From assembly GCF_005434945.1 (NCBI RefSeq), contig NZ_SKCH01000022.1, forward strand, positions 1 to 59,424: 59,424 bases of DNA, in the 5' to 3' direction. A model generated the notes under the pieces. It made no database searches. It was not told the DNA's origin and saw only the letters and a list, made by a program, of their open reading frames with translations. Shown piece by piece: positions 1-59,424 of this stretch (position 1 is its first letter; each line of letters begins with the position of its first letter). The position numbers and the translations under genes are program-made. The stretch is from Prescottella subtropica (GTDB lineage: Bacteria; Actinomycetota; Actinomycetes; Mycobacteriales; Mycobacteriaceae).

Positions 1-1
1 C

Positions 2-97
2 GGCCTCCTCCGCCTCGCCGGCTGGACCAACATCGCCGAAGGGTTACGCCACCATGCCAGGCATCCGGATCACGCTGCTGCACTGGTTCTGACCTGA
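2..97 (+). CDS. C-terminal end of a transposase (ISAs1-like), cut by the window edge
   Basis: The frame beginning at base 2 is open to the stop at 95-97 and gives 31 residues containing GWTNIAEGLRHHAR followed by a short hydrophobic end. The pattern of a small residue, TNIA, and a basic helix a few residues before the C-terminus resembles the end of ISAs1-family DDE transposases, which nick and join DNA for element movement. Only the tail is visible, so no catalytic residue can be checked. The family call is recall of the motif and could be wrong. A neighbouring frameshifted remnant fits a worn mobile region. Confidence 0.4.
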   Translation, partial: GLLRLAGWTNIAEGLRHHARHPDHAAALVLT

Positions 98-399
98 GGA
101 AATGGGACTATTCCGGAGCCCTGGGTGATCGGGGACGATGAGTTTCGAGGTCGGGCCGAGTCCGTCTCGTCGTACCCGTTCGACGTCTTCTCCGGTCCCG
201 ACAGCTACGGCTACGGTTCCTACCGCGAGGTGACTGGGGTAAGTGGTGGATGGTGTTCGGCATCAACACCTTTCGGGAATTCATGGCGATGCGGGGTGTA
301 TTCGACGACTATCCCGAGGTCAACCTCTACCTGATCGAGAACTGGACCTTCGACGGCCGGATCCAGGAACTCGTCTACCGGCCGGTACTGCACATGTGA
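98..399 (+). pseudogene. Frameshifted coding remnant, function unknown
   Basis: Two overlapping frames look coding but neither is complete. The first runs from about 98 (GTG at 125) and contains SYPFDVFSGPDSYGYGSYRE. The second takes over near 235 and contains GKWWMVFGINTFREF and then IENWTFDGRIQELVYRPVLHM, ending at the stop at 397-399. Read together they make one continuous protein-like sequence interrupted by a one-base shift at about 230-240. There is no convincing start upstream because the preceding codon is the transposase stop. I do not recognise the family. It is best described as a decayed gene fragment next to a mobile element. Confidence 0.5.
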
Positions 400-405
400 G
401 GCGAT

Positions 406-942
406 TCAGGGCTCGGACTGGATCTCGCGCACGGCATCGTCCCGCTCCTGCTGTGGAACGACAGGTTCCGGGAAAACGAACTTGCGCATCGCCCACCAAC
501 GGAAGACCGTGGCGAGGAAGGTTCCGACGACGGTGGCGCTGACGAAGTCGGCGATGTTCTCCGCAGCGGGCGACACGTGCGGCGTCTGCAGGGCAAAGGC
601 GTAGCGGGACACGGCCAGTGGTAGTTGGTTGATCACCAGGCCGATGCCGGCGACGACGAAGAATAGGGCGGCCTCGTGTCGACGCTCCCGCCCACCGCGG
701 GCAGTGAACGCCCACTCGCGGTTGAGGACGTAGGAGAGCACAGTGGCGACGAGGACTGCTGCCACATTCGCTGTGATCGGCTTGCTCTCCAAGATCGTCC
801 ACTTCAATCCGAAGAACAGCACCGACGTGGTGACGAACGCGAGCGACCCCACCGCGAGGAACTTCACCAACTCGGCGTTGCGCACGAACGCAGAAAGCAA
901 CGGTGCGGGAATGCGGGACGCGACGATCCTGCCGAGGAACAT
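406..942 (-). CDS. GtrA-like four-helix membrane protein
   Basis: A 178-residue protein with four hydrophobic segments, at about residues 25-47, 55-75, 90-112 and 130-150, and the conserved block SYVLNREWAF between helices 2 and 3, which is the hallmark of GtrA-like proteins. Family members are proposed to move or present lipid-linked sugars at the cytoplasmic membrane during cell-wall or O-antigen glycosylation; in mycobacteria one takes part in arabinan assembly. Length is slightly above the usual 130-160 because of a charged C-terminal tail. It is divergent from the helix-turn-helix gene at 1049, and the 106-bp gap holds a palindrome. The glycan it serves cannot be told from the sequence. 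Confidence 0.8.
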   Translation of the reverse strand: MFLGRIVASRIPAPLLSAFVRNAELVKFLAVGSLAFVTTSVLFFGLKWTILESKPITANVAAVLVATVLSYVLNREWAFTARGGRERRHEAALFFVVAGIGLVINQLPLAVSRYAFALQTPHVSPAAENIADFVSATVVGTFLATVFRWWAMRKFVFPEPVVPQQERDDAVREIQSEP

Positions 943-1003
943 TCGGACAGGCTACCGATCGACAGATGATCCGGTGTGGAAGCGCGTCTCGTCGCGGGCA
1001 CGT

Positions 1004-1041
1004 CGTTTCCGAATGGAAACGCGCCCGTCCGGCCGCTAGGT
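1004..1041 (+). promoter_or_regulatory. Palindrome and probable leaderless promoter of the HTH gene
   Basis: A perfect 7-bp inverted repeat, CGTTTCC-gaat-GGAAACG, lies at 1004-1021. A TAGGTT -10-like hexamer at 1036-1041 sits 7 bases before the GTG at 1049, the spacing of a leaderless transcript. The palindrome would cover the -35 region. Autoregulation by the downstream helix-turn-helix protein is an inference. Confidence 0.45.
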
Positions 1042-1048
1042 TCGTGGG

Positions 1049-1531
1049 GTGACCGCGAGCCTCTATCACCGCTACGAGTTCACGTTCATCGTGCCGCTGT
1101 TGACGACGTCGCGGGAGGCGGTCGTCACCGAGGATTTCGATGCCAGGCTCCACGACCACGCCGGTATCCAACTGCTCACCGTGGTGACCGAGGGGATGCG
1201 GTGTGCGACAGCGGGAATGAGCCTCGTCGACCAGTTGGTGGCGGGGGGTGTGCGGCCCACGCGCACGCACCCGGATCTGGTGACACGGCAGGACATCGCC
1301 GACCGAGCGGGGGTGACGCGGCAGGCCGTCGGACAGTGGGTGCGTGGGGTGCGGCAGCGTGGCACCCCGTTCCCGGCGCCGTTCAACACTGTCTCCGGCG
1401 GCATCTGGTTGTGGGGCGATGTGTATGCGTGGCTGCGCAGTCGCGACTACGGTCGCGATACCGGTCTGCTGTATCCGACGCTCGACGAGCACGTCCGCAT
1501 CGACCGGCACATCGTGATGAACCACCGCTGA
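1049..1531 (+). CDS. Helix-turn-helix DNA-binding protein, orphan
   Basis: A 160-residue soluble protein. Residues about 78-100 read TRQDIADRAGVTRQAVGQWV, a clear helix-turn-helix, followed by a wing-like segment ending in WLWGDVYAWL that resembles the MerR/AlpA-type excisionase fold. The N-terminal 70 residues have no family I recognise; they are rich in Thr/Val and could form a sensor or dimer domain. GTG is taken as start because a -10-like element lies just upstream. It is 13 bp ahead of the SRPBCC gene and probably shares its transcript. It likely acts as a local regulator at the palindrome upstream, but no target can be proved. Confidence 0.7.
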   Translation: MTASLYHRYEFTFIVPLLTTSREAVVTEDFDARLHDHAGIQLLTVVTEGMRCATAGMSLVDQLVAGGVRPTRTHPDLVTRQDIADRAGVTRQAVGQWVRGVRQRGTPFPAPFNTVSGGIWLWGDVYAWLRSRDYGRDTGLLYPTLDEHVRIDRHIVMNHR

Positions 1532-1544
1532 AAAGGGGATAACC

Positions 1545-2003
1545 ATGGCCGACGGGCTCGAGGTGACGCGCGACATCGCCGCCGCACCGGAGAAGGTGTA
1601 CGCGGCGATCGCGGACGTCACCCGTATGGGGGAGTGGTCCGAGGAATGCCACACCTGCGAGTGGCAGGGCGGTGCCGACGGGCCGGCGGTCGGGGCGGTG
1701 TTCGACGGGCACAACCGCAACGGCGACCACGAGTGGACGACGCAGGGCACCGTGATCGAGGCCGATCCGGGCCGTAGTTTCGTGTTCGAGTGCTCGATGT
1801 ACGGCACCCACTACGCCACCTGGGGCTACCGCCTCGAACCCGTCGACGGCGGCACCCGGGTCACCGAGTGGACCGAGGATCTGCGCACCGACGAGGCCCG
1901 CACGTTCGGGGCGCGGGTGTCCGGCGTCGAGGATCGCGTCGCCCGCAACGAGCACACGATGGGCGGCACCCTCGACCGGCTCGCCGCCGCCCTCGGGAAC
2001 TGA
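1545..2003 (+). CDS. SRPBCC (START/Bet v1-like) family protein
   Basis: A 152-residue protein whose start (GLEVTRDIAAAPEKVYAAIA) is typical of the SRPBCC fold: first strand, PxxVW/Y-type motif and the first helix, followed by DVTRMGEWS and later GYRLEPVDGGTRVTEW. Such proteins form a deep hydrophobic cavity that binds lipids, polyketides or other small ligands, and annotated members include cyclase/dehydrases and AHSA1-type proteins. No catalytic residues are diagnostic. AAAAGGGG just upstream of the ATG serves as ribosome binding site. Co-transcription with the upstream HTH gene is likely. The ligand is unknown. Confidence 0.8.
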   Translation: MADGLEVTRDIAAAPEKVYAAIADVTRMGEWSEECHTCEWQGGADGPAVGAVFDGHNRNGDHEWTTQGTVIEADPGRSFVFECSMYGTHYATWGYRLEPVDGGTRVTEWTEDLRTDEARTFGARVSGVEDRVARNEHTMGGTLDRLAAALGN

Positions 2004-2006
2004 CGG

Positions 2007-2822
2007 TCAGACCCGCGAACGGCCGCTGCCCACGCACGCGGTGACGGCCGCGACGCGGGCCGTCCGGACCGCCGTCCACAGTGGCCGCAGCAGCGCCTCG
2101 CGGGCGGCGGCACTCGACGCCGACGGGGCTTCTGTCGGTGAATCCTGCTCGGCGACCGCGAGAATCGACGCCACCTGGTCCGCCGAATCGAGGATGCGCA
2201 GCGCCCGGGTGGGGAGCGACTCGGGGTAGCGGTGGTGGGCGCGGTCGTCGAGGGCCTCCGCGATCCGGCGTCGCGGATCGGTGCCCGGCCGGCCGGTGTG
2301 CACCGACGAGATCTGCAGCAGCGCGTCCGCGGCGTCCCGGATCGCCTCCCGCATCGTGTACTCGGCCTCCCCGAGCCCGATCTGTTCGACGCTCGCCGGC
2401 ACCGTCGCGACAGGGAACACCGTCCAGCGCAACACGTCCGGACCCTCGACCACCGGGACCAGTCCGATACCCGGCCCGCCCGCCGTCCCGACCAGCACAC
2501 CCTCGCCGGCGTCGAGCGCGGCCCGTGCGAACCCGGTCGCCGCGGGCAGTCCGCGGATGTCACCGGGTGCGGGCAACGTCAGCCGCAGCTCGGCGCCGGG
2601 GGCCTCGACGGCGTGCCGCAGCAGTCGCAGCAGGATCGGTGCGCCGCCGTCCTGGACACCCGGCCACGCCAGATCCGTCGACAGGGCCGTCGCCGCGTCG
2701 GACGCGGCCACCAGATGCATCGGCGCCCACCCGTGCAGGGCGTCGATCACGTCGTCGGGGGCGCTGCCGCCGGCGAGCCACGATCCGGCCCACAGAGTCA
2801 GCGTCGCGCTGGGAGAACTCAC
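2007..2822 (-). CDS. Conserved actinobacterial protein, function unknown
   Basis: A 271-residue acidic protein without signal peptide or membrane helices. It is rich in Ala, Gly and Pro and contains WAGSWLAGGSAPDDVIDAL near the start. I recognise no catalytic motif. The middle part (about residues 75-135) alternates short strands and helices, and the last 80 residues are helical with a Ser/Ala-rich linker. It converges on the SRPBCC gene with 3 bp between stops and is divergent from the DUF3097 gene at 2888, so the 65-bp gap must carry both promoters; TAGCGT lies about 10 bases ahead of 2888. The start is GTG. Confidence 0.6.
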   Translation of the reverse strand: MSSPSATLTLWAGSWLAGGSAPDDVIDALHGWAPMHLVAASDAATALSTDLAWPGVQDGGAPILLRLLRHAVEAPGAELRLTLPAPGDIRGLPAATGFARAALDAGEGVLVGTAGGPGIGLVPVVEGPDVLRWTVFPVATVPASVEQIGLGEAEYTMREAIRDAADALLQISSVHTGRPGTDPRRRIAEALDDRAHHRYPESLPTRALRILDSADQVASILAVAEQDSPTEAPSASSAAAREALLRPLWTAVRTARVAAVTACVGSGRSRV

Positions 2823-2887
2823 GCATTCCAGGATAGGCGGCGTGGCGGGGCCGTCGCCGCGGCCGCCGTCGCCTAGCGTGGACGGGC

Positions 2888-3706
2888 GTGAACGCGCGCA
2901 ACAACTACGGCGACATCTTCGCCGGCCACTCCCGCAGACAGAAGCCCGTGATCCCGCAGGTCGCGGCCGAGAAAGACCTCGTCGTCGAGGATGCGGCCAC
3001 CGGGTTCTGCGGGGCCGTCGTCGGCTTCGACCGCACCTACGACGGGGAGTTCGTCCGACTCGAGGACGCCGGACGCCGCACCCGACTGTTCGCGATGCGC
3101 GAGGCTGCGTTCCTGATCGACGGCCGGCCCGTCACCCTCGTCCGCCCTGCCCCGCAGGCACCGAAGCCGCAGCGGTCGGCATCGGGTTCCACGAAGGTCG
3201 ACGGGCTGCGGGCCCGCACCGCGCTGCCCAGCCGGATCTGGGTGGAGGGCGTGCACGACGCCGCCCTCGTCGAACGGGTGTGGGGTCACGACCTGCGGGT
3301 CGAGGGCGTCGTCGTCGAACACCTCGAGGGCCTCGACAACCTGGCCGAACGGTTGGTCGAGTTCGGGCCCGGACCGGGCCGCAAGGTCGGGGTGCTCGTC
3401 GACCACCTCGTCACCGGATCCAAGGAGGACCGCCTCACCCAGGGCCTCGGTCCCTACGTCATGGTCACCGGCCACCCCTACATCGACGTGTGGGAAGCGG
3501 TGCGGCCCAGTGCTGTCGGCATCGACGCGTGGCCGCGTATTCCCCGCGGACAGGACTGGAAGACCGGCATCTGCGACACCCTCGGCTGGGGCACCCCGCA
3601 GGACGGCTGGCGCCGCGTCTACGGCGCCGTGAACAGCTTCCGTGACCTCGAGGCCCCCCTCATCGGGGCCGTCGAACGGCTCGTCGACTTCGTGACCGTC
3701 GACTGA
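2888..3706 (+). CDS. DUF3097 family protein
   Basis: A 272-residue protein matching the actinobacterial DUF3097 family, of the Rv1486c type. Visible landmarks are YGDIFAGHSRRQKP at the N-terminus, RIWVEGVHDAALVERVWG at about 118-135, and VLVDHLVTGSKE followed by YVMVTGHPYIDVWEAVRP in the second half. The VEGxHDA block with later acidic residues resembles the metal-binding core of TOPRIM-like folds, which would make it a nucleic-acid enzyme, but this is inference. It keeps the gene order seen in mycobacteria, just ahead of the NfeD and SPFH genes. GTG start. Confidence 0.8.
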   Translation: MNARNNYGDIFAGHSRRQKPVIPQVAAEKDLVVEDAATGFCGAVVGFDRTYDGEFVRLEDAGRRTRLFAMREAAFLIDGRPVTLVRPAPQAPKPQRSASGSTKVDGLRARTALPSRIWVEGVHDAALVERVWGHDLRVEGVVVEHLEGLDNLAERLVEFGPGPGRKVGVLVDHLVTGSKEDRLTQGLGPYVMVTGHPYIDVWEAVRPSAVGIDAWPRIPRGQDWKTGICDTLGWGTPQDGWRRVYGAVNSFRDLEAPLIGAVERLVDFVTVD

Positions 3707-3761
3707 ACTGCGGGACGTCCGACCCGAGCGGCGATAAGTCCGTTCATGGTTGGATGGTGGC

Positions 3762-4193
3762 GTGGCAGCATTGATGTGGCTGGTGGCGGGGATATTGCTG
3801 GCGGCCGCGGAGGCGTTGGTGGGGGAGTTCTTCCTGCTGATGCTCGCGGGCGGCGCACTGGTGACCGCCGGTTTCAGCGCGGTGACCGATGTCCCGGTGT
3901 GGGTCGACGCCGTCGTGTTCGGCGTCGTGTCCCTCGCGTTCGTGCTCGGGGTGCGGCCGGCCCTGTTGCACCGCTTCGCCACCCCGCCGCTGACCGCGAC
4001 CAACGTCGACGCCCTGCCCGGCAAACGGGCCCTCGTCCTCGACGAGGTCGCCGAGCACAGCGGCACGGTCAAGCTCGACGGTGACGTGTGGACGGCTCGT
4101 CCACTCGACGTCACCGAGGTGTATCCACCGGGGACGACGGTCACGGTGATGGAGATCGACGGCGCCACCGCCGTCGTATGGAGGGGACCCTAG
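3762..4193 (+). CDS. NfeD-like membrane protein
   Basis: About 143 residues with two or three closely spaced N-terminal hydrophobic segments (AALMWLVAGILLAAAEALVG, then a stretch around residues 50-70) and a C-terminal OB-fold-like beta domain containing GKRALVLDEVAEHSGTVKLD and PGTTVTVMEID. That is the arrangement of short NfeD proteins, which partner stomatin-like SPFH proteins in the membrane. The next gene, 5 bp downstream, encodes that partner. I prefer the GTG at 3762, which brings the first helix to the N-terminus; a TTG at 3750 would add four residues. Confidence 0.8.
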   Translation: MAALMWLVAGILLAAAEALVGEFFLLMLAGGALVTAGFSAVTDVPVWVDAVVFGVVSLAFVLGVRPALLHRFATPPLTATNVDALPGKRALVLDEVAEHSGTVKLDGDVWTARPLDVTEVYPPGTTVTVMEIDGATAVVWRGP

Positions 4194-4198
4194 AAGAC

Positions 4199-5365
4199 AT
4201 GGCAGCACTGATAGTTCTGGCGGTACTGGTCGTACTCGTCGTCGTCCTGGTCGCGAAGTCGGTGGCCCTGGTGCCGCAGGCGGAGGCGGCCGTGATCGAG
4301 CGGCTCGGCAGCTACGCGCGGACCGTGTCCGGGCAGTTGACGTTCCTGATGCCGTTCGTGGACCGGATCCGCGCCAAGGTGGACCTGCGCGAGCGGGTGG
4401 TGTCGTTCGCGCCGCAGCCCGTCATCACGCAGGACAATCTGACCCTGTCGATCGACACGGTCGTGTACTTCCAGGTCACCAACCCGCAGGCCGCGGTGTA
4501 CGAGATCAGCAACTACATCGCCGCCGTCGAACAGCTCACCATCACCACGTTGCGCAACGTCGTCGGCGGGATGACGCTCGAGGAGACACTCACGTCGCGT
4601 GACTCGATCAACGGCCAGCTGCGCGGCGTCCTCGACGAGGCCACCGGACGCTGGGGCCTGCGCGTCGCCCGCGTCGAACTCAAGAGCATCGATCCGCCGC
4701 CGTCGATCCAGGAGTCGATGGAGAAGCAGATGAAGGCGGACCGCGAGAAGCGGGCCATGATCCTCACCGCCGAAGGCCACCGCGAGTCGTCGATCAAGAC
4801 CGCCGAGGGTGACAAGCAGAGCCAGATCCTTGCCGCCGAGGGCGCCAAGCAGGCCGCGATCCTCACCGCCGAGGCCGACCGGCAGTCCCGCATCCTGCGC
4901 GCGCAGGGTGAGCGGGCCGCCAAGTACCTGCAGGCGCAGGGTGAGGCCAAGTCCATCGAGAAGGTGTTCGCGGCCATCAAGTCCGGCAAGCCCACCCCCG
5001 AGATGCTGGCCTACCAGTACCTGCAGACGCTGCCCGAGATGGCCAAGGGCGACGCCAACAAGGTGTGGCTCGTGCCCAGCGACTTCGGGGACGCCCTCAA
5101 GGGATTCGCGAAGACCCTCGGCGCGCCCGGCGACGACGGCGTCTTCCGGTACGAGCCGCCGCGCACCGACGACCGCGACCTGCCCCGCCCGGAGGACGAC
5201 TCCGACGAGGTCGCCGACTGGTTCGACATGAAGCCCGACCCGGCCGTCGAGAAGGCCGTCCGCGCCGCCGAGGCCGTCGCCCGCACCCCCGTCGAGGGCC
5301 CGCTGTCCGGGTCCGCGCTCGACGACGGCGGCCGGCACGGACAGCTTCCGCCCGGTCAGGCGTAG
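4199..5365 (+). CDS. SPFH/band 7 (stomatin-like) membrane protein
   Basis: A 388-residue protein with one N-terminal membrane anchor (AALIVLAVLVVLVVVLVAKS), then the band 7 domain beginning VPQAEAAVIERLGSYARTV and continuing to about residue 190. A long Ala/Glu/Lys-rich coiled region follows (AEGHRESSIKTAEGDKQSQI) and an acidic tail. It resembles QmcA/stomatin proteins, which oligomerise into membrane scaffolds and modulate proteases and lipid domains. Translation probably couples to the NfeD gene: the stop is 5 bp before this ATG. An upstream in-frame ATG at 4178 lies inside the NfeD gene and is less likely. A strong hairpin follows. Confidence 0.9.
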   Translation: MAALIVLAVLVVLVVVLVAKSVALVPQAEAAVIERLGSYARTVSGQLTFLMPFVDRIRAKVDLRERVVSFAPQPVITQDNLTLSIDTVVYFQVTNPQAAVYEISNYIAAVEQLTITTLRNVVGGMTLEETLTSRDSINGQLRGVLDEATGRWGLRVARVELKSIDPPPSIQESMEKQMKADREKRAMILTAEGHRESSIKTAEGDKQSQILAAEGAKQAAILTAEADRQSRILRAQGERAAKYLQAQGEAKSIEKVFAAIKSGKPTPEMLAYQYLQTLPEMAKGDANKVWLVPSDFGDALKGFAKTLGAPGDDGVFRYEPPRTDDRDLPRPEDDSDEVADWFDMKPDPAVEKAVRAAEAVARTPVEGPLSGSALDDGGRHGQLPPGQA

Positions 5366-5386
5366 ACCGCGGACCTGACGGAAAGA

Positions 5387-5420
5387 CTCGAGCCTCGATC
5401 CCCACGGATCGGGGCTCGAG
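5387..5420. terminator. Bidirectional hairpin terminator
   Basis: A 15-bp stem (CTCGAGCCTCGATCC pairing with GGATCGGGGCTCGAG, one T-G wobble) around a 4-base loop lies between the SPFH gene and the convergent TVP38 gene. There is no long T run, as is usual in actinobacteria. Confidence 0.75.
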
Positions 5421-5426
5421 CCTTTA

Positions 5427-6113
5427 CTACCGGTCGGCCGACGTGTCGCGGGTGATCGGGGTGCGGGCGTCGAGCAGCAGGCCGGCGACACCGGCCGCGA
5501 TGCACACCCCGGACACCACCAGCAGCATCGGATTCGCGTTCCCGGTGAGCGCGTCGCCGAGCAGGACGACACCGATCGTGCCGGGCAGGATCCCGACCAC
5601 CGTCGCGAGCGTGTACGGCACCAGCCGGACCGACGACACCCCGCAGCAGTAGTTGACCACCGAGAACGGGACCGCCGCGATCAGCCGCAGCGATCCGACC
5701 GCGAGCCAGCCGCGCCGCGACAACCGGTCGTCCACGGCCCGCACCGCCGGATGCGTCAGGTGCGCGGCGACGGCGTCGCGGCCCATCGCCCGCACGATCA
5801 GCAGCGCCAGGACCGCGGAGATCGTCGTCGCCGCGATCGTCACCGCCAGCCCGGTCGCCGCCCCGAACAGCACACCCGCACTCACCGTGAACAGGGTGCG
5901 GGGGATCGGCGCGATCGTCACGACGGTGTGCACCAGGAAGAACACGAGCGGAAACACCGGGCCCACCGCGTCCGCCCACGCCCGGATCTGCTCGATCGAC
6001 GGGAGCGGCACCAGGGTGGCCGCGACGAACAGCGCCACGAGCACGACGAGGGCACCGAGCAGTCGGGGGTCCCGCAGTCGTGTGATCACGATCGACCAGG
6101 GTAGACGCCGCAT
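5427..6113 (-). CDS. TVP38/TMEM64 (DedA-superfamily) membrane protein
   Basis: A 228-residue integral membrane protein with about six hydrophobic segments. The diagnostic core is FLVHTVVTIAPIPRTLFTVS followed by AGVLFGAATGLAVT, matching the PR-containing re-entrant loop and G-x-x-x-G region of the TVP38/DedA domain. Related proteins act as lipid scramblases or in envelope homeostasis. The same gene neighbours mutA in mycobacteria (Rv1491c). The N-terminus is Arg-rich (MRRLPWSIVITRLR). It directly follows the thioesterase gene with no gap, so the two form an operon on this strand. Confidence 0.85.
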   Translation of the reverse strand: MRRLPWSIVITRLRDPRLLGALVVLVALFVAATLVPLPSIEQIRAWADAVGPVFPLVFFLVHTVVTIAPIPRTLFTVSAGVLFGAATGLAVTIAATTISAVLALLIVRAMGRDAVAAHLTHPAVRAVDDRLSRRGWLAVGSLRLIAAVPFSVVNYCCGVSSVRLVPYTLATVVGILPGTIGVVLLGDALTGNANPMLLVVSGVCIAAGVAGLLLDARTPITRDTSADR

Positions 6114-6950
6114 CTATCGGGCCGGGACGGTCGGCGTGGACGGTCGCCGGCACGTCACGGTCGCGACCGCGCACACCCGGCCGTCGCCGCCGGTGCTCGT
6201 CACCCGCGCCACCGCGACCGACCGTCCGGCACGCACCGTCTCGGCGGTGAACACGACGTCGGTGTCGACCGGGGCAGGCCGGAAGTAGTTGATCCGCAGC
6301 GATGCGGTGTGCATCGGAGTGTCCGGCGTGGACACGGCCGCGTTACCCGCCAGGTCCATCGCGCACGCCTGGATGCCGCCGTGCATCACGCCGAGTTTGT
6401 TGGCGAGCGCCGGATTCGGGGGCACCGTCAGCCGGACCCCGTCGGTGCGGTCGAGGCGTCCGCCGATCCGGGTCAGCGGGGACACCGACGCCGGCGGAAT
6501 CGCGGAGACGGCGGTGAGCGGGCGCACGACGGCCCCACTGCGGTCGGCGCCGCCGTCGACGAAATTGCCCCACGCGGTGCCGGTGGCGATCAGCGTCCCG
6601 GCGGCGTCCCGGATCTCGGCCGCGCTCACCCCGCCGTCACCGGTGACGGCCACCACACGCCCGTCCGCGCACAACCCCGGTCCGGCCCATCCGGTCGGTG
6701 TGACAAAGTCCACTGACAGGTCCGCGGTGACGAGTCCGGCACGGGTGCCGCGACGGTCCCACAGGGTGAAGCCGAGAATGTCGTCGACGAGGATGCCGAG
6801 CGCCGCGGTCGGGGAGGTGATCCGGGGGTCGAGACCGTCGATGTCCATGGTCAGACGGTTGACGCCGTCGAGTCGCTGCGGGGCGCTCATCCGGAACAAC
6901 CGTTGCGGGGTGATCACGACGCCGTCGTCCAGGATGTTCGCCACGCTCAT
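6114..6950 (-). CDS. PaaI-type acyl-CoA thioesterase, tandem hot-dog
   Basis: A 278-residue protein of two hot-dog halves. The second half carries the clearer signature, NKLGVMHGGIQACAMDLAGN at about 186-205, close to the HGG-x-x-x-x-x-D pattern of PaaI/4HBT thioesterases. The first half has TSPTAALGILVDDILGF in the equivalent place. Such enzymes hydrolyse acyl-CoA thioesters in the cytosol. The substrate is not evident, though it sits beside methylmalonyl-CoA mutase genes on the other strand. It is divergent from mutA, and the 171-bp gap must contain both promoters. Confidence 0.75.
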   Translation of the reverse strand: MSVANILDDGVVITPQRLFRMSAPQRLDGVNRLTMDIDGLDPRITSPTAALGILVDDILGFTLWDRRGTRAGLVTADLSVDFVTPTGWAGPGLCADGRVVAVTGDGGVSAAEIRDAAGTLIATGTAWGNFVDGGADRSGAVVRPLTAVSAIPPASVSPLTRIGGRLDRTDGVRLTVPPNPALANKLGVMHGGIQACAMDLAGNAAVSTPDTPMHTASLRINYFRPAPVDTDVVFTAETVRAGRSVAVARVTSTGGDGRVCAVATVTCRRPSTPTVPAR

Positions 6951-7121
6951 GAATCGAGGCTAACCAACGGAGGGTGGCCTGACACCGGCCGACGGGCGGG
7001 TGCGGTTAGCATCACAGATCAACAGGACGGAAGAGTCCTTTGTAAGTCCTATTGTTCTGTCCGATCGGAAAACCCGTTCGCCCTCCGGTGGACGTGCATG
7101 AGAGTGAGAGGAAGCAGCCTC

Positions 7122-9035
7122 GTGTCATCAGCTTCACAAGCCGAGGACGCTGCGCGCGCCTACTCGGAATGGCAGCAGGCCGTCGCCGGTGTGCTCGCCA
7201 AGTCGCGTCGAGTCGACGCCGCCGAGCTGGGCCCGGAGCCGCAGAAGCTTCTCGAGACCACGACGTACGACGGGGTGACCGTCGCGCCGCTGTACACCGG
7301 CCGGGACGAGCTGCCCGAGGCCCCGCTGCCCGGACAGTTCCCGTTCGTCCGTGGCGCGACCGGTACCCGCGACGTCAACGCGGGCTGGCTGGTGGCCGCC
7401 CAGTTCGGCCGTGGTGGAAACGATGTCGCCGCGGTGAACCGCACGATCCTCGACGGCCTCGGGAACGGTGTGAGCGCCGTGACGCTGACCGCCGGTGCCG
7501 CCGGTGTCCCCGTCGCCGCGCTCGACGCCGCCCTCGAGGGTGTGCTGCTGGATCTGGCACCGCTGACCCTCGACGCCGGGGCGGACGCCGCCGCGGCCGC
7601 GCAGCAGCTGTACACGCTGCTCGACGCGCGCGCCGCCGCCGGTGACGGCGTCACCGACCGGGCCGCGATCCGCGTCGGCCTGGGCGCATCGCCACTGACC
7701 GACGCGTTCTCCGGTGCCGCCGGTGTCGACGTCGACACTGCCGTCGCGCTCGCCGCAGCGGCTGCCGCCCGCACCGAGACGGTTCGTGCGCTCACCGTGG
7801 ACGGCACCGCCTTCCACAACGCCGGCGCCTCCGACGCCGAGGAACTCGGTGCCGCGATCGCCGCCGGTGTCGAGTACCTGCGGGCGCTCACCGCGGCCGG
7901 TCTGCCGATCACGCAGGCGCTCGGGCAGGTCGAGTTCCGGCTCGCCGCCACCGACGACCAGTTCCAGTCCGTCGCCAAGTTCCGTGCCGGCCGTCAGGTG
8001 TGGGCGCGGATCGCGCAGGTGTGCGGTGCGTCCGACGCCGGTGCCGCCGTGCAGCACGCTGTCACGTCGGCGGCGATGATGTCGCAGCGTGACCCGTGGG
8101 TGAACATGCTCCGCACCACGCTGGCCGCGTTCGGTGCCGGTGTCGGCGGCGCCGACTCGGTGACCGTGCTGCCGTTCGACGTCGCCCTGCCCGCCGGTGC
8201 CGCCGGGGTGTCGACGTCGTTCTCCGAGCGCATCGCCCGCAACACGCAGCTGCTGCTCCTCGAGGAGTCGCACCTGGGCCGCGTCCTCGATCCGGGTGCC
8301 GGTTCGTGGTACGTCGAGCAGCTGACCGAGCAGGTCGCCGGCAAGGCGTGGGAGTTCTTCCAGCAGATCGAGGCCGTCGGCGGCTACCGTGCCGCGCTCG
8401 CCGCCGGTGTCGTCGCCGAGAAGGTCGCCGCCACCAAGGCTGCCCGCGACTCCGACATCGCGCACCGCCGCACCGCCGTCACCGGCGTCAACGAGTTCCC
8501 GAACCTCGGCGAGGACCCGCTGCCCGCGGGTGCCGCGGAGGCCGGCACCGTCGCGGCCGGGGTCACCGTCGCCCGCTACGCCGCCGCGTTCGAGGCGCTG
8601 CGGGATCGCTCCGACGCGTTCCTCGCCGCTCACGGTGCCCGCCCGCGGGTGCTGCTGGCGCCGCTCGGCTCCGTCGCCGAGCACAACGTCCGCACCACGT
8701 TCGCGTCGAACCTGCTGGCCTCCGGTGGCATCGAGGCCGTCAACCCGGGTCAGCTGGACCCGACCGACGGTTCCGTCGCCGCCGCCGTGAAGGAGTCGGG
8801 CGCGTCGATCGCGGTGCTGTGCGGCACCGACAAGCGGTACGGCGAGCAGGGCGCTGCCGCCGTCGCCGCACTGCGGGACGCGGGTGTCGAGCAGGTTCTG
8901 CTGGCCGGCCCGGAGAAGATTTTCGCGGAGGCCCCGGACGCGCAGCGCCCGGATGCCTTCCTCACCGCTCGCATCGACGCGGTCGCGGCCATGACCGCGC
9001 TGTTCGACGCTATCGAGACTGGGAGCACCAAGTGA
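7122..9035 (+). CDS. mutA: Methylmalonyl-CoA mutase small (non-catalytic) subunit
   Basis: The 637-residue beta subunit of adenosylcobalamin-dependent methylmalonyl-CoA mutase, which interconverts methylmalonyl-CoA and succinyl-CoA in propionate, odd-chain fatty acid and cholesterol breakdown. It has the TIM-barrel domain ([12 protein letters not shown] near residue 65; [19 protein letters not shown] near 370) and a C-terminal flavodoxin-like domain. The latter lacks the cobalamin-ligating DxHxxG motif, as expected for the structural subunit. I chose the GTG at 7122 because AGAGGAAG lies 8-10 bases upstream; an ATG at 7098 would add eight residues. Its stop overlaps the mutB start by 4 bases, giving translational coupling. 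Confidence 0.95.
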
Positions 9036-11293
9036 GCACCAACGAGGTCACGCACGAGATCGGCAGTTTCGCCGACGTCGCGCTGACGGACCCGCAGTTC
9101 CCGGCCCCGGCCGCCCCCACCGCGGAGCAGGCCGAGACGCTCGTCGAGAACCTCGCGGCCGCGAACGGTTACACGCCCGAGCAGGTCGTGTGGTCGACGC
9201 CCGAGGGTATCGACGTCAAGCCGGTGTACACCAAGGCGGACCGGGACGCCGCCGAGGCGTCGGGCTACCCGCTGGGCAGCCATCCCGGTGCGGCCCCGTT
9301 CCTGCGCGGCCCGTACCCGACGATGTACGTCAACCAGCCGTGGACCATCCGCCAGTACGCGGGCTTCTCCACCGCCGCCGAGTCCAACGCGTTCTACCGC
9401 CGCAACCTCGCGTCCGGTCAGAAGGGCCTGTCGGTCGCGTTCGACCTGGCCACGCACCGCGGCTACGACTCCGACCACCCGCGCGTGCAGGGTGACGTCG
9501 GTATGGCCGGTGTCGCGATCGACTCGATCCTCGACATGCGTCAGCTGTTCGACGGCATCGACCTGTCGCAGGTGTCGGTGTCGATGACCATGAACGGCGC
9601 GGTGCTGCCGATCCTGGCGCTGTACGTCGTGGCCGCCGAGGAGCAGGGTGTCGCCCCCGAGCAGCTGGCCGGAACCATTCAGAACGACATTCTGAAGGAG
9701 TTCATGGTCCGCAACACCTACATCTACCCGCCGAAGCCGTCGATGCGGATCATCTCCGACATCTTCGCGTACACGTCGGCGAAGATGCCGAAGTTCAACT
9801 CGATCTCCATCTCGGGCTACCACATCCAGGAGGCCGGTGCGACCGCCGACCTGGAGCTGGCGTACACGCTGGCCGACGGCATCGAGTACATCCGCGCCGG
9901 TCTCGACGCGGGTATGGACATCGACAAGTTCGCGCCGCGGCTGTCGTTCTTCTGGGCGATCGGCATGAACTTCTTCATGGAGGTCGCCAAGCTGCGTGCC
10001 GGGCGTCTGCTGTGGGCGGAGCTGGTCGAGAAGTTCGCGCCGAAGAACGCCAAGTCGCTGTCGCTGCGCACCCACTCGCAGACGTCGGGCTGGTCGCTGA
10101 CGGCGCAGGACGTGTTCAACAACGTCTCCCGCACGTGTGTCGAGGCGATGGCCGCGACGCAGGGGCACACCCAGTCGCTGCACACCAACGCGCTCGACGA
10201 GGCGATCGCGCTGCCGACCGATTTCTCGGCCCGCATCGCGCGCAACACGCAGCTGCTGATCCAGCAGGAGTCGAACACGGTCCGGCCGATCGACCCGTGG
10301 GGCGGCTCGCACTACGTCGAGTGGCTCACCAACGAGCTCGCGAACCGGGCCCGCGCCCACATCGCCGAGGTCGAGGAGGCCGGCGGTATGGCGCAGGCCA
10401 TCGGTGAGGGCATCCCGAAGCTGCGCATCGAGGAGGCCGCGGCCCGCACGCAGGCCCGTATCGACTCCGGCCGGCAGCCGCTGATCGGCGTCAACAAGTA
10501 CGTGCCGGACGAGCCGGACTCCATCGAGGTCCTCAAGGTCGACAACACCAAGGTGCGTGCCGAGCAGCTCGCGAAGCTGCAGCAGCTGCGTGCCGAGCGG
10601 GACGAGGCCGTCACCCAGGCGGCGCTCGCCGAGCTGACCCGCGCCGCCGCCTCGACCGAGGGCGGTATGGAGAACAACCTGCTCGCTCTCGCGATCGACG
10701 CCGCCCGCGCCAAGGCGACCGGCGGCGAGATCTCCGACGCGCTCGAGAAGGTCTACGGGCGTCATCAGGCCGAGATCCGGACCATCAGCGGTGTGTACCG
10801 GGACGAGGCCGGAAAGGCGGGCAACATCAGTTCTGCAATCGAACTCGTCGAGAAGTTCGCCGAGGCGGAGGGCCGCCGCCCCCGCATCCTCGTCGCGAAG
10901 ATGGGCCAGGACGGTCACGACCGCGGCCAGAAGGTGATCTCCACCGGCTTCGCGGACCTCGGATTCGACGTCGACGTGGGACCGCTGTTCCAGACCCCCG
11001 AGGAGGTCGCCCAGCAGGCGGCCGACGCCGACGTCCACATCGTCGGTGTGTCCTCCCTCGCCGCCGGTCACCTCACCCTGGTGCCGGCACTGCGGGAGGC
11101 TCTCGCGGCGGTCGGGCGCCCCGACATCATGGTCGTCGTCGGTGGCGTCATCCCGCCGGGTGACTTCGACGAGCTGTACGAGGCCGGTGCGGCCGCGATC
11201 TTCCCGCCCGGAACCGTCCTCGCCGACGCGGCGATCGGCCTGCTGGGCAAGCTGTCGGTGCAGTTGGGGCATGATCCGATTGCCGCCGACTAG
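9032..11293 (+). CDS. mutB: Methylmalonyl-CoA mutase large (catalytic) subunit
   Basis: A 753-residue catalytic subunit. The N-terminal substrate barrel shows [20 protein letters not shown] and later [15 protein letters not shown] and [15 protein letters not shown]. The C-terminal B12 domain has [18 protein letters not shown] near residue 625, whose DxHxxG histidine ligates cobalt, followed by [10 protein letters not shown] and [11 protein letters not shown] of the Rossmann-like cobalamin fold. The length matches characterised enzymes. The GTG start overlaps the mutA stop (GTGA). The enzyme is a cytosolic alpha-beta dimer with MutA, and its cofactor is protected and reloaded by the G protein encoded next. 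Confidence 0.97.
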
Positions 11294-12281
11294 TCGTCCG
11301 CCGCTGGACCTGGACGCGCTCGGTGACGCGGTCCTGGCGGGCTCGCGAGCACAGATCTCCAAGGCGATCACGCTCGTCGAGTCCACCCGGGCCGATCACC
11401 GGGAGCAGGCGCAGCAGCTGCTGCTGCGTCTGCTCCCGCACGCCGGAAACGCGATGCGGGTCGGGATCACCGGTGTTCCGGGTGTCGGCAAGTCGACCAC
11501 CATCGAGGCCCTCGGCATGCATCTGCTGTCGCTGGGCCACAAGGTTGCGGTCCTCGCGGTCGATCCGTCGTCGACCCGCACCGGCGGGTCGATCCTCGGC
11601 GACAAGACCCGGATGCAGAACCTGTCGGTGGAGCCGAACGCGTTCATCCGGCCGTCCCCGACGTCGGGGACGCTCGGCGGCGTCGCGAAGGCGACCCGCG
11701 AGACGATGGTGCTGCTCGAGGCCGCCGGCTACGACGTGATCCTCGTCGAGACGGTCGGTGTGGGGCAGTCGGAGGTGACGGTCGCCAACATGGTCGACAC
11801 GTTCACGTTCCTCACCCTCGCCCGCACCGGCGACCAGTTGCAGGGCATCAAGAAGGGTGTCCTCGAGCTCGCCGACATCGTCACCGTCAACAAGGCGGAC
11901 GGCAAGCATCAGTCGGAGGCGCGGGTCGCCGCGCGGGAACTGTCCGGTGCGCTGCACCTGATCTACCCGCACGACGCGCTGTGGCGCCCGCCGGTGCTGA
12001 CGATGAGTGCGCTCGAGAACGACGGCGTCGACCGGTTCTGGGACGAGGTGCTGCGGCACCGCCAGGTCCTCGGCGACGCCGGCGAGCTCGAACGCAAGCG
12101 GCACCAGCAGCAGGTGGACTGGACGTGGTCGATGGTCCACGACCAACTGCTGCGCCGCCTCGAATCGAACGAGCAGGTCAGGGCGATCCGCGGCGGCGTC
12201 GAGCAGCGGGTGCGGGAGGGATCGCTCACCGCGGCCCTCGCCGCCCGCAGCATCCTCGACGCGTTCGACGGCACGCACTAG
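11271..12281 (+). CDS. meaB: MeaB/ArgK-type G-protein chaperone of methylmalonyl-CoA mutase
   Basis: A 336-residue SIMIBI-class GTPase. The P-loop [18 protein letters not shown] lies at about 65-82, followed by [30 protein letters not shown] (switch region with the G3 aspartate replaced in the family manner) and VNKADG (base specificity). MeaB proteins gate adenosylcobalamin delivery to the mutase and eject damaged cofactor using GTP. The ATG at 11271 lies inside the end of mutB (23-bp overlap), so translation is coupled. The operon ends in a strong hairpin immediately after this gene. Confidence 0.93.
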
Positions 12282-12291
12282 ATCCGACGTC

Positions 12292-12326
12292 TCGGGTCCC
12301 GCACCTTCCGAAGGTGCGGGGCCCGA
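12292..12326. terminator. Rho-independent-like terminator after meaB
   Basis: A 16-bp stem, TCGGGTCCCGCACCTT with AAGGTGCGGGGCCCGA, holds a 3-base loop (one T-G pair). It separates the mut operon from the convergent TetR gene and probably works for both. Confidence 0.8.
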
Positions 12327-12350
12327 AACGTATGTGGGACGGGCGCGCTG

Positions 12351-13031
12351 TCAGGCGCAGGCCGGTTCCGCGACCGGGGTGGCGTCCCGGATCGATTCAG
12401 GTCGCTGCCAGCGGGCCGCCCGGATGTCGGCGAGTTCGCGCGGATCGCGGGTGGCGGCGACGGACGGCAGCAGCAGCTGCCACATCTCGTCGATCCGCTG
12501 TTCGAGATCCTCCCGCCGGGTGAGTACCTGGGAGACCAACTGGACGCCGGTGAACGCCTCCGCGAGGAACCGGGCCAGGGTGTGCGGGTCGATGCTCGCG
12601 ACGATCTGCCCGCGCGCGACCCCGGCCTCGACGATCGCCCGGCTGCCCGCGATCCAGTCCCGGTACGGCCGGTCCCGCCCGGACGTGGACCCGAACTCGA
12701 GGACGAGCCGGATGCCCGCGCGCACGATGGGATCCTCGACGATCTGCCGTGCCGTCTCGTGCGTGAGCATGACGAGTTGACGCAGGGCGTCCGTGCCCGC
12801 CGTCGAGATGGCCGCGACCGTGTCGAGCGATGTGCGGTGCTGCTCGTCGATGACGACGCTCGCGAGGTCGTCCTTGGATTGGAAGTGGAAGTAGAGGGCG
12901 CCCTTGGTGGTACCCGCGCCGGCGACGATGTCGCCGAGGCTCGCGCCCTCGAATCCGCAGCGCTCGAACATGCGCGCCGCTCCGGTGATGATCTGCTGCC
13001 GTGTCGCCACAGCTCTGGCCTGCTTTACCAT
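12351..13031 (-). CDS. TetR-family regulator, ScbR/ArpA (gamma-butyrolactone receptor)-like
   Basis: A 226-residue regulator. The N-terminal DNA-binding domain reads TRQQIITGAARMFERCGFEG then GTTKGALYFHFQSKDDLASV. The KGALYFHFQSK(D/E)xLA run is especially characteristic of the ScbR/ArpA receptor branch of TetR proteins, which bind gamma-butyrolactone signals in streptomycetes and are also found in rhodococci. The helical ligand domain follows, with a 25-residue tail. The chosen ATG at 13031 excludes an extended frame upstream that has no conserved sequence. Two palindromes sit within 60 bp upstream, consistent with autoregulation. The inducer is unknown and the receptor assignment rests on motif similarity. 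Confidence 0.75.
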   Translation of the reverse strand: MVKQARAVATRQQIITGAARMFERCGFEGASLGDIVAGAGTTKGALYFHFQSKDDLASVVIDEQHRTSLDTVAAISTAGTDALRQLVMLTHETARQIVEDPIVRAGIRLVLEFGSTSGRDRPYRDWIAGSRAIVEAGVARGQIVASIDPHTLARFLAEAFTGVQLVSQVLTRREDLEQRIDEMWQLLLPSVAATRDPRELADIRAARWQRPESIRDATPVAEPACA

Positions 13032-13040
13032 GAAATTACC

Positions 13041-13090
13041 TTTCCCCGACTTCGGGGAAACGGTACCAGTATCAGACCTAACGTTCGGTC
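13041..13090 (-). promoter_or_regulatory. Two operator-like palindromes upstream of the TetR gene
   Basis: At 13041-13060 TTTCCCCGA and TCGGGGAAA form a perfect 9-bp inverted repeat with a 2-base spacer. At 13075-13090 GACCTAAC and GTTCGGTC form an 8-bp palindrome with one mismatch. Both lie in the 67-bp gap ahead of the TetR start and are the size of TetR-family operators. Confidence 0.55.
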
Positions 13091-13098
13091 GGTCTCGG

Positions 13099-14085
13099 TC
13101 AGTTGCCCAGGATGCGGGCGAACCCGGCCAGGCGTCGGACCAGATCGTCGACGAACGCGTCCGGGTCGGCGTCGACGACGATCCGGGCGTTCGGCGGCCG
13201 GCCCCACAGGCCCGCCCGGTCGGCGACGGTCTGGCCGCGGGTGATCCGTCCGCCGGTTTCGACGTCCACCGTCGCCGTGCGGTAGCGGGCGATGCCGGGG
13301 TCGAGGGCGACGGCCGCCGCGAACGGATCGTGCAGGTGCGCAAGGACACCGTAGCCGTGGTCGCGGTGGAACTCGAAGTAGAAACGCAGCGCGTCGGTGA
13401 CGAGGCGGACGAGGGGATTCGCCGCGGTGCCCGTGAGCACGGACAGTCGATGCAGGTGCTCGGGACGCAGGATCATCCGTTCGGTGATGTCCAGGCCGCA
13501 CACGATCGGGGCCCGCTGCGGTGGGACGACGGAGAACGCGGCGAACACCTCGGCGGCGGCCTCCGGATCCACCGAGATGTTCCATTCCGCAACCGGTGTC
13601 GTGTTGCCGGGATGCTCGAACGCGCCGCCCATGATCACCAACTGCCGGAGTCGGTGCGGCAGGCCGGGATCGGCGCGGAGCGCCAGCGCCAGATTCGTCA
13701 GCGGTCCGGTGACCAGTCCGGTCAGTTCACCGGGACGCTCGCGGGTCAACTCGATCCACGCGTGGGCCGCCGACCGGTCGGACGGCGCGCGCACCGATCG
13801 GGGGAGGGTCGCGTACCCGAGACCGTGCGGGCCGTGGGTGTCCTCGGTGGTGCGCAGCGGCGTCGACAGCGGGCCGTCGGTGCCGGCCGCGACCTCGATG
13901 TCGGTGCGCCCGCACAACTCCAGCAGCGCCAGATTGTTCGCGACCACCTGCGCGGTGGGCACGTTGCCAGCGGTGGACAGCACGGCGACGACGTCGACGT
14001 CGTCGCGGGCCAGGAGGTAGAGCAGCGCGATCGCGTCGTCGATGCCGGTGTCGACGTCGACGATCAGTTCGGTGCGGCCGGTCAC
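13099..14085 (-). CDS. Nucleoside hydrolase (IunH family)
   Basis: A 328-residue enzyme predicted to cleave the N-glycosidic bond of ribonucleosides, giving base and ribose for salvage. The calcium-binding signature DVDTGIDDA (DxDxxxDD) occupies residues 10-18. Later blocks include GPLTNLALALR, VIMGGAFEHPGN, AEWNISVDPEAA and HLHDPFAAAVALDP, the last containing the family's active-site histidine-aspartate. Length is normal. It lies upstream of the TetR gene on the same strand with 67 bp between, so the palindromes there would control the regulator, not this gene. Base specificity cannot be read from sequence. Confidence 0.9.
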   Translation of the reverse strand: MTGRTELIVDVDTGIDDAIALLYLLARDDVDVVAVLSTAGNVPTAQVVANNLALLELCGRTDIEVAAGTDGPLSTPLRTTEDTHGPHGLGYATLPRSVRAPSDRSAAHAWIELTRERPGELTGLVTGPLTNLALALRADPGLPHRLRQLVIMGGAFEHPGNTTPVAEWNISVDPEAAAEVFAAFSVVPPQRAPIVCGLDITERMILRPEHLHRLSVLTGTAANPLVRLVTDALRFYFEFHRDHGYGVLAHLHDPFAAAVALDPGIARYRTATVDVETGGRITRGQTVADRAGLWGRPPNARIVVDADPDAFVDDLVRRLAGFARILGN

Positions 14086-14185
14086 GTGTCGAGGCTAGAA
14101 CGGACGGTCACCACATGTCGCGGAGAGTCGCCGCGCGGGTCCATACTGACGGGGCCCCGGTCTCGGGGCGAGGAGGACGACCGTC

Positions 14186-15061
14186 ATGTGTCGACTGTTC
14201 GGGTTGTCCGCGGCACCGCACCGCGTTCACGCCACCTTCTGGCTGCTCGACGCCGAGGACAGTCTCGCCGAACAGAGCCGACGCATGCCCGACGGCACCG
14301 GCCTGGGCACGTTCGACGCCGACGGCACGCCGCGCGTGGAGACGCAGCCGCTCGCCGCGTACGAGGACCGGCAGTTCGTCCGCGAGGCGCGGGAGCGCCG
14401 GTCCCGGACGTTCGTCGCGCACGTGCGGTACGCCACCACCGGGGCCGCCGTCCCGGCCAACACGCACCCGTTCGAACAGCAGGGCCGGCTGTTCGCCCAC
14501 AACGGGATGATCGAGGACCTGCCGGTGCTCGAGGCCGAACTCGGCCCCTACCGGGACCTGGTCGGCGGGGACACCGACTCGGAACGGTTCTTCGCGCTCG
14601 TCACCCGCCGCATCGACGAACACGACGGCGACGTCGCGGCCGGGATCGCGTCGGCCGTCGGCTGGCTCGCCGACACCGTGCGCCTGCTCGCCCTGAACTT
14701 CGTGCTCGTCGACGCCGACGACCTGTGGGCGTTCCGATACCCGGACGTCCACGACCTGCTGGTGTTGCAGCGTCGTCCGGGCGGCAGCAGCGGCCACCGG
14801 CACTTCGACCACGCGAGCGCCGCCGGCACCGTCCGCGCCCGGTCCGGGGAACTGTCGACGCGGCCCGCGGTCGTCGTGGCGACCGAGCAGATGGACGAGG
14901 ATCCGGACTGGGAATCGTTGCGTCCCGGCGAACTCCTCCACGTCGGGCCACGGCAGGAGGTGTCGCGGACGATGATCCTGGACCGCCCACCGGCGCACCC
15001 GATGACACTCGACGACCTCACCGGCCGGGCCGCCGCGGCGCAGGCACCGAGCAGTCGCTGA
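14186..15061 (+). CDS. Class II glutamine amidotransferase
   Basis: A 291-residue Ntn-hydrolase-type glutaminase domain. Removal of Met1 exposes Cys2 (MCRLFGLSA), the catalytic nucleophile. HVRYATTGAAVPANTHPF and FAHNGMIEDLP are the glutamine-binding and oxyanion (His-Asn-Gly) elements, and GDTDSERFF is also typical. The protein resembles stand-alone GATase II proteins related to EgtC, which cleaves a gamma-glutamyl amide in ergothioneine synthesis, but no other egt genes are here, so the substrate is open. GAGGAGGACG provides a strong ribosome binding site. It converges on the following gene with abutting stops. Confidence 0.85.
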   Translation: MCRLFGLSAAPHRVHATFWLLDAEDSLAEQSRRMPDGTGLGTFDADGTPRVETQPLAAYEDRQFVREARERRSRTFVAHVRYATTGAAVPANTHPFEQQGRLFAHNGMIEDLPVLEAELGPYRDLVGGDTDSERFFALVTRRIDEHDGDVAAGIASAVGWLADTVRLLALNFVLVDADDLWAFRYPDVHDLLVLQRRPGGSSGHRHFDHASAAGTVRARSGELSTRPAVVVATEQMDEDPDWESLRPGELLHVGPRQEVSRTMILDRPPAHPMTLDDLTGRAAAAQAPSSR

Positions 15062-16309
15062 TCACATCCGCCGCACCGCGATCTCGAATCCGGCGTCGCG
15101 GAGTCGGTCGACGAGCACGTCGCCGAGCCCGGTGGCGGGGGTGAGGACGCCGCCCGGCGAGTCGGGGAGGGCGTCGTGCTGCAGGGCCAGGGACAGGGCG
15201 GATTCGCCGAGCATCACCGCGGTGGCCGCATAGCCGGGGTCGCCCTGCGCGGCGACCCGGCAGCAGTAGCGGGCGCCGGACGTGGTGGCGGTGTGCACGT
15301 CGATCGTGAAATGGCCGCTGCGGCGGGACTTCTCGCTCGGTCCCTCGCCGGGCTTCGGGAGCACCCGGTCGAGCAGCCAGCGGGTCGGTGGGAAGGCGAG
15401 TCCGGCGACCGCCGCGCCCATGCCCGCGGCCGTCCCACCGGCGAGCAGCGCCGACAGCGGCGACGAGCCGACGTTCATCACCTCCCGGTACCGGAACAGC
15501 CGGCCGTAGCCGTAGCCGGTGAGCGCGTTGCTGCGCCGCACCACCCGCGTGTTGTACGGGCCCATGAAGAACGGGGCCTTCCACCCGGGCATACCGGGTG
15601 TGATGTCGGAGCCGCGGACGACCGCCGCATCGGACTGCCGGCCCAGCGCCGGTTCGGACACCGGATCCGGGCTCAGCGAATACGGCGACAGGGCCAGCTT
15701 CCGCAGTCCGGCATCGTGTGTGACGGCGTCGATCTGCATCCGCAGCGAGTCGATGGTGCCGCCGCTGAGGCCACCGCGGACCGACGTCACCACCAGTGTC
15801 GTCTCGGTGAGATCACCGGCGTCGTCGGCGCGCACCTGCCGGTGCAGTGCATGGACCCCGAGATCCGACGGGACGGAGTCGAACCCGCACGAATGCACGA
15901 TCCGAGCCCCCGTCGACGCGGCGACGTCGTGATACCGGTCGATGCTCTCGCGCACGAACAGCACCTCGCCGGTGAGATCGACGTAGTCGGTGCCGGCCTC
16001 CGCGCACGCCCGGACCAGCGGCAGCCCGTACCGCGCGTACGGGCCGACGGTCGACGCCACCACGTGCGTGGCGGCGGCCAGGTTGTCGAGGGAGGCGTCG
16101 TCGGTGGCGTCGGCCCGCAGCAGCGGCCAGCCCACAGCTGCGGGGCCGAGACCGGCGCGGACCCGCTCGAGCTTCTCGACCGAGCGTCCGGCCAGCCCGA
16201 TCCGGGTGCCCGCGGGGGCGTGTTCGGCGAGATATTCGGCCACGAGACGGCCGACGAATCCGGTGGCGCCGTAGACGACGACGTCGAGATCGCGTGCGCG
16301 TGAGGTCAT
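15062..16309 (-). CDS. Saccharopine-dehydrogenase-like NAD(P)-binding protein (trans-acting reductase type)
   Basis: A 415-residue protein with an N-terminal Rossmann motif, VVVYGATGFVGRLVAEYLAE (residues 9-28), then GLAGRSVEKLERVR, ASTVGPYARYGLPLVRACAE and DLTGEVLFVRESIDRYH. It matches the family that includes mycobacterial Rv2449c and the trans-acting enoyl reductase Rv2953, which reduces double bonds on polyketide-derived lipids. A hydrophobic stretch around 285-305 could touch the membrane. No polyketide synthase lies nearby, so its substrate is uncertain. I start at 16309; a longer open frame runs back over the neighbouring gene. It overlaps the DUF2784 gene by 4 bases. Confidence 0.85.
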   Translation of the reverse strand: MTSRARDLDVVVYGATGFVGRLVAEYLAEHAPAGTRIGLAGRSVEKLERVRAGLGPAAVGWPLLRADATDDASLDNLAAATHVVASTVGPYARYGLPLVRACAEAGTDYVDLTGEVLFVRESIDRYHDVAASTGARIVHSCGFDSVPSDLGVHALHRQVRADDAGDLTETTLVVTSVRGGLSGGTIDSLRMQIDAVTHDAGLRKLALSPYSLSPDPVSEPALGRQSDAAVVRGSDITPGMPGWKAPFFMGPYNTRVVRRSNALTGYGYGRLFRYREVMNVGSSPLSALLAGGTAAGMGAAVAGLAFPPTRWLLDRVLPKPGEGPSEKSRRSGHFTIDVHTATTSGARYCCRVAAQGDPGYAATAVMLGESALSLALQHDALPDSPGGVLTPATGLGDVLVDRLRDAGFEIAVRRM

Positions 16310-16674
16310 GGAGGCGACCCTACGTGCCCGCGCAGCCGGGCGAACCCGATCCAGGAGACGAGCACACACACCGCGACGAGAACCTGGACGAGCGTCGTCG
16401 CATCCGCCGGATACACGACACCGGTCAGGTAATGGGCGATGAACCCGTCCGACGGCAGTGGCGGTTCGCCGCCGCGGGCGCGCGCCCAGTTCTCCAGATA
16501 GGTGAGGGGACAGTCGAATCCGGCGGCGACGATGCCCGCCGCCCACGCCGCGGCCGCCACGTGCAACCAGATCGTCCGCCGCCACCGCCACGCCAGGAAC
16601 CCGCCGGCCACGACATAGCCGATGAACAGCAGATGGACGAGCACCGTGACGTCCACCAGCAGCCGGTACGGCAT
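16306..16674 (-). CDS. DUF2784 membrane protein
   Basis: A 122-residue protein with four predicted membrane helices. Landmarks are VLVHLLFIGYVVAGGFLAWR, the DCPLTYLENW motif at about residues 54-63 and FIAHYLTGVVYP, which define the DUF2784 family. Its role is unknown; it is small, basic at the loops and lies in the cytoplasmic membrane. Its stop overlaps the start of the saccharopine-dehydrogenase-like gene by 4 bases, so the two are translated together. This hints that the reductase acts at the membrane. Confidence 0.85.
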   Translation of the reverse strand: MPYRLLVDVTVLVHLLFIGYVVAGGFLAWRWRRTIWLHVAAAAWAAGIVAAGFDCPLTYLENWARARGGEPPLPSDGFIAHYLTGVVYPADATTLVQVLVAVCVLVSWIGFARLRGHVGSPP

Positions 16675-16701
16675 CGGGCACCTCCCACGGCGGGGACAGA
16701 A

Positions 16702-17097
16702 CTAATCGAGCGGTTCCTTGACGACGAGCACCGGCACCTCCACCTCGAGCAGGATGCGCTGCAGGGGACGGGCGAGCAGGAACTTGCCGACCGCATTCCG
16801 GCGGGGGCTACCGGCGACGAACAGGGATGCGCCACTCGCACCGATCAGATCGATCAGGGCACCGACCCGGTCCCCGCTGTGCTCGGCGGTCCGCAACTCC
16901 CACGGCGACCCACCGACCCCGTCGGCGTCCAACACCGACTGCACCGCCGACCGCACCGTCTCGGGCTCCGCCGCCGACGCATCGTCCACGATCTGCAGCA
17001 CCAGCAACTGCTCCCGCCGCTGCATCGCCGCCCGCGCCGCATACACCGCGGCCCACCGGCCCTCCGGAGTGTCGTCGAAAGCGACGGCGATGACCAT
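16702..17097 (-). CDS. Single-domain universal stress protein
   Basis: A 131-residue UspA-like protein. It begins VIAVAFDDTPEGRWAAVYAA, has a His-lacking middle segment, and ends with GASGASLFVAGSPRRNAVGK then LEVEVPVLVVKEPLD. The nucleotide-binding loop G-x2-G-x9-G-S/T is only partly kept, so ATP binding is doubtful. The ATG at 17097 is preceded by GGGAGG at good spacing; a longer frame upstream lacks conservation. Such proteins support survival under stress by unknown direct mechanisms. Confidence 0.75.
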   Translation of the reverse strand: MVIAVAFDDTPEGRWAAVYAARAAMQRREQLLVLQIVDDASAAEPETVRSAVQSVLDADGVGGSPWELRTAEHSGDRVGALIDLIGASGASLFVAGSPRRNAVGKFLLARPLQRILLEVEVPVLVVKEPLD

Positions 17098-17240
17098 GAA
17101 GCCTCCCGGGCGGGTCGAAACGGGATGTGTGGGTCCAGTATCCCAGCAGGAACGCGGAGACGGGCCCACAGATGCCCCCGATGTGACCTTCTTTCGAACG
17201 ACCGGTCGTGGTTCCTGCCGTCACACCCGCGGCGAGCGGG

Positions 17241-17728
17241 TCAACCAGATCCCACGGGAACGTCCAGGCGATGGTGGACACGGCTGACGACCGGTAACCG
17301 GGCGATCGCGTAGTCGGCGTCGGCCTTGGGAGTTCCGGATCGGGTGAGCGGAATCGACGGGCGGACAGCACGACCGTCACGGTCGACCAACCACAGCAAC
17401 TCGCACGGCGTCCCGGGGGTGCACTGACCGGAGGGTGGCCGGCGCGTCATCCCGAACCAGGACTCGATCCACCATCCCTGCGGATCCGACTGCTCCGACA
17501 GCGTGGTCAGCACGTCACCGAGATTCCCCTCGCGTCGTACTTCGTCGACCAGTTCTGTGGTGCCGGAGGCGGGAAACGACCCGGAAACATGCCTGGTCCG
17601 AGACAAGTTGCTTCCGCAGCAACCTGCGCCGTCTGGGGGCTCTCCGGTGGCCGTTCGTGCAGATAGAGCACACCGGCAGTCGTAAGCCCCGCCGCCATGG
17701 CAACGACACCGACGCTCCTCACCCTCAT
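17241..17728 (-). pseudogene. Frameshifted small secreted or membrane-anchored protein
   Basis: The first part, starting at 17728, gives an N-terminal signal or anchor (MRVRSVGVVAMAAGLTTAGV) and runs coding-like to about 17575. There the good coding frame switches to a second frame containing TTELVDEVRREGNLGDVL, WWIESWFGMTRRPPSG and a Cys-containing CTPGTPCELLW segment, ending at 17241. Joining the two by a one-base shift near MFPGRFP/GSFPASG restores a protein of about 160 residues. It may be a genuine recent frameshift or a sequencing error. I do not recognise the family. Confidence 0.5.
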
Positions 17729-17775
17729 CGCGTCGATGGTAGAGCCCTGTGCGGAGGAGCGTGGGGATGTTGCTT

Positions 17776-18546
17776 CTAGAAATTCGGGCCGATCTCGATG
17801 CTGTCGACGACCGTTCCGTCGGCGGCGTACCCGGTCAGGACCGGGCGGGGACTGCCGACGTCCGGCATGGGAAACCAGCCGAAGAAGCTGCCGTCCGCGA
17901 GAATCGTGGGAAGTATCTGTCCGGTGCCCAAGCGCAGTTCGGCGCGTACAGCCGTTCCTGCCATTGCGTCGTAGGCAAGTGTGGAGGGAATCTGCGAGCC
18001 GTCGGCATCGGTGCGGTAGGTCGCGACCATCGCACCCGAACCGTCACCGAATGCGCCGTCATCGTCGTGTCGACACCGGCTACCGAGGTCGGTGAAATCC
18101 GACGGGCCGGGTTGTTCGGCGCTGGCCGTGCTCTCGAACACCGGGGTCACGCACCTCCGGTCGCCGACACCACGTGCAATGAAAACGCTGAACACGGTCC
18201 CGTCGGGTCCGGGAACGGAGGCGACGCGTTCGGCAGTGGCCGGGTCCACCGGAGTTGCCTCAGGTCCCGCGCCTGGGCCCGGGTTCTTCCAGACGGAGTA
18301 GTGGTCGGTGAAGGCTTTCGGCATCAGCCCGGTGGCGGCTGCGGCGCCGATCCCGCCCACTGTGAACAACGCTGCGGCGAGAGTAACCGCGCCGACCTTC
18401 TTCGACCGTCCCGAGGGAACTGCCGGCGCGGATGTCGTTGCCATGATGCGGGCTTGTTCGGCGGCCTGGAGGTGCTGCGGCCACAGGCTGTCGGCCCGGG
18501 CCTCGGGGCGCATGGCTTCGAGGGTCTTCAACAGGTCTTTCGTCAT
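17776..18546 (-). CDS. CU044_5270-type membrane protein, likely anti-sigma partner
   Basis: A 256-residue protein with a short cytosolic N-terminus (MTKDLLKTLEAMRPEAR), one membrane helix at about 50-72 (VGAVTLAAALFTVGGIGAAA), and an extracytoplasmic domain with two cysteines. This organisation and the N-terminal helix match the CU044_5270 family, which is regularly encoded after ECF sigma genes. Its ATG overlaps the sigma stop by 4 bases. An anti-sigma or membrane-sensor role is inferred from context; there is no zinc-binding HxxxCxxC motif, so it is not a classic ZAS anti-sigma factor. Confidence 0.75.
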   Translation of the reverse strand: MTKDLLKTLEAMRPEARADSLWPQHLQAAEQARIMATTSAPAVPSGRSKKVGAVTLAAALFTVGGIGAAAATGLMPKAFTDHYSVWKNPGPGAGPEATPVDPATAERVASVPGPDGTVFSVFIARGVGDRRCVTPVFESTASAEQPGPSDFTDLGSRCRHDDDGAFGDGSGAMVATYRTDADGSQIPSTLAYDAMAGTAVRAELRLGTGQILPTILADGSFFGWFPMPDVGSPRPVLTGYAADGTVVDSIEIGPNF

Positions 18547-19115
18547 CGGATACTCCTCGGCTCGGTGGCGGTCTGTACGGAGATCGGGGCTGTGGGTTCG
18601 GCAGCAGCGGGGCCGGACTGCAACCGATGTCGGGCACGGAACAGTCGCACGTGCATGGTCGGAACGGAGCAGCCTGCGACATGGGCGGCTTCGGTGGTGG
18701 TCAACCCGTCCCATGCGGTCAGGAGCAGCGCCTCACGTTCGGTCTCGGTCAGAGCTGCGAGTGCTGCGAGGACCTCGGCGCGGTCGGTGACGGTGATGTC
18801 GGCGCCCGGCGCGGATCGTGCGACCCGCTCGACACGGAACATCTTCTCTGTCAGCGCATCACGACGCCGGGCGCTGCGATTGTGGTTGGACATGATGTTC
18901 CGGGCGACGACGAGCAGCCAGGGCAGCGCACGGTCGGGGACGTCCGGCAGTCGCCGCCACGCGACCATGAATGTCTCGGACACCACCTCTTGCGCGGTGT
19001 GATGATCGACGTGCCGGCAGGAATAAGCGGACACTTGGCCGACGTGGTCGTTCCACAGCGACGTGAATCGCGCGATGTCCCCCGGCGCCGGCGATCCCGG
19101 CTGTTTCTCTCCCAT
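18543..19115 (-). CDS. ECF-type RNA polymerase sigma factor
   Basis: A 190-residue sigma factor with region 2 (FTSLWNDHVGQVSAYSCRHV, then AQEVVSETFMVAWRRLPDVP and LPWLLVVARNIMSNHNRSAR) and region 4 (LTETEREALLLTAWDGLTTT then AAHVAGCSVPTMHVRLFRAR), the latter giving the helix-turn-helix for the -35 element. It lacks region 3, as all ECF factors do. It directs RNA polymerase to a small regulon probably including its own operon. The overlapping downstream gene encodes the presumed membrane-bound antagonist. I could not identify a confident ECF promoter in the 215 bp upstream. Confidence 0.9.
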   Translation of the reverse strand: MGEKQPGSPAPGDIARFTSLWNDHVGQVSAYSCRHVDHHTAQEVVSETFMVAWRRLPDVPDRALPWLLVVARNIMSNHNRSARRRDALTEKMFRVERVARSAPGADITVTDRAEVLAALAALTETEREALLLTAWDGLTTTEAAHVAGCSVPTMHVRLFRARHRLQSGPAAAEPTAPISVQTATEPRSIR

Positions 19116-19330
19116 ACCGAGTAGTGTCCGGCCGATCCCTGATCCTTACGGGCGAGCGTCGAGGTTCTTCAGTGTTCGTGTCGGCGGTGCGGATCGGCGC
19201 AGCGAATCCCGTGGCACCCAGTACCTTCGGACGAACCGATACTCGGTCGCCGAGGTTGCGTGGCATCCACGATCCGCAGCACCCGCAGTTCCTCCCGCTG
19301 TGCGGGGAGCGTCGGTTCCAGTATCCCCGA

Positions 19331-19933
19331 TCAGTGGGGACACGTGATGGTGCCGACGACCGTCGTCGGCGACCCGTTGGTTCGGTTGGCCTCCGCCGCA
19401 TTGATCATCGAGAACGCCACTGCCGAGCGGTCTGCTGCGCTGTCGACGACGATGCTGTCGTTGTCCGGCGCGTACATCTGCACGTAGGTCCCGGTCGAGT
19501 CCGCGAATGCGAGCATGATCTGCGCAGTCCAGGTGATCCCGCCGTCCTGCTGGGGTTCGTCCGGGACGATGACGGAAAGATGGTAGTAGTCCACGGTCGG
19601 ATAGTTGTCGACGCCGGAGAACTGCTGTGCCGTAGAGGTTGTGACACTGTAGGTCCAGCGGTGGCTGTTCTCGTCGTAGACGCACGAGAGCTCGGCCGGT
19701 TCGTCGGAGACCGCTGTACCCGACCACAATCCGTCGAGGGTGAACACCGCGCCGGGTGTCGTCGCCGTCGGCAGCAGCGGCACCTCGGGAAGATCCCTCG
19801 GACCGGTGTACCAGTTCCGTGCGAACACTCCCTCCGGTGACGGGGCGAGCGTCTCGGTTGCCGAACAGGCGGCGAGGAGTCCGGGTACGAGAAAGAGAGC
19901 GCCTACTCGGCAGCTGATCGTCGGTGTCGGCAT
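19331..19933 (-). CDS. Putative lipoprotein, function unknown
   Basis: A 200-residue exported protein. The N-terminus (PTISCRVGALFLVPGLLAAC) carries a signal peptide with a lipobox ending at Cys23, so it should be lipidated and anchored outside the membrane. The mature part has DGLWSGTAV, SCVYDENSHRWTYSV and a C-terminal VVGTITCPH, where two cysteines may form a disulfide. The pattern resembles small actinobacterial lipoproteins of the LpqH/Lpp27 size class, but I cannot name a family. I start at the ATG at 19933 because it places the signal peptide correctly. Confidence 0.7.
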   Translation of the reverse strand: MPTPTISCRVGALFLVPGLLAACSATETLAPSPEGVFARNWYTGPRDLPEVPLLPTATTPGAVFTLDGLWSGTAVSDEPAELSCVYDENSHRWTYSVTTSTAQQFSGVDNYPTVDYYHLSVIVPDEPQQDGGITWTAQIMLAFADSTGTYVQMYAPDNDSIVVDSAADRSAVAFSMINAAEANRTNGSPTTVVGTITCPH

Positions 19934-20035
19934 CGTGGGCACAGTGTGGCACAGCACATTCGGACAGATCGACGGTCGAGATCCGGCGTTTCGGGATATC
20001 GTCCGCCGAGTTCGCCTACATGATCGGGGGAGCAA

Positions 20036-20605
20036 ATGGTGCGTCGACTGCTGTCGATCGTCGCGGTGACGGGATTCGCCGGTGTGCTGCCGTTGGTCGC
20101 GCCGGCGGAGGCGTCGGCCTGCTCGTGCGTCTACATGCCCGACGATCCGCGGATCCTCGAGCAGGTGTCGCACGCCTCCTCGGTGTTCACCGGGACCGTC
20201 GTCTCGGAGCGGGTCGCGGACCAGACCGCATTCTTCGAGTTCGAGGTGCGGGAGGTGTTCGACGGCGACGTCGGCGGAACCACCACGGTGTCGTCGAGCA
20301 TTCAGGGGCCGGCGTGCGGGCGCGGCTTCGAGGTCGGCACCGAGTACCTCGTCTTCGGATCGGACCACGAGACGAACGGGGCGGACTTCTCGGACAACAG
20401 TTGTTCGGCGACGACGAAGTCGACGAACCAACGGACCCGGGATGCCGCGACCACCGTCTACGGGGCGCCTCGCACGATCACTGTCGAAACCGGGACAGCC
20501 GTCGAGACGAATGCCGTCCGCGTGTGGGGCGGGGTCGCCGCAGGTGTGCTCGCTATCGGGCTTATTGCGTTCGGCTTCGACCGTTGGAGGAGTTCGCGGT
20601 CCTGA
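20036..20605 (+). CDS. Secreted NTR/TIMP-like protein with C-terminal membrane anchor
   Basis: A 189-residue protein with a signal peptide cleaved after ASA (residue 28), so the mature chain starts CSC. Two N-terminal cysteines followed by VYMPDD, VFTGTVVSERVADQTAFFEF and GRGFEVGTEYLVFG fit the OB-like netrin/TIMP fold known in bacteria. A single hydrophobic helix (VWGGVAAGVLAIGLIAFGF) and basic end (RWRSSRS) anchor it facing outward. The role is unknown; bacterial members have not been shown to inhibit metalloproteases. It is a single-gene unit, with its start right after an AT-rich stretch. Confidence 0.75.
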   Translation: MVRRLLSIVAVTGFAGVLPLVAPAEASACSCVYMPDDPRILEQVSHASSVFTGTVVSERVADQTAFFEFEVREVFDGDVGGTTTVSSSIQGPACGRGFEVGTEYLVFGSDHETNGADFSDNSCSATTKSTNQRTRDAATTVYGAPRTITVETGTAVETNAVRVWGGVAAGVLAIGLIAFGFDRWRSSRS

Positions 20606-20646
20606 GACGGTGCCACCCATGAGCGCGCACCAAGGCTAGCCCCACC

Positions 20647-20865
20647 GTGGGGCCGGCCACTGGACGAGAGGAACTCTCGAGGCGTGCTGTCTTCTGTGAC
20701 GGTCTTTTCCGGCTGTTCGGGTATCGGGTCTGTTGTGGACCGCTCCCGGACTGGACCGCGAGTGTCGGTCAGACCCCGTGGGACACGTTCGATGTGAAGC
20801 CGTGGAATCTGTACAACATGCTCTGGCGGGTGCGGCAGTGGATCTGCGCCGGCATGACGCAGTGA
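20647..20865 (+). CDS. Possible small protein or remnant
   Basis: A 72-residue frame from GTG. Only the second half looks coding: GQTPWDTFDVKPWNLYNMLW followed by RVRQWICAGMTQ. The first half may be out of frame, since another frame from the nearby GTG reads MLSSVTVFSGCSGIGSVV, so this may be a decayed gene. A strong hairpin begins 11 bases after the stop, which supports a transcribed unit. No family is recognised. The rest of the 20606-20913 gap shows nothing else. Confidence 0.3.
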   Translation: MGPATGREELSRRAVFCDGLFRLFGYRVCCGPLPDWTASVGQTPWDTFDVKPWNLYNMLWRVRQWICAGMTQ

Positions 20866-20875
20866 GGTGGACGCG

Positions 20876-20902
20876 GCGGGCGGTGTCGTGGACACCGCCC
20901 GC
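20876..20902. terminator. Perfect hairpin terminator
   Basis: GCGGGCGGTGTC and GACACCGCCCGC pair over 12 bp around a GTG loop. The hairpin lies 12 bases beyond the stop of the SDR gene on the minus strand and just after the small plus-strand frame. Confidence 0.75.
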
Positions 20903-20913
20903 GCGCGGACGCT

Positions 20914-22371
20914 CTACCAGGGGGACGGCACGTAGTCCTTGAGGAAGCAGCCGTGCAGGTCGACGCCGGCTTCACCCTGCACGATCGGGTCGTAGACGCG
21001 GGCGGCGCCGTCGACGAGGTCGAGGGGGGCGTGGAAGCCTTCGTCGGCGAGCCGCAGCTTGGTGTAGTGGGGGCGTTCGTCGGTGATCCAGCCGGTGTCG
21101 ACGGCGGTCATGAGGATGCCGTCCTGCTCGAGCATCTCCTTGGCGCTGGTGCGGGTGAGCATGTTCAGGGCGGCCTTGGCCATGTTGGTGTGCGGGTGGC
21201 CGGGCCCCTTGTAGCCGCGCCCGAACTGGCCTTCCATCGCCGAGACGTTCACGACGTACTTGCGGGTGGCTGCGGCCGCCGCCATCGCCGGACGCAGCCG
21301 CGACACCAGGATGAACGGGGCCACCGAGTTGCACAGCTGCACTTCGAGCAGTTCGATCGGATCGACCTCCCCGACGGTCTGCACCCAGCTGTTGGTGTGC
21401 GCCAGGTCGGGCAGCAGGCCACCGGCGTCGATTGCGACACCCTGCTCGATGCGGGCCGGGGTCGCCGACCCGGCGATCAGGGCCAGCGAGCTCACCTCGT
21501 CGGCGGTCAGGTTCGCGGCCGACGTGAGATTCGCCGTCGACAGCGATCCGGCCAGGGCAGCGGGATGCGCCTCGCTGGTCTTGCCGAACGTCACCACGTC
21601 GGGAAGTTCCCCGGCGGGCAGCGGACCCGACTCGGCCTCCGCGAGCGCACTGTAGGCGCCGGGGGAGCGGCGCACCGTCTGCGCCGCATTGTTGATGAGG
21701 ATGTCGAGGGGGCCCTGCTCGGCGACGTCGTCGGCGAGCGCCACCACCTGCGCCGGATCACGCAGATCGATGCCGACCACGCGCAGCCGGTGGATCCAGT
21801 CGGCGGAATCCTCCATCGCCGTGAAACGGCGGATCGCGTCGTTCGGGAACCGGGTGGTGATCGTCAGGTGCGCACCGTCGCGCAGCAGTCGCAACGCGAT
21901 GTACATGCCGATCTTGGCGCGGCCACCGGTGAGCAGGGCCCGCCGGCCGGTCAGGTCGGTGCGCTGGTCCCGTTTGGTGTGGCTGCGGGCCGCGCACTCC
22001 GGGCACAACTGGTGGTAGAACGCGTCCACCTGCGTGTACCGCTGCTTGCAGATGTAGCAGGGGCGCGGACGGATCAGCGTCCCGGCCGACGCACCGACCG
22101 TGTTCGACGTCAGCGCGATGCCCGCGGTCTCGTCGTCGATCCGGTCCGGCGACCCGGTCGCGGTGGCGGCCACCACGGCCCGGTCGGCGACCGAGACCGC
22201 GTCACGGGTCTCCTTGCGACGCGTCCGCTTGAGCTTCTTGAACATGTGGCCGACGGCACGCTGCACGACGACCGAATCCGGGTGGTCGATGTCGAGCAGC
22301 GATGCCTCCGACAGCACCCGCAGGCAGACGTCCATGTCGGTGGGATCGATCCCGGTGATCGGTTGGGCCAT
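20914..22371 (-). CDS. Large SDR-family protein with N-terminal zinc-knuckle-like segment
   Basis: A 485-residue protein. Residues about 115-155 carry CYICKQRY and CPECAAR, a CxxC-x(n)-CxxC zinc-ribbon-like pair uncommon in short-chain dehydrogenases. The SDR domain follows, with TGGRAKIGMYIALRLLRDGA (nucleotide-binding glycines), DILINNAAQTV and VVNVSAMEGQFGRG. At the catalytic YxxxK position the sequence is HTNMAKAALN: the lysine is present but the tyrosine is replaced by threonine, so normal redox chemistry is doubtful. I start at the ATG at 22371; the open frame extends upstream without conserved sequence. It is divergent from the protease gene. Function unknown. Confidence 0.8.
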   Translation of the reverse strand: MAQPITGIDPTDMDVCLRVLSEASLLDIDHPDSVVVQRAVGHMFKKLKRTRRKETRDAVSVADRAVVAATATGSPDRIDDETAGIALTSNTVGASAGTLIRPRPCYICKQRYTQVDAFYHQLCPECAARSHTKRDQRTDLTGRRALLTGGRAKIGMYIALRLLRDGAHLTITTRFPNDAIRRFTAMEDSADWIHRLRVVGIDLRDPAQVVALADDVAEQGPLDILINNAAQTVRRSPGAYSALAEAESGPLPAGELPDVVTFGKTSEAHPAALAGSLSTANLTSAANLTADEVSSLALIAGSATPARIEQGVAIDAGGLLPDLAHTNSWVQTVGEVDPIELLEVQLCNSVAPFILVSRLRPAMAAAAATRKYVVNVSAMEGQFGRGYKGPGHPHTNMAKAALNMLTRTSAKEMLEQDGILMTAVDTGWITDERPHYTKLRLADEGFHAPLDLVDGAARVYDPIVQGEAGVDLHGCFLKDYVPSPW

Positions 22372-22607
22372 CGGTAGGTAACTCGGTTTCTGATCTCGTG
22401 CGGGCGCGTGGGTCCCGGCTCTGGTGGGGCCCGATCGTGGGGCTGCCCGATTCCGGCGTCCGAGTCTACCGAGTGCGCCGACGGGAACGTCGCCGCGTCC
22501 GACCCGGTGACACCGTGCCCGCGCCGGAGGACCATGGAGACGTACCAGGGGGCCTGTCCCCGGGGCGGGCCCCGCTCGAGTGCTCAACCTCGAGGAGGGT
22601 GAGAACC

Positions 22608-23834
22608 ATGAACGAGACGGACGGGGCGCCAGGTCGGCGCGCCACCGCGGTCGCGGTCGCCGGGAACACGATCGGCGGCTTCTCGGCGTTGCACGCGGAA
22701 TCCGTGGCACCGGTCGATCCACCACTGCAGAAGGACGGACCGTTCCTTCCCGAACTGACCGAGATCGACCTGCTGGTGCAGGCGACGCAGGCCCGCCGCG
22801 ATTTCAACGTCGCCGGCGCAGGAGTGACGGTGGCGGTCCTCGACACCGGGCTGCGCACCAGCCACGTCGACTTCGCGGGCCGGGTCGTGCCGGGACGCAA
22901 CTTCACCTCCGACTACGGCGGCGACCGGGACGAGGTCGCGGACGGGCACGGGCACGGCACCTCGGTGGCGGGGATCGCGTGCGCCGGACGCATCCACACC
23001 GGTGTCGCCCCGAACGCGCGGATCGTGCCGCTCAAGGTGCTCGGCAACGACGGCACCGGACGCTTCGCCGACATCCGGGACGCCCTGGACTGGGTGCTGG
23101 ATCATCGTGCGTCGCTGGGGATCTCGGCGCTGTGCCTGGCGACCGGCGCCCCCGACAACCGCACTACCGACACCGACATGCCCGGCGACGCGATCGGGGC
23201 GCTGCTGCAGGAGCTCTGCGACGACGGCGTGTGCTGCTGCACGGCCGCCGGCAACGACTACTACGCGCACGGCGGCACCCAGGGCATGTGCTATCCGGCG
23301 ATCTTCCGGCAGACGATCAGTGTGGGCGCCGTGTACGACGCCGACGAGGGCAGCTTCCGGTATCCGGACGGGGCGAAGGCGTTCACGTCCGACGCCGACC
23401 GGCTCACCCCGTTCTCGCAGCGCCTGCACCGCACGGTCGGCGGGCCGTGCGCGACCGACACGTTCGCGCCGGGCGCACCGGTGTCGTCGTCGGGCATCCT
23501 CAACGACACCGGCGAATCCCTCCAGTACGGGGCCAGCCAGGCCACGCCGACGGTGCTCGGGGTGGTGGCGCTGCTGCAGTCGTTCGCGCTGCGCACCACC
23601 GGCATGTTGCCGACGGTGTCCGACGTCAAACGCTGGCTGCAGCGCGGATCCACCGTCGTCTACGACGGCGGACTCGACCACGACAACGTCCGGCACACCG
23701 AACTGACGTTCTCGCGGGTGAGTGCGCTCGGGTCGCTGCTGGTGTGCGCGAAGGATCTCGCGGTGCGGGAACTCGCGAAGGCCGACCGGGCCGGTCTGCG
23801 GACCGGGCGGGGCGTCGGATCGCCGGATCGGTGA
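22608..23834 (+). CDS. Subtilase (S8 family) serine protease without signal peptide
   Basis: A 408-residue subtilisin-fold protease. The triad is visible as Asp in VAVLDTGLRTSH (near 84), His in GHGHGTSVAGIA (near 122) and Ser in GASQATPTVLGVVA (near 312); the last differs from the usual GTSMA(A/S)P but keeps the serine. The oxyanion Asn sits in CCCTAAGNDYYAHGG, an unusual triple-cysteine context. The N-terminus (MNETDGAPGRRATAVAVAGN) has no export signal, so the enzyme may be cytosolic or exported otherwise. GAGGAGGG precedes the ATG. An 18-bp terminator follows. Context does not reveal a substrate. Confidence 0.85.
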   Translation: MNETDGAPGRRATAVAVAGNTIGGFSALHAESVAPVDPPLQKDGPFLPELTEIDLLVQATQARRDFNVAGAGVTVAVLDTGLRTSHVDFAGRVVPGRNFTSDYGGDRDEVADGHGHGTSVAGIACAGRIHTGVAPNARIVPLKVLGNDGTGRFADIRDALDWVLDHRASLGISALCLATGAPDNRTTDTDMPGDAIGALLQELCDDGVCCCTAAGNDYYAHGGTQGMCYPAIFRQTISVGAVYDADEGSFRYPDGAKAFTSDADRLTPFSQRLHRTVGGPCATDTFAPGAPVSSSGILNDTGESLQYGASQATPTVLGVVALLQSFALRTTGMLPTVSDVKRWLQRGSTVVYDGGLDHDNVRHTELTFSRVSALGSLLVCAKDLAVRELAKADRAGLRTGRGVGSPDR

Positions 23835-23847
23835 CCGGCAGCCGAAA

Positions 23848-23887
23848 CGAGAAGATCCCCGGTTCGTAAGAACCGGGGATCTTCTCG
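23848..23887. terminator. 18-bp perfect hairpin terminator
   Basis: CGAGAAGATCCCCGGTTC and its complement GAACCGGGGATCTTCTCG enclose a GTAA loop. It stands between the protease gene and the convergent tRNA and can terminate both. Confidence 0.9.
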
Positions 23888-23904
23888 TCTGTCTCAACTC
23901 AGAG

Positions 23905-23990
23905 TGTCCGAGGGGGGACTTGAACCCCCACGTCCGTTAATAGGACACTAGCACCTCAAGCTAGCGCGTCTGCCATTCCGCCACTCGGAC
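23905..23990 (-). tRNA. tRNA-Leu (anticodon GAG)
   Basis: An 86-nt class II tRNA. The acceptor stem pairs GTCCGAG with CTCGGAC, with discriminator A73. The anticodon loop reads TTGAGGT, giving anticodon GAG for CUC/CUU codons. A long variable arm (GTGTCC...GGACG type) and the T loop with GTTCAAGTC are present. CCA is not encoded. The mature 5' end is at 23990. Confidence 0.95.
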
Positions 23991-24288
23991 TCGTTGTTTT
24001 CCCGCCTGTTCGCGGGGCCTTCAGTTGTTTTCGTTTGCCCCCGCTCTCCGGGTGCCAGGAAAGATTATCCGATATTGCGCCAGGTCCAAAATCGGCTGGT
24101 CAGAGGGGGTTTTTGAGCGGTATGTGCGTCGTTGTCGGGTCTCGGAGGGGGCATCGGAGGGGTTGCAGACAGTTCACGACTCTGCGTAGTTCTGTGGCTT
24201 CTCGTGTCCAACTGTTCGTGTGAGGGTTTCCTGTCGGTGCCTGCCCGTATCGTCGGCGACCCAAGGAAGAAGCGGGGGTGGTGACGCG
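23991..24288. other. Intergenic region; probably includes the left end of the TnpB element
   Basis: I see no gene here. The half near the tRNA is T-rich and probably carries the tRNA promoter. From about 24100 the sequence becomes G/T-rich (GAGGGGGTTTTTGAGCGG), which may belong to the left end of the transposable element, but no clear terminal hairpin or exact boundary could be fixed by eye. Confidence 0.35.
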
Positions 24289-25626
24289 ATGAGTTCCATG
24301 ATCCGGGCGTACCTGTTCGCCCTGGACCCCACGGCTGAGCAGGAGGCGCAGTTCCGGTCGCATTGCGGGGCACAAAGGTTCGCCTACAACTGGGCACTCG
24401 CGCAGGTGAAGGCGAACTGGAACCAACGCGCAGCCGAGGAGTCCTACGGGATCGCCGAGGCGGACCGGACGCCGTGGATCAACGCCTCCGCCTACTCCCT
24501 GCGGAAATCCTGGAACCAGGTGAAGGACGCGGTTGCGCCGTGGTGGGGTGAGAACAGTAAGGAGGCGTACGCGTCCGGGTGCGCGAATCTGGCTGCGGCG
24601 TTGAAGAACCGTCGAGACGGGCGTACCCGGATGCCGCGTTTCAAGTCGAAGCGGTCCCACCTGTCGTGCCGGTTCACCACCGGGGCGTTCGGGCTCGGCC
24701 GGGACCGGCGGCACGTGCAGTTGCCGCGGATCGGTCAGGTCCGTACACACGAGTCGACCCGTAAGCTGGCCCGCAAGGTCGAGGACGGGACCGCACGGGT
24801 CGCCTCGGCAACCCTGTCGTACCAGCGGGGTCGCTGGCATGTGTCGTTCACGGTCGAGTTGCCCGACACCCTGTCGCCCACCCGCACCGGCACCCGTGTG
24901 GCCGGGGTGGACCTGGGGATCAAAGAATTAGCGGTCCTGTCGACCGGGGAGAAGATCGCAAACCCGCGGCACCTGGACCGGGCGCAACGCGAGTTGCGGC
25001 GGGCACAGCGGATCATGGCCCGCCGCGATGGCCCGGACCTGCGCAGTGGGCGCACCCCCAGCAACCGGTGGCGCACGGCGCAGGCCAGGGTCACCCGGAT
25101 ACACGCCCGCGTCGCGGGCCGGCGTCTGGATGCGCAGCACAAGCTCACCACCCGACTGGTCGGCGAGTTCGACACGATCGTCATCGAGGATCTACACGTC
25201 GCGGGAATGGTGCGTAACCGGCGCCTGGCCCGCCGTATCGCCGATGCCGGGTGGGGTGAGATCCGCCGCCAGTTGCAGTACAAGTCCGATGCAGTCGGTG
25301 TGCGGCTCGTCGTCGCGGACCGCTGGTTCGCCTCCAGTAAGACCTGTTCCGGGTGTGGCACAGCGAAAACCAAGCTAATGCTCTCGGAACGGACGTACAC
25401 CTGCACGGTATGTGGCCTGGTCATGGATCGGGACCACAATGCCGCACGCAACCTCGCTGCCCTCGCTGGCAGCGGCACCGGGGAGTTGCTCCGGGAGCAG
25501 CCCGATGGAACTCGCGTCAGACCCGGCTCCGTGCCGGGCAGTGAGACTGCCACGGGAAGACCGCAACGCGGTCAACGTCATGTCCGTGAGGACGTGGCTC
25601 ACGGGACAGAGCTATACGTTTCGTGA
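24289..25626 (+). CDS. tnpB: TnpB (IS200/IS605-type RNA-guided nuclease), stand-alone
   Basis: A 445-residue TnpB/OrfB protein. The N-terminal domain starts MIRAYLFALDPTAEQEAQF and FAYNWALAQVKANW. The RuvC catalytic triad is intact: Asp208 in AGVDLGIKELAV, Glu300 in VIEDLHVAGMV and Asp382 in MDRDHNAARNLAA, with a zinc ribbon CSGCG and CTVCG between the last two. TnpB cuts DNA guided by an omega RNA transcribed from the 3' end of its own gene and favours transposon retention. No TnpA transposase is adjacent, so the copy would need a helper to move. ATG at 24289 is chosen; a second ATG follows at 24298. It lies between tRNA-Leu and the M20 peptidase gene. Confidence 0.92.
   Translation: MSSMIRAYLFALDPTAEQEAQFRSHCGAQRFAYNWALAQVKANWNQRAAEESYGIAEADRTPWINASAYSLRKSWNQVKDAVAPWWGENSKEAYASGCANLAAALKNRRDGRTRMPRFKSKRSHLSCRFTTGAFGLGRDRRHVQLPRIGQVRTHESTRKLARKVEDGTARVASATLSYQRGRWHVSFTVELPDTLSPTRTGTRVAGVDLGIKELAVLSTGEKIANPRHLDRAQRELRRAQRIMARRDGPDLRSGRTPSNRWRTAQARVTRIHARVAGRRLDAQHKLTTRLVGEFDTIVIEDLHVAGMVRNRRLARRIADAGWGEIRRQLQYKSDAVGVRLVVADRWFASSKTCSGCGTAKTKLMLSERTYTCTVCGLVMDRDHNAARNLAALAGSGTGELLREQPDGTRVRPGSVPGSETATGRPQRGQRHVREDVAHGTELYVS
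25581..25608 (+). repeat. Right-end hairpin / probable 3' part of the omega RNA
   Basis: TGTC-CGTGAG pairs with CTCACGG-GACA around GACGTGG, about 10 bp with one bulged base, inside the last codons of tnpB. Such hairpins mark the right end of IS200/IS605 elements and the scaffold end of omega RNAs. The guide would then begin a short way downstream, near or past the tnpB stop. Exact end not established. Confidence 0.45.
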
Positions 25627-25644
25627 ACGGTGGTAGGAAAGGGT

Positions 25645-27009
25645 GTGGCAGAAATGGGCGAAACACAGCGACCGCAGCGGCCCTCCGGCCGTGCCGAATC
25701 CGAGGTCGTCGATCTGGTCAGCGCCCTGATCCGGTTCGACACCTCCAACACCGGTGAACTCGAGACCACCAAGGGTGAACGCGAGTGCGCGCTCTGGGTG
25801 AAGGAACAACTCGAGGAGGTCGGCTACGAGACCGAGTACGTCGAATCCGGGGCACCGGGACGCGGCAACGTGTTCGCACGACTGCGCGGCGCCGACCCGC
25901 GCCGCGGCACGCTGATGATGCACGGCCACCTCGACGTCGTCCCCGCCGAACCGGCCGACTGGAGCGTCCACCCGTTCTCCGGGGCCGTCGAGGACGGCTA
26001 CGTGTGGGGTCGCGGCGCCGTCGACATGAAGGACATGTGCGGGATGATGCTGGCGCTGGCCCGCCAGTTCAAGGCCGAGGGCACCGTCCCGCCGCGCGAC
26101 ATCCTGTTCGCGTTCGTCGCCGACGAGGAAGCCGGCGGCAAGTACGGCTGCCAGTGGCTCGTCGACCACCGCCCGGACCTGTTCGCTGGTGTCACCGAGG
26201 CGGTCGGCGAGGTGGGCGGCTTCTCGCTGACCGTGTCGCGCGCCGACGGCACCGACAAGCGCCTGTATCTCGTGGAGACCGCGGAGAAGGGACTCGGCTG
26301 GATGCGGCTCACCGCGAAGGCCACCGCCGGACACGGCTCGTTCCTGCACGACGACAACGCGGTGACGATCCTCGCCGACGCCGTCTCCCGGCTCGGCAAC
26401 CACACGTTCCCCCTGGTGTTGTCCGATTCGGTCGCGGAGTTCCTGTCGGTGCTCGCGGAGGAGACGGGTGTCGACTTCGATCCGCATTCACCGGACATCG
26501 ACGGCGCACTCGCCAAACTCGGGTCGATCGCCCGCATCATCGGGGCGACACTGCGTGACACCGCCAACCCGACCATGCTGAAGGCCGGATACAAGGCGAA
26601 CGTCATCCCGCAGACCGCGGAAGCCGTCATCGACTGCCGGGTGGTTCCGGGCCGGCAGGCCGCGTTCGAGCAGGAGGTCGACGCCCTCATCGGCCCGCAC
26701 GTGACCCGCGAATGGATCACCAGACTCGACTCGTACGAGACGACGTTCGACGGTGACCTCGTCGACGCCATGAACGACGCGATCCTCGCGCACGACCCGA
26801 ACGGCCGCACCGCCCCCTACATGCTGTCCGGCGGCACCGATGCGAAAGCGTTCGCACGCTTGGGGATTCGCTGCTTCGGATTCGCCCCGCTGCAGTTGCC
26901 GCCGGACCTGGATTTCGCCGGACTGTTCCACGGCGTCGACGAACGTGTCCCCGTGGACGCCCTGCACTTCGGCACCCGGGTGATGGAACACTTCCTGTTG
27001 CACAGCTGA
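25645..27009 (+). CDS. M20-family metallopeptidase (Rv2141c-like)
   Basis: A 454-residue zinc peptidase or amidohydrolase. Metal and catalytic blocks are LMMHGHLDVVPAEP (first His and catalytic Asp), WGRGAVDMKDMCGMM (bridging Asp), FVADEEAGGKYG (general-base Glu-Glu) and SGGTDAKAFARLGIRCFGF near the C-terminus. A dimerisation or lid domain sits at about 200-330. The family removes residues from dipeptides or acylated amino acids in the cytosol; the mycobacterial orthologue Rv2141c pairs with the same PEBP neighbour as here. Start GTG 25645 is chosen (AGGAAAGGG just upstream); ATG 25654 is possible. The TnpB element lies directly upstream and may have altered its promoter. Confidence 0.9.
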   Translation: MAEMGETQRPQRPSGRAESEVVDLVSALIRFDTSNTGELETTKGERECALWVKEQLEEVGYETEYVESGAPGRGNVFARLRGADPRRGTLMMHGHLDVVPAEPADWSVHPFSGAVEDGYVWGRGAVDMKDMCGMMLALARQFKAEGTVPPRDILFAFVADEEAGGKYGCQWLVDHRPDLFAGVTEAVGEVGGFSLTVSRADGTDKRLYLVETAEKGLGWMRLTAKATAGHGSFLHDDNAVTILADAVSRLGNHTFPLVLSDSVAEFLSVLAEETGVDFDPHSPDIDGALAKLGSIARIIGATLRDTANPTMLKAGYKANVIPQTAEAVIDCRVVPGRQAAFEQEVDALIGPHVTREWITRLDSYETTFDGDLVDAMNDAILAHDPNGRTAPYMLSGGTDAKAFARLGIRCFGFAPLQLPPDLDFAGLFHGVDERVPVDALHFGTRVMEHFLLHS

Positions 27010-27027
27010 TCGCGAGAGAGGAACACC

Positions 27028-27561
27028 ATGGCGTACGACCCGTACGACGCACTGCCGTCCCTGCCGTCCTTCACCCTGACGTCCGAGCAGGTCACCGACG
27101 GTGCCCCGCTGCACAACGATCAGGTCAGCGGCATCTTCGGTGCCGGCGGCCGCGACATCTCGCCGCAGCTGTCGTGGTCCGGCTTCCCCGCCGAGACCAA
27201 GAGCTTCGCCGTCACCATGTTCGACCCCGACGCCCCCACCGCGTCCGGTTTCTGGCACTGGGCCGTCGCGAACATTCCGGCGTCGACGACGTCGCTGGCT
27301 GCCGACGCCGGCGACGAGACCGGCTCCGGCCTGCCCGACGGTGCGGTGACGTTGCGCAACGACGGCGGCCTGGCCCGTTTCCTCGGCGCCTGCCCGCCGT
27401 CCGGACACGGTCCGCACCGCTACATGTTCGTCGTCCACGCCCTCGACGTCGAACGCCTCGACGACGTCACCGCCGACTCCACGCCGGCGTTCCTCGGCTT
27501 CAACCTGTTCTTCCACGCCATCGCCCGCGCCGTCGTCACCGGCACGTACGAAGAGAAGTAG
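27028..27561 (+). CDS. YbhB/YbcL-type PEBP (Raf-kinase-inhibitor-like) protein
   Basis: A 177-residue protein of the phosphatidylethanolamine-binding fold. Motifs are [40 protein letters not shown] (anion-pocket DPDxPxxxxFWHW) and [20 protein letters not shown] (second PEBP signature). It matches mycobacterial Rv2140c and keeps its place after the M20 peptidase, 18 bp downstream with a GAGAGAGGAA binding site. Ligand and role are not settled in bacteria. The operon ends at the repeated hairpin that follows. Confidence 0.93.
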
Positions 27562-27570
27562 CGGACAGTG

Positions 27571-27625
27571 CTGCGGGAGGTTGCTGCACCATCGCCCGAG
27601 TGGCGGTCGCAGTAACCTCCCGCAG
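27571..27625 (+). repeat. Dispersed hairpin element, copy 1 (terminator-like)
   Basis: CTGCGGGAGGTT pairs with AACCTCCCGCAG, and the loop carries a core shared with copies at 30495-30530 and 31185-31220: TTGCTGC, CCATCGCCCGAGTGGCG, then GCAGTAAC. It sits 10 bases after the PEBP stop. Confidence 0.75.
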
Positions 27626-27667
27626 TGGCGTCAGTGGCGTCAGTGGCGTCAGTGGCGTCAGTGGCAC
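27623..27667 (+). repeat. Tandem 9-bp repeat, five units
   Basis: Four exact units of CAGTGGCGT and a fifth ending CAC. It is non-coding, between the hairpin and the promoter at 27683, and is probably variable in copy number between strains. Confidence 0.9.
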
Positions 27668-27682
27668 CCGGTCCCGAAGTTG

Positions 27683-27712
27683 TTGCGGGACTGCAGTCCT
27701 TGCCGCTACAGT
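27683..27712 (+). promoter_or_regulatory. Sigma70-like promoter of the cassette leader
   Basis: TTGCGG (27683-27688) and TACAGT (27707-27712) are separated by 18 bp, predicting a start near 27719 and a leader of about 175 nt. AGTTGTTGCGG around the -35 recurs in the second cassette promoter at 28258-28267. Confidence 0.55.
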
Positions 27713-27741
27713 GTCACAGGTCGAACCGGACAGGTTCGGCA

Positions 27742-27887
27742 GCTTCACGAGATGCGGTCGCCAAGCTCCGACTTGATCGCACACCAACCCCACGGCGTTT
27801 CCGGGGTGGTTCGGATGACGAAGCGGTCCCGCACCATCCGGTGCAGGGCAAGTGCGCCCCCGTCCGCGGCGGGCATCACCGCAGGAG
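27742..27887 (+). ncRNA. Structured leader RNA motif, copy A
   Basis: 146 bases, nearly identical to the stretch at 29449-29592 and ending in the ribosome binding site (GCAGGAG) of the next gene. Visible helices are P1 27753-27759 with 27775-27781 (loop GCCAAGCTCCGACTT), P2 27783-27791 with 27803-27810 (one bulge), P3 27831-27835 with 27840-27844, P4 GGGC/GCCC 27846-27859, and a weak P5 over 27859-27873. P1 differs from copy B by compensating changes while its loop is kept. It does not look like the TPP, cobalamin, SAM, FMN, glycine or ydaO riboswitches I know. Cis-regulation of the downstream gene is inferred. Confidence 0.65.
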
Positions 27888-27894
27888 AAAATTC

Positions 27895-28218
27895 ATGACC
27901 CACACTCTGGCAGCCGACGCACGATTCACCGCACTGCTGGCCGCGAACGCGTGCCCCGTCACCTACTCGACCACCGACGTCGCCGGCCTCTTCGGCAAGA
28001 CCCCGCAGTGGGTGTACTGGGTGCTGCGCGGAGGCGTCACCCGCTCCGACGGCAGCCTCATCGAACCCGAACGTGTCGGCAAGAGCGCGCGACGCCGCTT
28101 CACCCTCGCCGACATCGAAGACATCACGGTCGCGCTCTACTACCGCGGCACCCTCAGCGGCGACAACGCCCGCCGGGTCATCGCCGCCCTCGACGAGACG
28201 GGGGCGTCCGCAGCCTGA
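27895..28218 (+). CDS. Small helix-turn-helix (excisionase/AlpA-like) protein
   Basis: A 107-residue protein with TTDVAGLFGKTPQWVYWVLR, a winged helix-turn-helix of the AlpA/MerR type, followed by a wing (GKSARRRFTLADIEDITVAL) and a helical end (GDNARRVIAALDETG). It resembles small DNA-binding proteins of actinobacterial phages and islands. The ATG follows GCAGGAGAAAATTC, the end of the structured leader, so its translation could be set by that RNA. First gene of the accessory cassette inserted between the PEBP and pyrD genes. Target unknown. Confidence 0.75.
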   Translation: MTHTLAADARFTALLAANACPVTYSTTDVAGLFGKTPQWVYWVLRGGVTRSDGSLIEPERVGKSARRRFTLADIEDITVALYYRGTLSGDNARRVIAALDETGASAA

Positions 28219-28261
28219 GTCCTGTGCCGGACAACCGGCAGGCCGCGCATGTCCGCAGTTG

Positions 28262-28290
28262 TTGCGGATGCGCAGTTACTGCGGTAGCGT
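28262..28290 (+). promoter_or_regulatory. Leaderless promoter
   Basis: TTGCGG (28262-28267) and TAGCGT (28285-28290) with a 17-bp spacer place transcription start at about 28296, the A of the next gene's ATG. The mRNA would be leaderless. The -35 context AGTTGTTGCGG matches the promoter at 27683. Confidence 0.6.
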
Positions 28291-28295
28291 GGGGC

Positions 28296-28673
28296 ATGTC
28301 CAATCGTTACACCCGCATCCGCTCCGAACTCGATCTCGCTGAATCTGCTGATGCCCCAACGGCATTGGCGCATCTTCGGGCCGTGCTCGACGAGGTGCGT
28401 CAACTGCTCGACGAGCAACTCGCCCACGCGGTCGTCGACGACGAAATGTCGCTGCGTGCCGCCGGTGCGGAGGCAGGGATGACCGAGAACGCGGTCGGCC
28501 CCCGCTTGGGCGCCACCGTGATGCTCGCCCCCTACGTCCGCCCGGACGGCCGGATCACGGCCAAGGAAGTCCAGCGGGCCCGCTACGACAAGAAGAACGG
28601 CATGCCGGCGCCCGCTCCGGCCGCTACACCGGTGTCGAAACCGATGCGGTTCACGCCGCGTCGCACCACCTGA
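28296..28673 (+). CDS. Orphan cassette protein
   Basis: A 125-residue soluble protein. The first 65 residues form a helical, acidic segment (DAPTALAHLRAVLDEVRQLL then DEQLAHAVVD). A possible helix-turn-helix-like stretch, SLRAAGAEAGMTENAVGPRL, follows, and the end is basic and Pro/Ala-rich (APAATPVSKPMRFTPRRTT). No family is recognised. The ATG coincides with the predicted transcription start. The VWA gene begins 38 bp downstream and is probably on the same transcript. Confidence 0.6.
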   Translation: MSNRYTRIRSELDLAESADAPTALAHLRAVLDEVRQLLDEQLAHAVVDDEMSLRAAGAEAGMTENAVGPRLGATVMLAPYVRPDGRITAKEVQRARYDKKNGMPAPAPAATPVSKPMRFTPRRTT

Positions 28674-28711
28674 CCGCGAAGAAACATCTGTTCCCGAAGA
28701 GAGGACCCGCT

Positions 28712-29353
28712 GTGGCCGACCTGGATCTGACCCGTCTCGTGTTCCTGCTCGATCGTTCCGGCTCGATGCGCAGCATCCAATCCGACGTCGAAGGCGGCTT
28801 CGCCGCGTTCATCGAGGACCAGCGTGCCGCCGCCGGCGACTGCACGGTCACCCTGGCCCAGTTCGACAACCACTATGAGGTCGTCTACCAGGATGTTCCG
28901 ATCGGTGAGGTTCCCGAGCTGGACCTGCAACCGCGGGGCGGGACCGCACTGCTCGACGCGATGGGCACCCTCGTCACCGGGTTGAGCGCCGACATCGCCG
29001 CCCTACCCGAAAACGAGCGTCCGGGTACGGTGATCGTCGCGATCATGACCGACGGCCACGAGAACGCCAGCCGTGAATGGACCCACCCCGCGATCAAAGC
29101 CCTCGTGGAGATGCAGACTGCCCAATTCGACTGGCAGTTCCTGTATCTGGGCGCCGACCAGGACGCCATCGAGGTCGGCTCCCGGATCGGCGTCAAACGG
29201 GAACAGTCCGTGACCTACAGCAAGGGCAAGTCCCGCGAAGCGATGGCTGCCGCGTCCGCCAACATCCGCGGCTACCGCGCCGTCAAACCCGTCAACCCGT
29301 CCGCCCCCATGCCCGCATTCACCGACGCGCAACGCGCCGACCTCGACGACTGA
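28712..29353 (+). CDS. Stand-alone von Willebrand factor A-domain protein
   Basis: A 213-residue protein that is essentially one VWA domain. It begins LVFLLDRSGSMRSIQSDVEG, giving the MIDAS motif DxSxS (DRSGS), with GGTALLDAMG supplying the MIDAS threonine and VAIMTDGHENAS the MIDAS aspartate. All metal-ion residues are therefore present, and the domain should bind Mg or Mn and a partner protein. There is no signal peptide, so it acts in the cytosol. Short VWA proteins of this type occur in actinobacterial islands and phages. The neighbouring hydrolase, under the same kind of RNA leader, is a possible partner. GTG start with GAAGAGAGGA upstream. Confidence 0.85.
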   Translation: MADLDLTRLVFLLDRSGSMRSIQSDVEGGFAAFIEDQRAAAGDCTVTLAQFDNHYEVVYQDVPIGEVPELDLQPRGGTALLDAMGTLVTGLSADIAALPENERPGTVIVAIMTDGHENASREWTHPAIKALVEMQTAQFDWQFLYLGADQDAIEVGSRIGVKREQSVTYSKGKSREAMAAASANIRGYRAVKPVNPSAPMPAFTDAQRADLDD

Positions 29354-29448
29354 GCGCGACGCCCTCACCTGCAGCACCCTGCGCAGACGCGTGCCTGCAG
29401 GTGGGGAACCGGGCCGGCCGTCGTGCACCGATTCCTACGATTGAACAC

Positions 29449-29592
29449 GCTTCACGAGATGCAGCGCCAAGCTCCGACTGGCTGCACACCAACCCCACGG
29501 CGTTTCCGGGGTGGTTCGGATGACGAAGCGGCCCGGCACTATTCGGTGCAGGGCAAGTGCGCCCCCGTCCGCGGCGGGCATCACCGCAGGAG
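29449..29592 (+). ncRNA. Structured leader RNA motif, copy B
   Basis: 144 bases matching the leader at 27742-27887 at most positions. P1 is TGCAGC (29460-29465) with GCTGCA (29481-29486), versus a 7-bp helix of different sequence in copy A; the one-base change on each side explains the 2-base length difference. P3 is GCACT/GGTGC with an ATTC loop. P2, P4 and the 3' GCAGGAG are unchanged. TACGAT at 29436-29441 could be its -10 box, making the motif the 5' end of the transcript. The GTG of the hydrolase gene follows 6 bases later. Confidence 0.65.
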
Positions 29593-29598
29593 TGATCC

Positions 29599-30483
29599 GT
29601 GAAAGTGTTCTACAGCCGTGACTACGTCGGCTCCGCCCACGCCTTCGACACCACCCGCAAAGCCGGGTGGATCGCCGAATCCCTGCTCACCCAACCTGTT
29701 CCCGGGGTGCAACTGACGCGTCCGCGGGCGTTGACCGTCGAACAGATCACCCGCGTCCACGACGCCGACTATGTGGACGCCGTCGTCACCGGCGCATGTC
29801 TCGATCTCGCCGAATCGCAGGGCTTCGAGTGGGATCCGGGACTCGCCCCGATGGTGCAGGCCTCCAACGGGGGCGCGGTCGAGGCCGCGCTCGCGGCGCT
29901 GCGGGACGGGGTCGCCGGATCGCTGTCGTCGGGCCTGCACCATGCCCGCTACGACTCCGGCGCCGGGTTCTGCACGTTCAACGGACTCGTCCTCGCCGCC
30001 TGCGCCGCGCAGGATGCGGGTGCGGCCAACGTGCTGATCCTCGACCTCGATGCGCACTGCGGCGGCGGCACCGCGTCGCTGATCGCCGGCCGGGACGGGA
30101 TCTGGCAGGCCGACGTGTCCGTCGACTGCTACGACTACTACGTCGCCGACGACCGCACCGATCTGGCGGAGGTGTGCGACGCCGGCCGCTACCTCGGGGA
30201 GGTCGGCCAGTCCCTGAGCCGGATCGAGCGTCTCGCCCCGAGATTCGACCTCGTGATCTACAACGCCGGAATGGACCCCTACCAGGGGTGCGCGGTCGGT
30301 GGCCTCGACGGTGTCACCGCCGACACCCTCGCCCGACGCGAACAACTCGTGTTCCGGTGGTGCCGCGACCGTCGTATCCCCGTCGCCTTCGTTCTCGCCG
30401 GCGGCTACGTCGGCACCCGCCTGGACCGGGACCTGCTCGTCGCCCTGCACCGGTCCACCGTCACCGCCGCCGCGGCGGCGTGA
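29599..30483 (+). CDS. Histone-deacetylase-superfamily hydrolase
   Basis: A 294-residue arginase/deacetylase-fold enzyme. HHARYDSGAGFCTFNGLVLA contains the paired active-site histidines and the GFC-x-FN loop. LILDLDAHCGGGTASL gives the zinc-binding Asp and His, and VIYNAGMDPYQGCAVGG the third zinc-binding Asp. LAGGYVGT is the C-terminal glycine loop. All catalytic positions appear intact. Bacterial relatives deacetylate acetylated lysines, polyamines or acetoin-pathway substrates; which applies here is unknown. It starts at GTG right after RNA leader copy B and ends just before hairpin copy 2. Last plus-strand gene of the cassette. Confidence 0.85.
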   Translation: MKVFYSRDYVGSAHAFDTTRKAGWIAESLLTQPVPGVQLTRPRALTVEQITRVHDADYVDAVVTGACLDLAESQGFEWDPGLAPMVQASNGGAVEAALAALRDGVAGSLSSGLHHARYDSGAGFCTFNGLVLAACAAQDAGAANVLILDLDAHCGGGTASLIAGRDGIWQADVSVDCYDYYVADDRTDLAEVCDAGRYLGEVGQSLSRIERLAPRFDLVIYNAGMDPYQGCAVGGLDGVTADTLARREQLVFRWCRDRRIPVAFVLAGGYVGTRLDRDLLVALHRSTVTAAAAA

Positions 30484-30486
30484 CCT

Positions 30487-30537
30487 GCGGGCTGTTGCTG
30501 CGCCATCGCCCGAGTGGCGTGCACAGCAACAGCCCGC
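30487..30537. repeat. Dispersed hairpin element, copy 2
   Basis: GCGGGCTGTTGCTG (30487-30500) pairs perfectly with CAGCAACAGCCCGC (30524-30537), and an inner CGCCA/TGGCG helix carries the shared core. It lies between convergent 3' ends, so it should terminate both. Confidence 0.8.
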
Positions 30538-30548
30538 GTCGGACGTTG

Positions 30549-31103
30549 TTACGCGATCCACACCGGCCCGGTCGTGCCCGTCACCACCCACTGCCCGTCG
30601 ACGTGGTCGAGCACGTAGGTGAGCCAGATGCCGCAGTCGCCACCACACCATGCCGAGGCGCCGACCTGGACGGCGCCGTCGTCCTGGTGCGCGGGTGCAT
30701 CGAGGGCGACGACGAAACCGTCCTCGTCACCGCCGACCACGCCGCCACGGCCCGTAATCGCCGGTTGCTCGGCGGGGGTGACGAACTCCACCGGCGCGAG
30801 TGGAGCGGACAGCTCCGTGACCTCGCGCTTCACATCCTCGTCGAACAGGGGACCATCGGCCTCGGGTCGCAGATCTGCATTCTGCGGAATGATCCTGTCC
30901 ACGACGCGGATCGTCCCGGCCGGCGCCGACATGCCGCCGACCGGATTGTCGACGGTCGTGAGCTGCCGCAGGACGGTCGCATAGATCTGCGACTGCTCAC
31001 TCGGTGGTGGTGGCGGGGCGTCGGCGTCGACGGGACCGGTGCCCGCACACCCGGCCGAGACGGCGGCGACGGCAACAGCGGTAATCGCTGCTCGAAGGTT
31101 CAT
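30549..31103 (-). CDS. Putative lipoprotein
   Basis: A 184-residue exported protein. The signal peptide MNLRAAITAVAVAAVSAGC has a lipobox with the lipid-modified Cys19, followed by a Pro-rich spacer (DADAPPPPPSEQSQ). The mature domain contains YATVLRQLTTVDNP, VVDRIIPQNADLRP and a C-terminal SAWCGGDCGIWLTYVLDHVD with a CxxxC pair. The end (GQWVVTGTTGPVWIA) resembles small DUF-type outer-face domains, but I cannot name it. It converges with the hydrolase gene across hairpin copy 2. Start chosen to place the signal peptide at the N-terminus. Confidence 0.7.
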   Translation of the reverse strand: MNLRAAITAVAVAAVSAGCAGTGPVDADAPPPPPSEQSQIYATVLRQLTTVDNPVGGMSAPAGTIRVVDRIIPQNADLRPEADGPLFDEDVKREVTELSAPLAPVEFVTPAEQPAITGRGGVVGGDEDGFVVALDAPAHQDDGAVQVGASAWCGGDCGIWLTYVLDHVDGQWVVTGTTGPVWIA

Positions 31104-31165
31104 GCGCCGAACTCTATGTCCGCGGGCGCAGAATTCGGGCGATCCGGAAATCGGGTGCAGACGCC

Positions 31166-31238
31166 GACGGCCCGCCGTGGGCGGTTGCTGCGCCATCGTT
31201 CGAGTGGCGTCCGCAGCAACAGCCCGCGGCGGGCCGTC
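31166..31238. repeat. Dispersed hairpin element, copy 3 (long form)
   Basis: An outer 12-bp helix, GACGGCCCGCCG with CGGCGGGCCGTC, extends an inner GGGCGGTTGCTGCG / CGCAGCAACAGCCCG helix, with the shared core between. It follows pyrD (minus strand) by 12 bases and fits a terminator. Confidence 0.75.
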
Positions 31239-31250
31239 CAGTGGGTGGGG

Positions 31251-32318
31251 TCAGCGCGCCCCGGCGCCGACCGCCTGGGCGATGGACGAGAATCCGGCGT
31301 CGCGGACCTTGCGGGCGAGGCCCTTGTGGAGTTTCTTGGCGTAGAACGGGCCGCCGTAGATGAAGCCGGTGTAGCCCTGGACGAGGGTGGCGCCGGCGAG
31401 GATGCGTTCCCACGCCTGGTCGACGGTTTCGATGCCGCCGACGGAGATGATCGTCAGGGTGTCGCCGACGCGGGCGTGCAGGCGGCGCAGCACCTCGAGG
31501 GAGCGGGCGGCGACGGGTGCACCGGACAGGCCGCCGGCCCCGATCTCGTCGATGCGGGACTGCGGGGTCGCGAGGCCGGTGCGGGAGATCGTGGTGTTGG
31601 TGGCGACGATGCCCGCCAACCCGAGTTCGACGGCGAGGTCGGCGACGGCGTCGACGTCCTCGTCGGACAGGTCGGGTGCGATCTTCACGAGTACCGGGAT
31701 GTGGACGCACTCGAGGACGGCGGCGAGCAGTGGGCGCAGCGATTCGACGGCCTGCAGGTCCCGCAGTCCCGGCGTGTTGGGGGAGCTGACGTTGACGACG
31801 AGGAAGTCGGCCAGGGGCCCGAGGAGTTGCGCGCTGGCGGTGTAGTCGCCGGCTGCCTCGTCGGCGGGCACGATCTTTGTCTTGCCGATGTTGGCGCCGA
31901 TCGGCACGTCCCCGCGGCGGTGCCGCAGATAGTTCGCCGCGTTCCCGGCACCGTGGTTGTTGAAGCCCATCCGGTTGATCAGCGCCCGGTCGTCGGGCAG
32001 CCGGAACAGGCGCGGCGCCGGGTTACCGGGCTGCGCCTGCGCGGTGACGGTGCCGACCTCGGCGAACCCGAAGCCCAGCGGACCCCACGTGTCGACGCCG
32101 GTGGCGTCCTTGTCGAACCCGGCGGCCAGACCGACCGGGGCGGGGAAGTCCACCCCGAACGCGCGGGTCCGCAGCACCGGATCGTCGACGACGAGGACCT
32201 TCGCGACCAGCGCCCGGATCGGCGCGAACCGGGTGACCAGGCGCATCGCGGCGAACGCGAGATGGTGGATGCGTTCCGGTGGAACCCGGAACATCAGACG
32301 CAGAATCAGGTAGTACAC
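31251..32318 (-). CDS. pyrD: Dihydroorotate dehydrogenase (quinone), class 2
   Basis: A 355-residue FMN enzyme that oxidises dihydroorotate to orotate with quinone in pyrimidine synthesis. The N-terminal extension, [19 protein letters not shown], is the membrane-associating part that marks class 2. [52 protein letters not shown] (catalytic serine in the usual place for class 2) and [20 protein letters not shown] (FMN phosphate loop) are all present. GTG start. Conserved neighbour of the LppL-like and YbhB genes in mycobacteria; here the accessory cassette separates it from YbhB. Confidence 0.96.
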
Positions 32319-32371
32319 GAATCTCCCTAGATGGCGGGGACGGGGTGGGGCGGGGTCGGTGCCGAGCGGGG

Positions 32372-33385
32372 TCAGCCGGCCAGCGGGATCCGCTGCAGGC
32401 CGTCCCCGGTCGCCGACCCGACCAGCAGGGCACCGCCGGCGGTGTCGACCGCGACCGAGTTCGGTTGGCGGACCGTGTCGAAGCGCATCTTCTCGACGGG
32501 GATGCCGGTGGAGAGGTCGAAGCCGACCACCGTGTTGTCGGCGGTGCGTGTCACCCAGGCCAGGTCGGTGCGCTCGTCGTAGGCGATGCCGTACGGGCTG
32601 CCCGCGACCGGGTACCGCTGCCGCATGATCAGCTCGTCGGCGGTGAACACCAGCAGTTCACCGCCGCGGGTGTCGACGACCAGGATGCGGCCGTACTCGT
32701 CGGTGACGAGGTTGGTGGCGCCCTCCCCGGCGCGCAGGGCCAGCCCGAGCTTGCTGTCCCCGAGATCGATCTCGGTGAGCGACGTCTGCCCGCGGTCCAG
32801 GGCGCTGAGGTCGTCGCCGGTGACGGCGAGCGCGTCCACCGAGGCGAGACCCGAGATGGTCTCGGTCTCGCCGCCGATGCCGGCGAGGACCTGGATGCGG
32901 CCGTCGGCCAGGCCCACCGCGAGACGTCCGTCGTCCAGGAATGCCGCCGAGCGGGCGTCACCGTCGATCGGGGACGACGTCGACGTCGACACTGCTCCAG
33001 CGATCCCGGACACGATGTCGACGATCTGCACCTCGCCGTCCATCGGCGCGAGCAGCCGGCCCTCGGGGGCGAGGGTGAGTTGGGCGGCGGTGCCGTCGAG
33101 GGCGACCTCGCGTGTCGGCGTGCCGGCGGTCTGCAGCAGCACCCGGGTGCCGCCGTCGACGAGGATCGCGGTCGTGTTCGTCGACGGATCGAACACGAGC
33201 GCGTCGATCGATCGTCCGAGGTTCTCGACGGTGCCGGCCGGGGAGAGCGCGGCGGGGGAGTCGGCGGCGGTGGCCACCGGAATCGTCTTGAGGTCGTCCC
33301 CGCCCTGCTCCGTCGAGCATCCGGCCGTCAGCAACAGGGCGACGCCGATCGCGACGGCCGTGACGCGTGGGGCAGATATTCGCAT
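32372..33385 (-). CDS. LppL-like lipoprotein, beta-propeller
   Basis: A 337-residue lipoprotein. The signal peptide [20 protein letters not shown] leads to a lipobox with Cys23. The mature chain is built of repeating blades ([78 protein letters not shown]), a YVTN-type propeller probably of six or seven blades on the outer face of the membrane. It occupies the place of lppL (Rv2138) next to pyrD, so orthology is likely. Function is unknown; propellers usually bind proteins or ligands. ATG at 33385. Confidence 0.85.
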
Positions 33386-33494
33386 GGGGATGCTCCTCGA
33401 AAAGATGCCGGGGTCGGGACGATCACCCACCAGCATTCCTGATCGACCGGACCGGCCGGAATCCGAGTCGCCCCGGCGTGAGGCACGCGACAGT

Positions 33495-34361
33495 TCAGGA
33501 GCCGGTGGATGCGTCGTCGTCGCGGCGCGGCAGCACCAGCGTCGCCCCCGACCGCGGATGCGGGAACACCTCGACCGGATGCTTGTAGACGCGGGAGAGC
33601 AGCTCGTCGGTGAGAACCTCGGACGGGGGGCCGTCGGCGGATGCCTTCCCGTCCTCGAGGACACAGATCCGGTCCGCGTAGGCGGCGGCGAGTCCCAGGT
33701 CGTGCAGCACGACGACGACGGCGGCACCGGCGCGTGCCCGGTCCCGCGCGATCTGCATGACGGTTTCCTGATGCCCGAGGTCGAGGGCGGCGGTGGGCTC
33801 GTCGAGCAGGATCGTCTCCGTCGACTGCGCCAGCACCCTGGCCAGCGCGACCCGGGCCCGCTCACCACCGGACAGCACGGTGAACGCGCGGTCCGCGAGA
33901 TGCCGGACGTCGCAGATGTCGAGACAGTCGTCGACGCGTCGGTCGTCGTCGTCGGCCTGCGAGGTCCGCGCCCAGGGTGCCCGGCCCATCCGCACCACCT
34001 GCCGGGCGGTGAAGGAGAAGCCGACGGTGTGCTGCTGCGGCAGCACCGCGCGGCGGCGGGCCATCTCCGGCGCCGACCACGACGCGAGGGGGGTGCCGTC
34101 GAGTTCGATGGTGCCGGCGACCACCGGCTGATCCCCGGACAGTGCCGCCAGTAGCGTCGACTTGCCGGCACCGTTGGGCCCGACCAGAGCCAGGATCTCG
34201 CCGGCGCGGACGTCGACGCTCACGTTCTCGAGCACGAGACGGCCGCCGCGTTCGACGCTGATGTCGGTGGCGCGCATCGTGACGGTGCCGCGCGTGGTGG
34301 CGGCGGGCGCGGTGTCGTCGTGCCCGAACAGCCCGCGGGCCCGGTCGAGGAGCGAGGTCAT
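33495..34361 (-). CDS. hmuV: Heme ABC transporter ATP-binding protein
   Basis: A 288-residue ATPase of the HmuV/FecE type that powers heme uptake. Walker A is LVGPNGAGKSTLLAALSGD, the signature is LSGGERARVALARVLAQS, Walker B is ILLDEPTAALDLGHQ and the switch is VLHDLGLAAAYADR. An extra N-terminal segment of about 30 residues precedes the domain. Start: the ATG at 34361 overlaps the hmuU stop (TAATG) and has GGAGG 9 bases upstream; an ATG at 34370 would leave no spacing. It is the last gene of the operon. Confidence 0.92.
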   Translation of the reverse strand: MTSLLDRARGLFGHDDTAPAATTRGTVTMRATDISVERGGRLVLENVSVDVRAGEILALVGPNGAGKSTLLAALSGDQPVVAGTIELDGTPLASWSAPEMARRRAVLPQQHTVGFSFTARQVVRMGRAPWARTSQADDDDRRVDDCLDICDVRHLADRAFTVLSGGERARVALARVLAQSTETILLDEPTAALDLGHQETVMQIARDRARAGAAVVVVLHDLGLAAAYADRICVLEDGKASADGPPSEVLTDELLSRVYKHPVEVFPHPRSGATLVLPRRDDDASTGS

Positions 34362-35419
34362 TACGCCCATCCTCCCTGCTTGGTGCGGGTCTTGCGGAGC
34401 ATCCAGAAGAAGAACGGCCCACCGACGAGGGAGGTGAGCATGCCCAGCGGCAGGTCGGCGTTGGTGACGAGGGTGCGGGCGCCGAGGTCGGCGGCGAGCA
34501 GCACGATCGCGCCGCCGAGTGCGCTCGCCGGCAGCAGCAGCCGGTGTCCGGGTCCGACGAGGCCCCGCATCATGTGCGGCACCACCAGGCCGACGAACAG
34601 GATGATGCCGGTGAACGCGACACTCGACGACACGAGGACCGCGACGATCACGACGACGATGATCCGCAGCTTCTCGACGTCGACACCGAGATGCCGGGCC
34701 GCGCTCTCCCCGAGCGCCAGCAGGTCCAGTTTGGGGGCGAGCACCATCGACGCCGCGATCCCGGCGATCGCCATCGGGACGACGATCGCGACCGCGTTCC
34801 AGGTGGCGCCGTTGAGGCTGCCCATCTGCCAGAACACGATCTGGTCGCGGGCGGCGGGGCTCGCCACGAATGTGAAGTAGGCGATGAGACCGCCCGCGAA
34901 CGCGTTGATCGCGACACCGGTGAGGACCAGTGTCACCACCTCGGTGCGGCCCTCGGAACGGGCCAGCAGGTAGACGAGGCCGGTGGTGATCAGACCGGAG
35001 ACGAACGCGGCCGCCGCGACGACCGGCCCGGCACTGAACGCGCCGCCGAGGACGATGACCGCGCTCGCACCGACCGCCGCGCCCGCCGAGACACCGATGA
35101 CACCGGGTTCGGCGAGCGGGTTGGCGAACACGCCCTGCAGCAGCGCGCCGGCGCAGCCGAGGGCGGCGCCGACGAAGATCGCGAGCACCACCCGCGGGAA
35201 CCGCACCTGCCACAACGTCACCTCACCGGCCGGATGCGCCGGCATCGGACCGATGTCGAGCCCGATCCGGTGCAGGATCGACCCGAGCACCTCGCCCGGC
35301 CCGGTGGGGACCTGGCCGAGGCACGCGGACGCCAACGCGAGCACGACGAGAAGGGCGATCAGGCCCGTGAGGACGGAGCCCGCACGGATCCGGGGGCGGG
35401 AGGTGACGACGGTGCTCAT
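34361..35419 (-). CDS. hmuU: Heme ABC transporter permease (FecCD family)
   Basis: A 352-residue permease with about ten membrane helices. Landmarks are QVRFPRVVLAIFVGAALGCA and GALLQGVFANPLAEPGVIGV in the first third, LLALGESAARHLGVDVEKLR (the cytosolic coupling region, with typical LG motif) and GLVVPHMMRGLVGPGHRLLL. Together these define FecCD/BtuC-type permeases for heme, siderophore or B12. Association with a heme oxygenase gene supports heme as substrate. It overlaps hmuV by one base and follows hmuT by 13 bp. Confidence 0.92.
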   Translation of the reverse strand: MSTVVTSRPRIRAGSVLTGLIALLVVLALASACLGQVPTGPGEVLGSILHRIGLDIGPMPAHPAGEVTLWQVRFPRVVLAIFVGAALGCAGALLQGVFANPLAEPGVIGVSAGAAVGASAVIVLGGAFSAGPVVAAAAFVSGLITTGLVYLLARSEGRTEVVTLVLTGVAINAFAGGLIAYFTFVASPAARDQIVFWQMGSLNGATWNAVAIVVPMAIAGIAASMVLAPKLDLLALGESAARHLGVDVEKLRIIVVVIVAVLVSSSVAFTGIILFVGLVVPHMMRGLVGPGHRLLLPASALGGAIVLLAADLGARTLVTNADLPLGMLTSLVGGPFFFWMLRKTRTKQGGWA

Positions 35420-35432
35420 TTACTGATGCGGC

Positions 35433-36452
35433 TCATTCTGCGGTGGGATGGTAGATCGCGGTCGACAGGGCCGTCAGGACCTCGCCGACATTGGGTCCGA
35501 AGGAGAGCAGCATGCCGTCGGCCATGTCGACGACGCGGCGGTTCTGCCCGGCCGGGGTCTGCGCGATCCCGGGGATCTTCTCGAGCCCGTCGACCCCGCC
35601 GATGGATTCGAGTCCGCCGGTCATCATCAGCATGACGTCCGGTGCGGCCGCGATCATCGCCTCACTGGTGATGGGCACGAATTCGGCGGTGAGCCCGGAC
35701 GCGGTTCCGGCGTCGACGCCGCCGAGTGTCTCGATGATGGAGTCGGCGCCCGAGCCCGGTCCGGCGAGCATCGTGATCGCCGAGCCCCGCATGTAGAGGA
35801 ACGCGATCTTCAGCGGATCGCCGCCGGTGGGGACGGTGGCCTTCGCGGCGTCGATCTCCGCCTGGGTGCGGGCGACGAGGTCGGTGCCCTGCTGCGGCAC
35901 CCCGAGCGCGTCCGCGACCGCCGTGATCTGGTCCGGCACACCCTCGAGGGTGCGGGTCGGATCGAAGAAGACGACGGGGATCCCGGCCGCGCGCAGCTGC
36001 ATCTGCACCGACTCGGGGCCGATGCTGGTGTCGGTGAGCACGACGGTCGGCGCCAGGTCGAGGATCGCCTCGGCACTCAGCGACACCCCGCCCGGGGTGA
36101 TGTTCGGGATGTCCCGGGCGGCCGGGAACGCCGACGACGTGTCCCGGCCGACGACGTTGTCGCCGAGGCCGAGCGAGAACACCGTCTGGGTGAGCGTGCC
36201 GTACCGGTCCGCGGTGACGATGCGGCTGACGTCGGTGACGGTGACGTCGGCGCCGTCGAAACTGCGGACGGTTGTCGGCAGCTGCGGTGTCGGGTTCTCG
36301 GTGATCGGACGGGGGTCGAGGTCCGCGACGACCGCGGTGGTCTGTCCCCGCTGATCGGTGTCGCCCCCGGTCGTGGCCGACGTGCACGCGGTGAGCCCGA
36401 CGAGCGAGACGATCGCCGCCGACGCGGCCAGGACACGGGTGAGTTTTCTCAT
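35433..36452 (-). CDS. hmuT: Heme-binding lipoprotein of the ABC transporter
   Basis: A 339-residue periplasmic-binding-type lipoprotein (cluster A-III, helical backbone). The signal peptide ends in the lipobox LTAC at Cys23. VTVTDVSRIVTADRYGTLTQ, RDIPNITPGGVSLSAEAILD and VVLTDTSIGPESVQ are typical of the HmuT/BtuF fold. Heme ligands in this family are usually a His and a Tyr, which cannot be assigned by eye. Its ATG overlaps the heme oxygenase stop by one base (TGATG), so uptake and degradation proteins are co-translated. Confidence 0.9.
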   Translation of the reverse strand: MRKLTRVLAASAAIVSLVGLTACTSATTGGDTDQRGQTTAVVADLDPRPITENPTPQLPTTVRSFDGADVTVTDVSRIVTADRYGTLTQTVFSLGLGDNVVGRDTSSAFPAARDIPNITPGGVSLSAEAILDLAPTVVLTDTSIGPESVQMQLRAAGIPVVFFDPTRTLEGVPDQITAVADALGVPQQGTDLVARTQAEIDAAKATVPTGGDPLKIAFLYMRGSAITMLAGPGSGADSIIETLGGVDAGTASGLTAEFVPITSEAMIAAAPDVMLMMTGGLESIGGVDGLEKIPGIAQTPAGQNRRVVDMADGMLLSFGPNVGEVLTALSTAIYHPTAE

Positions 36453-37135
36453 CAGGCGGCGTACCGGTCGATGTCGGCTTCGAGGTCGGAGAACAGGCCG
36501 CTGTTGAGCTGGTAGCCGAGGATGACCTCGTCGATGAACGCCTGCTGCTCGTCGGCGGACAGCGGTGCCGCGTCGAGCTTGGCGCGGTACTCGTCCTTGA
36601 ACACCTTCGGCTTGGCGATGCCGTCGAAGATGTAGAAGCGCAGGCCGTCGACGTCGTAGTCGTAGGCGCGGGAGAGCATGCGGCGGATGATCTGCCCGCC
36701 GGACAGATCGCCCATGTAGCGCAGGTAGTGGTGGGCGACGAACACGGCCGGCGACGCGGCTGCGGCCTCCTCGATGCGGGCGATGTAGCGCGCGGTCGCG
36801 GGGGAGGCGACGAGACGGTCCCGCCAGTCGGCGCCGTACAGGAACTCGAGGTCGGCGGCCAGGGACGGCAGACGCAGCAGTTCCGGGGACAGGAACGGGG
36901 CCACGACCGGGTTGTCGGCGTGCGTGGTGCCGACCCGCTCGAGCGCCTCGTAGACGAGGTAGGTCTGGGCGGACAGGGCCGCGTAGCCGTCCTTGTTGAT
37001 CTTGCCTTCGAGGAGTTCGCCGACGAACCGGGAGCCCTCGGTGCTGCGGTGCGCTGCATCGGATTCGGTCCTGATGCGTGCCGAGAAGGCGGGGGTGCCT
37101 TCCTCGATCGGGGCTGCCTGATCGAGCACGTCCAT
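36452..37135 (-). CDS. hmuO: Heme oxygenase (biliverdin-forming)
   Basis: A 227-residue alpha-helical enzyme that opens heme to biliverdin, CO and ferrous iron, releasing iron from imported heme. The proximal histidine is in RTESDAAHRSTEGSRFV and the distal-helix glycine motif is YMGDLSGGQIIRRM; VAHHYLRYMG is also typical. Length matches HmuO of Corynebacterium diphtheriae (about 215). ATG 37135 is chosen because GAAGGAGA lies 6-9 bases upstream; an earlier start would add 12 unconserved residues. It leads the operon and has an iron box 43 bp before its start, so expression should rise when iron is scarce. Confidence 0.93.
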   Translation of the reverse strand: MDVLDQAAPIEEGTPAFSARIRTESDAAHRSTEGSRFVGELLEGKINKDGYAALSAQTYLVYEALERVGTTHADNPVVAPFLSPELLRLPSLAADLEFLYGADWRDRLVASPATARYIARIEEAAAASPAVFVAHHYLRYMGDLSGGQIIRRMLSRAYDYDVDGLRFYIFDGIAKPKVFKDEYRAKLDAAPLSADEQQAFIDEVILGYQLNSGLFSDLEADIDRYAA

Positions 37136-37177
37136 GGGGTCTCCTTCGTGACGAACCGTCGTGTGACTCAACGGCTG

Positions 37178-37196
37178 CGAGGTTAGCCTAGCCTCT
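37178..37196 (-). promoter_or_regulatory. IdeR/DtxR iron box
   Basis: The 19-mer CGAGGTTAGCCTAGCCTCT matches the DtxR/IdeR consensus TTAGGTTAGCCTAACCTAA at 14 of 19 positions, with the central AGGTTAGCCTA kept. It lies just upstream of the heme oxygenase-hmuTUV operon, where Fe(II)-IdeR would repress transcription. Confidence 0.85.
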
Positions 37197-37253
37197 CCCC
37201 GAATGTCACCGATAATCGCCCGGAATCAACCGAAAGTTGGACGCGGGATGGCG

Positions 37254-38189
37254 TCAGGCGCTCACGTCGTCGAGAGCGGCCGCGATCGCCGCCGGCAACT
37301 CGAGCTCTTCGGCGGACAGCACACCCGTGAGCTGCGCCAGATCCCGCGCCCCGACCACCGCGCTCGCCACCCCCGGCCGGTCCCGCGCCCACGCCAACGC
37401 GACGGCCAGCGGTGAGGTGCCGAGACCGTCGGCGGCGGTGAGGACGGCGTCCACGACGCGGATCGACGTCTCGGTGAGATAGCTGCGCACCTCGGACGCG
37501 TGGCCGTCGTCGGCGCCCCGGGAATCGGCGGGGATCCCGCCGCGGTACTTGCCGGTCAGTACCCCCCCGGCCAGCGGGACGGCCGCGAACACGCCGACCC
37601 CGTGGTGCGCGGCCGCGGGCAGCAACTCTTCCTCGACGCCGCGGGCGAGCAGCGAGTACTCGGCCTGCGTGGCCACGAGCCGGCCCGGGCCGCGATGACT
37701 CGCGGCGGTCGCCAACTGCCAGCCCAGATAGCCGCGGGCGCCGGTGTAGCGGACCCGACCGCTGGTCACCGCGTAGTCGAGGGTCGCGGCGACCTCGTCG
37801 ACCGGCGTCACCGGATCCCACGTCGCCACCTGCCACATGTCGAGGTAGTCGGTGCCGAGTTCCCGCAGCGTCGCATCGAGTTGGGCGAGCAGGCCGCGTC
37901 GGGAGCAGTCCACCCGGCGGCCACCCGGCGCCGCCGGATCGATACCGGCGCTGCCGCCGAGGATCAGATAGTCGCGGGGGACGACGTCGTCGAGCAGTTC
38001 CGCGAGGATGCGCTGCGCCTTGCCGTCCCCGTACGCCGGGGACGTGTCCACGAGGGTGCCGCCGGCGTCGACGAACGCGGACAGTTGCCCGGCCGCCTCG
38101 TCGCCGTCGGTGTCCCGACCCCAGTGCAGCGTGCCCAGGCCGAGCCTCGACACCCGCAGCCCGCTCGTTCCCACCGCTCTGTATTCCAT
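37254..38189 (-). CDS. Aldo/keto-reductase-like protein lacking tetrad residues
   Basis: A 311-residue TIM-barrel protein of the AKR superfamily. It begins EYRAVGTSGLRVSRLGLGTL and keeps the catalytic Asp and Tyr region, DTSPAYGDGKAQRIL. The usual catalytic Lys (in a VVTK-like strand) is replaced: the strand reads YLILGGSAG. The usual His (YxDxxQxH) is replaced by Ala in YLDMWQVATWD. NADPH-site elements such as SPLAVALAWARDRPGVASAV and VVGARDLAQL remain. It may bind nucleotide without normal reductase chemistry. ATG 38189 is preferred over an in-frame codon 12 bases upstream. Divergent from uppP. Confidence 0.8.
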   Translation of the reverse strand: MEYRAVGTSGLRVSRLGLGTLHWGRDTDGDEAAGQLSAFVDAGGTLVDTSPAYGDGKAQRILAELLDDVVPRDYLILGGSAGIDPAAPGGRRVDCSRRGLLAQLDATLRELGTDYLDMWQVATWDPVTPVDEVAATLDYAVTSGRVRYTGARGYLGWQLATAASHRGPGRLVATQAEYSLLARGVEEELLPAAAHHGVGVFAAVPLAGGVLTGKYRGGIPADSRGADDGHASEVRSYLTETSIRVVDAVLTAADGLGTSPLAVALAWARDRPGVASAVVGARDLAQLTGVLSAEELELPAAIAAALDDVSA

Positions 38190-38343
38190 GACCGCCCACA
38201 CTTCGACACCGGATGTATTCGTGGTGAACTCTGTCCACCACCGAGAACATTAGTGCCGTGCACGACGCGCCGAGGACCGGCGCGCCGGGTACCGTCTGCC
38301 TCGTGAAAATCGGACCCCACGTGTGTAATCCGGAGCTTCCCGC

Positions 38344-39192
38344 ATGATCGGTGAGGCGATGACCTGGCTCCAGGCGATCGTGCTGGGCGTCGTGCAGGGT
38401 CTGACGGAGTTTCTGCCCATCTCGTCGTCGGGGCATCTGCGGATCGTGTCGGAGATCTTCTTCGGCACCGACGCCGGTGCGTCGTTCACCGCCGTCACCC
38501 AGTTGGGGACGGAAGCAGCGGTACTGCTGTACTTCGCCCGCGACATCGGCCGCATCGTGGTCGCCTGGTTCCGGGGGCTCGTCCACGCCGAATACCGCAA
38601 GGACCTCGACTACCGGATGGGCTGGTACGTCATCATCGGCACCATCCCGGTCGGTGTGCTGGGCATCCTGTTCAAGGACCAGATCCGCACGGGCGCACGG
38701 AATCTGTGGCTCATCGCCACCATGCTCATCGTGTTCGCCCTCGTCATCGCCGCCGCCGAATACTGGGGCCGCAAGACCCGCCCCATCGAGGACCTGCGGG
38801 CCCGCGACGGCATCATCATGGGTTCCGCGCAGGCCCTCGCCCTCATCCCGGGCGTCTCCCGCTCCGGCGGCACCATCAGTGCCGGCCTGTTCCTCGGCCT
38901 CACTCGTGAAGCGGCAGCACGCTATTCGTTCCTCCTCGCCATCCCCGCCGTTGTCGCCTCCGGCCTGTTCAGCCTGCCCGACGCCTTCGAACCCGCCGGC
39001 GAAGGACTCAACGCCTCCGGCATGCAGTTGCTCGTCGCGACCCTCGTCGCCTTCGCCATCGGCTACGCCTCCATCGCCTGGCTCCTCAAATTCGTCGTCA
39101 ACCACTCCATGTACTGGTTCGTCGGCTACCGCGTGATCCTCGGCGTCGTCGTCCTCGGCCTGCTGGCGACGGGCGTGGTGTCGGCGACGTAG
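38344..39192 (+). CDS. uppP: Undecaprenyl-diphosphatase (BacA type)
   Basis: A 282-residue membrane enzyme with about eight helices that dephosphorylates undecaprenyl pyrophosphate, recycling the lipid carrier for peptidoglycan and arabinogalactan; overproduction gives bacitracin resistance. The active-site signatures are [17 protein letters not shown] near the N-terminus and [20 protein letters not shown] in the middle, both facing the outer side. ATG 38344 is listed; ATG 38359 (MTWLQAIV) has GGTGAGG at better spacing and is equally possible. It corresponds to Rv2136c in the mycobacterial order. The next small gene starts 7 bp downstream. Confidence 0.95.
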
Positions 39193-39199
39193 GAGGAAG

Positions 39200-39499
39200 A
39201 TGACGGACATGGATGGTCTGCGGGCGTTGCTGCAGTGCGACGAGCCGATCAGCGAGGCGCTGCCGGCGGTGTTCCCGTGGATGGCAGTCCTCTCCCACGA
39301 GGAGACGCAGGAGTTCGAGGCCGAACTGGTGGGCACGTTGCGGGCCGCGGACTCGCTCGACGATCCGGCCGCGGCGGTGCAGGTGATCGAAGCGTGGCAA
39401 CACACTGCAGAAGTGGTGGCCGACCCGGAGTTGACGGCAGCCCTGACAGCCGACACCGCTGGGGACTTCGGTGCTGTTCCTGCACCGGATGTTCGGTGA
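39200..39499 (+). CDS. Small acidic protein, function unknown
   Basis: A 99-residue acidic, helical protein (SEALPAVFPWMAVLSHEETQ then EFEAELVGTL, ending VADPELTAALTADTAGDFGA). The form, with a helix ending in a WQHTAEV-like segment and then an ADPEL motif, recalls small antitoxin-like or DUF proteins of actinobacteria, but no toxin gene is next to it. GGAGGAAG precedes the ATG. It is probably transcribed with uppP. Confidence 0.6.
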   Translation: MTDMDGLRALLQCDEPISEALPAVFPWMAVLSHEETQEFEAELVGTLRAADSLDDPAAAVQVIEAWQHTAEVVADPELTAALTADTAGDFGAVPAPDVR

Positions 39500-39808
39500 G
39501 TTCGAAACATAGCGGCGGCCCAGCCATGGCCTTTCGGCGGACCCTTCGACCAGCGGACCGCTCGGTGGCCGGCGGCCGACGGGAGGTGGCTGTCGAAAGT
39601 CGACGCCGGCCGCCGGCTATTGGGGGCGGCTACCAGCCGGCCGCGACGATCGAGCAGTCCATCGCAGCACGCTCCGGTGAGCACCCACCCTCGGGCCGGC
39701 AAGCACGGACTTTCCAGGAAGACGTTCTGCACGAGCTCCTGGCTGTGACCTCACGGATTACCTGACCGTCGTCGAGCAGACGCTCTGGTGCTGCGTCGAC
39801 ACCCCTGT
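39500..39808. other. Gap of about 310 bp without a recognisable gene
   Basis: Several frames are open on both strands but none shows a start with a ribosome binding site or protein-like composition. Short direct repeats of GGCCGGC type occur. I see no RNA gene or terminal repeat. It separates the core uppP block from the accessory region. Confidence 0.5.
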
Positions 39809-40234
39809 TCAGGGGACCGTCCAGACACCCGCGCCGGGTGTGCTGACGACTATCAGGAAGAAGATCCCGTCGGCCTGGGGCGCCGTGGCCACGGCGACCA
39901 CCGTCCCGGAACCGGTCTCGACCAGTGTGCCGTCGCGGTTGCCGAGGTATGCGACACCCGCTGCACCGGTGGAGATGTTTCGCCAATGGACATGAACACC
40001 GATGCCCGGCCCCAATCGGGTCACTCCCGGAGTGTCGGTATCGGTAGTGGCGGTCACGTAGGTGTAGCCCGACCTCGGGGGTTCACTCGAGCCGACGCTG
40101 AGAACGAGAGCGGCGACGGGAACGGGGAAGACGGTGTCGGTCGGTGTGGCCGCGGCCGGGTGTGCCGCGAGAAGCAGTGCAGCGCTGGCTCCGGCGACGA
40201 TGGACGCTCGGCGTAGACGGTGACGTGGTTTCAT
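39809..40234 (-). CDS. Small secreted protein
   Basis: A 141-residue protein with a clear signal peptide (RRASIVAGASAALLLAAHPA, probable cleavage after AAA near residue 29). The mature part is beta-rich: VFPVPVAALVLSVGSSEPPR, YTYVTATTDTDTPGV, GVHVHWRNISTGAAGVAYLG. It is soluble and carries no cysteine pair. I do not recognise the family; the fold may be Ig-like or a small beta-sandwich. ATG start near 40234. Confidence 0.65.
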   Translation of the reverse strand: MKPRHRLRRASIVAGASAALLLAAHPAAATPTDTVFPVPVAALVLSVGSSEPPRSGYTYVTATTDTDTPGVTRLGPGIGVHVHWRNISTGAAGVAYLGNRDGTLVETGSGTVVAVATAPQADGIFFLIVVSTPGAGVWTVP

Positions 40235-40366
40235 CGACAGGCCTCCCTACCTGGTGGCCCGCGGCCACGAACACCCGGCGCCGGCCGAAGGATGCTGTCA
40301 GCCTACGACCGCACCGCGTGACCCCGACCGTGAATCACCTGGTCGAGTCCATTCAGAGTCTCTCGA

Positions 40367-40555
40367 TCACTCCCCACCCGACAGCGAGTAGGTCACGTAC
40401 TTCCCACTCCATTCGAGGAATGCGCTCCTGGTTGCCTGCCCCCGGATCTGGTCGTTCTGCCACTGGTACACGTCGTGCCAGGGCGGCACGGTGCTGACAC
40501 GCTCGAGCGTGTAACGGTCGTGGTGTGGGACTACGAGAAAGGTAACGGGATCCAA
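40367..40555 (-). CDS. Possible small protein or 3' fragment
   Basis: A 62-residue frame from TTG with natural-looking composition: DPVTFLVVPHHDRYTLERVS followed by PWHDVYQWQNDQIRGQATRS and GKYVTYSLSGGE. The frame extends upstream as TRTYAPASAQTLSVQSLDPV without an ATG or GTG, so this may be the end of a longer truncated gene. No family recognised, and no ribosome binding site is evident. Confidence 0.35.
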   Translation of the reverse strand: MDPVTFLVVPHHDRYTLERVSTVPPWHDVYQWQNDQIRGQATRSAFLEWSGKYVTYSLSGGE

Positions 40556-40608
40556 TGACTGAACCGAGAGTGTCTGCGCCGATGCCGGCGCGTATGTCCG
40601 GGTAGCGG

Positions 40609-40980
40609 GTGGGCGCCATCGTGGCCGTGTCGACCGCGGCGGTGGTGATCATGTGTGCGGTGCCGTTGGTGTTCCAGACGATGCGCACCGCCGGCGGGAA
40701 CTGCGGGACGGTGTGGGCGTCGTCGGAGACGTGGACGTTCACCTCCACCTACGACGGCCCGAGCGGGTATTTCGGTGGCGGCCGCTCGCCGGAATCCTCG
40801 AAGCGGGCCGCGATCTCCGGATGGTGGGCGAACATGGAGCGCGGCGCCGACGTGTTCGAGGCGTGTGAGGACCTCCATCACGACCGGCGGATCCTGCTCC
40901 TCACTATGGGGGCGATGGCCACGATTCTGCTGGGTGTGGGGATCGCCGCGTGGAGGGCCGACCGCCGCCGGCACCCCTGA
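40609..40980 (+). CDS. Two-helix membrane protein, function unknown
   Basis: A 123-residue protein from GTG with hydrophobic helices at about 2-23 (GAIVAVSTAAVVIMCAVPLV) and 96-113 (LLTMGAMATILLGVGIAAW). The 70-residue stretch between them carries two cysteines and aromatic residues (GTVWASSETWTFTSTYDGPS) and should lie outside the cell. The basic C-terminus (RADRRRHP) stays inside. No family recognised. Confidence 0.6.
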   Translation: MGAIVAVSTAAVVIMCAVPLVFQTMRTAGGNCGTVWASSETWTFTSTYDGPSGYFGGGRSPESSKRAAISGWWANMERGADVFEACEDLHHDRRILLLTMGAMATILLGVGIAAWRADRRRHP

Positions 40981-41055
40981 CCGGACGGAAAGGGGGCGCG
41001 TGCAGTCGGCGGCCTCGGGGGCGGGGTTCGGTCGAGGCGGATCCCGGCCGGGCGG

Positions 41056-41682
41056 TTACGGATTCGTGAGCGCCGCGTCGAGGGCGTCGAGTCGATCGGT
41101 CAGTCCCTGCCAGTCGGTGTGGGGGACCGGTCGTAGGGTCCAGCCGATCTCGTCGAGGAGGAAGTGCCGGCGGGCGTCGTTGCAGGCGTAGCAGGTCGTG
41201 ACCATGTTGTCGGGGGTGTCGCGGCCGCCGCGGGCGAGGGGCACGACGTGCTCGAGGCTGGCGGTGTGTGTCCAGTAGAGCAGGTGTGTGGCCTCGAATT
41301 TCCAGTTCCGATGGTGGGGAAACTCGAGCGGGATCAACTCCGAGATACGTCTGGTCACGCGCAGGTCGAGGGTGTGGGCCCCACAGATCCGGCATGTCCA
41401 CCGGTCGCGGTCGAAGATGCCGGATTTCACCCGGGTGGGCACCGTGCGGCGGGCGGCCCGCCCGGTGACGGCTGCGTCGGCCGGGGTCTGGTGGTCGGCC
41501 ACGGCGGCGAGTCGGCTGCGGCGGACCGCGCCGATTGCGTCGAGGTCGAGGGCGGCCGCGGCGGCCCGGGCCTGCGGGATTTGCTGTGTGACGAGGAGGT
41601 CGACGATGTGTGCGACTTGCTCGGTGACCTGGTCGGCCACCACTAGCGCGGGGTGGGCCCTGTCGGGGGAAACGAGTGTCAT
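41056..41682 (-). CDS. HNH endonuclease
   Basis: A 208-residue nuclease. The zinc-binding pairs are CRICG (about residue 97) and CYACND (about 169), and the HNH core lies between them: SLEHVVPLARGGRDTPDNMV, with the first His, the central Asn and the following strand. The N-terminal 80 residues are helical (VVADQVTEQVAHIVDLLVTQ). Such enzymes nick or cut DNA and serve in phage packaging, homing, restriction or toxin systems. Its ATG overlaps the stop of the upstream HTH gene by 4 bases, so the two are translationally coupled. Confidence 0.85.
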   Translation of the reverse strand: MTLVSPDRAHPALVVADQVTEQVAHIVDLLVTQQIPQARAAAAALDLDAIGAVRRSRLAAVADHQTPADAAVTGRAARRTVPTRVKSGIFDRDRWTCRICGAHTLDLRVTRRISELIPLEFPHHRNWKFEATHLLYWTHTASLEHVVPLARGGRDTPDNMVTTCYACNDARRHFLLDEIGWTLRPVPHTDWQGLTDRLDALDAALTNP

Positions 41683-42143
41683 CCGTTCTCGGCCAGCGTG
41701 TCGAGGAGGGTGTCGTAGTCCTCGCCGGTGAGGAATCCGTCGGCCAGGGCGCGTCCGATCTGCATGGTGAAGCTGCCTTCGACGATGGGAGCGCCGTCGT
41801 TCACCCAGGGCAGCGGGTTCGGTTCGGCGGGGCGCTCGTAGTCCCAGTCGGCCAGCTCGCGCAGCGCGACAGAGCGGTCGAGCTCTCCGGCGGCGCGCCG
41901 GACCGCGATCTCGTAGGGGGTGCCGCCGTGCGTGCCGGGACGGATGTCTGGGGCCTCGACGCGGGCACGTCGGAGCATGTCGCTGATCGTCGGCTGGCTG
42001 ACGTTCGCGATCTTCGCCAGCGCGACCTGCGTATAGCCGCTTTCGTGGAGCTGACGCAGATCACGGAGCCGGGCGATATGGGCGGCGGCTTCCTTCGCCC
42101 GGTTACGGCCGTAGTCGACGATCAGCTGCTCGGGATCCATCAT
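41679..42143 (-). CDS. HTH protein coupled to the HNH nuclease
   Basis: A 154-residue protein. ESGYTQVALAKIANVSQPTI followed by SDMLRRAR is a helix-turn-helix of the resolvase/Hin or transposase type. The N-terminus is a charged helix (VDYGRNRAKEAAAHIARLRD), and the C-terminal part ends GFLTGEDYDTLLDTLAENG. Of the twin ATGs at 42143 and 42140, I take the first because GAGGAGGG precedes it at normal spacing. It probably regulates the operon or guides the HNH protein; an antitoxin role is possible but not shown. Confidence 0.75.
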   Translation of the reverse strand: MMDPEQLIVDYGRNRAKEAAAHIARLRDLRQLHESGYTQVALAKIANVSQPTISDMLRRARVEAPDIRPGTHGGTPYEIAVRRAAGELDRSVALRELADWDYERPAEPNPLPWVNDGAPIVEGSFTMQIGRALADGFLTGEDYDTLLDTLAENG

Positions 42144-43090
42144 GCCGCCCTCCTCTATCGGGAATCCTATATCCCCTGGACAGGAAGGAGCCGCGCCCGA
42201 TCGTCCTGCTACGGCCCGTCCCGGCACGCTCTCCAGGCCGACGGGATTGCCGGCGCCGGTCCTGCTCCTACGACGCCGATATCAATCCCTTATGCAACCG
42301 CGGGTCGTTCAGGTGCGTGCCGCGTAGCGGGGGTAGAGACGGCGGGCGACGTCGCGGATGTGCGGTGGGCAGTTGCCGACGATGTCATCGGAGACTGATG
42401 CCTGGGCCTCGTACAAGGCGACGGCCGCTTCCGTTGTTGTGGCAGCTGCATACAGAAAGTCGGCAACGATGTTGGACAGGTCGGTCACATCGTGCAGGTA
42501 GTTCGTTGTCCAGGTATAGCCGTGCGCGATCCCTGAAGCAATCGCGTACATCGACTTTGATACTTCAGCCATCGGTTGGACCGTCTGACTGGTCAGATTG
42601 TCGTCGATCCACAGTGCCGCACGTTCGATGGTCTGGTCGAACTTGAGCGCGTGCTTGATGTCAGTGAGCTCGTCGAGGACCGCTGCCGCTGCGGTTCGGG
42701 TGTCTTCGAGTTCGCTTCGCGCTTCGGGCGTGGCAGAGACTGCACCCGAGTCGATCCTTGTGATCTGCTCCTCGATGTACTTTTTCTGCGCCAGCACTTC
42801 GTCCTTAGTCACTCGTAGCGCTCGAATCCTGCGTTCGTCACGACTCTCGTCCGAGAGAATCCACACGGTGCGTGAGGCCGACTCCAGCGCTGACCTGCAG
42901 AGAGTTATCAACGAGACGGTGCGGAGCTTTCCGCTCTCGTCCCACTGATCGACCAGGTTCACCACGGTAGTCAGGTTCTCGGCGGCGCTCATCGCAGGGA
43001 AGAGCGCGTGATTCAGTACAGGTTGATCGGTCGCATACTTCGCCACGATCGGCGGGACCTCTCGGTCGTCCAAGTAGATCGAGCTACTAA

Positions 43091-43956
43091 GAGCATGTCT
43101 CATGTGGATGAACGGTCTTGCCGGGCATAGCCTGGGGTATGACCGATACGTTGTCACTTCGGTTGGTTCCGGATGCGTTGTGGGAGATCGTCGAACCGTT
43201 GATTCCGCAGTTCACGCCGCGTCCGCAGGGTGGGGGTTCGGCGCCGGTGGACGATCGGGCGGTGTTCACCGCGATCGTGTACGTCCTGGCCAGTGGTTGC
43301 GCGTGGAGGCAACTACCGCCGTCGTTCGGGGTCACCGTGCCGACCGCGCATCGCCGGTTCACCGCCTGGGTGGCGGCCGGGGTGTTCGAGGAACTGCACC
43401 GTGCGGTTCTCGACCGGCTCGGCAGCTCCGGTGAGGTGGACTGGTCGGCGGCGATCCTGGACGCGGCGAGTGTGCGGGCGAAAAAGGGGGGTCTGGGACC
43501 GGGCCGAGTCCGGTCGACCGCGGCAAGAAGGGGTCGAAGATCCACGTCCTGTCCGATGCCGACGGAATCCCGCTGGTAGTCGCGGTGTCCGCCGCGAACA
43601 TCCACGACAGCCGGCTGCTGCAGCCGGTGGTGTCCGCGATACCCGCGGTCAGGTCCCGCCGCGGTCCCCGCCGGCACAGGCCGGGTCGTTTGCGGGCCGA
43701 CAAGGGCTACGACTCCGACAGTCACCGCCGGTGGCTTCGTGAACACCGGATCGTCCCGCGGATCGCGCGCCGCGGTATCGACAGCAACGATCGACTCGGC
43801 CGATACCGGTGGAAGATCGAACGCACCCTGGCCTGGCTCACCGGCTACCGGCGGCTGACCATCCGCTACGAACGCTACGGCGAAAACTTCGCAGGATTCC
43901 TCCACCTCGCGGCCGCGTTGACCTGCTTCAAGAAACTCCCCACATGAGACATGCTC
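43091..43956 (+). mobile_element. IS5-family insertion sequence (866 bp)
   Basis: Ends are perfect 16-bp inverted repeats, GAGCATGTCTCATGTG at left and CACATGAGACATGCTC at right, flanked by a 3-bp direct duplication TAA (43088-43090 and 43957-43959). A TNA-type target is known for IS5-group elements such as IS427/IS1031. It carries one transposase gene with an internal frameshift site and interrupts the gene at 42309-44164. Confidence 0.93.
43139..43947 (+). CDS. IS5-family transposase made by -1 frameshifting (orfA/orfB)
   Basis: The first frame from ATG 43139 (MTDTLSLRLVPDALWEIVEP) encodes the N-terminal DUF4096-like domain and the first catalytic Asp (SAAILDAASVRAKKGG). The second frame continues PSPVDRGKKGSKIHVLSDAD and holds the second Asp (RADKGYDSD) and the Glu (RYRWKIERTLAWL). 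The shift lies at AAAAAGGGGGG (43481-43491), where a -1 slip joins the frames, as known for the IS427 group. Programmed frameshifting is therefore more likely than decay. The element is probably active, given its intact ends and duplication. Confidence 0.85.
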
Positions 43957-44201
43957 TAAGGGTCGGTCGGCTTGGAGCGATGCGCCACTGCTCGAATCGG
44001 CGAGCCGCTTTCGCTCGCTGTTCCACTCGTCGTCGAGATGGAACCAGGGCCCGAGACAGGAGAGCCCGGATGACCGCGGCTTCGGGCGATTCAAGGTTGA
44101 ACGTGCTGTGCGAGGTCGGCTGACCGGCCCGTTTCTGACTCTGTCGCCGGTTCGATCTACTCATTCTGGAGTCCTTCTTCTCGCTGTGTTTTCAGGAACT
44201 G

Positions 44202-44873
44202 CTACCCGAACCGCAGCCAGCTTCGTGCTGGCAGCCCCATCGAGCGATGAGCCAGAGGGATCGTCGGCACGGCTCGTGGGGTCGGGTCGACGCGCACGAT
44301 GCGGCCGCCACCGGCGGTTGGTCTCGGGGCTGGTAGTGGCGGGTAGGCGTCGGGGTCGGTCCGCGGGGTGGAGATTTCGCGGCCGGCTGCGATGCACCAT
44401 TCCTCGGAAGTGGTCATGTGGCCGTTGAGTCGGCCGGTGTTCAGTCGCATCTTCGTTGCTCGGCCGCACTCCGGGCAGGTCACCGGCACGGCCCGGCCCA
44501 GTCGTTCCGCGTCCGAGGAGCGGGACCGGTGCGACCACGTGGCGGGCTCGAGGTTGCACGAGCGGGAGCCGATGATCGTCCGCGCGAGCATGTGGAGGGG
44601 GATGCGCTTGCCGACGGTGAGGGCGCGGCGCTGCAGCCGGGACAGCAGTTCCACGGCGACCTCCCGAAGATCCTCCGCCCCGGCGGACGCACCATCGGTG
44701 ATCTCCGCCAGTGGGACGAGGCCGTGGGTCTCCATCTCGGCGACGGTGTAGAGGAACAACACTTCGTCGTCGCAGCAGGCGCTACACCGCGGCCCCGGGT
44801 AGCGGGTCTGCGGTTTGCTGCAGAACGAGCAGGTCCCCTGATGTCGACGTCCTCTGTGCGTAGGTGTGGCCAT
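44202..44873 (-). CDS. Zinc-ribbon-containing orphan protein
   Basis: A 223-residue protein. Near the N-terminus GTCSFCSKPQTRYPGPRCSA has two CxxC pairs (CSFC, CSAC), and a second cluster, VTCPECGRATKMRLNTGRLN, lies at about 150. Between them is a helical segment (VAVELLSRLQRRALTVGKRI). The tail is Pro-rich and basic. Zinc ribbons of this sort usually bind nucleic acid. AAGGAGGG precedes the ATG at 44873. It is divergent from the NYN gene and upstream of the gene interrupted by the IS, so the two may have formed a module facing the defence genes. Confidence 0.65.
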   Translation of the reverse strand: MATPTHRGRRHQGTCSFCSKPQTRYPGPRCSACCDDEVLFLYTVAEMETHGLVPLAEITDGASAGAEDLREVAVELLSRLQRRALTVGKRIPLHMLARTIIGSRSCNLEPATWSHRSRSSDAERLGRAVPVTCPECGRATKMRLNTGRLNGHMTTSEEWCIAAGREISTPRTDPDAYPPLPAPRPTAGGGRIVRVDPTPRAVPTIPLAHRSMGLPARSWLRFG

Positions 44874-45195
44874 GTCCCCTCCTTGGTAGCCGGCACGTGT
44901 GTGCCGGCTCTCGATCTGTCTGGTTGGCAGTGTCCTGGAACGGTCCGACAGGACGGTGTCCCGGCCGGGGGACATCCCCGGATCGGGGTCTCTGCAGCCG
45001 GGCACTTGTGGCCGGCGTCGAACTGAAGTGCCAGCTGGTGCCGCTTTCGCGGCAATGAAACACGCTGCTGTATACAACTCAACCAGCCGGAAACTTAACA
45101 CATCACAGTCTGTGTACTTGCATACAGATAGTCATGTCTGTATGGTTCTCATCAGAAATGATCATCAAGTTTGCCGCCGACAGAGCGAGGCCACC
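44874..45195. other. Divergent promoter region, AT-rich island
   Basis: A 322-bp gap between divergent genes. From about 45060 to 45170 it is strikingly AT-rich against its surroundings. It contains a TGTATACA palindrome (45069-45076) and the inverted repeat listed separately. I see no gene. It probably holds promoters for both directions. Confidence 0.6.
45118..45146 (+). promoter_or_regulatory. Promoter with overlapping operator for the NYN gene
   Basis: TTGCAT (45118-45123) and TATGGT (45141-45146) have a 17-bp spacer. Across them lies a perfect inverted repeat, CATACAGA (45121-45128) and TCTGTATG (45137-45144), with an 8-base spacer, placed so that a bound repressor would block polymerase. 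Confidence 0.6.
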
Positions 45196-45729
45196 ATGAA
45201 CGTCGTCCCCTTCCGCCCCACGCAGGTTCACGCCACCCCCGCGCCGGCGCACACCCTCATCGCGACCCGCCGCCTGCCGGCTGCGCGACGCCTGCACCTG
45301 CTCGACATCGAGAATCTGTGCGGCACGAGCCACCTGACCACGAGCATGGTCATCTACGTCCTCGACGCCTACCGGCGCGAAATCGGTATCGGCCCTTCGG
45401 ACCACCTTGTGGTGGGGGTTTCGCACCACAACGCACTCGCTGCCGGCCGGATCGTTCCCGACGCCCGGATCTGCGTCCGATCCGGCGCGGATGGCGCTGA
45501 CCTCGCGCTCCTCGACATCCTCGACAGTGAGCGAGTCCAGGACCGGTTCGCTGAGATCTGCCTCGGTACCGGCGACAGCATCTTCGCTGACCCCGCCGCG
45601 GCGATGACCGGAGGAAGAGCCCGCATCCGGGTCGTCGCAGGCTTCGGTGCCGCGTCCCGACGCCTGCGTCTGGCCGCCGGCGCTTTCACTCAGCTGACCT
45701 TCACGTCTTTTGTTCAGGAGCACGCATGA
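45196..45729 (+). CDS. NYN/PIN-like ribonuclease-domain protein
   Basis: A 177-residue protein. RLHLLDIENLCGTSHLTTSM gives the first acidic residue of a NYN (LabA/MARF1-like) nuclease core; GADGADLALLDILDSERV and EICLGTGDSIFADPAAAMTG give the following acidic positions (GxGDSIFA resembles the S/G-D-x-D/x-F motif). The end, ASRRLRLAAGAFTQL, matches the last helix-strand. Such domains cleave RNA with Mg. The protein overlaps the next gene (ATGA), which encodes an HTH-methylase fusion, and follows a repressor-controlled-looking promoter, consistent with a defence or toxin role. Confidence 0.7.
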   Translation: MNVVPFRPTQVHATPAPAHTLIATRRLPAARRLHLLDIENLCGTSHLTTSMVIYVLDAYRREIGIGPSDHLVVGVSHHNALAAGRIVPDARICVRSGADGADLALLDILDSERVQDRFAEICLGTGDSIFADPAAAMTGGRARIRVVAGFGAASRRLRLAAGAFTQLTFTSFVQEHA

Positions 45730-47804
45730 CCACGCCGCCCGCCGACACCATCTCCACGGTCGCGATCGCGGAGATCCTGGGTGTCACCCGCGGCACCATC
45801 ACCAACTGGAAGAGCCGCAAGGCCGACTTCCCCGAGCCGGTGGCCGGCACCGTCCGCAGCCCCCTGTACGACCGGCAGGAAATCTTCCGGTGGCTGATCG
45901 CCAACGGTAAGGCCACCGGCCAGCAGCTCAGCGCCCCGAGCGTCGGTCAGGTCGTCGTGCAGCTGTTCGATCTGATCCGTAGCCAGGGGGTTTCCGCGGA
46001 TGTCCTCAGCGCCGCTACCTGCTACATCCGGCTGTCCCGGAACACGGACTTTCCCCCGTCGTGTCGATGGACCGAGGAGCTGTCGCCCGGGGAGGTCGCC
46101 GACGCGATCCGGAATGCCGACCAGTGGGCGCGCTCCAGCGACGTGACGTACGGGATGCCGATCTTCGCCCCACTGGCCAGGGCACTCGACACCCCGGCGG
46201 GTGCACGGGAATTCGTCGGCCACATCCTCGAGCAGATCGCGGGGGTGCATGATCTCGAGGCGCTACACGCGGCCCTGCTGCATGCTGCCCGATCTACTCC
46301 GTACGGGGAGGGATCGTTGCCCGACGATGTGGCCACGATGGCGGCCCAGCTGATTCCGGACAGTGCGACCAGCATTCTCGACTACTACTGCACCAGCGGT
46401 TCACTCGTCGTCGCGTGCGGAAAGCAGCACCCTGCTGCGGATCTGGTGGCAGCCTCACCGCGCCTCGACGTCCTCGAATCTGCGGTCCGGTGGGCTCTGA
46501 TCGCGGATGTCGGCCTCGAGGTCGTCGACGGTGATGTCCTCTGCGGCACCGCCATGGACTACCGGGCCGATGCGGTGGTGTGCCACGCCCCGTGGGGGAT
46601 GAGATTGTCGGACCGATCGCGGTCGATGATCCGTGACACCGATCCGCGATGGATGTTCGGCACTCCTCGCGGAGACCTTCACTCAGCCCTCCTGCAGGAT
46701 GCGATCTACCGACTCAACCCGGGCGGACGCGCCGTGGTGCTCTGCCCCAAATCAGTCCTGTTCAACAACTCGAGCAGAACCATCCGTGAGGGACTGCTCC
46801 GCCAGGGATGCCTCGACGCGGTCATCTCCGTTCCTCCGGGAGCTCTGTCGAACACCGGAATCGGCTTCTGCGTCCTGATCCTCACCCGCCCCGGCGAGGC
46901 CACCGACACCGAGAACGTGCTGCTCCTCGACATCGACAGCCCACCCACGCGGGGGGAGCGCCCCGACTTCCCGGACGCGGTCCGCTGCTATCGCCAGTGG
47001 TTCGACACCGGCACCGTCGATGCCGACTCCGGGAACGCCTTCCGGGCACCCGTCCGCGACATCGTGGCCCCCCACGGGTCACTGGACCCCACCAAATGGC
47101 GGGAAGCCGCGAACCGGCCCGACACCGACACCCTCACAGACACCCTCGACCTTGCCCGCAGAGAACTGGAGAACGCCCTGACCGTGACGACCGCCCTGGA
47201 CACCCACTGGACCCCGCAGGTAGACCGTGCCTCCCGCTACGCCACCATCGGCTCACTGACGGACATCACGATCCACCGCGGCGTCTCGTTGGATCGGCGC
47301 GTCCTCGACGCCGACTCTGGCCGCGGCGTCCCGGTACTCTCCGTCGCAGTTCTCCGCGGCCGCACCGACGAGATCCGGATGGTCGACCCGGACACCGTCC
47401 GCGGCCGGATGGTCCTGACCGAACCCGGCGACGTCATCACCTATCCGACCCCGAACGGCATCGTCGCCACGGTCTGGGACCAGCCAGGATGGCTGCCCAA
47501 CTCGCACTCGGAGATCCTGCGCATCACCGACCCCGAGGCGTTCGACCCGGAGTTCCTCGCCCTGTGCCTGTCGTCTCGCCTGATCACCGACCCGGTGACG
47601 GTCGGCACGGTCATGCCCCGTGCCCAGTCGAAGAACGTCACGATCCCGCTGATCCAGATCACCGACCAACGCTCGATCGTCGCCTACCGCCGGCAGGTCG
47701 ACCAGATCGCCGCGCAGGGACAACGACTCACCCAGGCCGCCGACGAACTCCGGCGCGCCCTCGCCGACGCCGCAGCCAGCGGCATCACGATGGCCCCGTC
47801 ATGA
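45726..47804 (+). CDS. HTH-methylase-specificity fusion with degenerate catalytic motifs
   Basis: A 692-residue three-part protein. Residues 9-55 form a helix-turn-helix (VAIAEILGVTRGTITNWKSR). Residues 190-400 have the fold of a HsdM-type N6-adenine methylase, but motif I is ILDYYCTSGSLVVACG instead of DPACGSGG-like, and motif IV is CHAPWGMR (about 286-293) where NPPF/NPPY is required. The last 200 residues (ITIHRGVSLDRRV, VMPRAQSKNVTIPLIQITDQ) resemble a HsdS target-recognition domain with its coiled end. It should recognise DNA and perhaps SAM, but methylation is doubtful. Translationally coupled to the NYN gene. Whether it belongs with the type I system 137 bp downstream is open. Confidence 0.75.
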   Translation: MTTPPADTISTVAIAEILGVTRGTITNWKSRKADFPEPVAGTVRSPLYDRQEIFRWLIANGKATGQQLSAPSVGQVVVQLFDLIRSQGVSADVLSAATCYIRLSRNTDFPPSCRWTEELSPGEVADAIRNADQWARSSDVTYGMPIFAPLARALDTPAGAREFVGHILEQIAGVHDLEALHAALLHAARSTPYGEGSLPDDVATMAAQLIPDSATSILDYYCTSGSLVVACGKQHPAADLVAASPRLDVLESAVRWALIADVGLEVVDGDVLCGTAMDYRADAVVCHAPWGMRLSDRSRSMIRDTDPRWMFGTPRGDLHSALLQDAIYRLNPGGRAVVLCPKSVLFNNSSRTIREGLLRQGCLDAVISVPPGALSNTGIGFCVLILTRPGEATDTENVLLLDIDSPPTRGERPDFPDAVRCYRQWFDTGTVDADSGNAFRAPVRDIVAPHGSLDPTKWREAANRPDTDTLTDTLDLARRELENALTVTTALDTHWTPQVDRASRYATIGSLTDITIHRGVSLDRRVLDADSGRGVPVLSVAVLRGRTDEIRMVDPDTVRGRMVLTEPGDVITYPTPNGIVATVWDQPGWLPNSHSEILRITDPEAFDPEFLALCLSSRLITDPVTVGTVMPRAQSKNVTIPLIQITDQRSIVAYRRQVDQIAAQGQRLTQAADELRRALADAAASGITMAPS

Positions 47805-47941
47805 CCCCGTGAACTGACCACCAGCCCATCCTTTCGCGTCCCGAACCTCAGACGAGGCCGGCAGCGCACCGCCGACACCGATTGTCGGCGCCCACAGATA
47901 CCGTGCATCGACCCATCGAACACCGAAGGACCAGCCCTTTT

Positions 47942-49915
47942 ATGGCCACCACCAACGCCAGTCTGATCTGGAACATCGCGAACCTGCTGCGCGGCCCCTA
48001 CCAGCCGAACCAGTACGGCGACGTGATCCTGCCGTTCACGATCCTGCGCCGCCTCGACGCGATCCTCGCCCCCACCAAGGATCAAGTGCTCGCCGAGTAC
48101 AAGAAGACCCAGGGACTCGGGATCGACCCGTTCGTGGTCCTCAAATCGAAGTTCGCGCTGCCGTTCTTCAACACCTCCGTGTGGGACTTCGGCAAACTCG
48201 CCGCCGACCCCGCCGGCCTGGCCGACAACCTCCTCGACTACCTCGAGGGCTTCTCCACGAACATCCGCGACGTGTTCGACGGCTACGGCCTGCCCACCCT
48301 GATCGCCGAACTCGACAAGAAGGACCGCCTGTTCCTGATCGTCAAGGAATTCGCCAACGTCGACCTGCACCCGGACCGGGTCACCGGGCACGACATGGGC
48401 TACATCTTCGAAGAACTCATCCGCAAGTTCGCCGAATCCAACAACGCGCAGGCCGGTGACCACTTCACCCCCCGCGAAGTCATCGCCCTCATGGTGGATC
48501 TGCTCTACGCCGACCAGGACCTCGAGCTCACCGCACCCGGGATCGTGCGCACCATCTACGACCCCGCCTCCGGCACCGGCGGCATGCTCTCGACCGCCTA
48601 CGACCACCTCGTCGCCATGAACCCGGCCGCGAAGCCGGTTCTGTTCGGGCAGGAGATCAACCCCCGCTCCTACGCGATGTGCAAATCCGACATGGTCATC
48701 AAGGGCCAGAGTGTCGACAACATCTACCTCGGCGACACCCTCTCCGACGACGGCTTCTCCGGGCACCACTTCGACTTCCTGCTCTCCAACCCGCCGTTCG
48801 GCGTCGAATGGAAGAGCCAGCAGGCGACCGTGACCGCCGAACACGAACAGCAGGGCCACGCCGGCCGCTTCGGCCCCGGACTTCCCCGTGTCTCGGACGG
48901 CTCGCTGCTGTTCCTGCTGCACCTGATCAAGAAGATGCGCCCCGTCCGCACCCCCGCCGACAAGGGCTCCCGCCTGGCGATCGTCCTCAACGGATCCCCA
49001 CTGTTCACCGGCGGCGCCGGCTCCGGCGAGTCGAACATCCGGCAGTGGATCATCGAGAACGACCTCCTCGACGCGATCATCGCCCTGCCGACCGACATGT
49101 TCTACAACACCGGCATCTCCACCTACATCTGGATCCTCGACAACAAGAAAACCGAGGAGCGCAAGGGCAAGGTTCAGCTCATCAACGCCGTCGACATGTT
49201 CGGCAAGATGCGCAAATCGTTGGGCTCCAAGCGCAAGCAGCTGCGTGACGAGGACATCAAGCTGATCTGCGAGCTGTACGACGGCTTCCGCAACGACGAG
49301 GGCACTGACGAGCCTGCCCTGTCGAAGATCTTCGACAACACCGCGTTCGGGTACCGCACCATCACCGTCGAACGCCCCCTGCAGCTGTCGTTCCACGTCC
49401 ACGAGGACACCGCCGAGCAGGTCCTCACGGTCAAGGCCATCGCCAAGCTGCCCGCTGATGAGCAGACTGCAGTCCGGGATGCGCTCACCGCACTCGCCGG
49501 CCGGTCATGGTCCAACCGGGACAAGTTCGTCGCCGACCTGAAAACCGCACTCAAGATCGCCGGCATGACCAAGCCCGGCGCCCCCGTCGTCAAGGCCATC
49601 TGGGGTGCGGTCGGCCAACACGACCCCGCCGCCGACAGCGTCATGTCGAAGGGCAAGCCCGACGCCGACTCCTCCCTTCGTGACACCGAGAACGTGCCCC
49701 TCACCGAGGACATCGAGGACTATTTCGACCGCGAAGTCCTCCCGCACGTGCCCGACGCGTGGATTGACCACGACAAGACCAAGATCGGCTACGAAATCCC
49801 CTTCACCCGCCACTTCTACCGTTACATCCCACCCCGACCCCTCGACGAGATCCAGAAAGACCTCCGCGGCCTCGTCACCGAGATCCAGGCCATGCTCGCG
49901 GAGGTGGGCGCGTGA
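47942..49915 (+). CDS. hsdM: Type I restriction-modification methyltransferase subunit
   Basis: A 657-residue adenine-N6 methyltransferase. The N-terminal helical domain starts TNASLIWNIANLLRGPYQPN. Motif I is IYDPASGTGGMLSTAYD (about 204-220) and motif IV is LLSNPPFGVEW (about 279-289), both intact. FYNTGISTYIWILDNKKTEE is also typical. A C-terminal extension of about 150 residues makes it longer than classic HsdM. With HsdS it methylates host sites, and with HsdR it cuts foreign DNA. ATG 47942 is used; GAAGGA lies a little far upstream. It overlaps hsdS by 4 bases. Confidence 0.95.
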   Translation: MATTNASLIWNIANLLRGPYQPNQYGDVILPFTILRRLDAILAPTKDQVLAEYKKTQGLGIDPFVVLKSKFALPFFNTSVWDFGKLAADPAGLADNLLDYLEGFSTNIRDVFDGYGLPTLIAELDKKDRLFLIVKEFANVDLHPDRVTGHDMGYIFEELIRKFAESNNAQAGDHFTPREVIALMVDLLYADQDLELTAPGIVRTIYDPASGTGGMLSTAYDHLVAMNPAAKPVLFGQEINPRSYAMCKSDMVIKGQSVDNIYLGDTLSDDGFSGHHFDFLLSNPPFGVEWKSQQATVTAEHEQQGHAGRFGPGLPRVSDGSLLFLLHLIKKMRPVRTPADKGSRLAIVLNGSPLFTGGAGSGESNIRQWIIENDLLDAIIALPTDMFYNTGISTYIWILDNKKTEERKGKVQLINAVDMFGKMRKSLGSKRKQLRDEDIKLICELYDGFRNDEGTDEPALSKIFDNTAFGYRTITVERPLQLSFHVHEDTAEQVLTVKAIAKLPADEQTAVRDALTALAGRSWSNRDKFVADLKTALKIAGMTKPGAPVVKAIWGAVGQHDPAADSVMSKGKPDADSSLRDTENVPLTEDIEDYFDREVLPHVPDAWIDHDKTKIGYEIPFTRHFYRYIPPRPLDEIQKDLRGLVTEIQAMLAEVGA

Positions 49916-51261
49916 GCTGGCCTGCCTATGCGGAGTACGCGGAGTCTGGTATCGATTGGCTCACGCAAGTTCCAGCGTCCTGGCGAATCGAACGAATGCG
50001 AAACATCTTCACGAAGATGCAGCGGCCCTACGGGGAGGATGCTGAGACCGTGACGGCCTTCCGGGACGGAACCGTCACACGCCGCTCGAACCGGCGGACG
50101 GACGGGTTCACCGAAGCCGACAAGTACATCGGGTATCAAGGCATTGAACCCGGTGATTTGGCCATCCATGCGATGGATGGGTTCGCTGGTGCGATCGGAG
50201 TGTCCGACTCGCAAGGCAAGTGTTCCCCTGTGGTTTCGGTATGCCGTGCGAGCGGACTGGAGGATCCCCACTACTTCGCTCACATCTTGCGGCACATCGC
50301 CCGGTCTGGGTTCCTTACGGCAATCGCGAAGGGAATCCGTGAGCGATCAACAGATTTCCGATGGGCTGATGCACGGGACATCTGCGTCCCCTGCCCGCCT
50401 ATTGAGGAGCAGCAAGCAATCGCGGTCTTCCTCGACCGTGAGACCGCCAAGATCGATGCGCTGATCGTCAAGCAGGAACAGCTCATCGCCACCCTGCGCG
50501 AGGACCGTGCCGCCACGATCACCCAGGCCGTCATGAAGGGCCTCGACCCGAACGCCGCGATGAAGGACTCAGGTACATCCTGGCTCGGTTCGATTCCAGA
50601 GGACTGGACCGCGTGCCGACTCGGGCGGTTGTGTCGCTCAGTCTCAGACGGCCCCCACTTCTCTCCCGCGTATGTGGATGAGAGCGAGGGGGTGATGTTC
50701 CTTTCTGCACGCAACATCAAGGTCGACGGGTGGTCGCTCGCGGACTCGAAGTTCATTTCAGAGGACGACTACGTGGAGTTCTCTCGACGGGTCGTTCCCG
50801 AGCTTGGTGATGTCCTATACACCAAGGGTGGCACCACTGGAATTGCAAGGGCAGTCGACATCGAGGGTCGATTCCAGGTGTGGGTTCATGTTGCTGTGCT
50901 GAAGCTGATCAGGGGCACCGTTACGCCGGAATACCTTGCGTACGCATTGAATAGCGCACCCTGCTACGAGCAATCTCAGCTCTACACCAGAGGTGCGACG
51001 AACAAGGACCTCGGGCTGAGTCGTATGGTCCGCATCCAACTTGCGCTGCCTCCGGTCCAGGAGCAGCAGGAGATTGTCGACTTCCTCGATGACCGCTGCG
51101 CGAATGTCGACGCCCTGATCGTGAAGTCGACCGAGGTGATCGGGACGTTGCGTGAGTACCGGTCGGCGCTGATCACGGATGCGGTGACGGGGAAGATCGA
51201 CGTCCGCGGCGCGGTCGTAGAAGAAGCGAATATCCTTGTGGCGCATGGGGGAATGAAGTGA
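49912..51261 (+). CDS. hsdS: Type I restriction-modification specificity subunit
   Basis: A 449-residue DNA-recognition subunit with two target-recognition domains. Each ends in the conserved helical spacer: PPIEEQQAIAVFLDRETAKI followed by TLREDRAATITQAVM (about 165-205) and PPVQEQQEIVDFLDDRCANV followed by TLREYRSALITDAVTG (about 380-425). The second domain begins SGTSWLGSIPEDWTACRLGR. Two domains predict a bipartite target. Base use inside the domains is more AT-rich than in hsdM, as is common where specificity domains are exchanged. GTG start overlaps hsdM; the stop overlaps the DUF262 gene. Confidence 0.93.
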   Translation: MSWPAYAEYAESGIDWLTQVPASWRIERMRNIFTKMQRPYGEDAETVTAFRDGTVTRRSNRRTDGFTEADKYIGYQGIEPGDLAIHAMDGFAGAIGVSDSQGKCSPVVSVCRASGLEDPHYFAHILRHIARSGFLTAIAKGIRERSTDFRWADARDICVPCPPIEEQQAIAVFLDRETAKIDALIVKQEQLIATLREDRAATITQAVMKGLDPNAAMKDSGTSWLGSIPEDWTACRLGRLCRSVSDGPHFSPAYVDESEGVMFLSARNIKVDGWSLADSKFISEDDYVEFSRRVVPELGDVLYTKGGTTGIARAVDIEGRFQVWVHVAVLKLIRGTVTPEYLAYALNSAPCYEQSQLYTRGATNKDLGLSRMVRIQLALPPVQEQQEIVDFLDDRCANVDALIVKSTEVIGTLREYRSALITDAVTGKIDVRGAVVEEANILVAHGGMK

Positions 51262-53045
51262 TCAAGTCTGTCGACAATGTTCCGGTGTACACGCTGCTGA
51301 GCCCGGAGAACACGATCGTGTACCGGATCCCGACGTACCAGCGGGAGTACTCGTGGAGCAAGCAGCAGTGGGACGACCTGTTCGACGACCTCCTCGACTC
51401 GGTCGGTGATTCCGGGCATTTCCTCGGCACGATCATCTGCGTCAACCAGACCGAGAACGCCACCCAGGAAACCGTGCTCGAACTGATCGACGGACAGCAG
51501 CGCATGACCACCCTGTCGCTGCTGCTCGCCGCCATCCACGGTTGCCTCGAGGCTCGGCGTGACCAGCTCGACGAGGACGATCTCACCGACCTGACGAACC
51601 TGCGCCGCCAACTCGTACTGCGTCGCCCCATCCGGCCCCGGCTGCGGCCCCAGAAGCAGAACTCCAACTACGAGGACTACCTCAACGTCCTGTCCCGTAT
51701 CGGTATAGACATCGAACACCCCAAGGTTCGTAACCTCGGGAACCGGCGGATCATGCGGGCCTGCACCCACTTCACCAACCGTATCGAGTCCCGCGCCGAC
51801 GAAACGGGTCGGGATGTCATCGACATCGCGCTCGACATGCTCGGCCGCGTCAAGAACGCCACTCTCGTCAAACTCGAGGTCGAAAGCCACTCCGATGCGT
51901 TCGTGCTGTTCGAGTCGTTGAACAACCGCGGGATGCCGCTCACCCCGATCGATCTCATCAAGAACAATCTCCTCGCGGCCTCTGATCGGCGGGACGGTTT
52001 CGACACAGACAAGGTGTTCGCCCGCTGGAACGACCTACTCGCCGACCTCGGCGACGACTACAAGAACCAGGAACGCTTCTTCCGGCAGTACTACAACGCG
52101 TTCAAAGCCGCCCTGCCGGCGGTTGCGAAGGCCCCGATCGCCACCCGCACCAACCTGATCCGCATCTACGAAACCCTCATTGCCGCTGATCTGGCGGCAT
52201 TCCTCGACGGCATCACCACCGTCGGCTCGGCCTACAAGCGGATCATCGGCAACCTCGACGACGAGGACACCCGCACCGGACTCGACAGCGCACTCCGGGC
52301 GCTGTCCCGCGCCCAGGGATCACCGTCCCACATCCTGCTGCTGTTCCTGATGCTCCGCCGCGACGACCTCGACCTCACCGAGACGCAGCTCGAGCAGATC
52401 ACCCGACTGCTGGCGAGTTTCTTCGTGCGCCGCAACCTGACCGGCACCCCGCAGACCTACACCCTGCAGGCCCGGTTCATGGATCTCATCGACCAGGTGA
52501 CGCCGCTACGGGGCGACGACGTCGAGGCCACCGTCCGAGAGGGCCTGCGCCGGGTCTCCGCATCGGACGAGTACTTCCTCGAGAAGCTGTCCGGGCAGAT
52601 CTACGACGAGAACGCGGACGTCGCACGATTCGTCCTGGTCTCCCTCGCCGAACATGGATTCACCAAGGAGACGTGGACCGACCTGTGGGAACGCGAAAGC
52701 ACCCACTACAAGTGGACGATCGAGCACATCCTGCCGCAGGGTGTCAACCTGCCGGAGGAATGGGTTGCCATGCTCGGCGGGGACCGCGAGACCGCCGGCG
52801 ACATCCAGCAGCGTGTCGCTCACACACTCGGGAACCTCACCATCACCGGCTTCAACAGCAACCTCGGCAACCGCTCCTTCGCCTACAAGAAGGACCGCAA
52901 GGACGGGCGCGGTAACGCCATCGGCTTCCGCAACGGACTCAGCCTGAATGCCGACGTCGTCACCGCCGACCAATGGACCGAACATGAGATCGAGGCACGC
53001 ACCGCGGTACTCGCACAACGCACGCTCGAACTGTTCCCGATCTGA
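51258..53045 (+). CDS. DUF262/DUF1524 protein (GmrSD-like nuclease) embedded in the hsd operon
   Basis: A 595-residue protein. The N-terminal DUF262 domain (ParB-like NTPase fold) shows YRIPTYQREYSWSKQQWDDL and VLELIDGQQRMTTLSLLLAA, plus FVLFESLNNRGMPLTPIDLI. The C-terminal DUF1524 domain is an HNH-type nuclease: YKWTIEHILPQG with its His, then AHTLGNLTITGFNSNLGN with the Asn. Together this is the GmrSD/type IV restriction arrangement, which in characterised members cuts modified phage DNA. GTG start overlaps the hsdS stop, so it is made with the type I enzyme and may widen its range to modified DNA. Similar inserts occur in some other hsd operons. Confidence 0.9.
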   Translation: MIKSVDNVPVYTLLSPENTIVYRIPTYQREYSWSKQQWDDLFDDLLDSVGDSGHFLGTIICVNQTENATQETVLELIDGQQRMTTLSLLLAAIHGCLEARRDQLDEDDLTDLTNLRRQLVLRRPIRPRLRPQKQNSNYEDYLNVLSRIGIDIEHPKVRNLGNRRIMRACTHFTNRIESRADETGRDVIDIALDMLGRVKNATLVKLEVESHSDAFVLFESLNNRGMPLTPIDLIKNNLLAASDRRDGFDTDKVFARWNDLLADLGDDYKNQERFFRQYYNAFKAALPAVAKAPIATRTNLIRIYETLIAADLAAFLDGITTVGSAYKRIIGNLDDEDTRTGLDSALRALSRAQGSPSHILLLFLMLRRDDLDLTETQLEQITRLLASFFVRRNLTGTPQTYTLQARFMDLIDQVTPLRGDDVEATVREGLRRVSASDEYFLEKLSGQIYDENADVARFVLVSLAEHGFTKETWTDLWERESTHYKWTIEHILPQGVNLPEEWVAMLGGDRETAGDIQQRVAHTLGNLTITGFNSNLGNRSFAYKKDRKDGRGNAIGFRNGLSLNADVVTADQWTEHEIEARTAVLAQRTLELFPI

Positions 53046-53099
53046 CGGCCACTACCGCCCACCAGATCTGATCGAGCCGCAAGCCAAGGAGAACCAGCG

Positions 53100-56000
53100 T
53101 TGCCACAGCATCACGAGTCCGTCCTCGAGGACGAAATCTGCCAGTACCTCGCCGCTCACGGCTGGTTGTACTCGCCGGACGACACCGGCTACGACCGCGA
53201 CCTCGCGTTGTTCCCGGAGGATGTGTTCGCCTGGCTGGCGGAGACGCAGCCGGTCGAGTTCGAGAAGCGGATCAAGCCGGCCGACACCCGGGAGGTGCAG
53301 GAGAAGGCGAGGACGGCGCTGCTGCAGCGTCTCGCGAAGGCCCTGTCCGCGGACTTGAAGGCAGACGGCGGCACGCTTGCCGTCCTGCGGCGCGGGTTCA
53401 GCGACTTCAACGCGTCGTTCGCGATGTGCCAGTTCCAGCCGAACTCCGGCCTCAACGTGTCGACCGCGCAGAAGTATGGGGCGGTGCGGTTGCGGGTGAT
53501 GCGGCAGGTGCACTACTTGACGTCGAACACCAAGAAATCGATCGATCTGGTGTTCTTCGTCAACGGAATCCCCGTCGCCACAGCCGAACTCAAGACCGAT
53601 TTCACGCAGTCGGTGGCGCATGCGATCGAGCAGTACAAGAAGGACCGGGCCTCGAAGGGGGAGCCGCTGCTCACGTTCGGCAAGCGGGCGTTGGTGCATT
53701 TCGCGGTGTCGAACAAGGAAGTCCACATGACGACCCGGCTCGCCGGGCCGGCCACGGTGTTCCTGCCGTTCAACCGCGGCAACAACCGTCGGGCCGGGAA
53801 CCCGGTGAACCCGGACGGGTCGGCGTCGTCGTATCTGTGGGAGACGATCCTGCAGCGTGACACCTGGCTTCAGATCCTCGACCGGTTCCTCCACCTGGAG
53901 GTCACCGAGCGCAGAGACCCCGACACCGGCAAGAAGATCCGCAAGGAAACCCTGTTGTTCCCGCGGTTCCACCAGTGGGAGGCCGTCACCGCGCTGGTGG
54001 CCGCCGCCCGTAGTGAGGGGCCGGGGCACAAGTATCTGATCCAGCATTCGGCCGGGTCGGGGAAGACGAACTCGATCTCCTGGCTCGCCCAACGCCTGGC
54101 CAGCCTCTACAACGAGGCGGACGAGAAGGTGTTCTCGTCGGTCATCGTGGTCACCGACCGCACCGTCCTCGACGCCCAGTTGCAGGAGGCGATCCACCAG
54201 ATCAACCGCACCACCGGCGTCGTCGCCCACATCGACGGCCTGACCGGCTCCAAGTCCTCGGAGTTGGCGGATGCGTTGGAGTCGGGGACGCACATCATCA
54301 TCGTCACGATCCAAACGTTCCCCTACGCCCTGGATGCGATCGCCGACCGAAAGTCGCTGCAGGGCCGCTCGTTCGCGATCATCGCGGACGAGGCGCATTC
54401 GTCGCAGGCCGGTGGGGCGTCGAACAAGCTCAAGCAGGTCCTCTCGCAGGCCGAGTTCGACGAGGTCGCCGACGGCGCGGCGGTGTCCGCGGAGGACATC
54501 CTGGCGGCGGAGACGAAGGCCCGTGCGGAGGCCGGCAACATTTCGTTCTTCGCGTTCACCGCGACCCCGAAGGCCACCACCCTCGAGTTGTTCGGGCGCA
54601 CGGGCGCGGACGGGACGCCGCGGCCGTTCCACCTGTATTCGATGCAGCAGGCCATCGATGAGGGCTTCATCCTCGACGTGCTGCGTAACTACACCCCCTA
54701 CAAGACCGCGTTCCGTCTCTCCCATGACGGGCAGACGTACGCCACCGACGACACGAAGGACGGCACGATCGCCGTCACCAGCGGCGCCGGCGGCTCGGAT
54801 GCGGATCTGGTGGATCGGTTGGCGGCGGTGAAGTCGGTGATGAACTGGGTGAAGCTGCACCCGACGAACATCGCCCAGAAGGTCGCGATCATCGTCGAAC
54901 ACTTCCGGGAGAACGTCGCCTGGCGTTTGAACGGTCAGGCCAAGGCGATGGTCGTCACCTCTTCCCGCAAGGCCGCGGTCCGCTACAAGCTCGCCTTCGA
55001 CCGCTATGTCGCCGACCACGGCTACACCGACGTCGCCGCCCTGGTCGCATTCTCCGGCGAGGTCAAGGACCCCGAATCCGGGACGGTGGAGCCGTTCACG
55101 GAGACCAGCATGAACCCCGGCTTGAAGGGCCGGGATCTGCGCGATGCGTTCGCCACCGACGAGTTCCAGGTGATGTTGGTGGCCAACAAGTTTCAGACCG
55201 GGTTCGACCAGCCGAAACTGGTCGCGATGTATGTCGACAAGAAACTCGGCGGCGTCCAAGCCGTCCAGACCCTGTCCCGCCTCAACCGCACGTATGCGCC
55301 GCTGAAGGACCAGACGTTCGTCCTCGACTTCTCGAACGAGGTCGCCGACATCGTGGACGCGTTCTCCCCGTACTACGAGGCCACCACCCTCGCCGATGTC
55401 ACCGATCCGAACATCGTCCACGACACGATGCGCAAACTCGCCGTCGCCGGCCTCTACGAGGCCTCCGAAGTCGACGGCCTCGTCGATGCCTACCTCGCCC
55501 GCAAGGGACACGAGGCGTTGGAGAAGTGGGTCGCCCCGGCGGCCGAGCGGTACACGATCCGTATGCGTGATGCCGTCGAGCACAACGACGCCGCGGCGGT
55601 CGACGAGCTGGCGATGTTCCGCAAGGACGCCGGCACCTACGTGCGGCAGTACGAGTTCCTGTCCCAGTTGTTCGACTACGAGAACCCGTGGCTCGAGAAA
55701 CTCGCCATCTATCTCAAACTCCTCGCCCCGCAGCTCAGCGGTGGGGAGAAGCAGACCCCGATCGACCTGTCCGCGGTGACGATCGACTACCTCGGCCACC
55801 ACGAACAGGCCCAGCAGCATGGCACCCTCACTGCAGGCGTGCAGTTGGAGCCGGCCAAGGAATCGGGCACCGGGACTGTGAAGGATCCGGACATGGTCGC
55901 GCTCGAAGAGGTCATCGAGAAGATCAACGATCTGTTCTCCGGTGACCACCCCGACTCGTCCGTCCGGAACGTCGTCACCCACATCAAGGATCGGCTCGAG

Positions 56001-56210
56001 GAGAACGAGAACCTGCAGCAGCAGGCCAAGCACAACAGCCTGGCCCAGTTCTCCGCGAGCCCCGACATCGACATCGCCTTCGTCGACGCCGTCATCGGCG
56101 CGATGGACTCCTCGGCCGATCTGTCGGTGCAGATCCTCAACAACAAGGGCCTCGCGCAGAAGCTCCTCGGGGAGCTGCTACCGGGAATCTATGCACAACT
56201 TAGCAATTGA
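53100..56210 (+). CDS. hsdR: Type I restriction endonuclease subunit
   Basis: A 1036-residue translocase-nuclease. The N-terminal PD-(D/E)xK nuclease shows DLVFFVNGIPVATAELKTD with Asp149, Glu163 and Lys165. Helicase motifs follow: QHSAGSGKTNSISWLAQRL (Walker A, near 314), IIADEAHSSQAGGASNK (DEAH, near 430), FFAFTATPKATTLELFG (motif III) and VQTLSRLNRTYAPLKDQ (motif VI). A helical C-terminal region binds HsdM. TTG start supported by AAGGAGA 8-10 bases upstream. It pumps DNA past the complex and cuts after collision. Last gene of the hsd operon proper; the next gene begins 44 bp later. Confidence 0.95.
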   Translation: MPQHHESVLEDEICQYLAAHGWLYSPDDTGYDRDLALFPEDVFAWLAETQPVEFEKRIKPADTREVQEKARTALLQRLAKALSADLKADGGTLAVLRRGFSDFNASFAMCQFQPNSGLNVSTAQKYGAVRLRVMRQVHYLTSNTKKSIDLVFFVNGIPVATAELKTDFTQSVAHAIEQYKKDRASKGEPLLTFGKRALVHFAVSNKEVHMTTRLAGPATVFLPFNRGNNRRAGNPVNPDGSASSYLWETILQRDTWLQILDRFLHLEVTERRDPDTGKKIRKETLLFPRFHQWEAVTALVAAARSEGPGHKYLIQHSAGSGKTNSISWLAQRLASLYNEADEKVFSSVIVVTDRTVLDAQLQEAIHQINRTTGVVAHIDGLTGSKSSELADALESGTHIIIVTIQTFPYALDAIADRKSLQGRSFAIIADEAHSSQAGGASNKLKQVLSQAEFDEVADGAAVSAEDILAAETKARAEAGNISFFAFTATPKATTLELFGRTGADGTPRPFHLYSMQQAIDEGFILDVLRNYTPYKTAFRLSHDGQTYATDDTKDGTIAVTSGAGGSDADLVDRLAAVKSVMNWVKLHPTNIAQKVAIIVEHFRENVAWRLNGQAKAMVVTSSRKAAVRYKLAFDRYVADHGYTDVAALVAFSGEVKDPESGTVEPFTETSMNPGLKGRDLRDAFATDEFQVMLVANKFQTGFDQPKLVAMYVDKKLGGVQAVQTLSRLNRTYAPLKDQTFVLDFSNEVADIVDAFSPYYEATTLADVTDPNIVHDTMRKLAVAGLYEASEVDGLVDAYLARKGHEALEKWVAPAAERYTIRMRDAVEHNDAAAVDELAMFRKDAGTYVRQYEFLSQLFDYENPWLEKLAIYLKLLAPQLSGGEKQTPIDLSAVTIDYLGHHEQAQQHGTLTAGVQLEPAKESGTGTVKDPDMVALEEVIEKINDLFSGDHPDSSVRNVVTHIKDRLEENENLQQQAKHNSLAQFSASPDIDIAFVDAVIGAMDSSADLSVQILNNKGLAQKLLGELLPGIYAQLSN

Positions 56211-56254
56211 CCGTCGTTGAAGAACAAATCTGAATCGAGGAGCAGGCGCATATC

Positions 56255-59041
56255 ATGAGGGCGAGTACTCGTGGGCAGACCGGCGCCATCGGCGAAACGG
56301 CGGTGGCATTGAAGTTCGAGAAGCTGGGTTGGGGTGTGGCTGAGAATCCGACGCAGCATGACCTCGGCACGGACCTGTGGCTCCAAGCGCGCGATGACCG
56401 CGGTTTCGACCTGGGGGCGCTGGTGGGCGCACAGGTCAAGTCTGGGGATTCATTTTTCTGCAAACCATCAAACGAGGCTGATGGACACCAGGCTGGGTGG
56501 TGGTTCACTGACTCCGATGATCGTCATGTCAAGTATTGGACCGACCATCGGGTGCCGCATCTGCTGGTTCTACATTCGCCGGAATCTGAGGTCTCGTACT
56601 GGGTACACGTCACGAGAGATAAAATCGTGTCGACTGGGAAGGGAGTGAAAATTCTTGTTCCAGAATCGAATACGGTCGACCCGGATCACTTCGGAGACCT
56701 CGTTCGGGTCGCGGTAGGTGATCGGGACGGGGCTCAGTGGGAAGGCAGCACGTGGGACGGCGGAAGGTCGGTCCTCCGAGCCGACAGGCTTCGCTATGCC
56801 CTCCTGACGCCCCGATTGATCGCACCGCACCCCAATCTTACGGTCACCGAACTCACAGCCGAGTCGGCCATCGCGCTGCTCATCAAGATGCGCCTGCGAG
56901 ACCTTGACCCGGACAACCATCGCGAGACGAAGGTCCCGAGCGTCGACGAAGCGAGGTTGTCTCAAGACTGGGCATGGCGGCTCTACGCCGCGATGTATGA
57001 CTACCTCGTCAACGGGAAAAAAATCGAGGATGTTCGGGAACTGATCGATACCGCAGACGAGCCCTTTCAGAGAGCATCTGCAGCGGCGATCACCTGCGCA
57101 CTGCTTGTTGAGGAAGGCGAACCTGAACATGCTCTGGAGGCAGTGACGTTCGTTCTCGATCAAGATGATTGCGACCCCGTCGACCATGCCTGGCTCATGA
57201 CCCACAAGGCGCGATGCTTAGCTGAGTTGGGTCATCTGGAACAGGCATACAAGCACGCGGTCGAAGTGCAGAACCTACGCGGCACATCCACGCAGGACCC
57301 GACGGTGATGGCTATCGTGGGGTCAAGCTCCGATCTGATCTTCACGATCAGCGGGTGGCACTCTAGCAACATGTCCGCGGCGATCACCGGGCGCGATACT
57401 CTGGCTGCATGGTGGCGCACCCAGGAGGTCGCCTGGGGCTTGCAGCACAACTGGCAGTCGGCGTTCAAACAATGGGCTCACGATGCTCGCAGAACATTCG
57501 GAGCTAGCGATGAGACATGGCTGCGACTCCGTGCGGCCTCCCTCATAGCAGGAATGAGCGCTGACCAGAACGCATGGCGCCATACCGCAGGAATGCTGGC
57601 AGAGCGGATCCTCACAACGGCCAAACCAGATACAGATCACACCGCGAGCGCCAAGGCGCTGGGGTTGATGAGGACAGCCGGCGACTCCGATTCCGTGAAG
57701 CTAGCGGCTCAACATCTCCTTCGCGTCGGTCCAGCCCAAGCGGTGATCGAGGACGCGAGTCGCGTCGACCTCGAAGGGTCCACGCGGACCTCGATTCGAG
57801 CAGACCTGGAGATGCTGCGACACGCAGCCGACGTTCTTCCCACGGAGAATGTCGACCGGCACACCCGATGGCTCCTGGCCGTGTTGCAAGATCCGAGTTC
57901 TTTCGTCGAGCATTTGCGTCCTATGTTCCTTGTCAACCCGATCGTTCTCGACACGTTGTCAGATCTGACGCCTGGTGCTTCGGAATCTGCGATCCGCGAG
58001 GTCATCGACCACCTCGTGGCGCTGCCTCTCCAAGACGATCAGAGCGACGCCCATCATTACGCCGCGCTGATGTCCAGCATCCCGGATGACGCCTGGACAG
58101 ATCTCGACCGTCGAGCGCTGGCAGCTAGGGACGGTGACAACTTCGAACTCGTCGAAGCGATCACTACCCTGCTTGCAGATGCGGATTTCGGCGTTCGAGA
58201 AGCGCAACGCAGCAAGATCGCCAGAGGTGACCTCGCAGCATTGCGGGCGTTCGGTGATGTCCGGGACCTGGACTCTGACACAGTGCAATCTCTCATCGCG
58301 CACCTGACCGAGAAGATCCTTTCCGAAGTCGATGAACTGAGAAACGGACAGCACTCCATCGGTGCCATGGACTTCGCCGGTACCCTCGTTCTCATCAACA
58401 GATGGCACCCCTCAGAGGCGAACTGGGATCCAGTCGTATCGATACTTACGGTGAGGGCGCCGTTCTCTGAGCACTTGTGTGAACCACTGAAGCAACTCAA
58501 GCGGTTCGGATCGGAAATCCCAGAGCCTATCGTCGACGTTCTCGTGCCCGTCCTTCGAGAGATCATGACGAATCCTCCACGTCCGCATCCGTTCTTCGGC
58601 TCTCCTGATGTGAGTGGAGATGCGGCGGCTGCTCTCGCTGCAATCAGCCCGGACGCCGTCACTGATCCTGAGCTGTGGCAACTCATCAATGGAGATGAAC
58701 AGGGTCGTATTGCAGCCGTCCACGTGGTCGCTGCCCGGAACAGTCCCAGTGACCTGACGACTTTGGCTGTACTCGCGAATGATCCTGCGACACGGGTGAG
58801 GACAAGAGTGGCCTTCAGTCTCGCTCGACGGGTAGCGCAGGGTGTAGCCGTGCAGCCTGCGCTCGAACTGCTCACTCATGTCCTGGACGACTCGGGCACC
58901 CGCGTTGCGCAAGCGGTCGCGGCGCAGCTCGCGCAAACACAACCTAGTGACATGACAGCTCCTCTTGCTGAGATGCTGAAAGATCATCCGTCATCAAGGG
59001 TTCGGCGCGCGCTACGCGTACACGAGTCGTTGTCCATCTGA
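56255..59041 (+). CDS. DUF4365-type nuclease-like domain fused to a long helical-repeat region
   Basis: A 928-residue protein. Residues 1-150 match the DUF4365 pattern of the PD-(D/E)xK fold: GAIGETAVALKFEKLGWGVA (Glu14), GTDLWLQ (Asp40) and GAQVKSGDSF (Gln60, Lys62), the full set expected for an active nuclease. Residues about 230-400 look TPR-like (AWLMTHKARCLAELGHLEQA), and from about 480 to the end HEAT-like units recur (LAVLANDPATRVRTRVAFSL, MLKDHPSSRVRRALRVHESL). The gene is less GC-rich in third positions than hsdMR, so it has a different history. Probably a defence effector that uses the repeats for sensing; this is inference. A similar architecture is unknown to me. Confidence 0.7.
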   Translation: MRASTRGQTGAIGETAVALKFEKLGWGVAENPTQHDLGTDLWLQARDDRGFDLGALVGAQVKSGDSFFCKPSNEADGHQAGWWFTDSDDRHVKYWTDHRVPHLLVLHSPESEVSYWVHVTRDKIVSTGKGVKILVPESNTVDPDHFGDLVRVAVGDRDGAQWEGSTWDGGRSVLRADRLRYALLTPRLIAPHPNLTVTELTAESAIALLIKMRLRDLDPDNHRETKVPSVDEARLSQDWAWRLYAAMYDYLVNGKKIEDVRELIDTADEPFQRASAAAITCALLVEEGEPEHALEAVTFVLDQDDCDPVDHAWLMTHKARCLAELGHLEQAYKHAVEVQNLRGTSTQDPTVMAIVGSSSDLIFTISGWHSSNMSAAITGRDTLAAWWRTQEVAWGLQHNWQSAFKQWAHDARRTFGASDETWLRLRAASLIAGMSADQNAWRHTAGMLAERILTTAKPDTDHTASAKALGLMRTAGDSDSVKLAAQHLLRVGPAQAVIEDASRVDLEGSTRTSIRADLEMLRHAADVLPTENVDRHTRWLLAVLQDPSSFVEHLRPMFLVNPIVLDTLSDLTPGASESAIREVIDHLVALPLQDDQSDAHHYAALMSSIPDDAWTDLDRRALAARDGDNFELVEAITTLLADADFGVREAQRSKIARGDLAALRAFGDVRDLDSDTVQSLIAHLTEKILSEVDELRNGQHSIGAMDFAGTLVLINRWHPSEANWDPVVSILTVRAPFSEHLCEPLKQLKRFGSEIPEPIVDVLVPVLREIMTNPPRPHPFFGSPDVSGDAAAALAAISPDAVTDPELWQLINGDEQGRIAAVHVVAARNSPSDLTTLAVLANDPATRVRTRVAFSLARRVAQGVAVQPALELLTHVLDDSGTRVAQAVAAQLAQTQPSDMTAPLAEMLKDHPSSRVRRALRVHESLSI

Positions 59042-59061
59042 ACCGGTCAGTTCTGCCGGTT
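59041..59061 (+). terminator. Possible terminator hairpin
   Basis: AACCGG and CCGGTT pair over 6 bp around a 9-base loop at the stop codon of the preceding gene. The stem is short and there is no T run, so support is modest. The rest of 59062-59263 shows no gene I can support. Confidence 0.4.
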
Positions 59062-59263
59062 GGATGCGGGGACATGCGCATCCAGGGAGTAGGAGCGCAC
59101 TGGATGTGACTGCACGAGGCACCGTCTCACTTCCTTGACGGTGAGTCGATCCGCGCCGGCACCGGGCCGGAACGGATCGCCCCAGCTCGCCGCGTCCCAT
59201 AAGTTCGTACCGATACTGCGTGCCGGAACGTCGATGCGGGAACAACTTTCGGCACGGCCTCGG

Positions 59264-59424
59264 GAGAGTCCCCTGGGGTGGTGTAAACCGGGATCCCCGA
59301 ATCCGTGACCGTGTCGGTCCCGGAAGCGGAAGAGCCACCGCGTGAAGCTCTGTGAGTACCGACCAAGGAACTCACGACAAGGAGACCACGCGATGGCCCT
59401 GGACCAGTCTGCCCTATCCGAGCT
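59264..59424 (+). mobile_element. Left end of an IS256-family element, cut by the window edge
   Basis: From GAGAGTC at 59264 the sequence runs into GGGGTGGTGTAAACC, the form of left terminal repeats of actinobacterial IS256-family elements, and the transposase start follows at 59393. The right end lies outside the window, so the repeat cannot be confirmed. Confidence 0.55.
59393..59424 (+). CDS. IS256-family transposase, first residues only
   Basis: ATG 59393 opens MALDQSALSEL, cut by the window end, with AAGGAGA 8-14 bases upstream. The beginning matches IS256-family (mutator-type) transposases of actinobacteria as I recall them. Only 10-11 residues are visible, so the family call rests on this motif and on the terminal sequence before it. 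These enzymes move elements by a circular intermediate and duplicate 8-9 bp at the target. Confidence 0.6.
   Translation, partial: MALDQSALSE

Follow-up and report, generated by a model that had tools for sequence, protein, structure and literature searches.

For the most part, SAM riboswitches are understood as housekeeping regulators of sulfur metabolism. The closest described system to the RNAs considered here is SAM-IV (RF00634), which, according to the available part of its structural description, has a second pseudoknot compared with SAM-I and is devoid of P4 (PMC6890682), and which in Mycobacterium avium precedes the O-acetylhomoserine sulfhydrylase gene (available part of PMC3774663). 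The second relevant system is the RecA-independent (RecA-NDp) DNA-damage response of actinobacteria, for which the available parts of the respective papers give the promoter motif tTGTCRgtg-8 nt-TannnT (PMC5656591) and the regulator PafBC (PMC6789036, PMC8223512); no riboswitch layer of the PafBC regulon is reported in the open-licence literature searched, including these three papers as far as their text was available.

SAM-IV identity of the two leaders

The window, i.e., the whole analysed stretch of 59,424 nucleotides from Prescottella subtropica (Mycobacteriaceae; contig NZ_SKCH01000022.1), contains two leaders that the original prediction had described as near-identical, lying outside genes, and each ending in the ribosome binding site of a gene. 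Both points are borne out: the leaders at 27742-27887 (146 nt) and 29449-29592 (144 nt) coincide in 137 of 146 columns of a global alignment (the local score is 126, and 500 shuffles reach 27 at most), while their flanks are unrelated (27–35% identity upstream, 20–23% downstream). Both of them terminate in AGGAG, which in copy 1 lies 7 nt upstream of the start codon of a DUF7229 protein (ATG 27895) and in copy 2, 6 nt upstream of that of an HDAC-domain protein (GTG 29599).

The leaders had been thought to match no known riboswitch class and perhaps to represent a new RNA. This is overturned by the Rfam model of SAM-IV, which matches both of them (cut-off 38) over its full length (1–116 of 116) and is the best member of clan CL00012 for each according to cmscan; a strong Rfam hit, named beforehand as the observation that would speak against novelty, is thus present in both copies, and an unknown RNA class is ruled out. 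The aptamers and their helices are as follows.

27743..27860, + strand: SAM-IV subtype aptamer, copy 1 (RF00634, 71.0 bits; model R1, 128.2 bits, R1 being partly built from this copy)
29450..29565, + strand: SAM-IV subtype aptamer, copy 2 (RF00634, 80.8 bits)
29450-29453/29525-29528, + strand: P1 of copy 2 (pairs counted on 43 distinct rows)
29458-29465/29481-29487, + strand: P2a of copy 2 (pairs counted on 43 distinct rows)
29473-29477/29516-29520, + strand: PK1 of copy 2 (pairs counted on 43 distinct rows)
29488-29490 and 29493-29495/29509-29511 and 29513-29515, + strand: P3 of copy 2 (pairs counted on 43 distinct rows)
29499-29502/29560-29563, + strand: PK2 of copy 2 (by eye, outside the pair count)

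Four SAM-IV RNAs are found in the genome containing the window, namely, the two leaders and two canonical copies (123.9 and 114.5 bits), the higher-scoring of which precedes a gene that we take, from its protein sequence, to encode O-acetylhomoserine sulfhydrylase. Compared with canonical SAM-IV (RF00634 and the available part of PMC6890682), the leaders retain P1, P2a/P2b, P3, P5, PK1, and the SAM-contact bases, with a candidate PK2 read by eye, but differ in the sequences of P1 (CTTC/GAAG instead of GGTC/GACC), the P3 pairs (RCC/GGY instead of GGC/GCC or GCT), and PK1 (TCCGA/TCGGA instead of CCCGG/CCGGG), as well as in target genes, promoter, and the Rfam score (71–81 bits against 114–124 for the canonical copies of the same genome). 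By eye, the PK2 strands of both window copies read GGCG/CGCC and those of other relatives, GCTC/GAGC, the register shifting between groups. With SAM-I, the subtype has in common the ligand core and the clan (CL00012). We assign the two leaders to a distinct, apparently undescribed subtype of SAM-IV riboswitches, for which no report was found in the searched open-licence literature, as covered by titles, beginnings of abstracts, and the available parts of papers including PMC6890682, PMC3774663, PMC3766115, PMC2864571, and PMC10986025.

In the structural alignment, 10 columns differ between the copies. The helix originally labelled P1 is P2 of SAM-IV, and its proposed compensation holds for one pair (G–C in one copy, A–T in the other), the further differences in P2 being a T–A pair present in one copy and absent from the other, and a G–T/G–C replacement; the neighbouring unpaired base, however, varies too (T/G). 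Similarly, the proposed P3 is P5, the 3' hairpin, where two C-to-T changes indeed keep pairing (C–G/T–G each), but two further differences fall at a mismatch and in the loop of the Rfam structure. The supposedly unchanged loop, GCCAAGCTCCGACT, is constant, yet it is no simple loop, since P2b and the 5' strand of PK1 (TCCGA, pairing with TCGGA) lie within it. Outside P2, its neighbour base, and P5, the window copies are unchanged. The differences are concentrated in stems, though both paired and unpaired bases are affected, and the earlier statement that change is limited to paired bases was too strong.

Distribution, fold and ligand pocket of the subtype

Relatives of the HDAC protein were taken from named genomes (the best 80 of 237). 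Among 15 of these loci scanned with Rfam, three have SAM-IV upstream (65–71 bits), namely, those of Prescottella defluvii (L012), Rhodococcus marinonascens (L016), and Tomitella biformata (L007), and over the aptamer their RNAs closely resemble those of the window, with a mean column identity of 88%. Model R1, built from these three RNAs and the two window copies, yielded 43 places at 78.6 bits or more in 401 genomes of the family, one of which (G330) is canonical on reading; the subtype thus occupies at least 42 places in 34 of the 401 genomes, one of them truncated (G110) and five of them in a single genome (G316). This is a lower bound, since it rests on the matches at 78.6 bits or more, and a lower-scoring one (G124, 72.9 bits) is also of the subtype on reading. 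SAM-IV as a whole is present in 188 of 201 sampled genomes of the family. In a class-wide sample, matches at E 1e-12 occur in 10 of 394 genomes; outside the family, the RNA of genome G673 belongs to the subtype, and that of G714 is canonical by its P3. Further homologues with covarying stems, whose absence had been named beforehand as an observation against the original prediction, were found.

In our own count, based on 46 aligned matches minus a canonical (L194) and a truncated (L174) one, i.e., 44 rows of which 41 are distinct, 1003 of 1011 pair cells of the distinct subtype RNAs are standard, these cells being non-independent events, as the rows are related. The counting tool used all 46 rows (43 distinct), including L194 and L174, and gave 99.1% of paired cells against 91.4% in shuffles, both-sided change in 14 of 25 pairs against 6.1 in shuffles and 1–4 in slid structures, and a covariation score of 0.262 against 0.113 in shuffles and at most 0.064 in slid structures; these counts lean towards P1–P3, because the alignment was fitted to a P1–P3 model. 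PK1 lies outside the fitted model, and there 99.5% of cells are paired, with both-sided change in three of the five pairs. Canonical SAM-IV, too, is separated from the subtype by compensated changes, which fall in P1, P3, and PK1. The fold and the pseudoknot PK1 are conserved with compensatory change.

According to the available part of the structural study, residues 6–8, 11–12, 44–47, 57–59, and 87 of SAM-I lie within 5 angstrom of SAM (PMC6890682). Upon mapping of our alignment columns to SAM-I numbers, which was made in this analysis, G11, A12, C44, A46, C47, U57, and G58 are kept in 41 out of 41 subtype RNAs, and A45, in 40. This retention of the contact bases makes SAM the likely ligand of the subtype, as judged from the sequence. 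The pair 43–59 beside the pocket (SAM-I numbering), however, is C–G in 41 out of 41 subtype RNAs and G–C in 31 out of 31 canonical ones (the best-scoring among SAM-IV loci of the sampled family genomes). We take this flip as the mark of the subtype; it is named as defining in no source found. It is a second-shell change, and since residue 59 is near SAM, affinity or specificity could alter.

This exceptionless flip, together with a gene set unlike sulfur metabolism, raises the question of a SAM-IV-derived riboswitch with a changed ligand, e.g., a SAM relative such as decarboxylated SAM or SAH, or else a metabolite produced during damage or attack by phages. Such a change seems unlikely, given that the contact bases are kept in 40 or 41 of the 41 RNAs and that the RNA of G673, outside the family, bears the same flip and precedes a SBP_bac_5 ABC transporter. 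SAM-regulated genes often include ABC transporters, and an uptake role in G673 would suit SAM control.

Expression platform and candidate upstream promoters

The regions directly behind the aptamers are read as expression platforms.

27861..27887, + strand: expression platform of copy 1, a GC-rich hairpin sequence with Shine-Dalgarno AGGAG at 27883-27887 (from the sequence and comparison over 44 RNAs)
29566..29592, + strand: expression platform of copy 2, with Shine-Dalgarno AGGAG at 29588-29592 (from the sequence and comparison over 44 RNAs)

In 40 of 44 RNAs, a script detected a Shine-Dalgarno-like site and a start codon at 20–46 nt downstream of the aptamer (a few of them belonging to short frames), and a run of five T occurs there in none of the 44, on which ground an intrinsic terminator platform was rejected; taken together, these two observations argue for translational control. 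As the leader sits just upstream of the ribosome-binding site, action in cis rather than in trans is indicated as well. Of the two possibilities offered originally, a trans-acting RNA therefore finds no support, whereas the data support a cis-regulatory leader that covaries, is under selection, and is linked to the cassette, the same link being seen in other genera.

We consider it probable that the subtype RNAs are translational SAM-OFF switches of the SAM-IV type controlling an apparently undescribed accessory regulon, and that they are often also damage-inducible; we infer the ligand from the pocket and the OFF direction by analogy with other SAM riboswitches. Plentiful SAM would bind the aptamer and lock P1, P3, and PK2; in the bound state, the downstream hairpin region would hide the Shine-Dalgarno sequence (OFF), and translation would start when SAM falls (ON). 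The 3' strand of PK2 is directly before the hairpin region with the Shine-Dalgarno sequence, hence providing a physical route for the coupling. Folding of short tails gives a mix of structures with no single clean switch; mutually exclusive helices (PK2 and the hairpin after it) are plausible, and we do not claim them, the tails folding differently between groups.

The opposite direction would require that the unbound L2 strand AGCTCC pairs with Shine-Dalgarno GGAG, and that SAM-driven formation of PK1 frees the latter. By eye, CTCC of L2 could pair with GGAG both in the window (AGGAG) and in several relatives, but L2 is conserved anyway for PK1, and a Prescottella Shine-Dalgarno sequence reading GGAAG breaks the pairing, so that an ON switch is a doubtful alternative to the OFF switch.

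Upstream of the aptamer, a TANNNT box is located at a distance of 13–15 nt in 39 of 45 subtype RNAs, so that transcription would be expected to start at P1 or slightly upstream of it. The corresponding features of the window are given below; copy 1 has, in place of a PafBC-type motif, a TACAGT box and an operator-like repeat common to the region before ORF125, the second downstream gene.

29436..29441, + strand: TACGAT, candidate -10 box of copy 2, situated 14 nt upstream of the aptamer, with no PafBC-type -35 here
27674..27697, + strand: candidate operator, direct repeat D9, 79% alike 28253-28276 upstream of ORF125

By eye, TGCGG repeats related to D9 are also seen in other cassettes, where they precede ORF125 (L007 and L037) or the VWA gene (L006).

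A PafBC-type motif, with at least 10 of 12 positions matching, is present in 17 of the 45 upstream regions (13 genomes), the 45 including near-identical relatives and the truncated L174 and thus not being independent events, and always at the same place, 30–32 nt before the aptamer; dinucleotide shuffles give 0.155 expected motif-bearing regions. The motif is absent from all 41 control stretches farther upstream and from all 30 canonical SAM-IV upstream regions. As a positive control, the best site in approximately 620 nt around and before recA scores 10–11 in six out of six genomes (that of the window and five others chosen for having the motif), 91–126 nt before the matched domain. In the same six genomes, the 11-position form of the motif occurs at 8–19 places per genome, whereas the reversed pattern occurs at 0–1; the riboswitch is one of the motif places in each of the five chosen genomes. 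Thus, the subtype RNAs of many relatives look like they sit on a DNA-damage promoter of the PafBC type known from the RecA-NDp regulon of actinobacteria, and for these members damage would be needed for transcription, and low SAM, for translation.

In the remaining 28 upstream regions the motif is below 10 of 12. Among the relatives named above, the RNA of Tomitella biformata has a motif of 10 of 12, and that of Rhodococcus marinonascens stays below this threshold. Both window copies, with 6 and 4 of 12 positions in the fixed register, are without it, although it is found in P. defluvii (L152) of the same genus, and in the window the riboswitch layer alone is evident. The lack of a damage promoter, the 94% identity of the copies, and the existence of a truncated RNA in one relative (L174) favor a recent duplication of a decayed riboswitch that has no function in the window. 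We regard this as very improbable, as a P2 pair is fully compensated, no difference falls elsewhere than in P2, the base next to it, and P5, and both copies retain the Shine-Dalgarno sequence and the start codon.

Genes of the cassette and of the proposed regulon

Four genes of the window cassette follow the leaders.

27895..28218, + strand: first gene behind copy 1, encoding a 107-aa DUF7229 protein (PF23875, E 1.2e-26), originally read as an HTH protein
28296..28673, + strand: ORF125, 125 aa, without a Pfam or NCBIfam family
28712..29353, + strand: VWA-like protein, 213 aa (PHROG 7371, E 7.9e-64; no Pfam hit of its own)
29599..30483, + strand: gene behind copy 2, encoding a 294-aa amidohydrolase of the HDAC superfamily (PF00850, E 1e-27)

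The solved relatives of the HDAC protein are named histone deacetylases, lysine deacylase, and acetylpolyamine amidohydrolases. Plasmid relatives of the VWA-like protein are annotated as vWA, and its 70–77% identical copies adjoin the HDAC gene in four fetched loci. ORF125 is 66–68% identical to its versions in the Tomitella and Rhodococcus spongiicola cassettes and is predicted to be all-helical (mean pLDDT 86); comparison of the model with PDB gave 25 weak matches, none at E 0.001 or better, and hence no function from structure. A known defence system was considered and rejected, the hits in PADLOC being weak ones alone (mad1, E 6e-4, for the DUF7229 protein; ZorF, E 6e-4, for ORF125).

Several of these proteins have phage relatives: HDAC-like gp202 of Rhodococcus phage E3 is 55% identical to the window HDAC, and relatives of the VWA-like and DUF7229 proteins are found in actinophages (215 and 207 phage records, respectively). 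The subtype RNA itself was not found in viral contigs (two pattern searches) or phage records (blastn), and a phage- or plasmid-borne riboswitch was rejected, with one subtype RNA on an Arthrobacter megaplasmid being the single such match (blastn).

In relatives, the HDAC gene is in the cassette of 11 intact subtype RNAs, both window copies included, and in several of these cassettes VWA, ORF125, or small proteins lie between the RNA and the HDAC gene. Conversely, HDAC of at least 54% identity is encoded in 16 of 251 genomes of the family, and nine of these 16 loci have a subtype RNA within the 1.5-kb flank; in the other seven, the Tomitella RNA is 1.7 kb away, a truncated one (G110) approximately 1.8 kb away, and five loci (L198, L199, L201, L202, L208) show none in their 1.5-kb flanks. 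The uncharacterised family c0 provides the first gene after 17 subtype RNAs; it is found at 20 places in 17 of the 251 genomes, 17 places having the RNA (two at 59–65 bits), and one of the three RNA-less places (L222) is at a contig end. Ten aligned c0 members have invariant C, G, H, H, H, L, and C; the one member scanned belongs to no Pfam family. In L171, a LexA gene (PF01726, PF00717) comes after c0.

Less frequent are another uncharacterised family, c3 (behind four subtype RNAs), ADP-ribosylglycohydrolase (behind three, one scanned, PF03747, E 2.8e-44, and two assigned by blastp cluster), TY-Chap3-like proteins (behind three, one scanned, E 2.8e-4, below the cut-off of Pfam), and a calcineurin-like phosphatase, the second gene in one subtype-led operon. 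We know of no SAM-requiring pathway common to the gene products behind the subtype, which would define a scattered, apparently undescribed regulon of accessory genes. Searches of the open-licence literature gave no paper on SAM-IV with histone deacetylase or in Rhodococcus, or on a SAM riboswitch with ADP-ribosylglycohydrolase.

This gene content could also be read as a separate class split from SAM-IV, in which a SAM-related damage or phage signal would gate the translation of damage-induced modification-removing enzymes and uncharacterised Cys/His-rich proteins, so that two alarms would be needed; we find it improbable. The enzymes meant here are the deacetylase, ADP-ribosylglycohydrolase, and phosphatase.

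The RNAs described here constitute a discrete SAM-IV subtype situated before accessory, partly phage-related genes, unlike the role of SAM riboswitches in sulfur metabolism. If SAM is the ligand, the SAM level would gate part of a damage response; if it is not, the subtype would be a test case for a change of riboswitch pocket specificity. The subtype also offers a first regulatory handle on the uncharacterised families c0, c3, and ORF125.

Linkage of c0 and HDAC genes

In one genome (G249, loci L208 and L228), the genes for c0, the family with invariant Cys and His residues that usually lies near a subtype riboswitch, and for the HDAC-superfamily protein adjoin in divergent orientation, and no subtype riboswitch was found in the flanks of either gene. 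Thus, the link between c0 and the HDAC protein is independent of the RNA. An HDAC-like protein, 55% identical to that of the window, is also encoded by the 142-kb Rhodococcus phage E3 (gp202, L114).

Four of the five subtype riboswitches of genome G316 lie within 22 kb (G316:C1:1560000-1592000; L155, L156), some of them before broken-looking c0 remnants; we read this cluster as a module that has multiplied and decayed locally.

Repeats around the cassette

27624-27670, tandem 9-mers GTGGCGTCA, upstream of riboswitch copy 1
27674-27697, operator-like repeat, before copy 1
28253-28276, operator-like repeat CCGCAGTTGTTGCGG, before ORF125
27575-27628, 30489-30542, 31179-31232, palindromic intergenic element of 54 nt

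Comparable TGCGG repeats lie ahead of the cassette in Tomitella biformata (L007) and at loci L037 and L006, and the relatives with such repeats include both riboswitch carriers and loci without a riboswitch. The operator-like repeat is perhaps a site for the DUF7229 protein or the ORF125 protein.

The three copies of the 54-nt element, 78-89% alike in the repeat comparison of the window, share the core GTTGCTGC..CCATCG..CGAGTGGCG and are either terminator-like or a small repeat family.

A damage-type promoter motif before TnpB

23904-23990, tRNA-Leu, adjoining the TnpB gene
24231-24253, + strand, PafBC/RecA-NDp-type promoter, motif match, CTGTCGGTG-8 nt-TATCGT

The motif falls within an ORF given as 24220-25626, and an in-frame ATG (24289) of the gene for an IS607-family TnpB (NF038280, 483 bits) lies 35 nt downstream of it. 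With such a motif before its ATG, the TnpB gene of the window may be induced by DNA damage.
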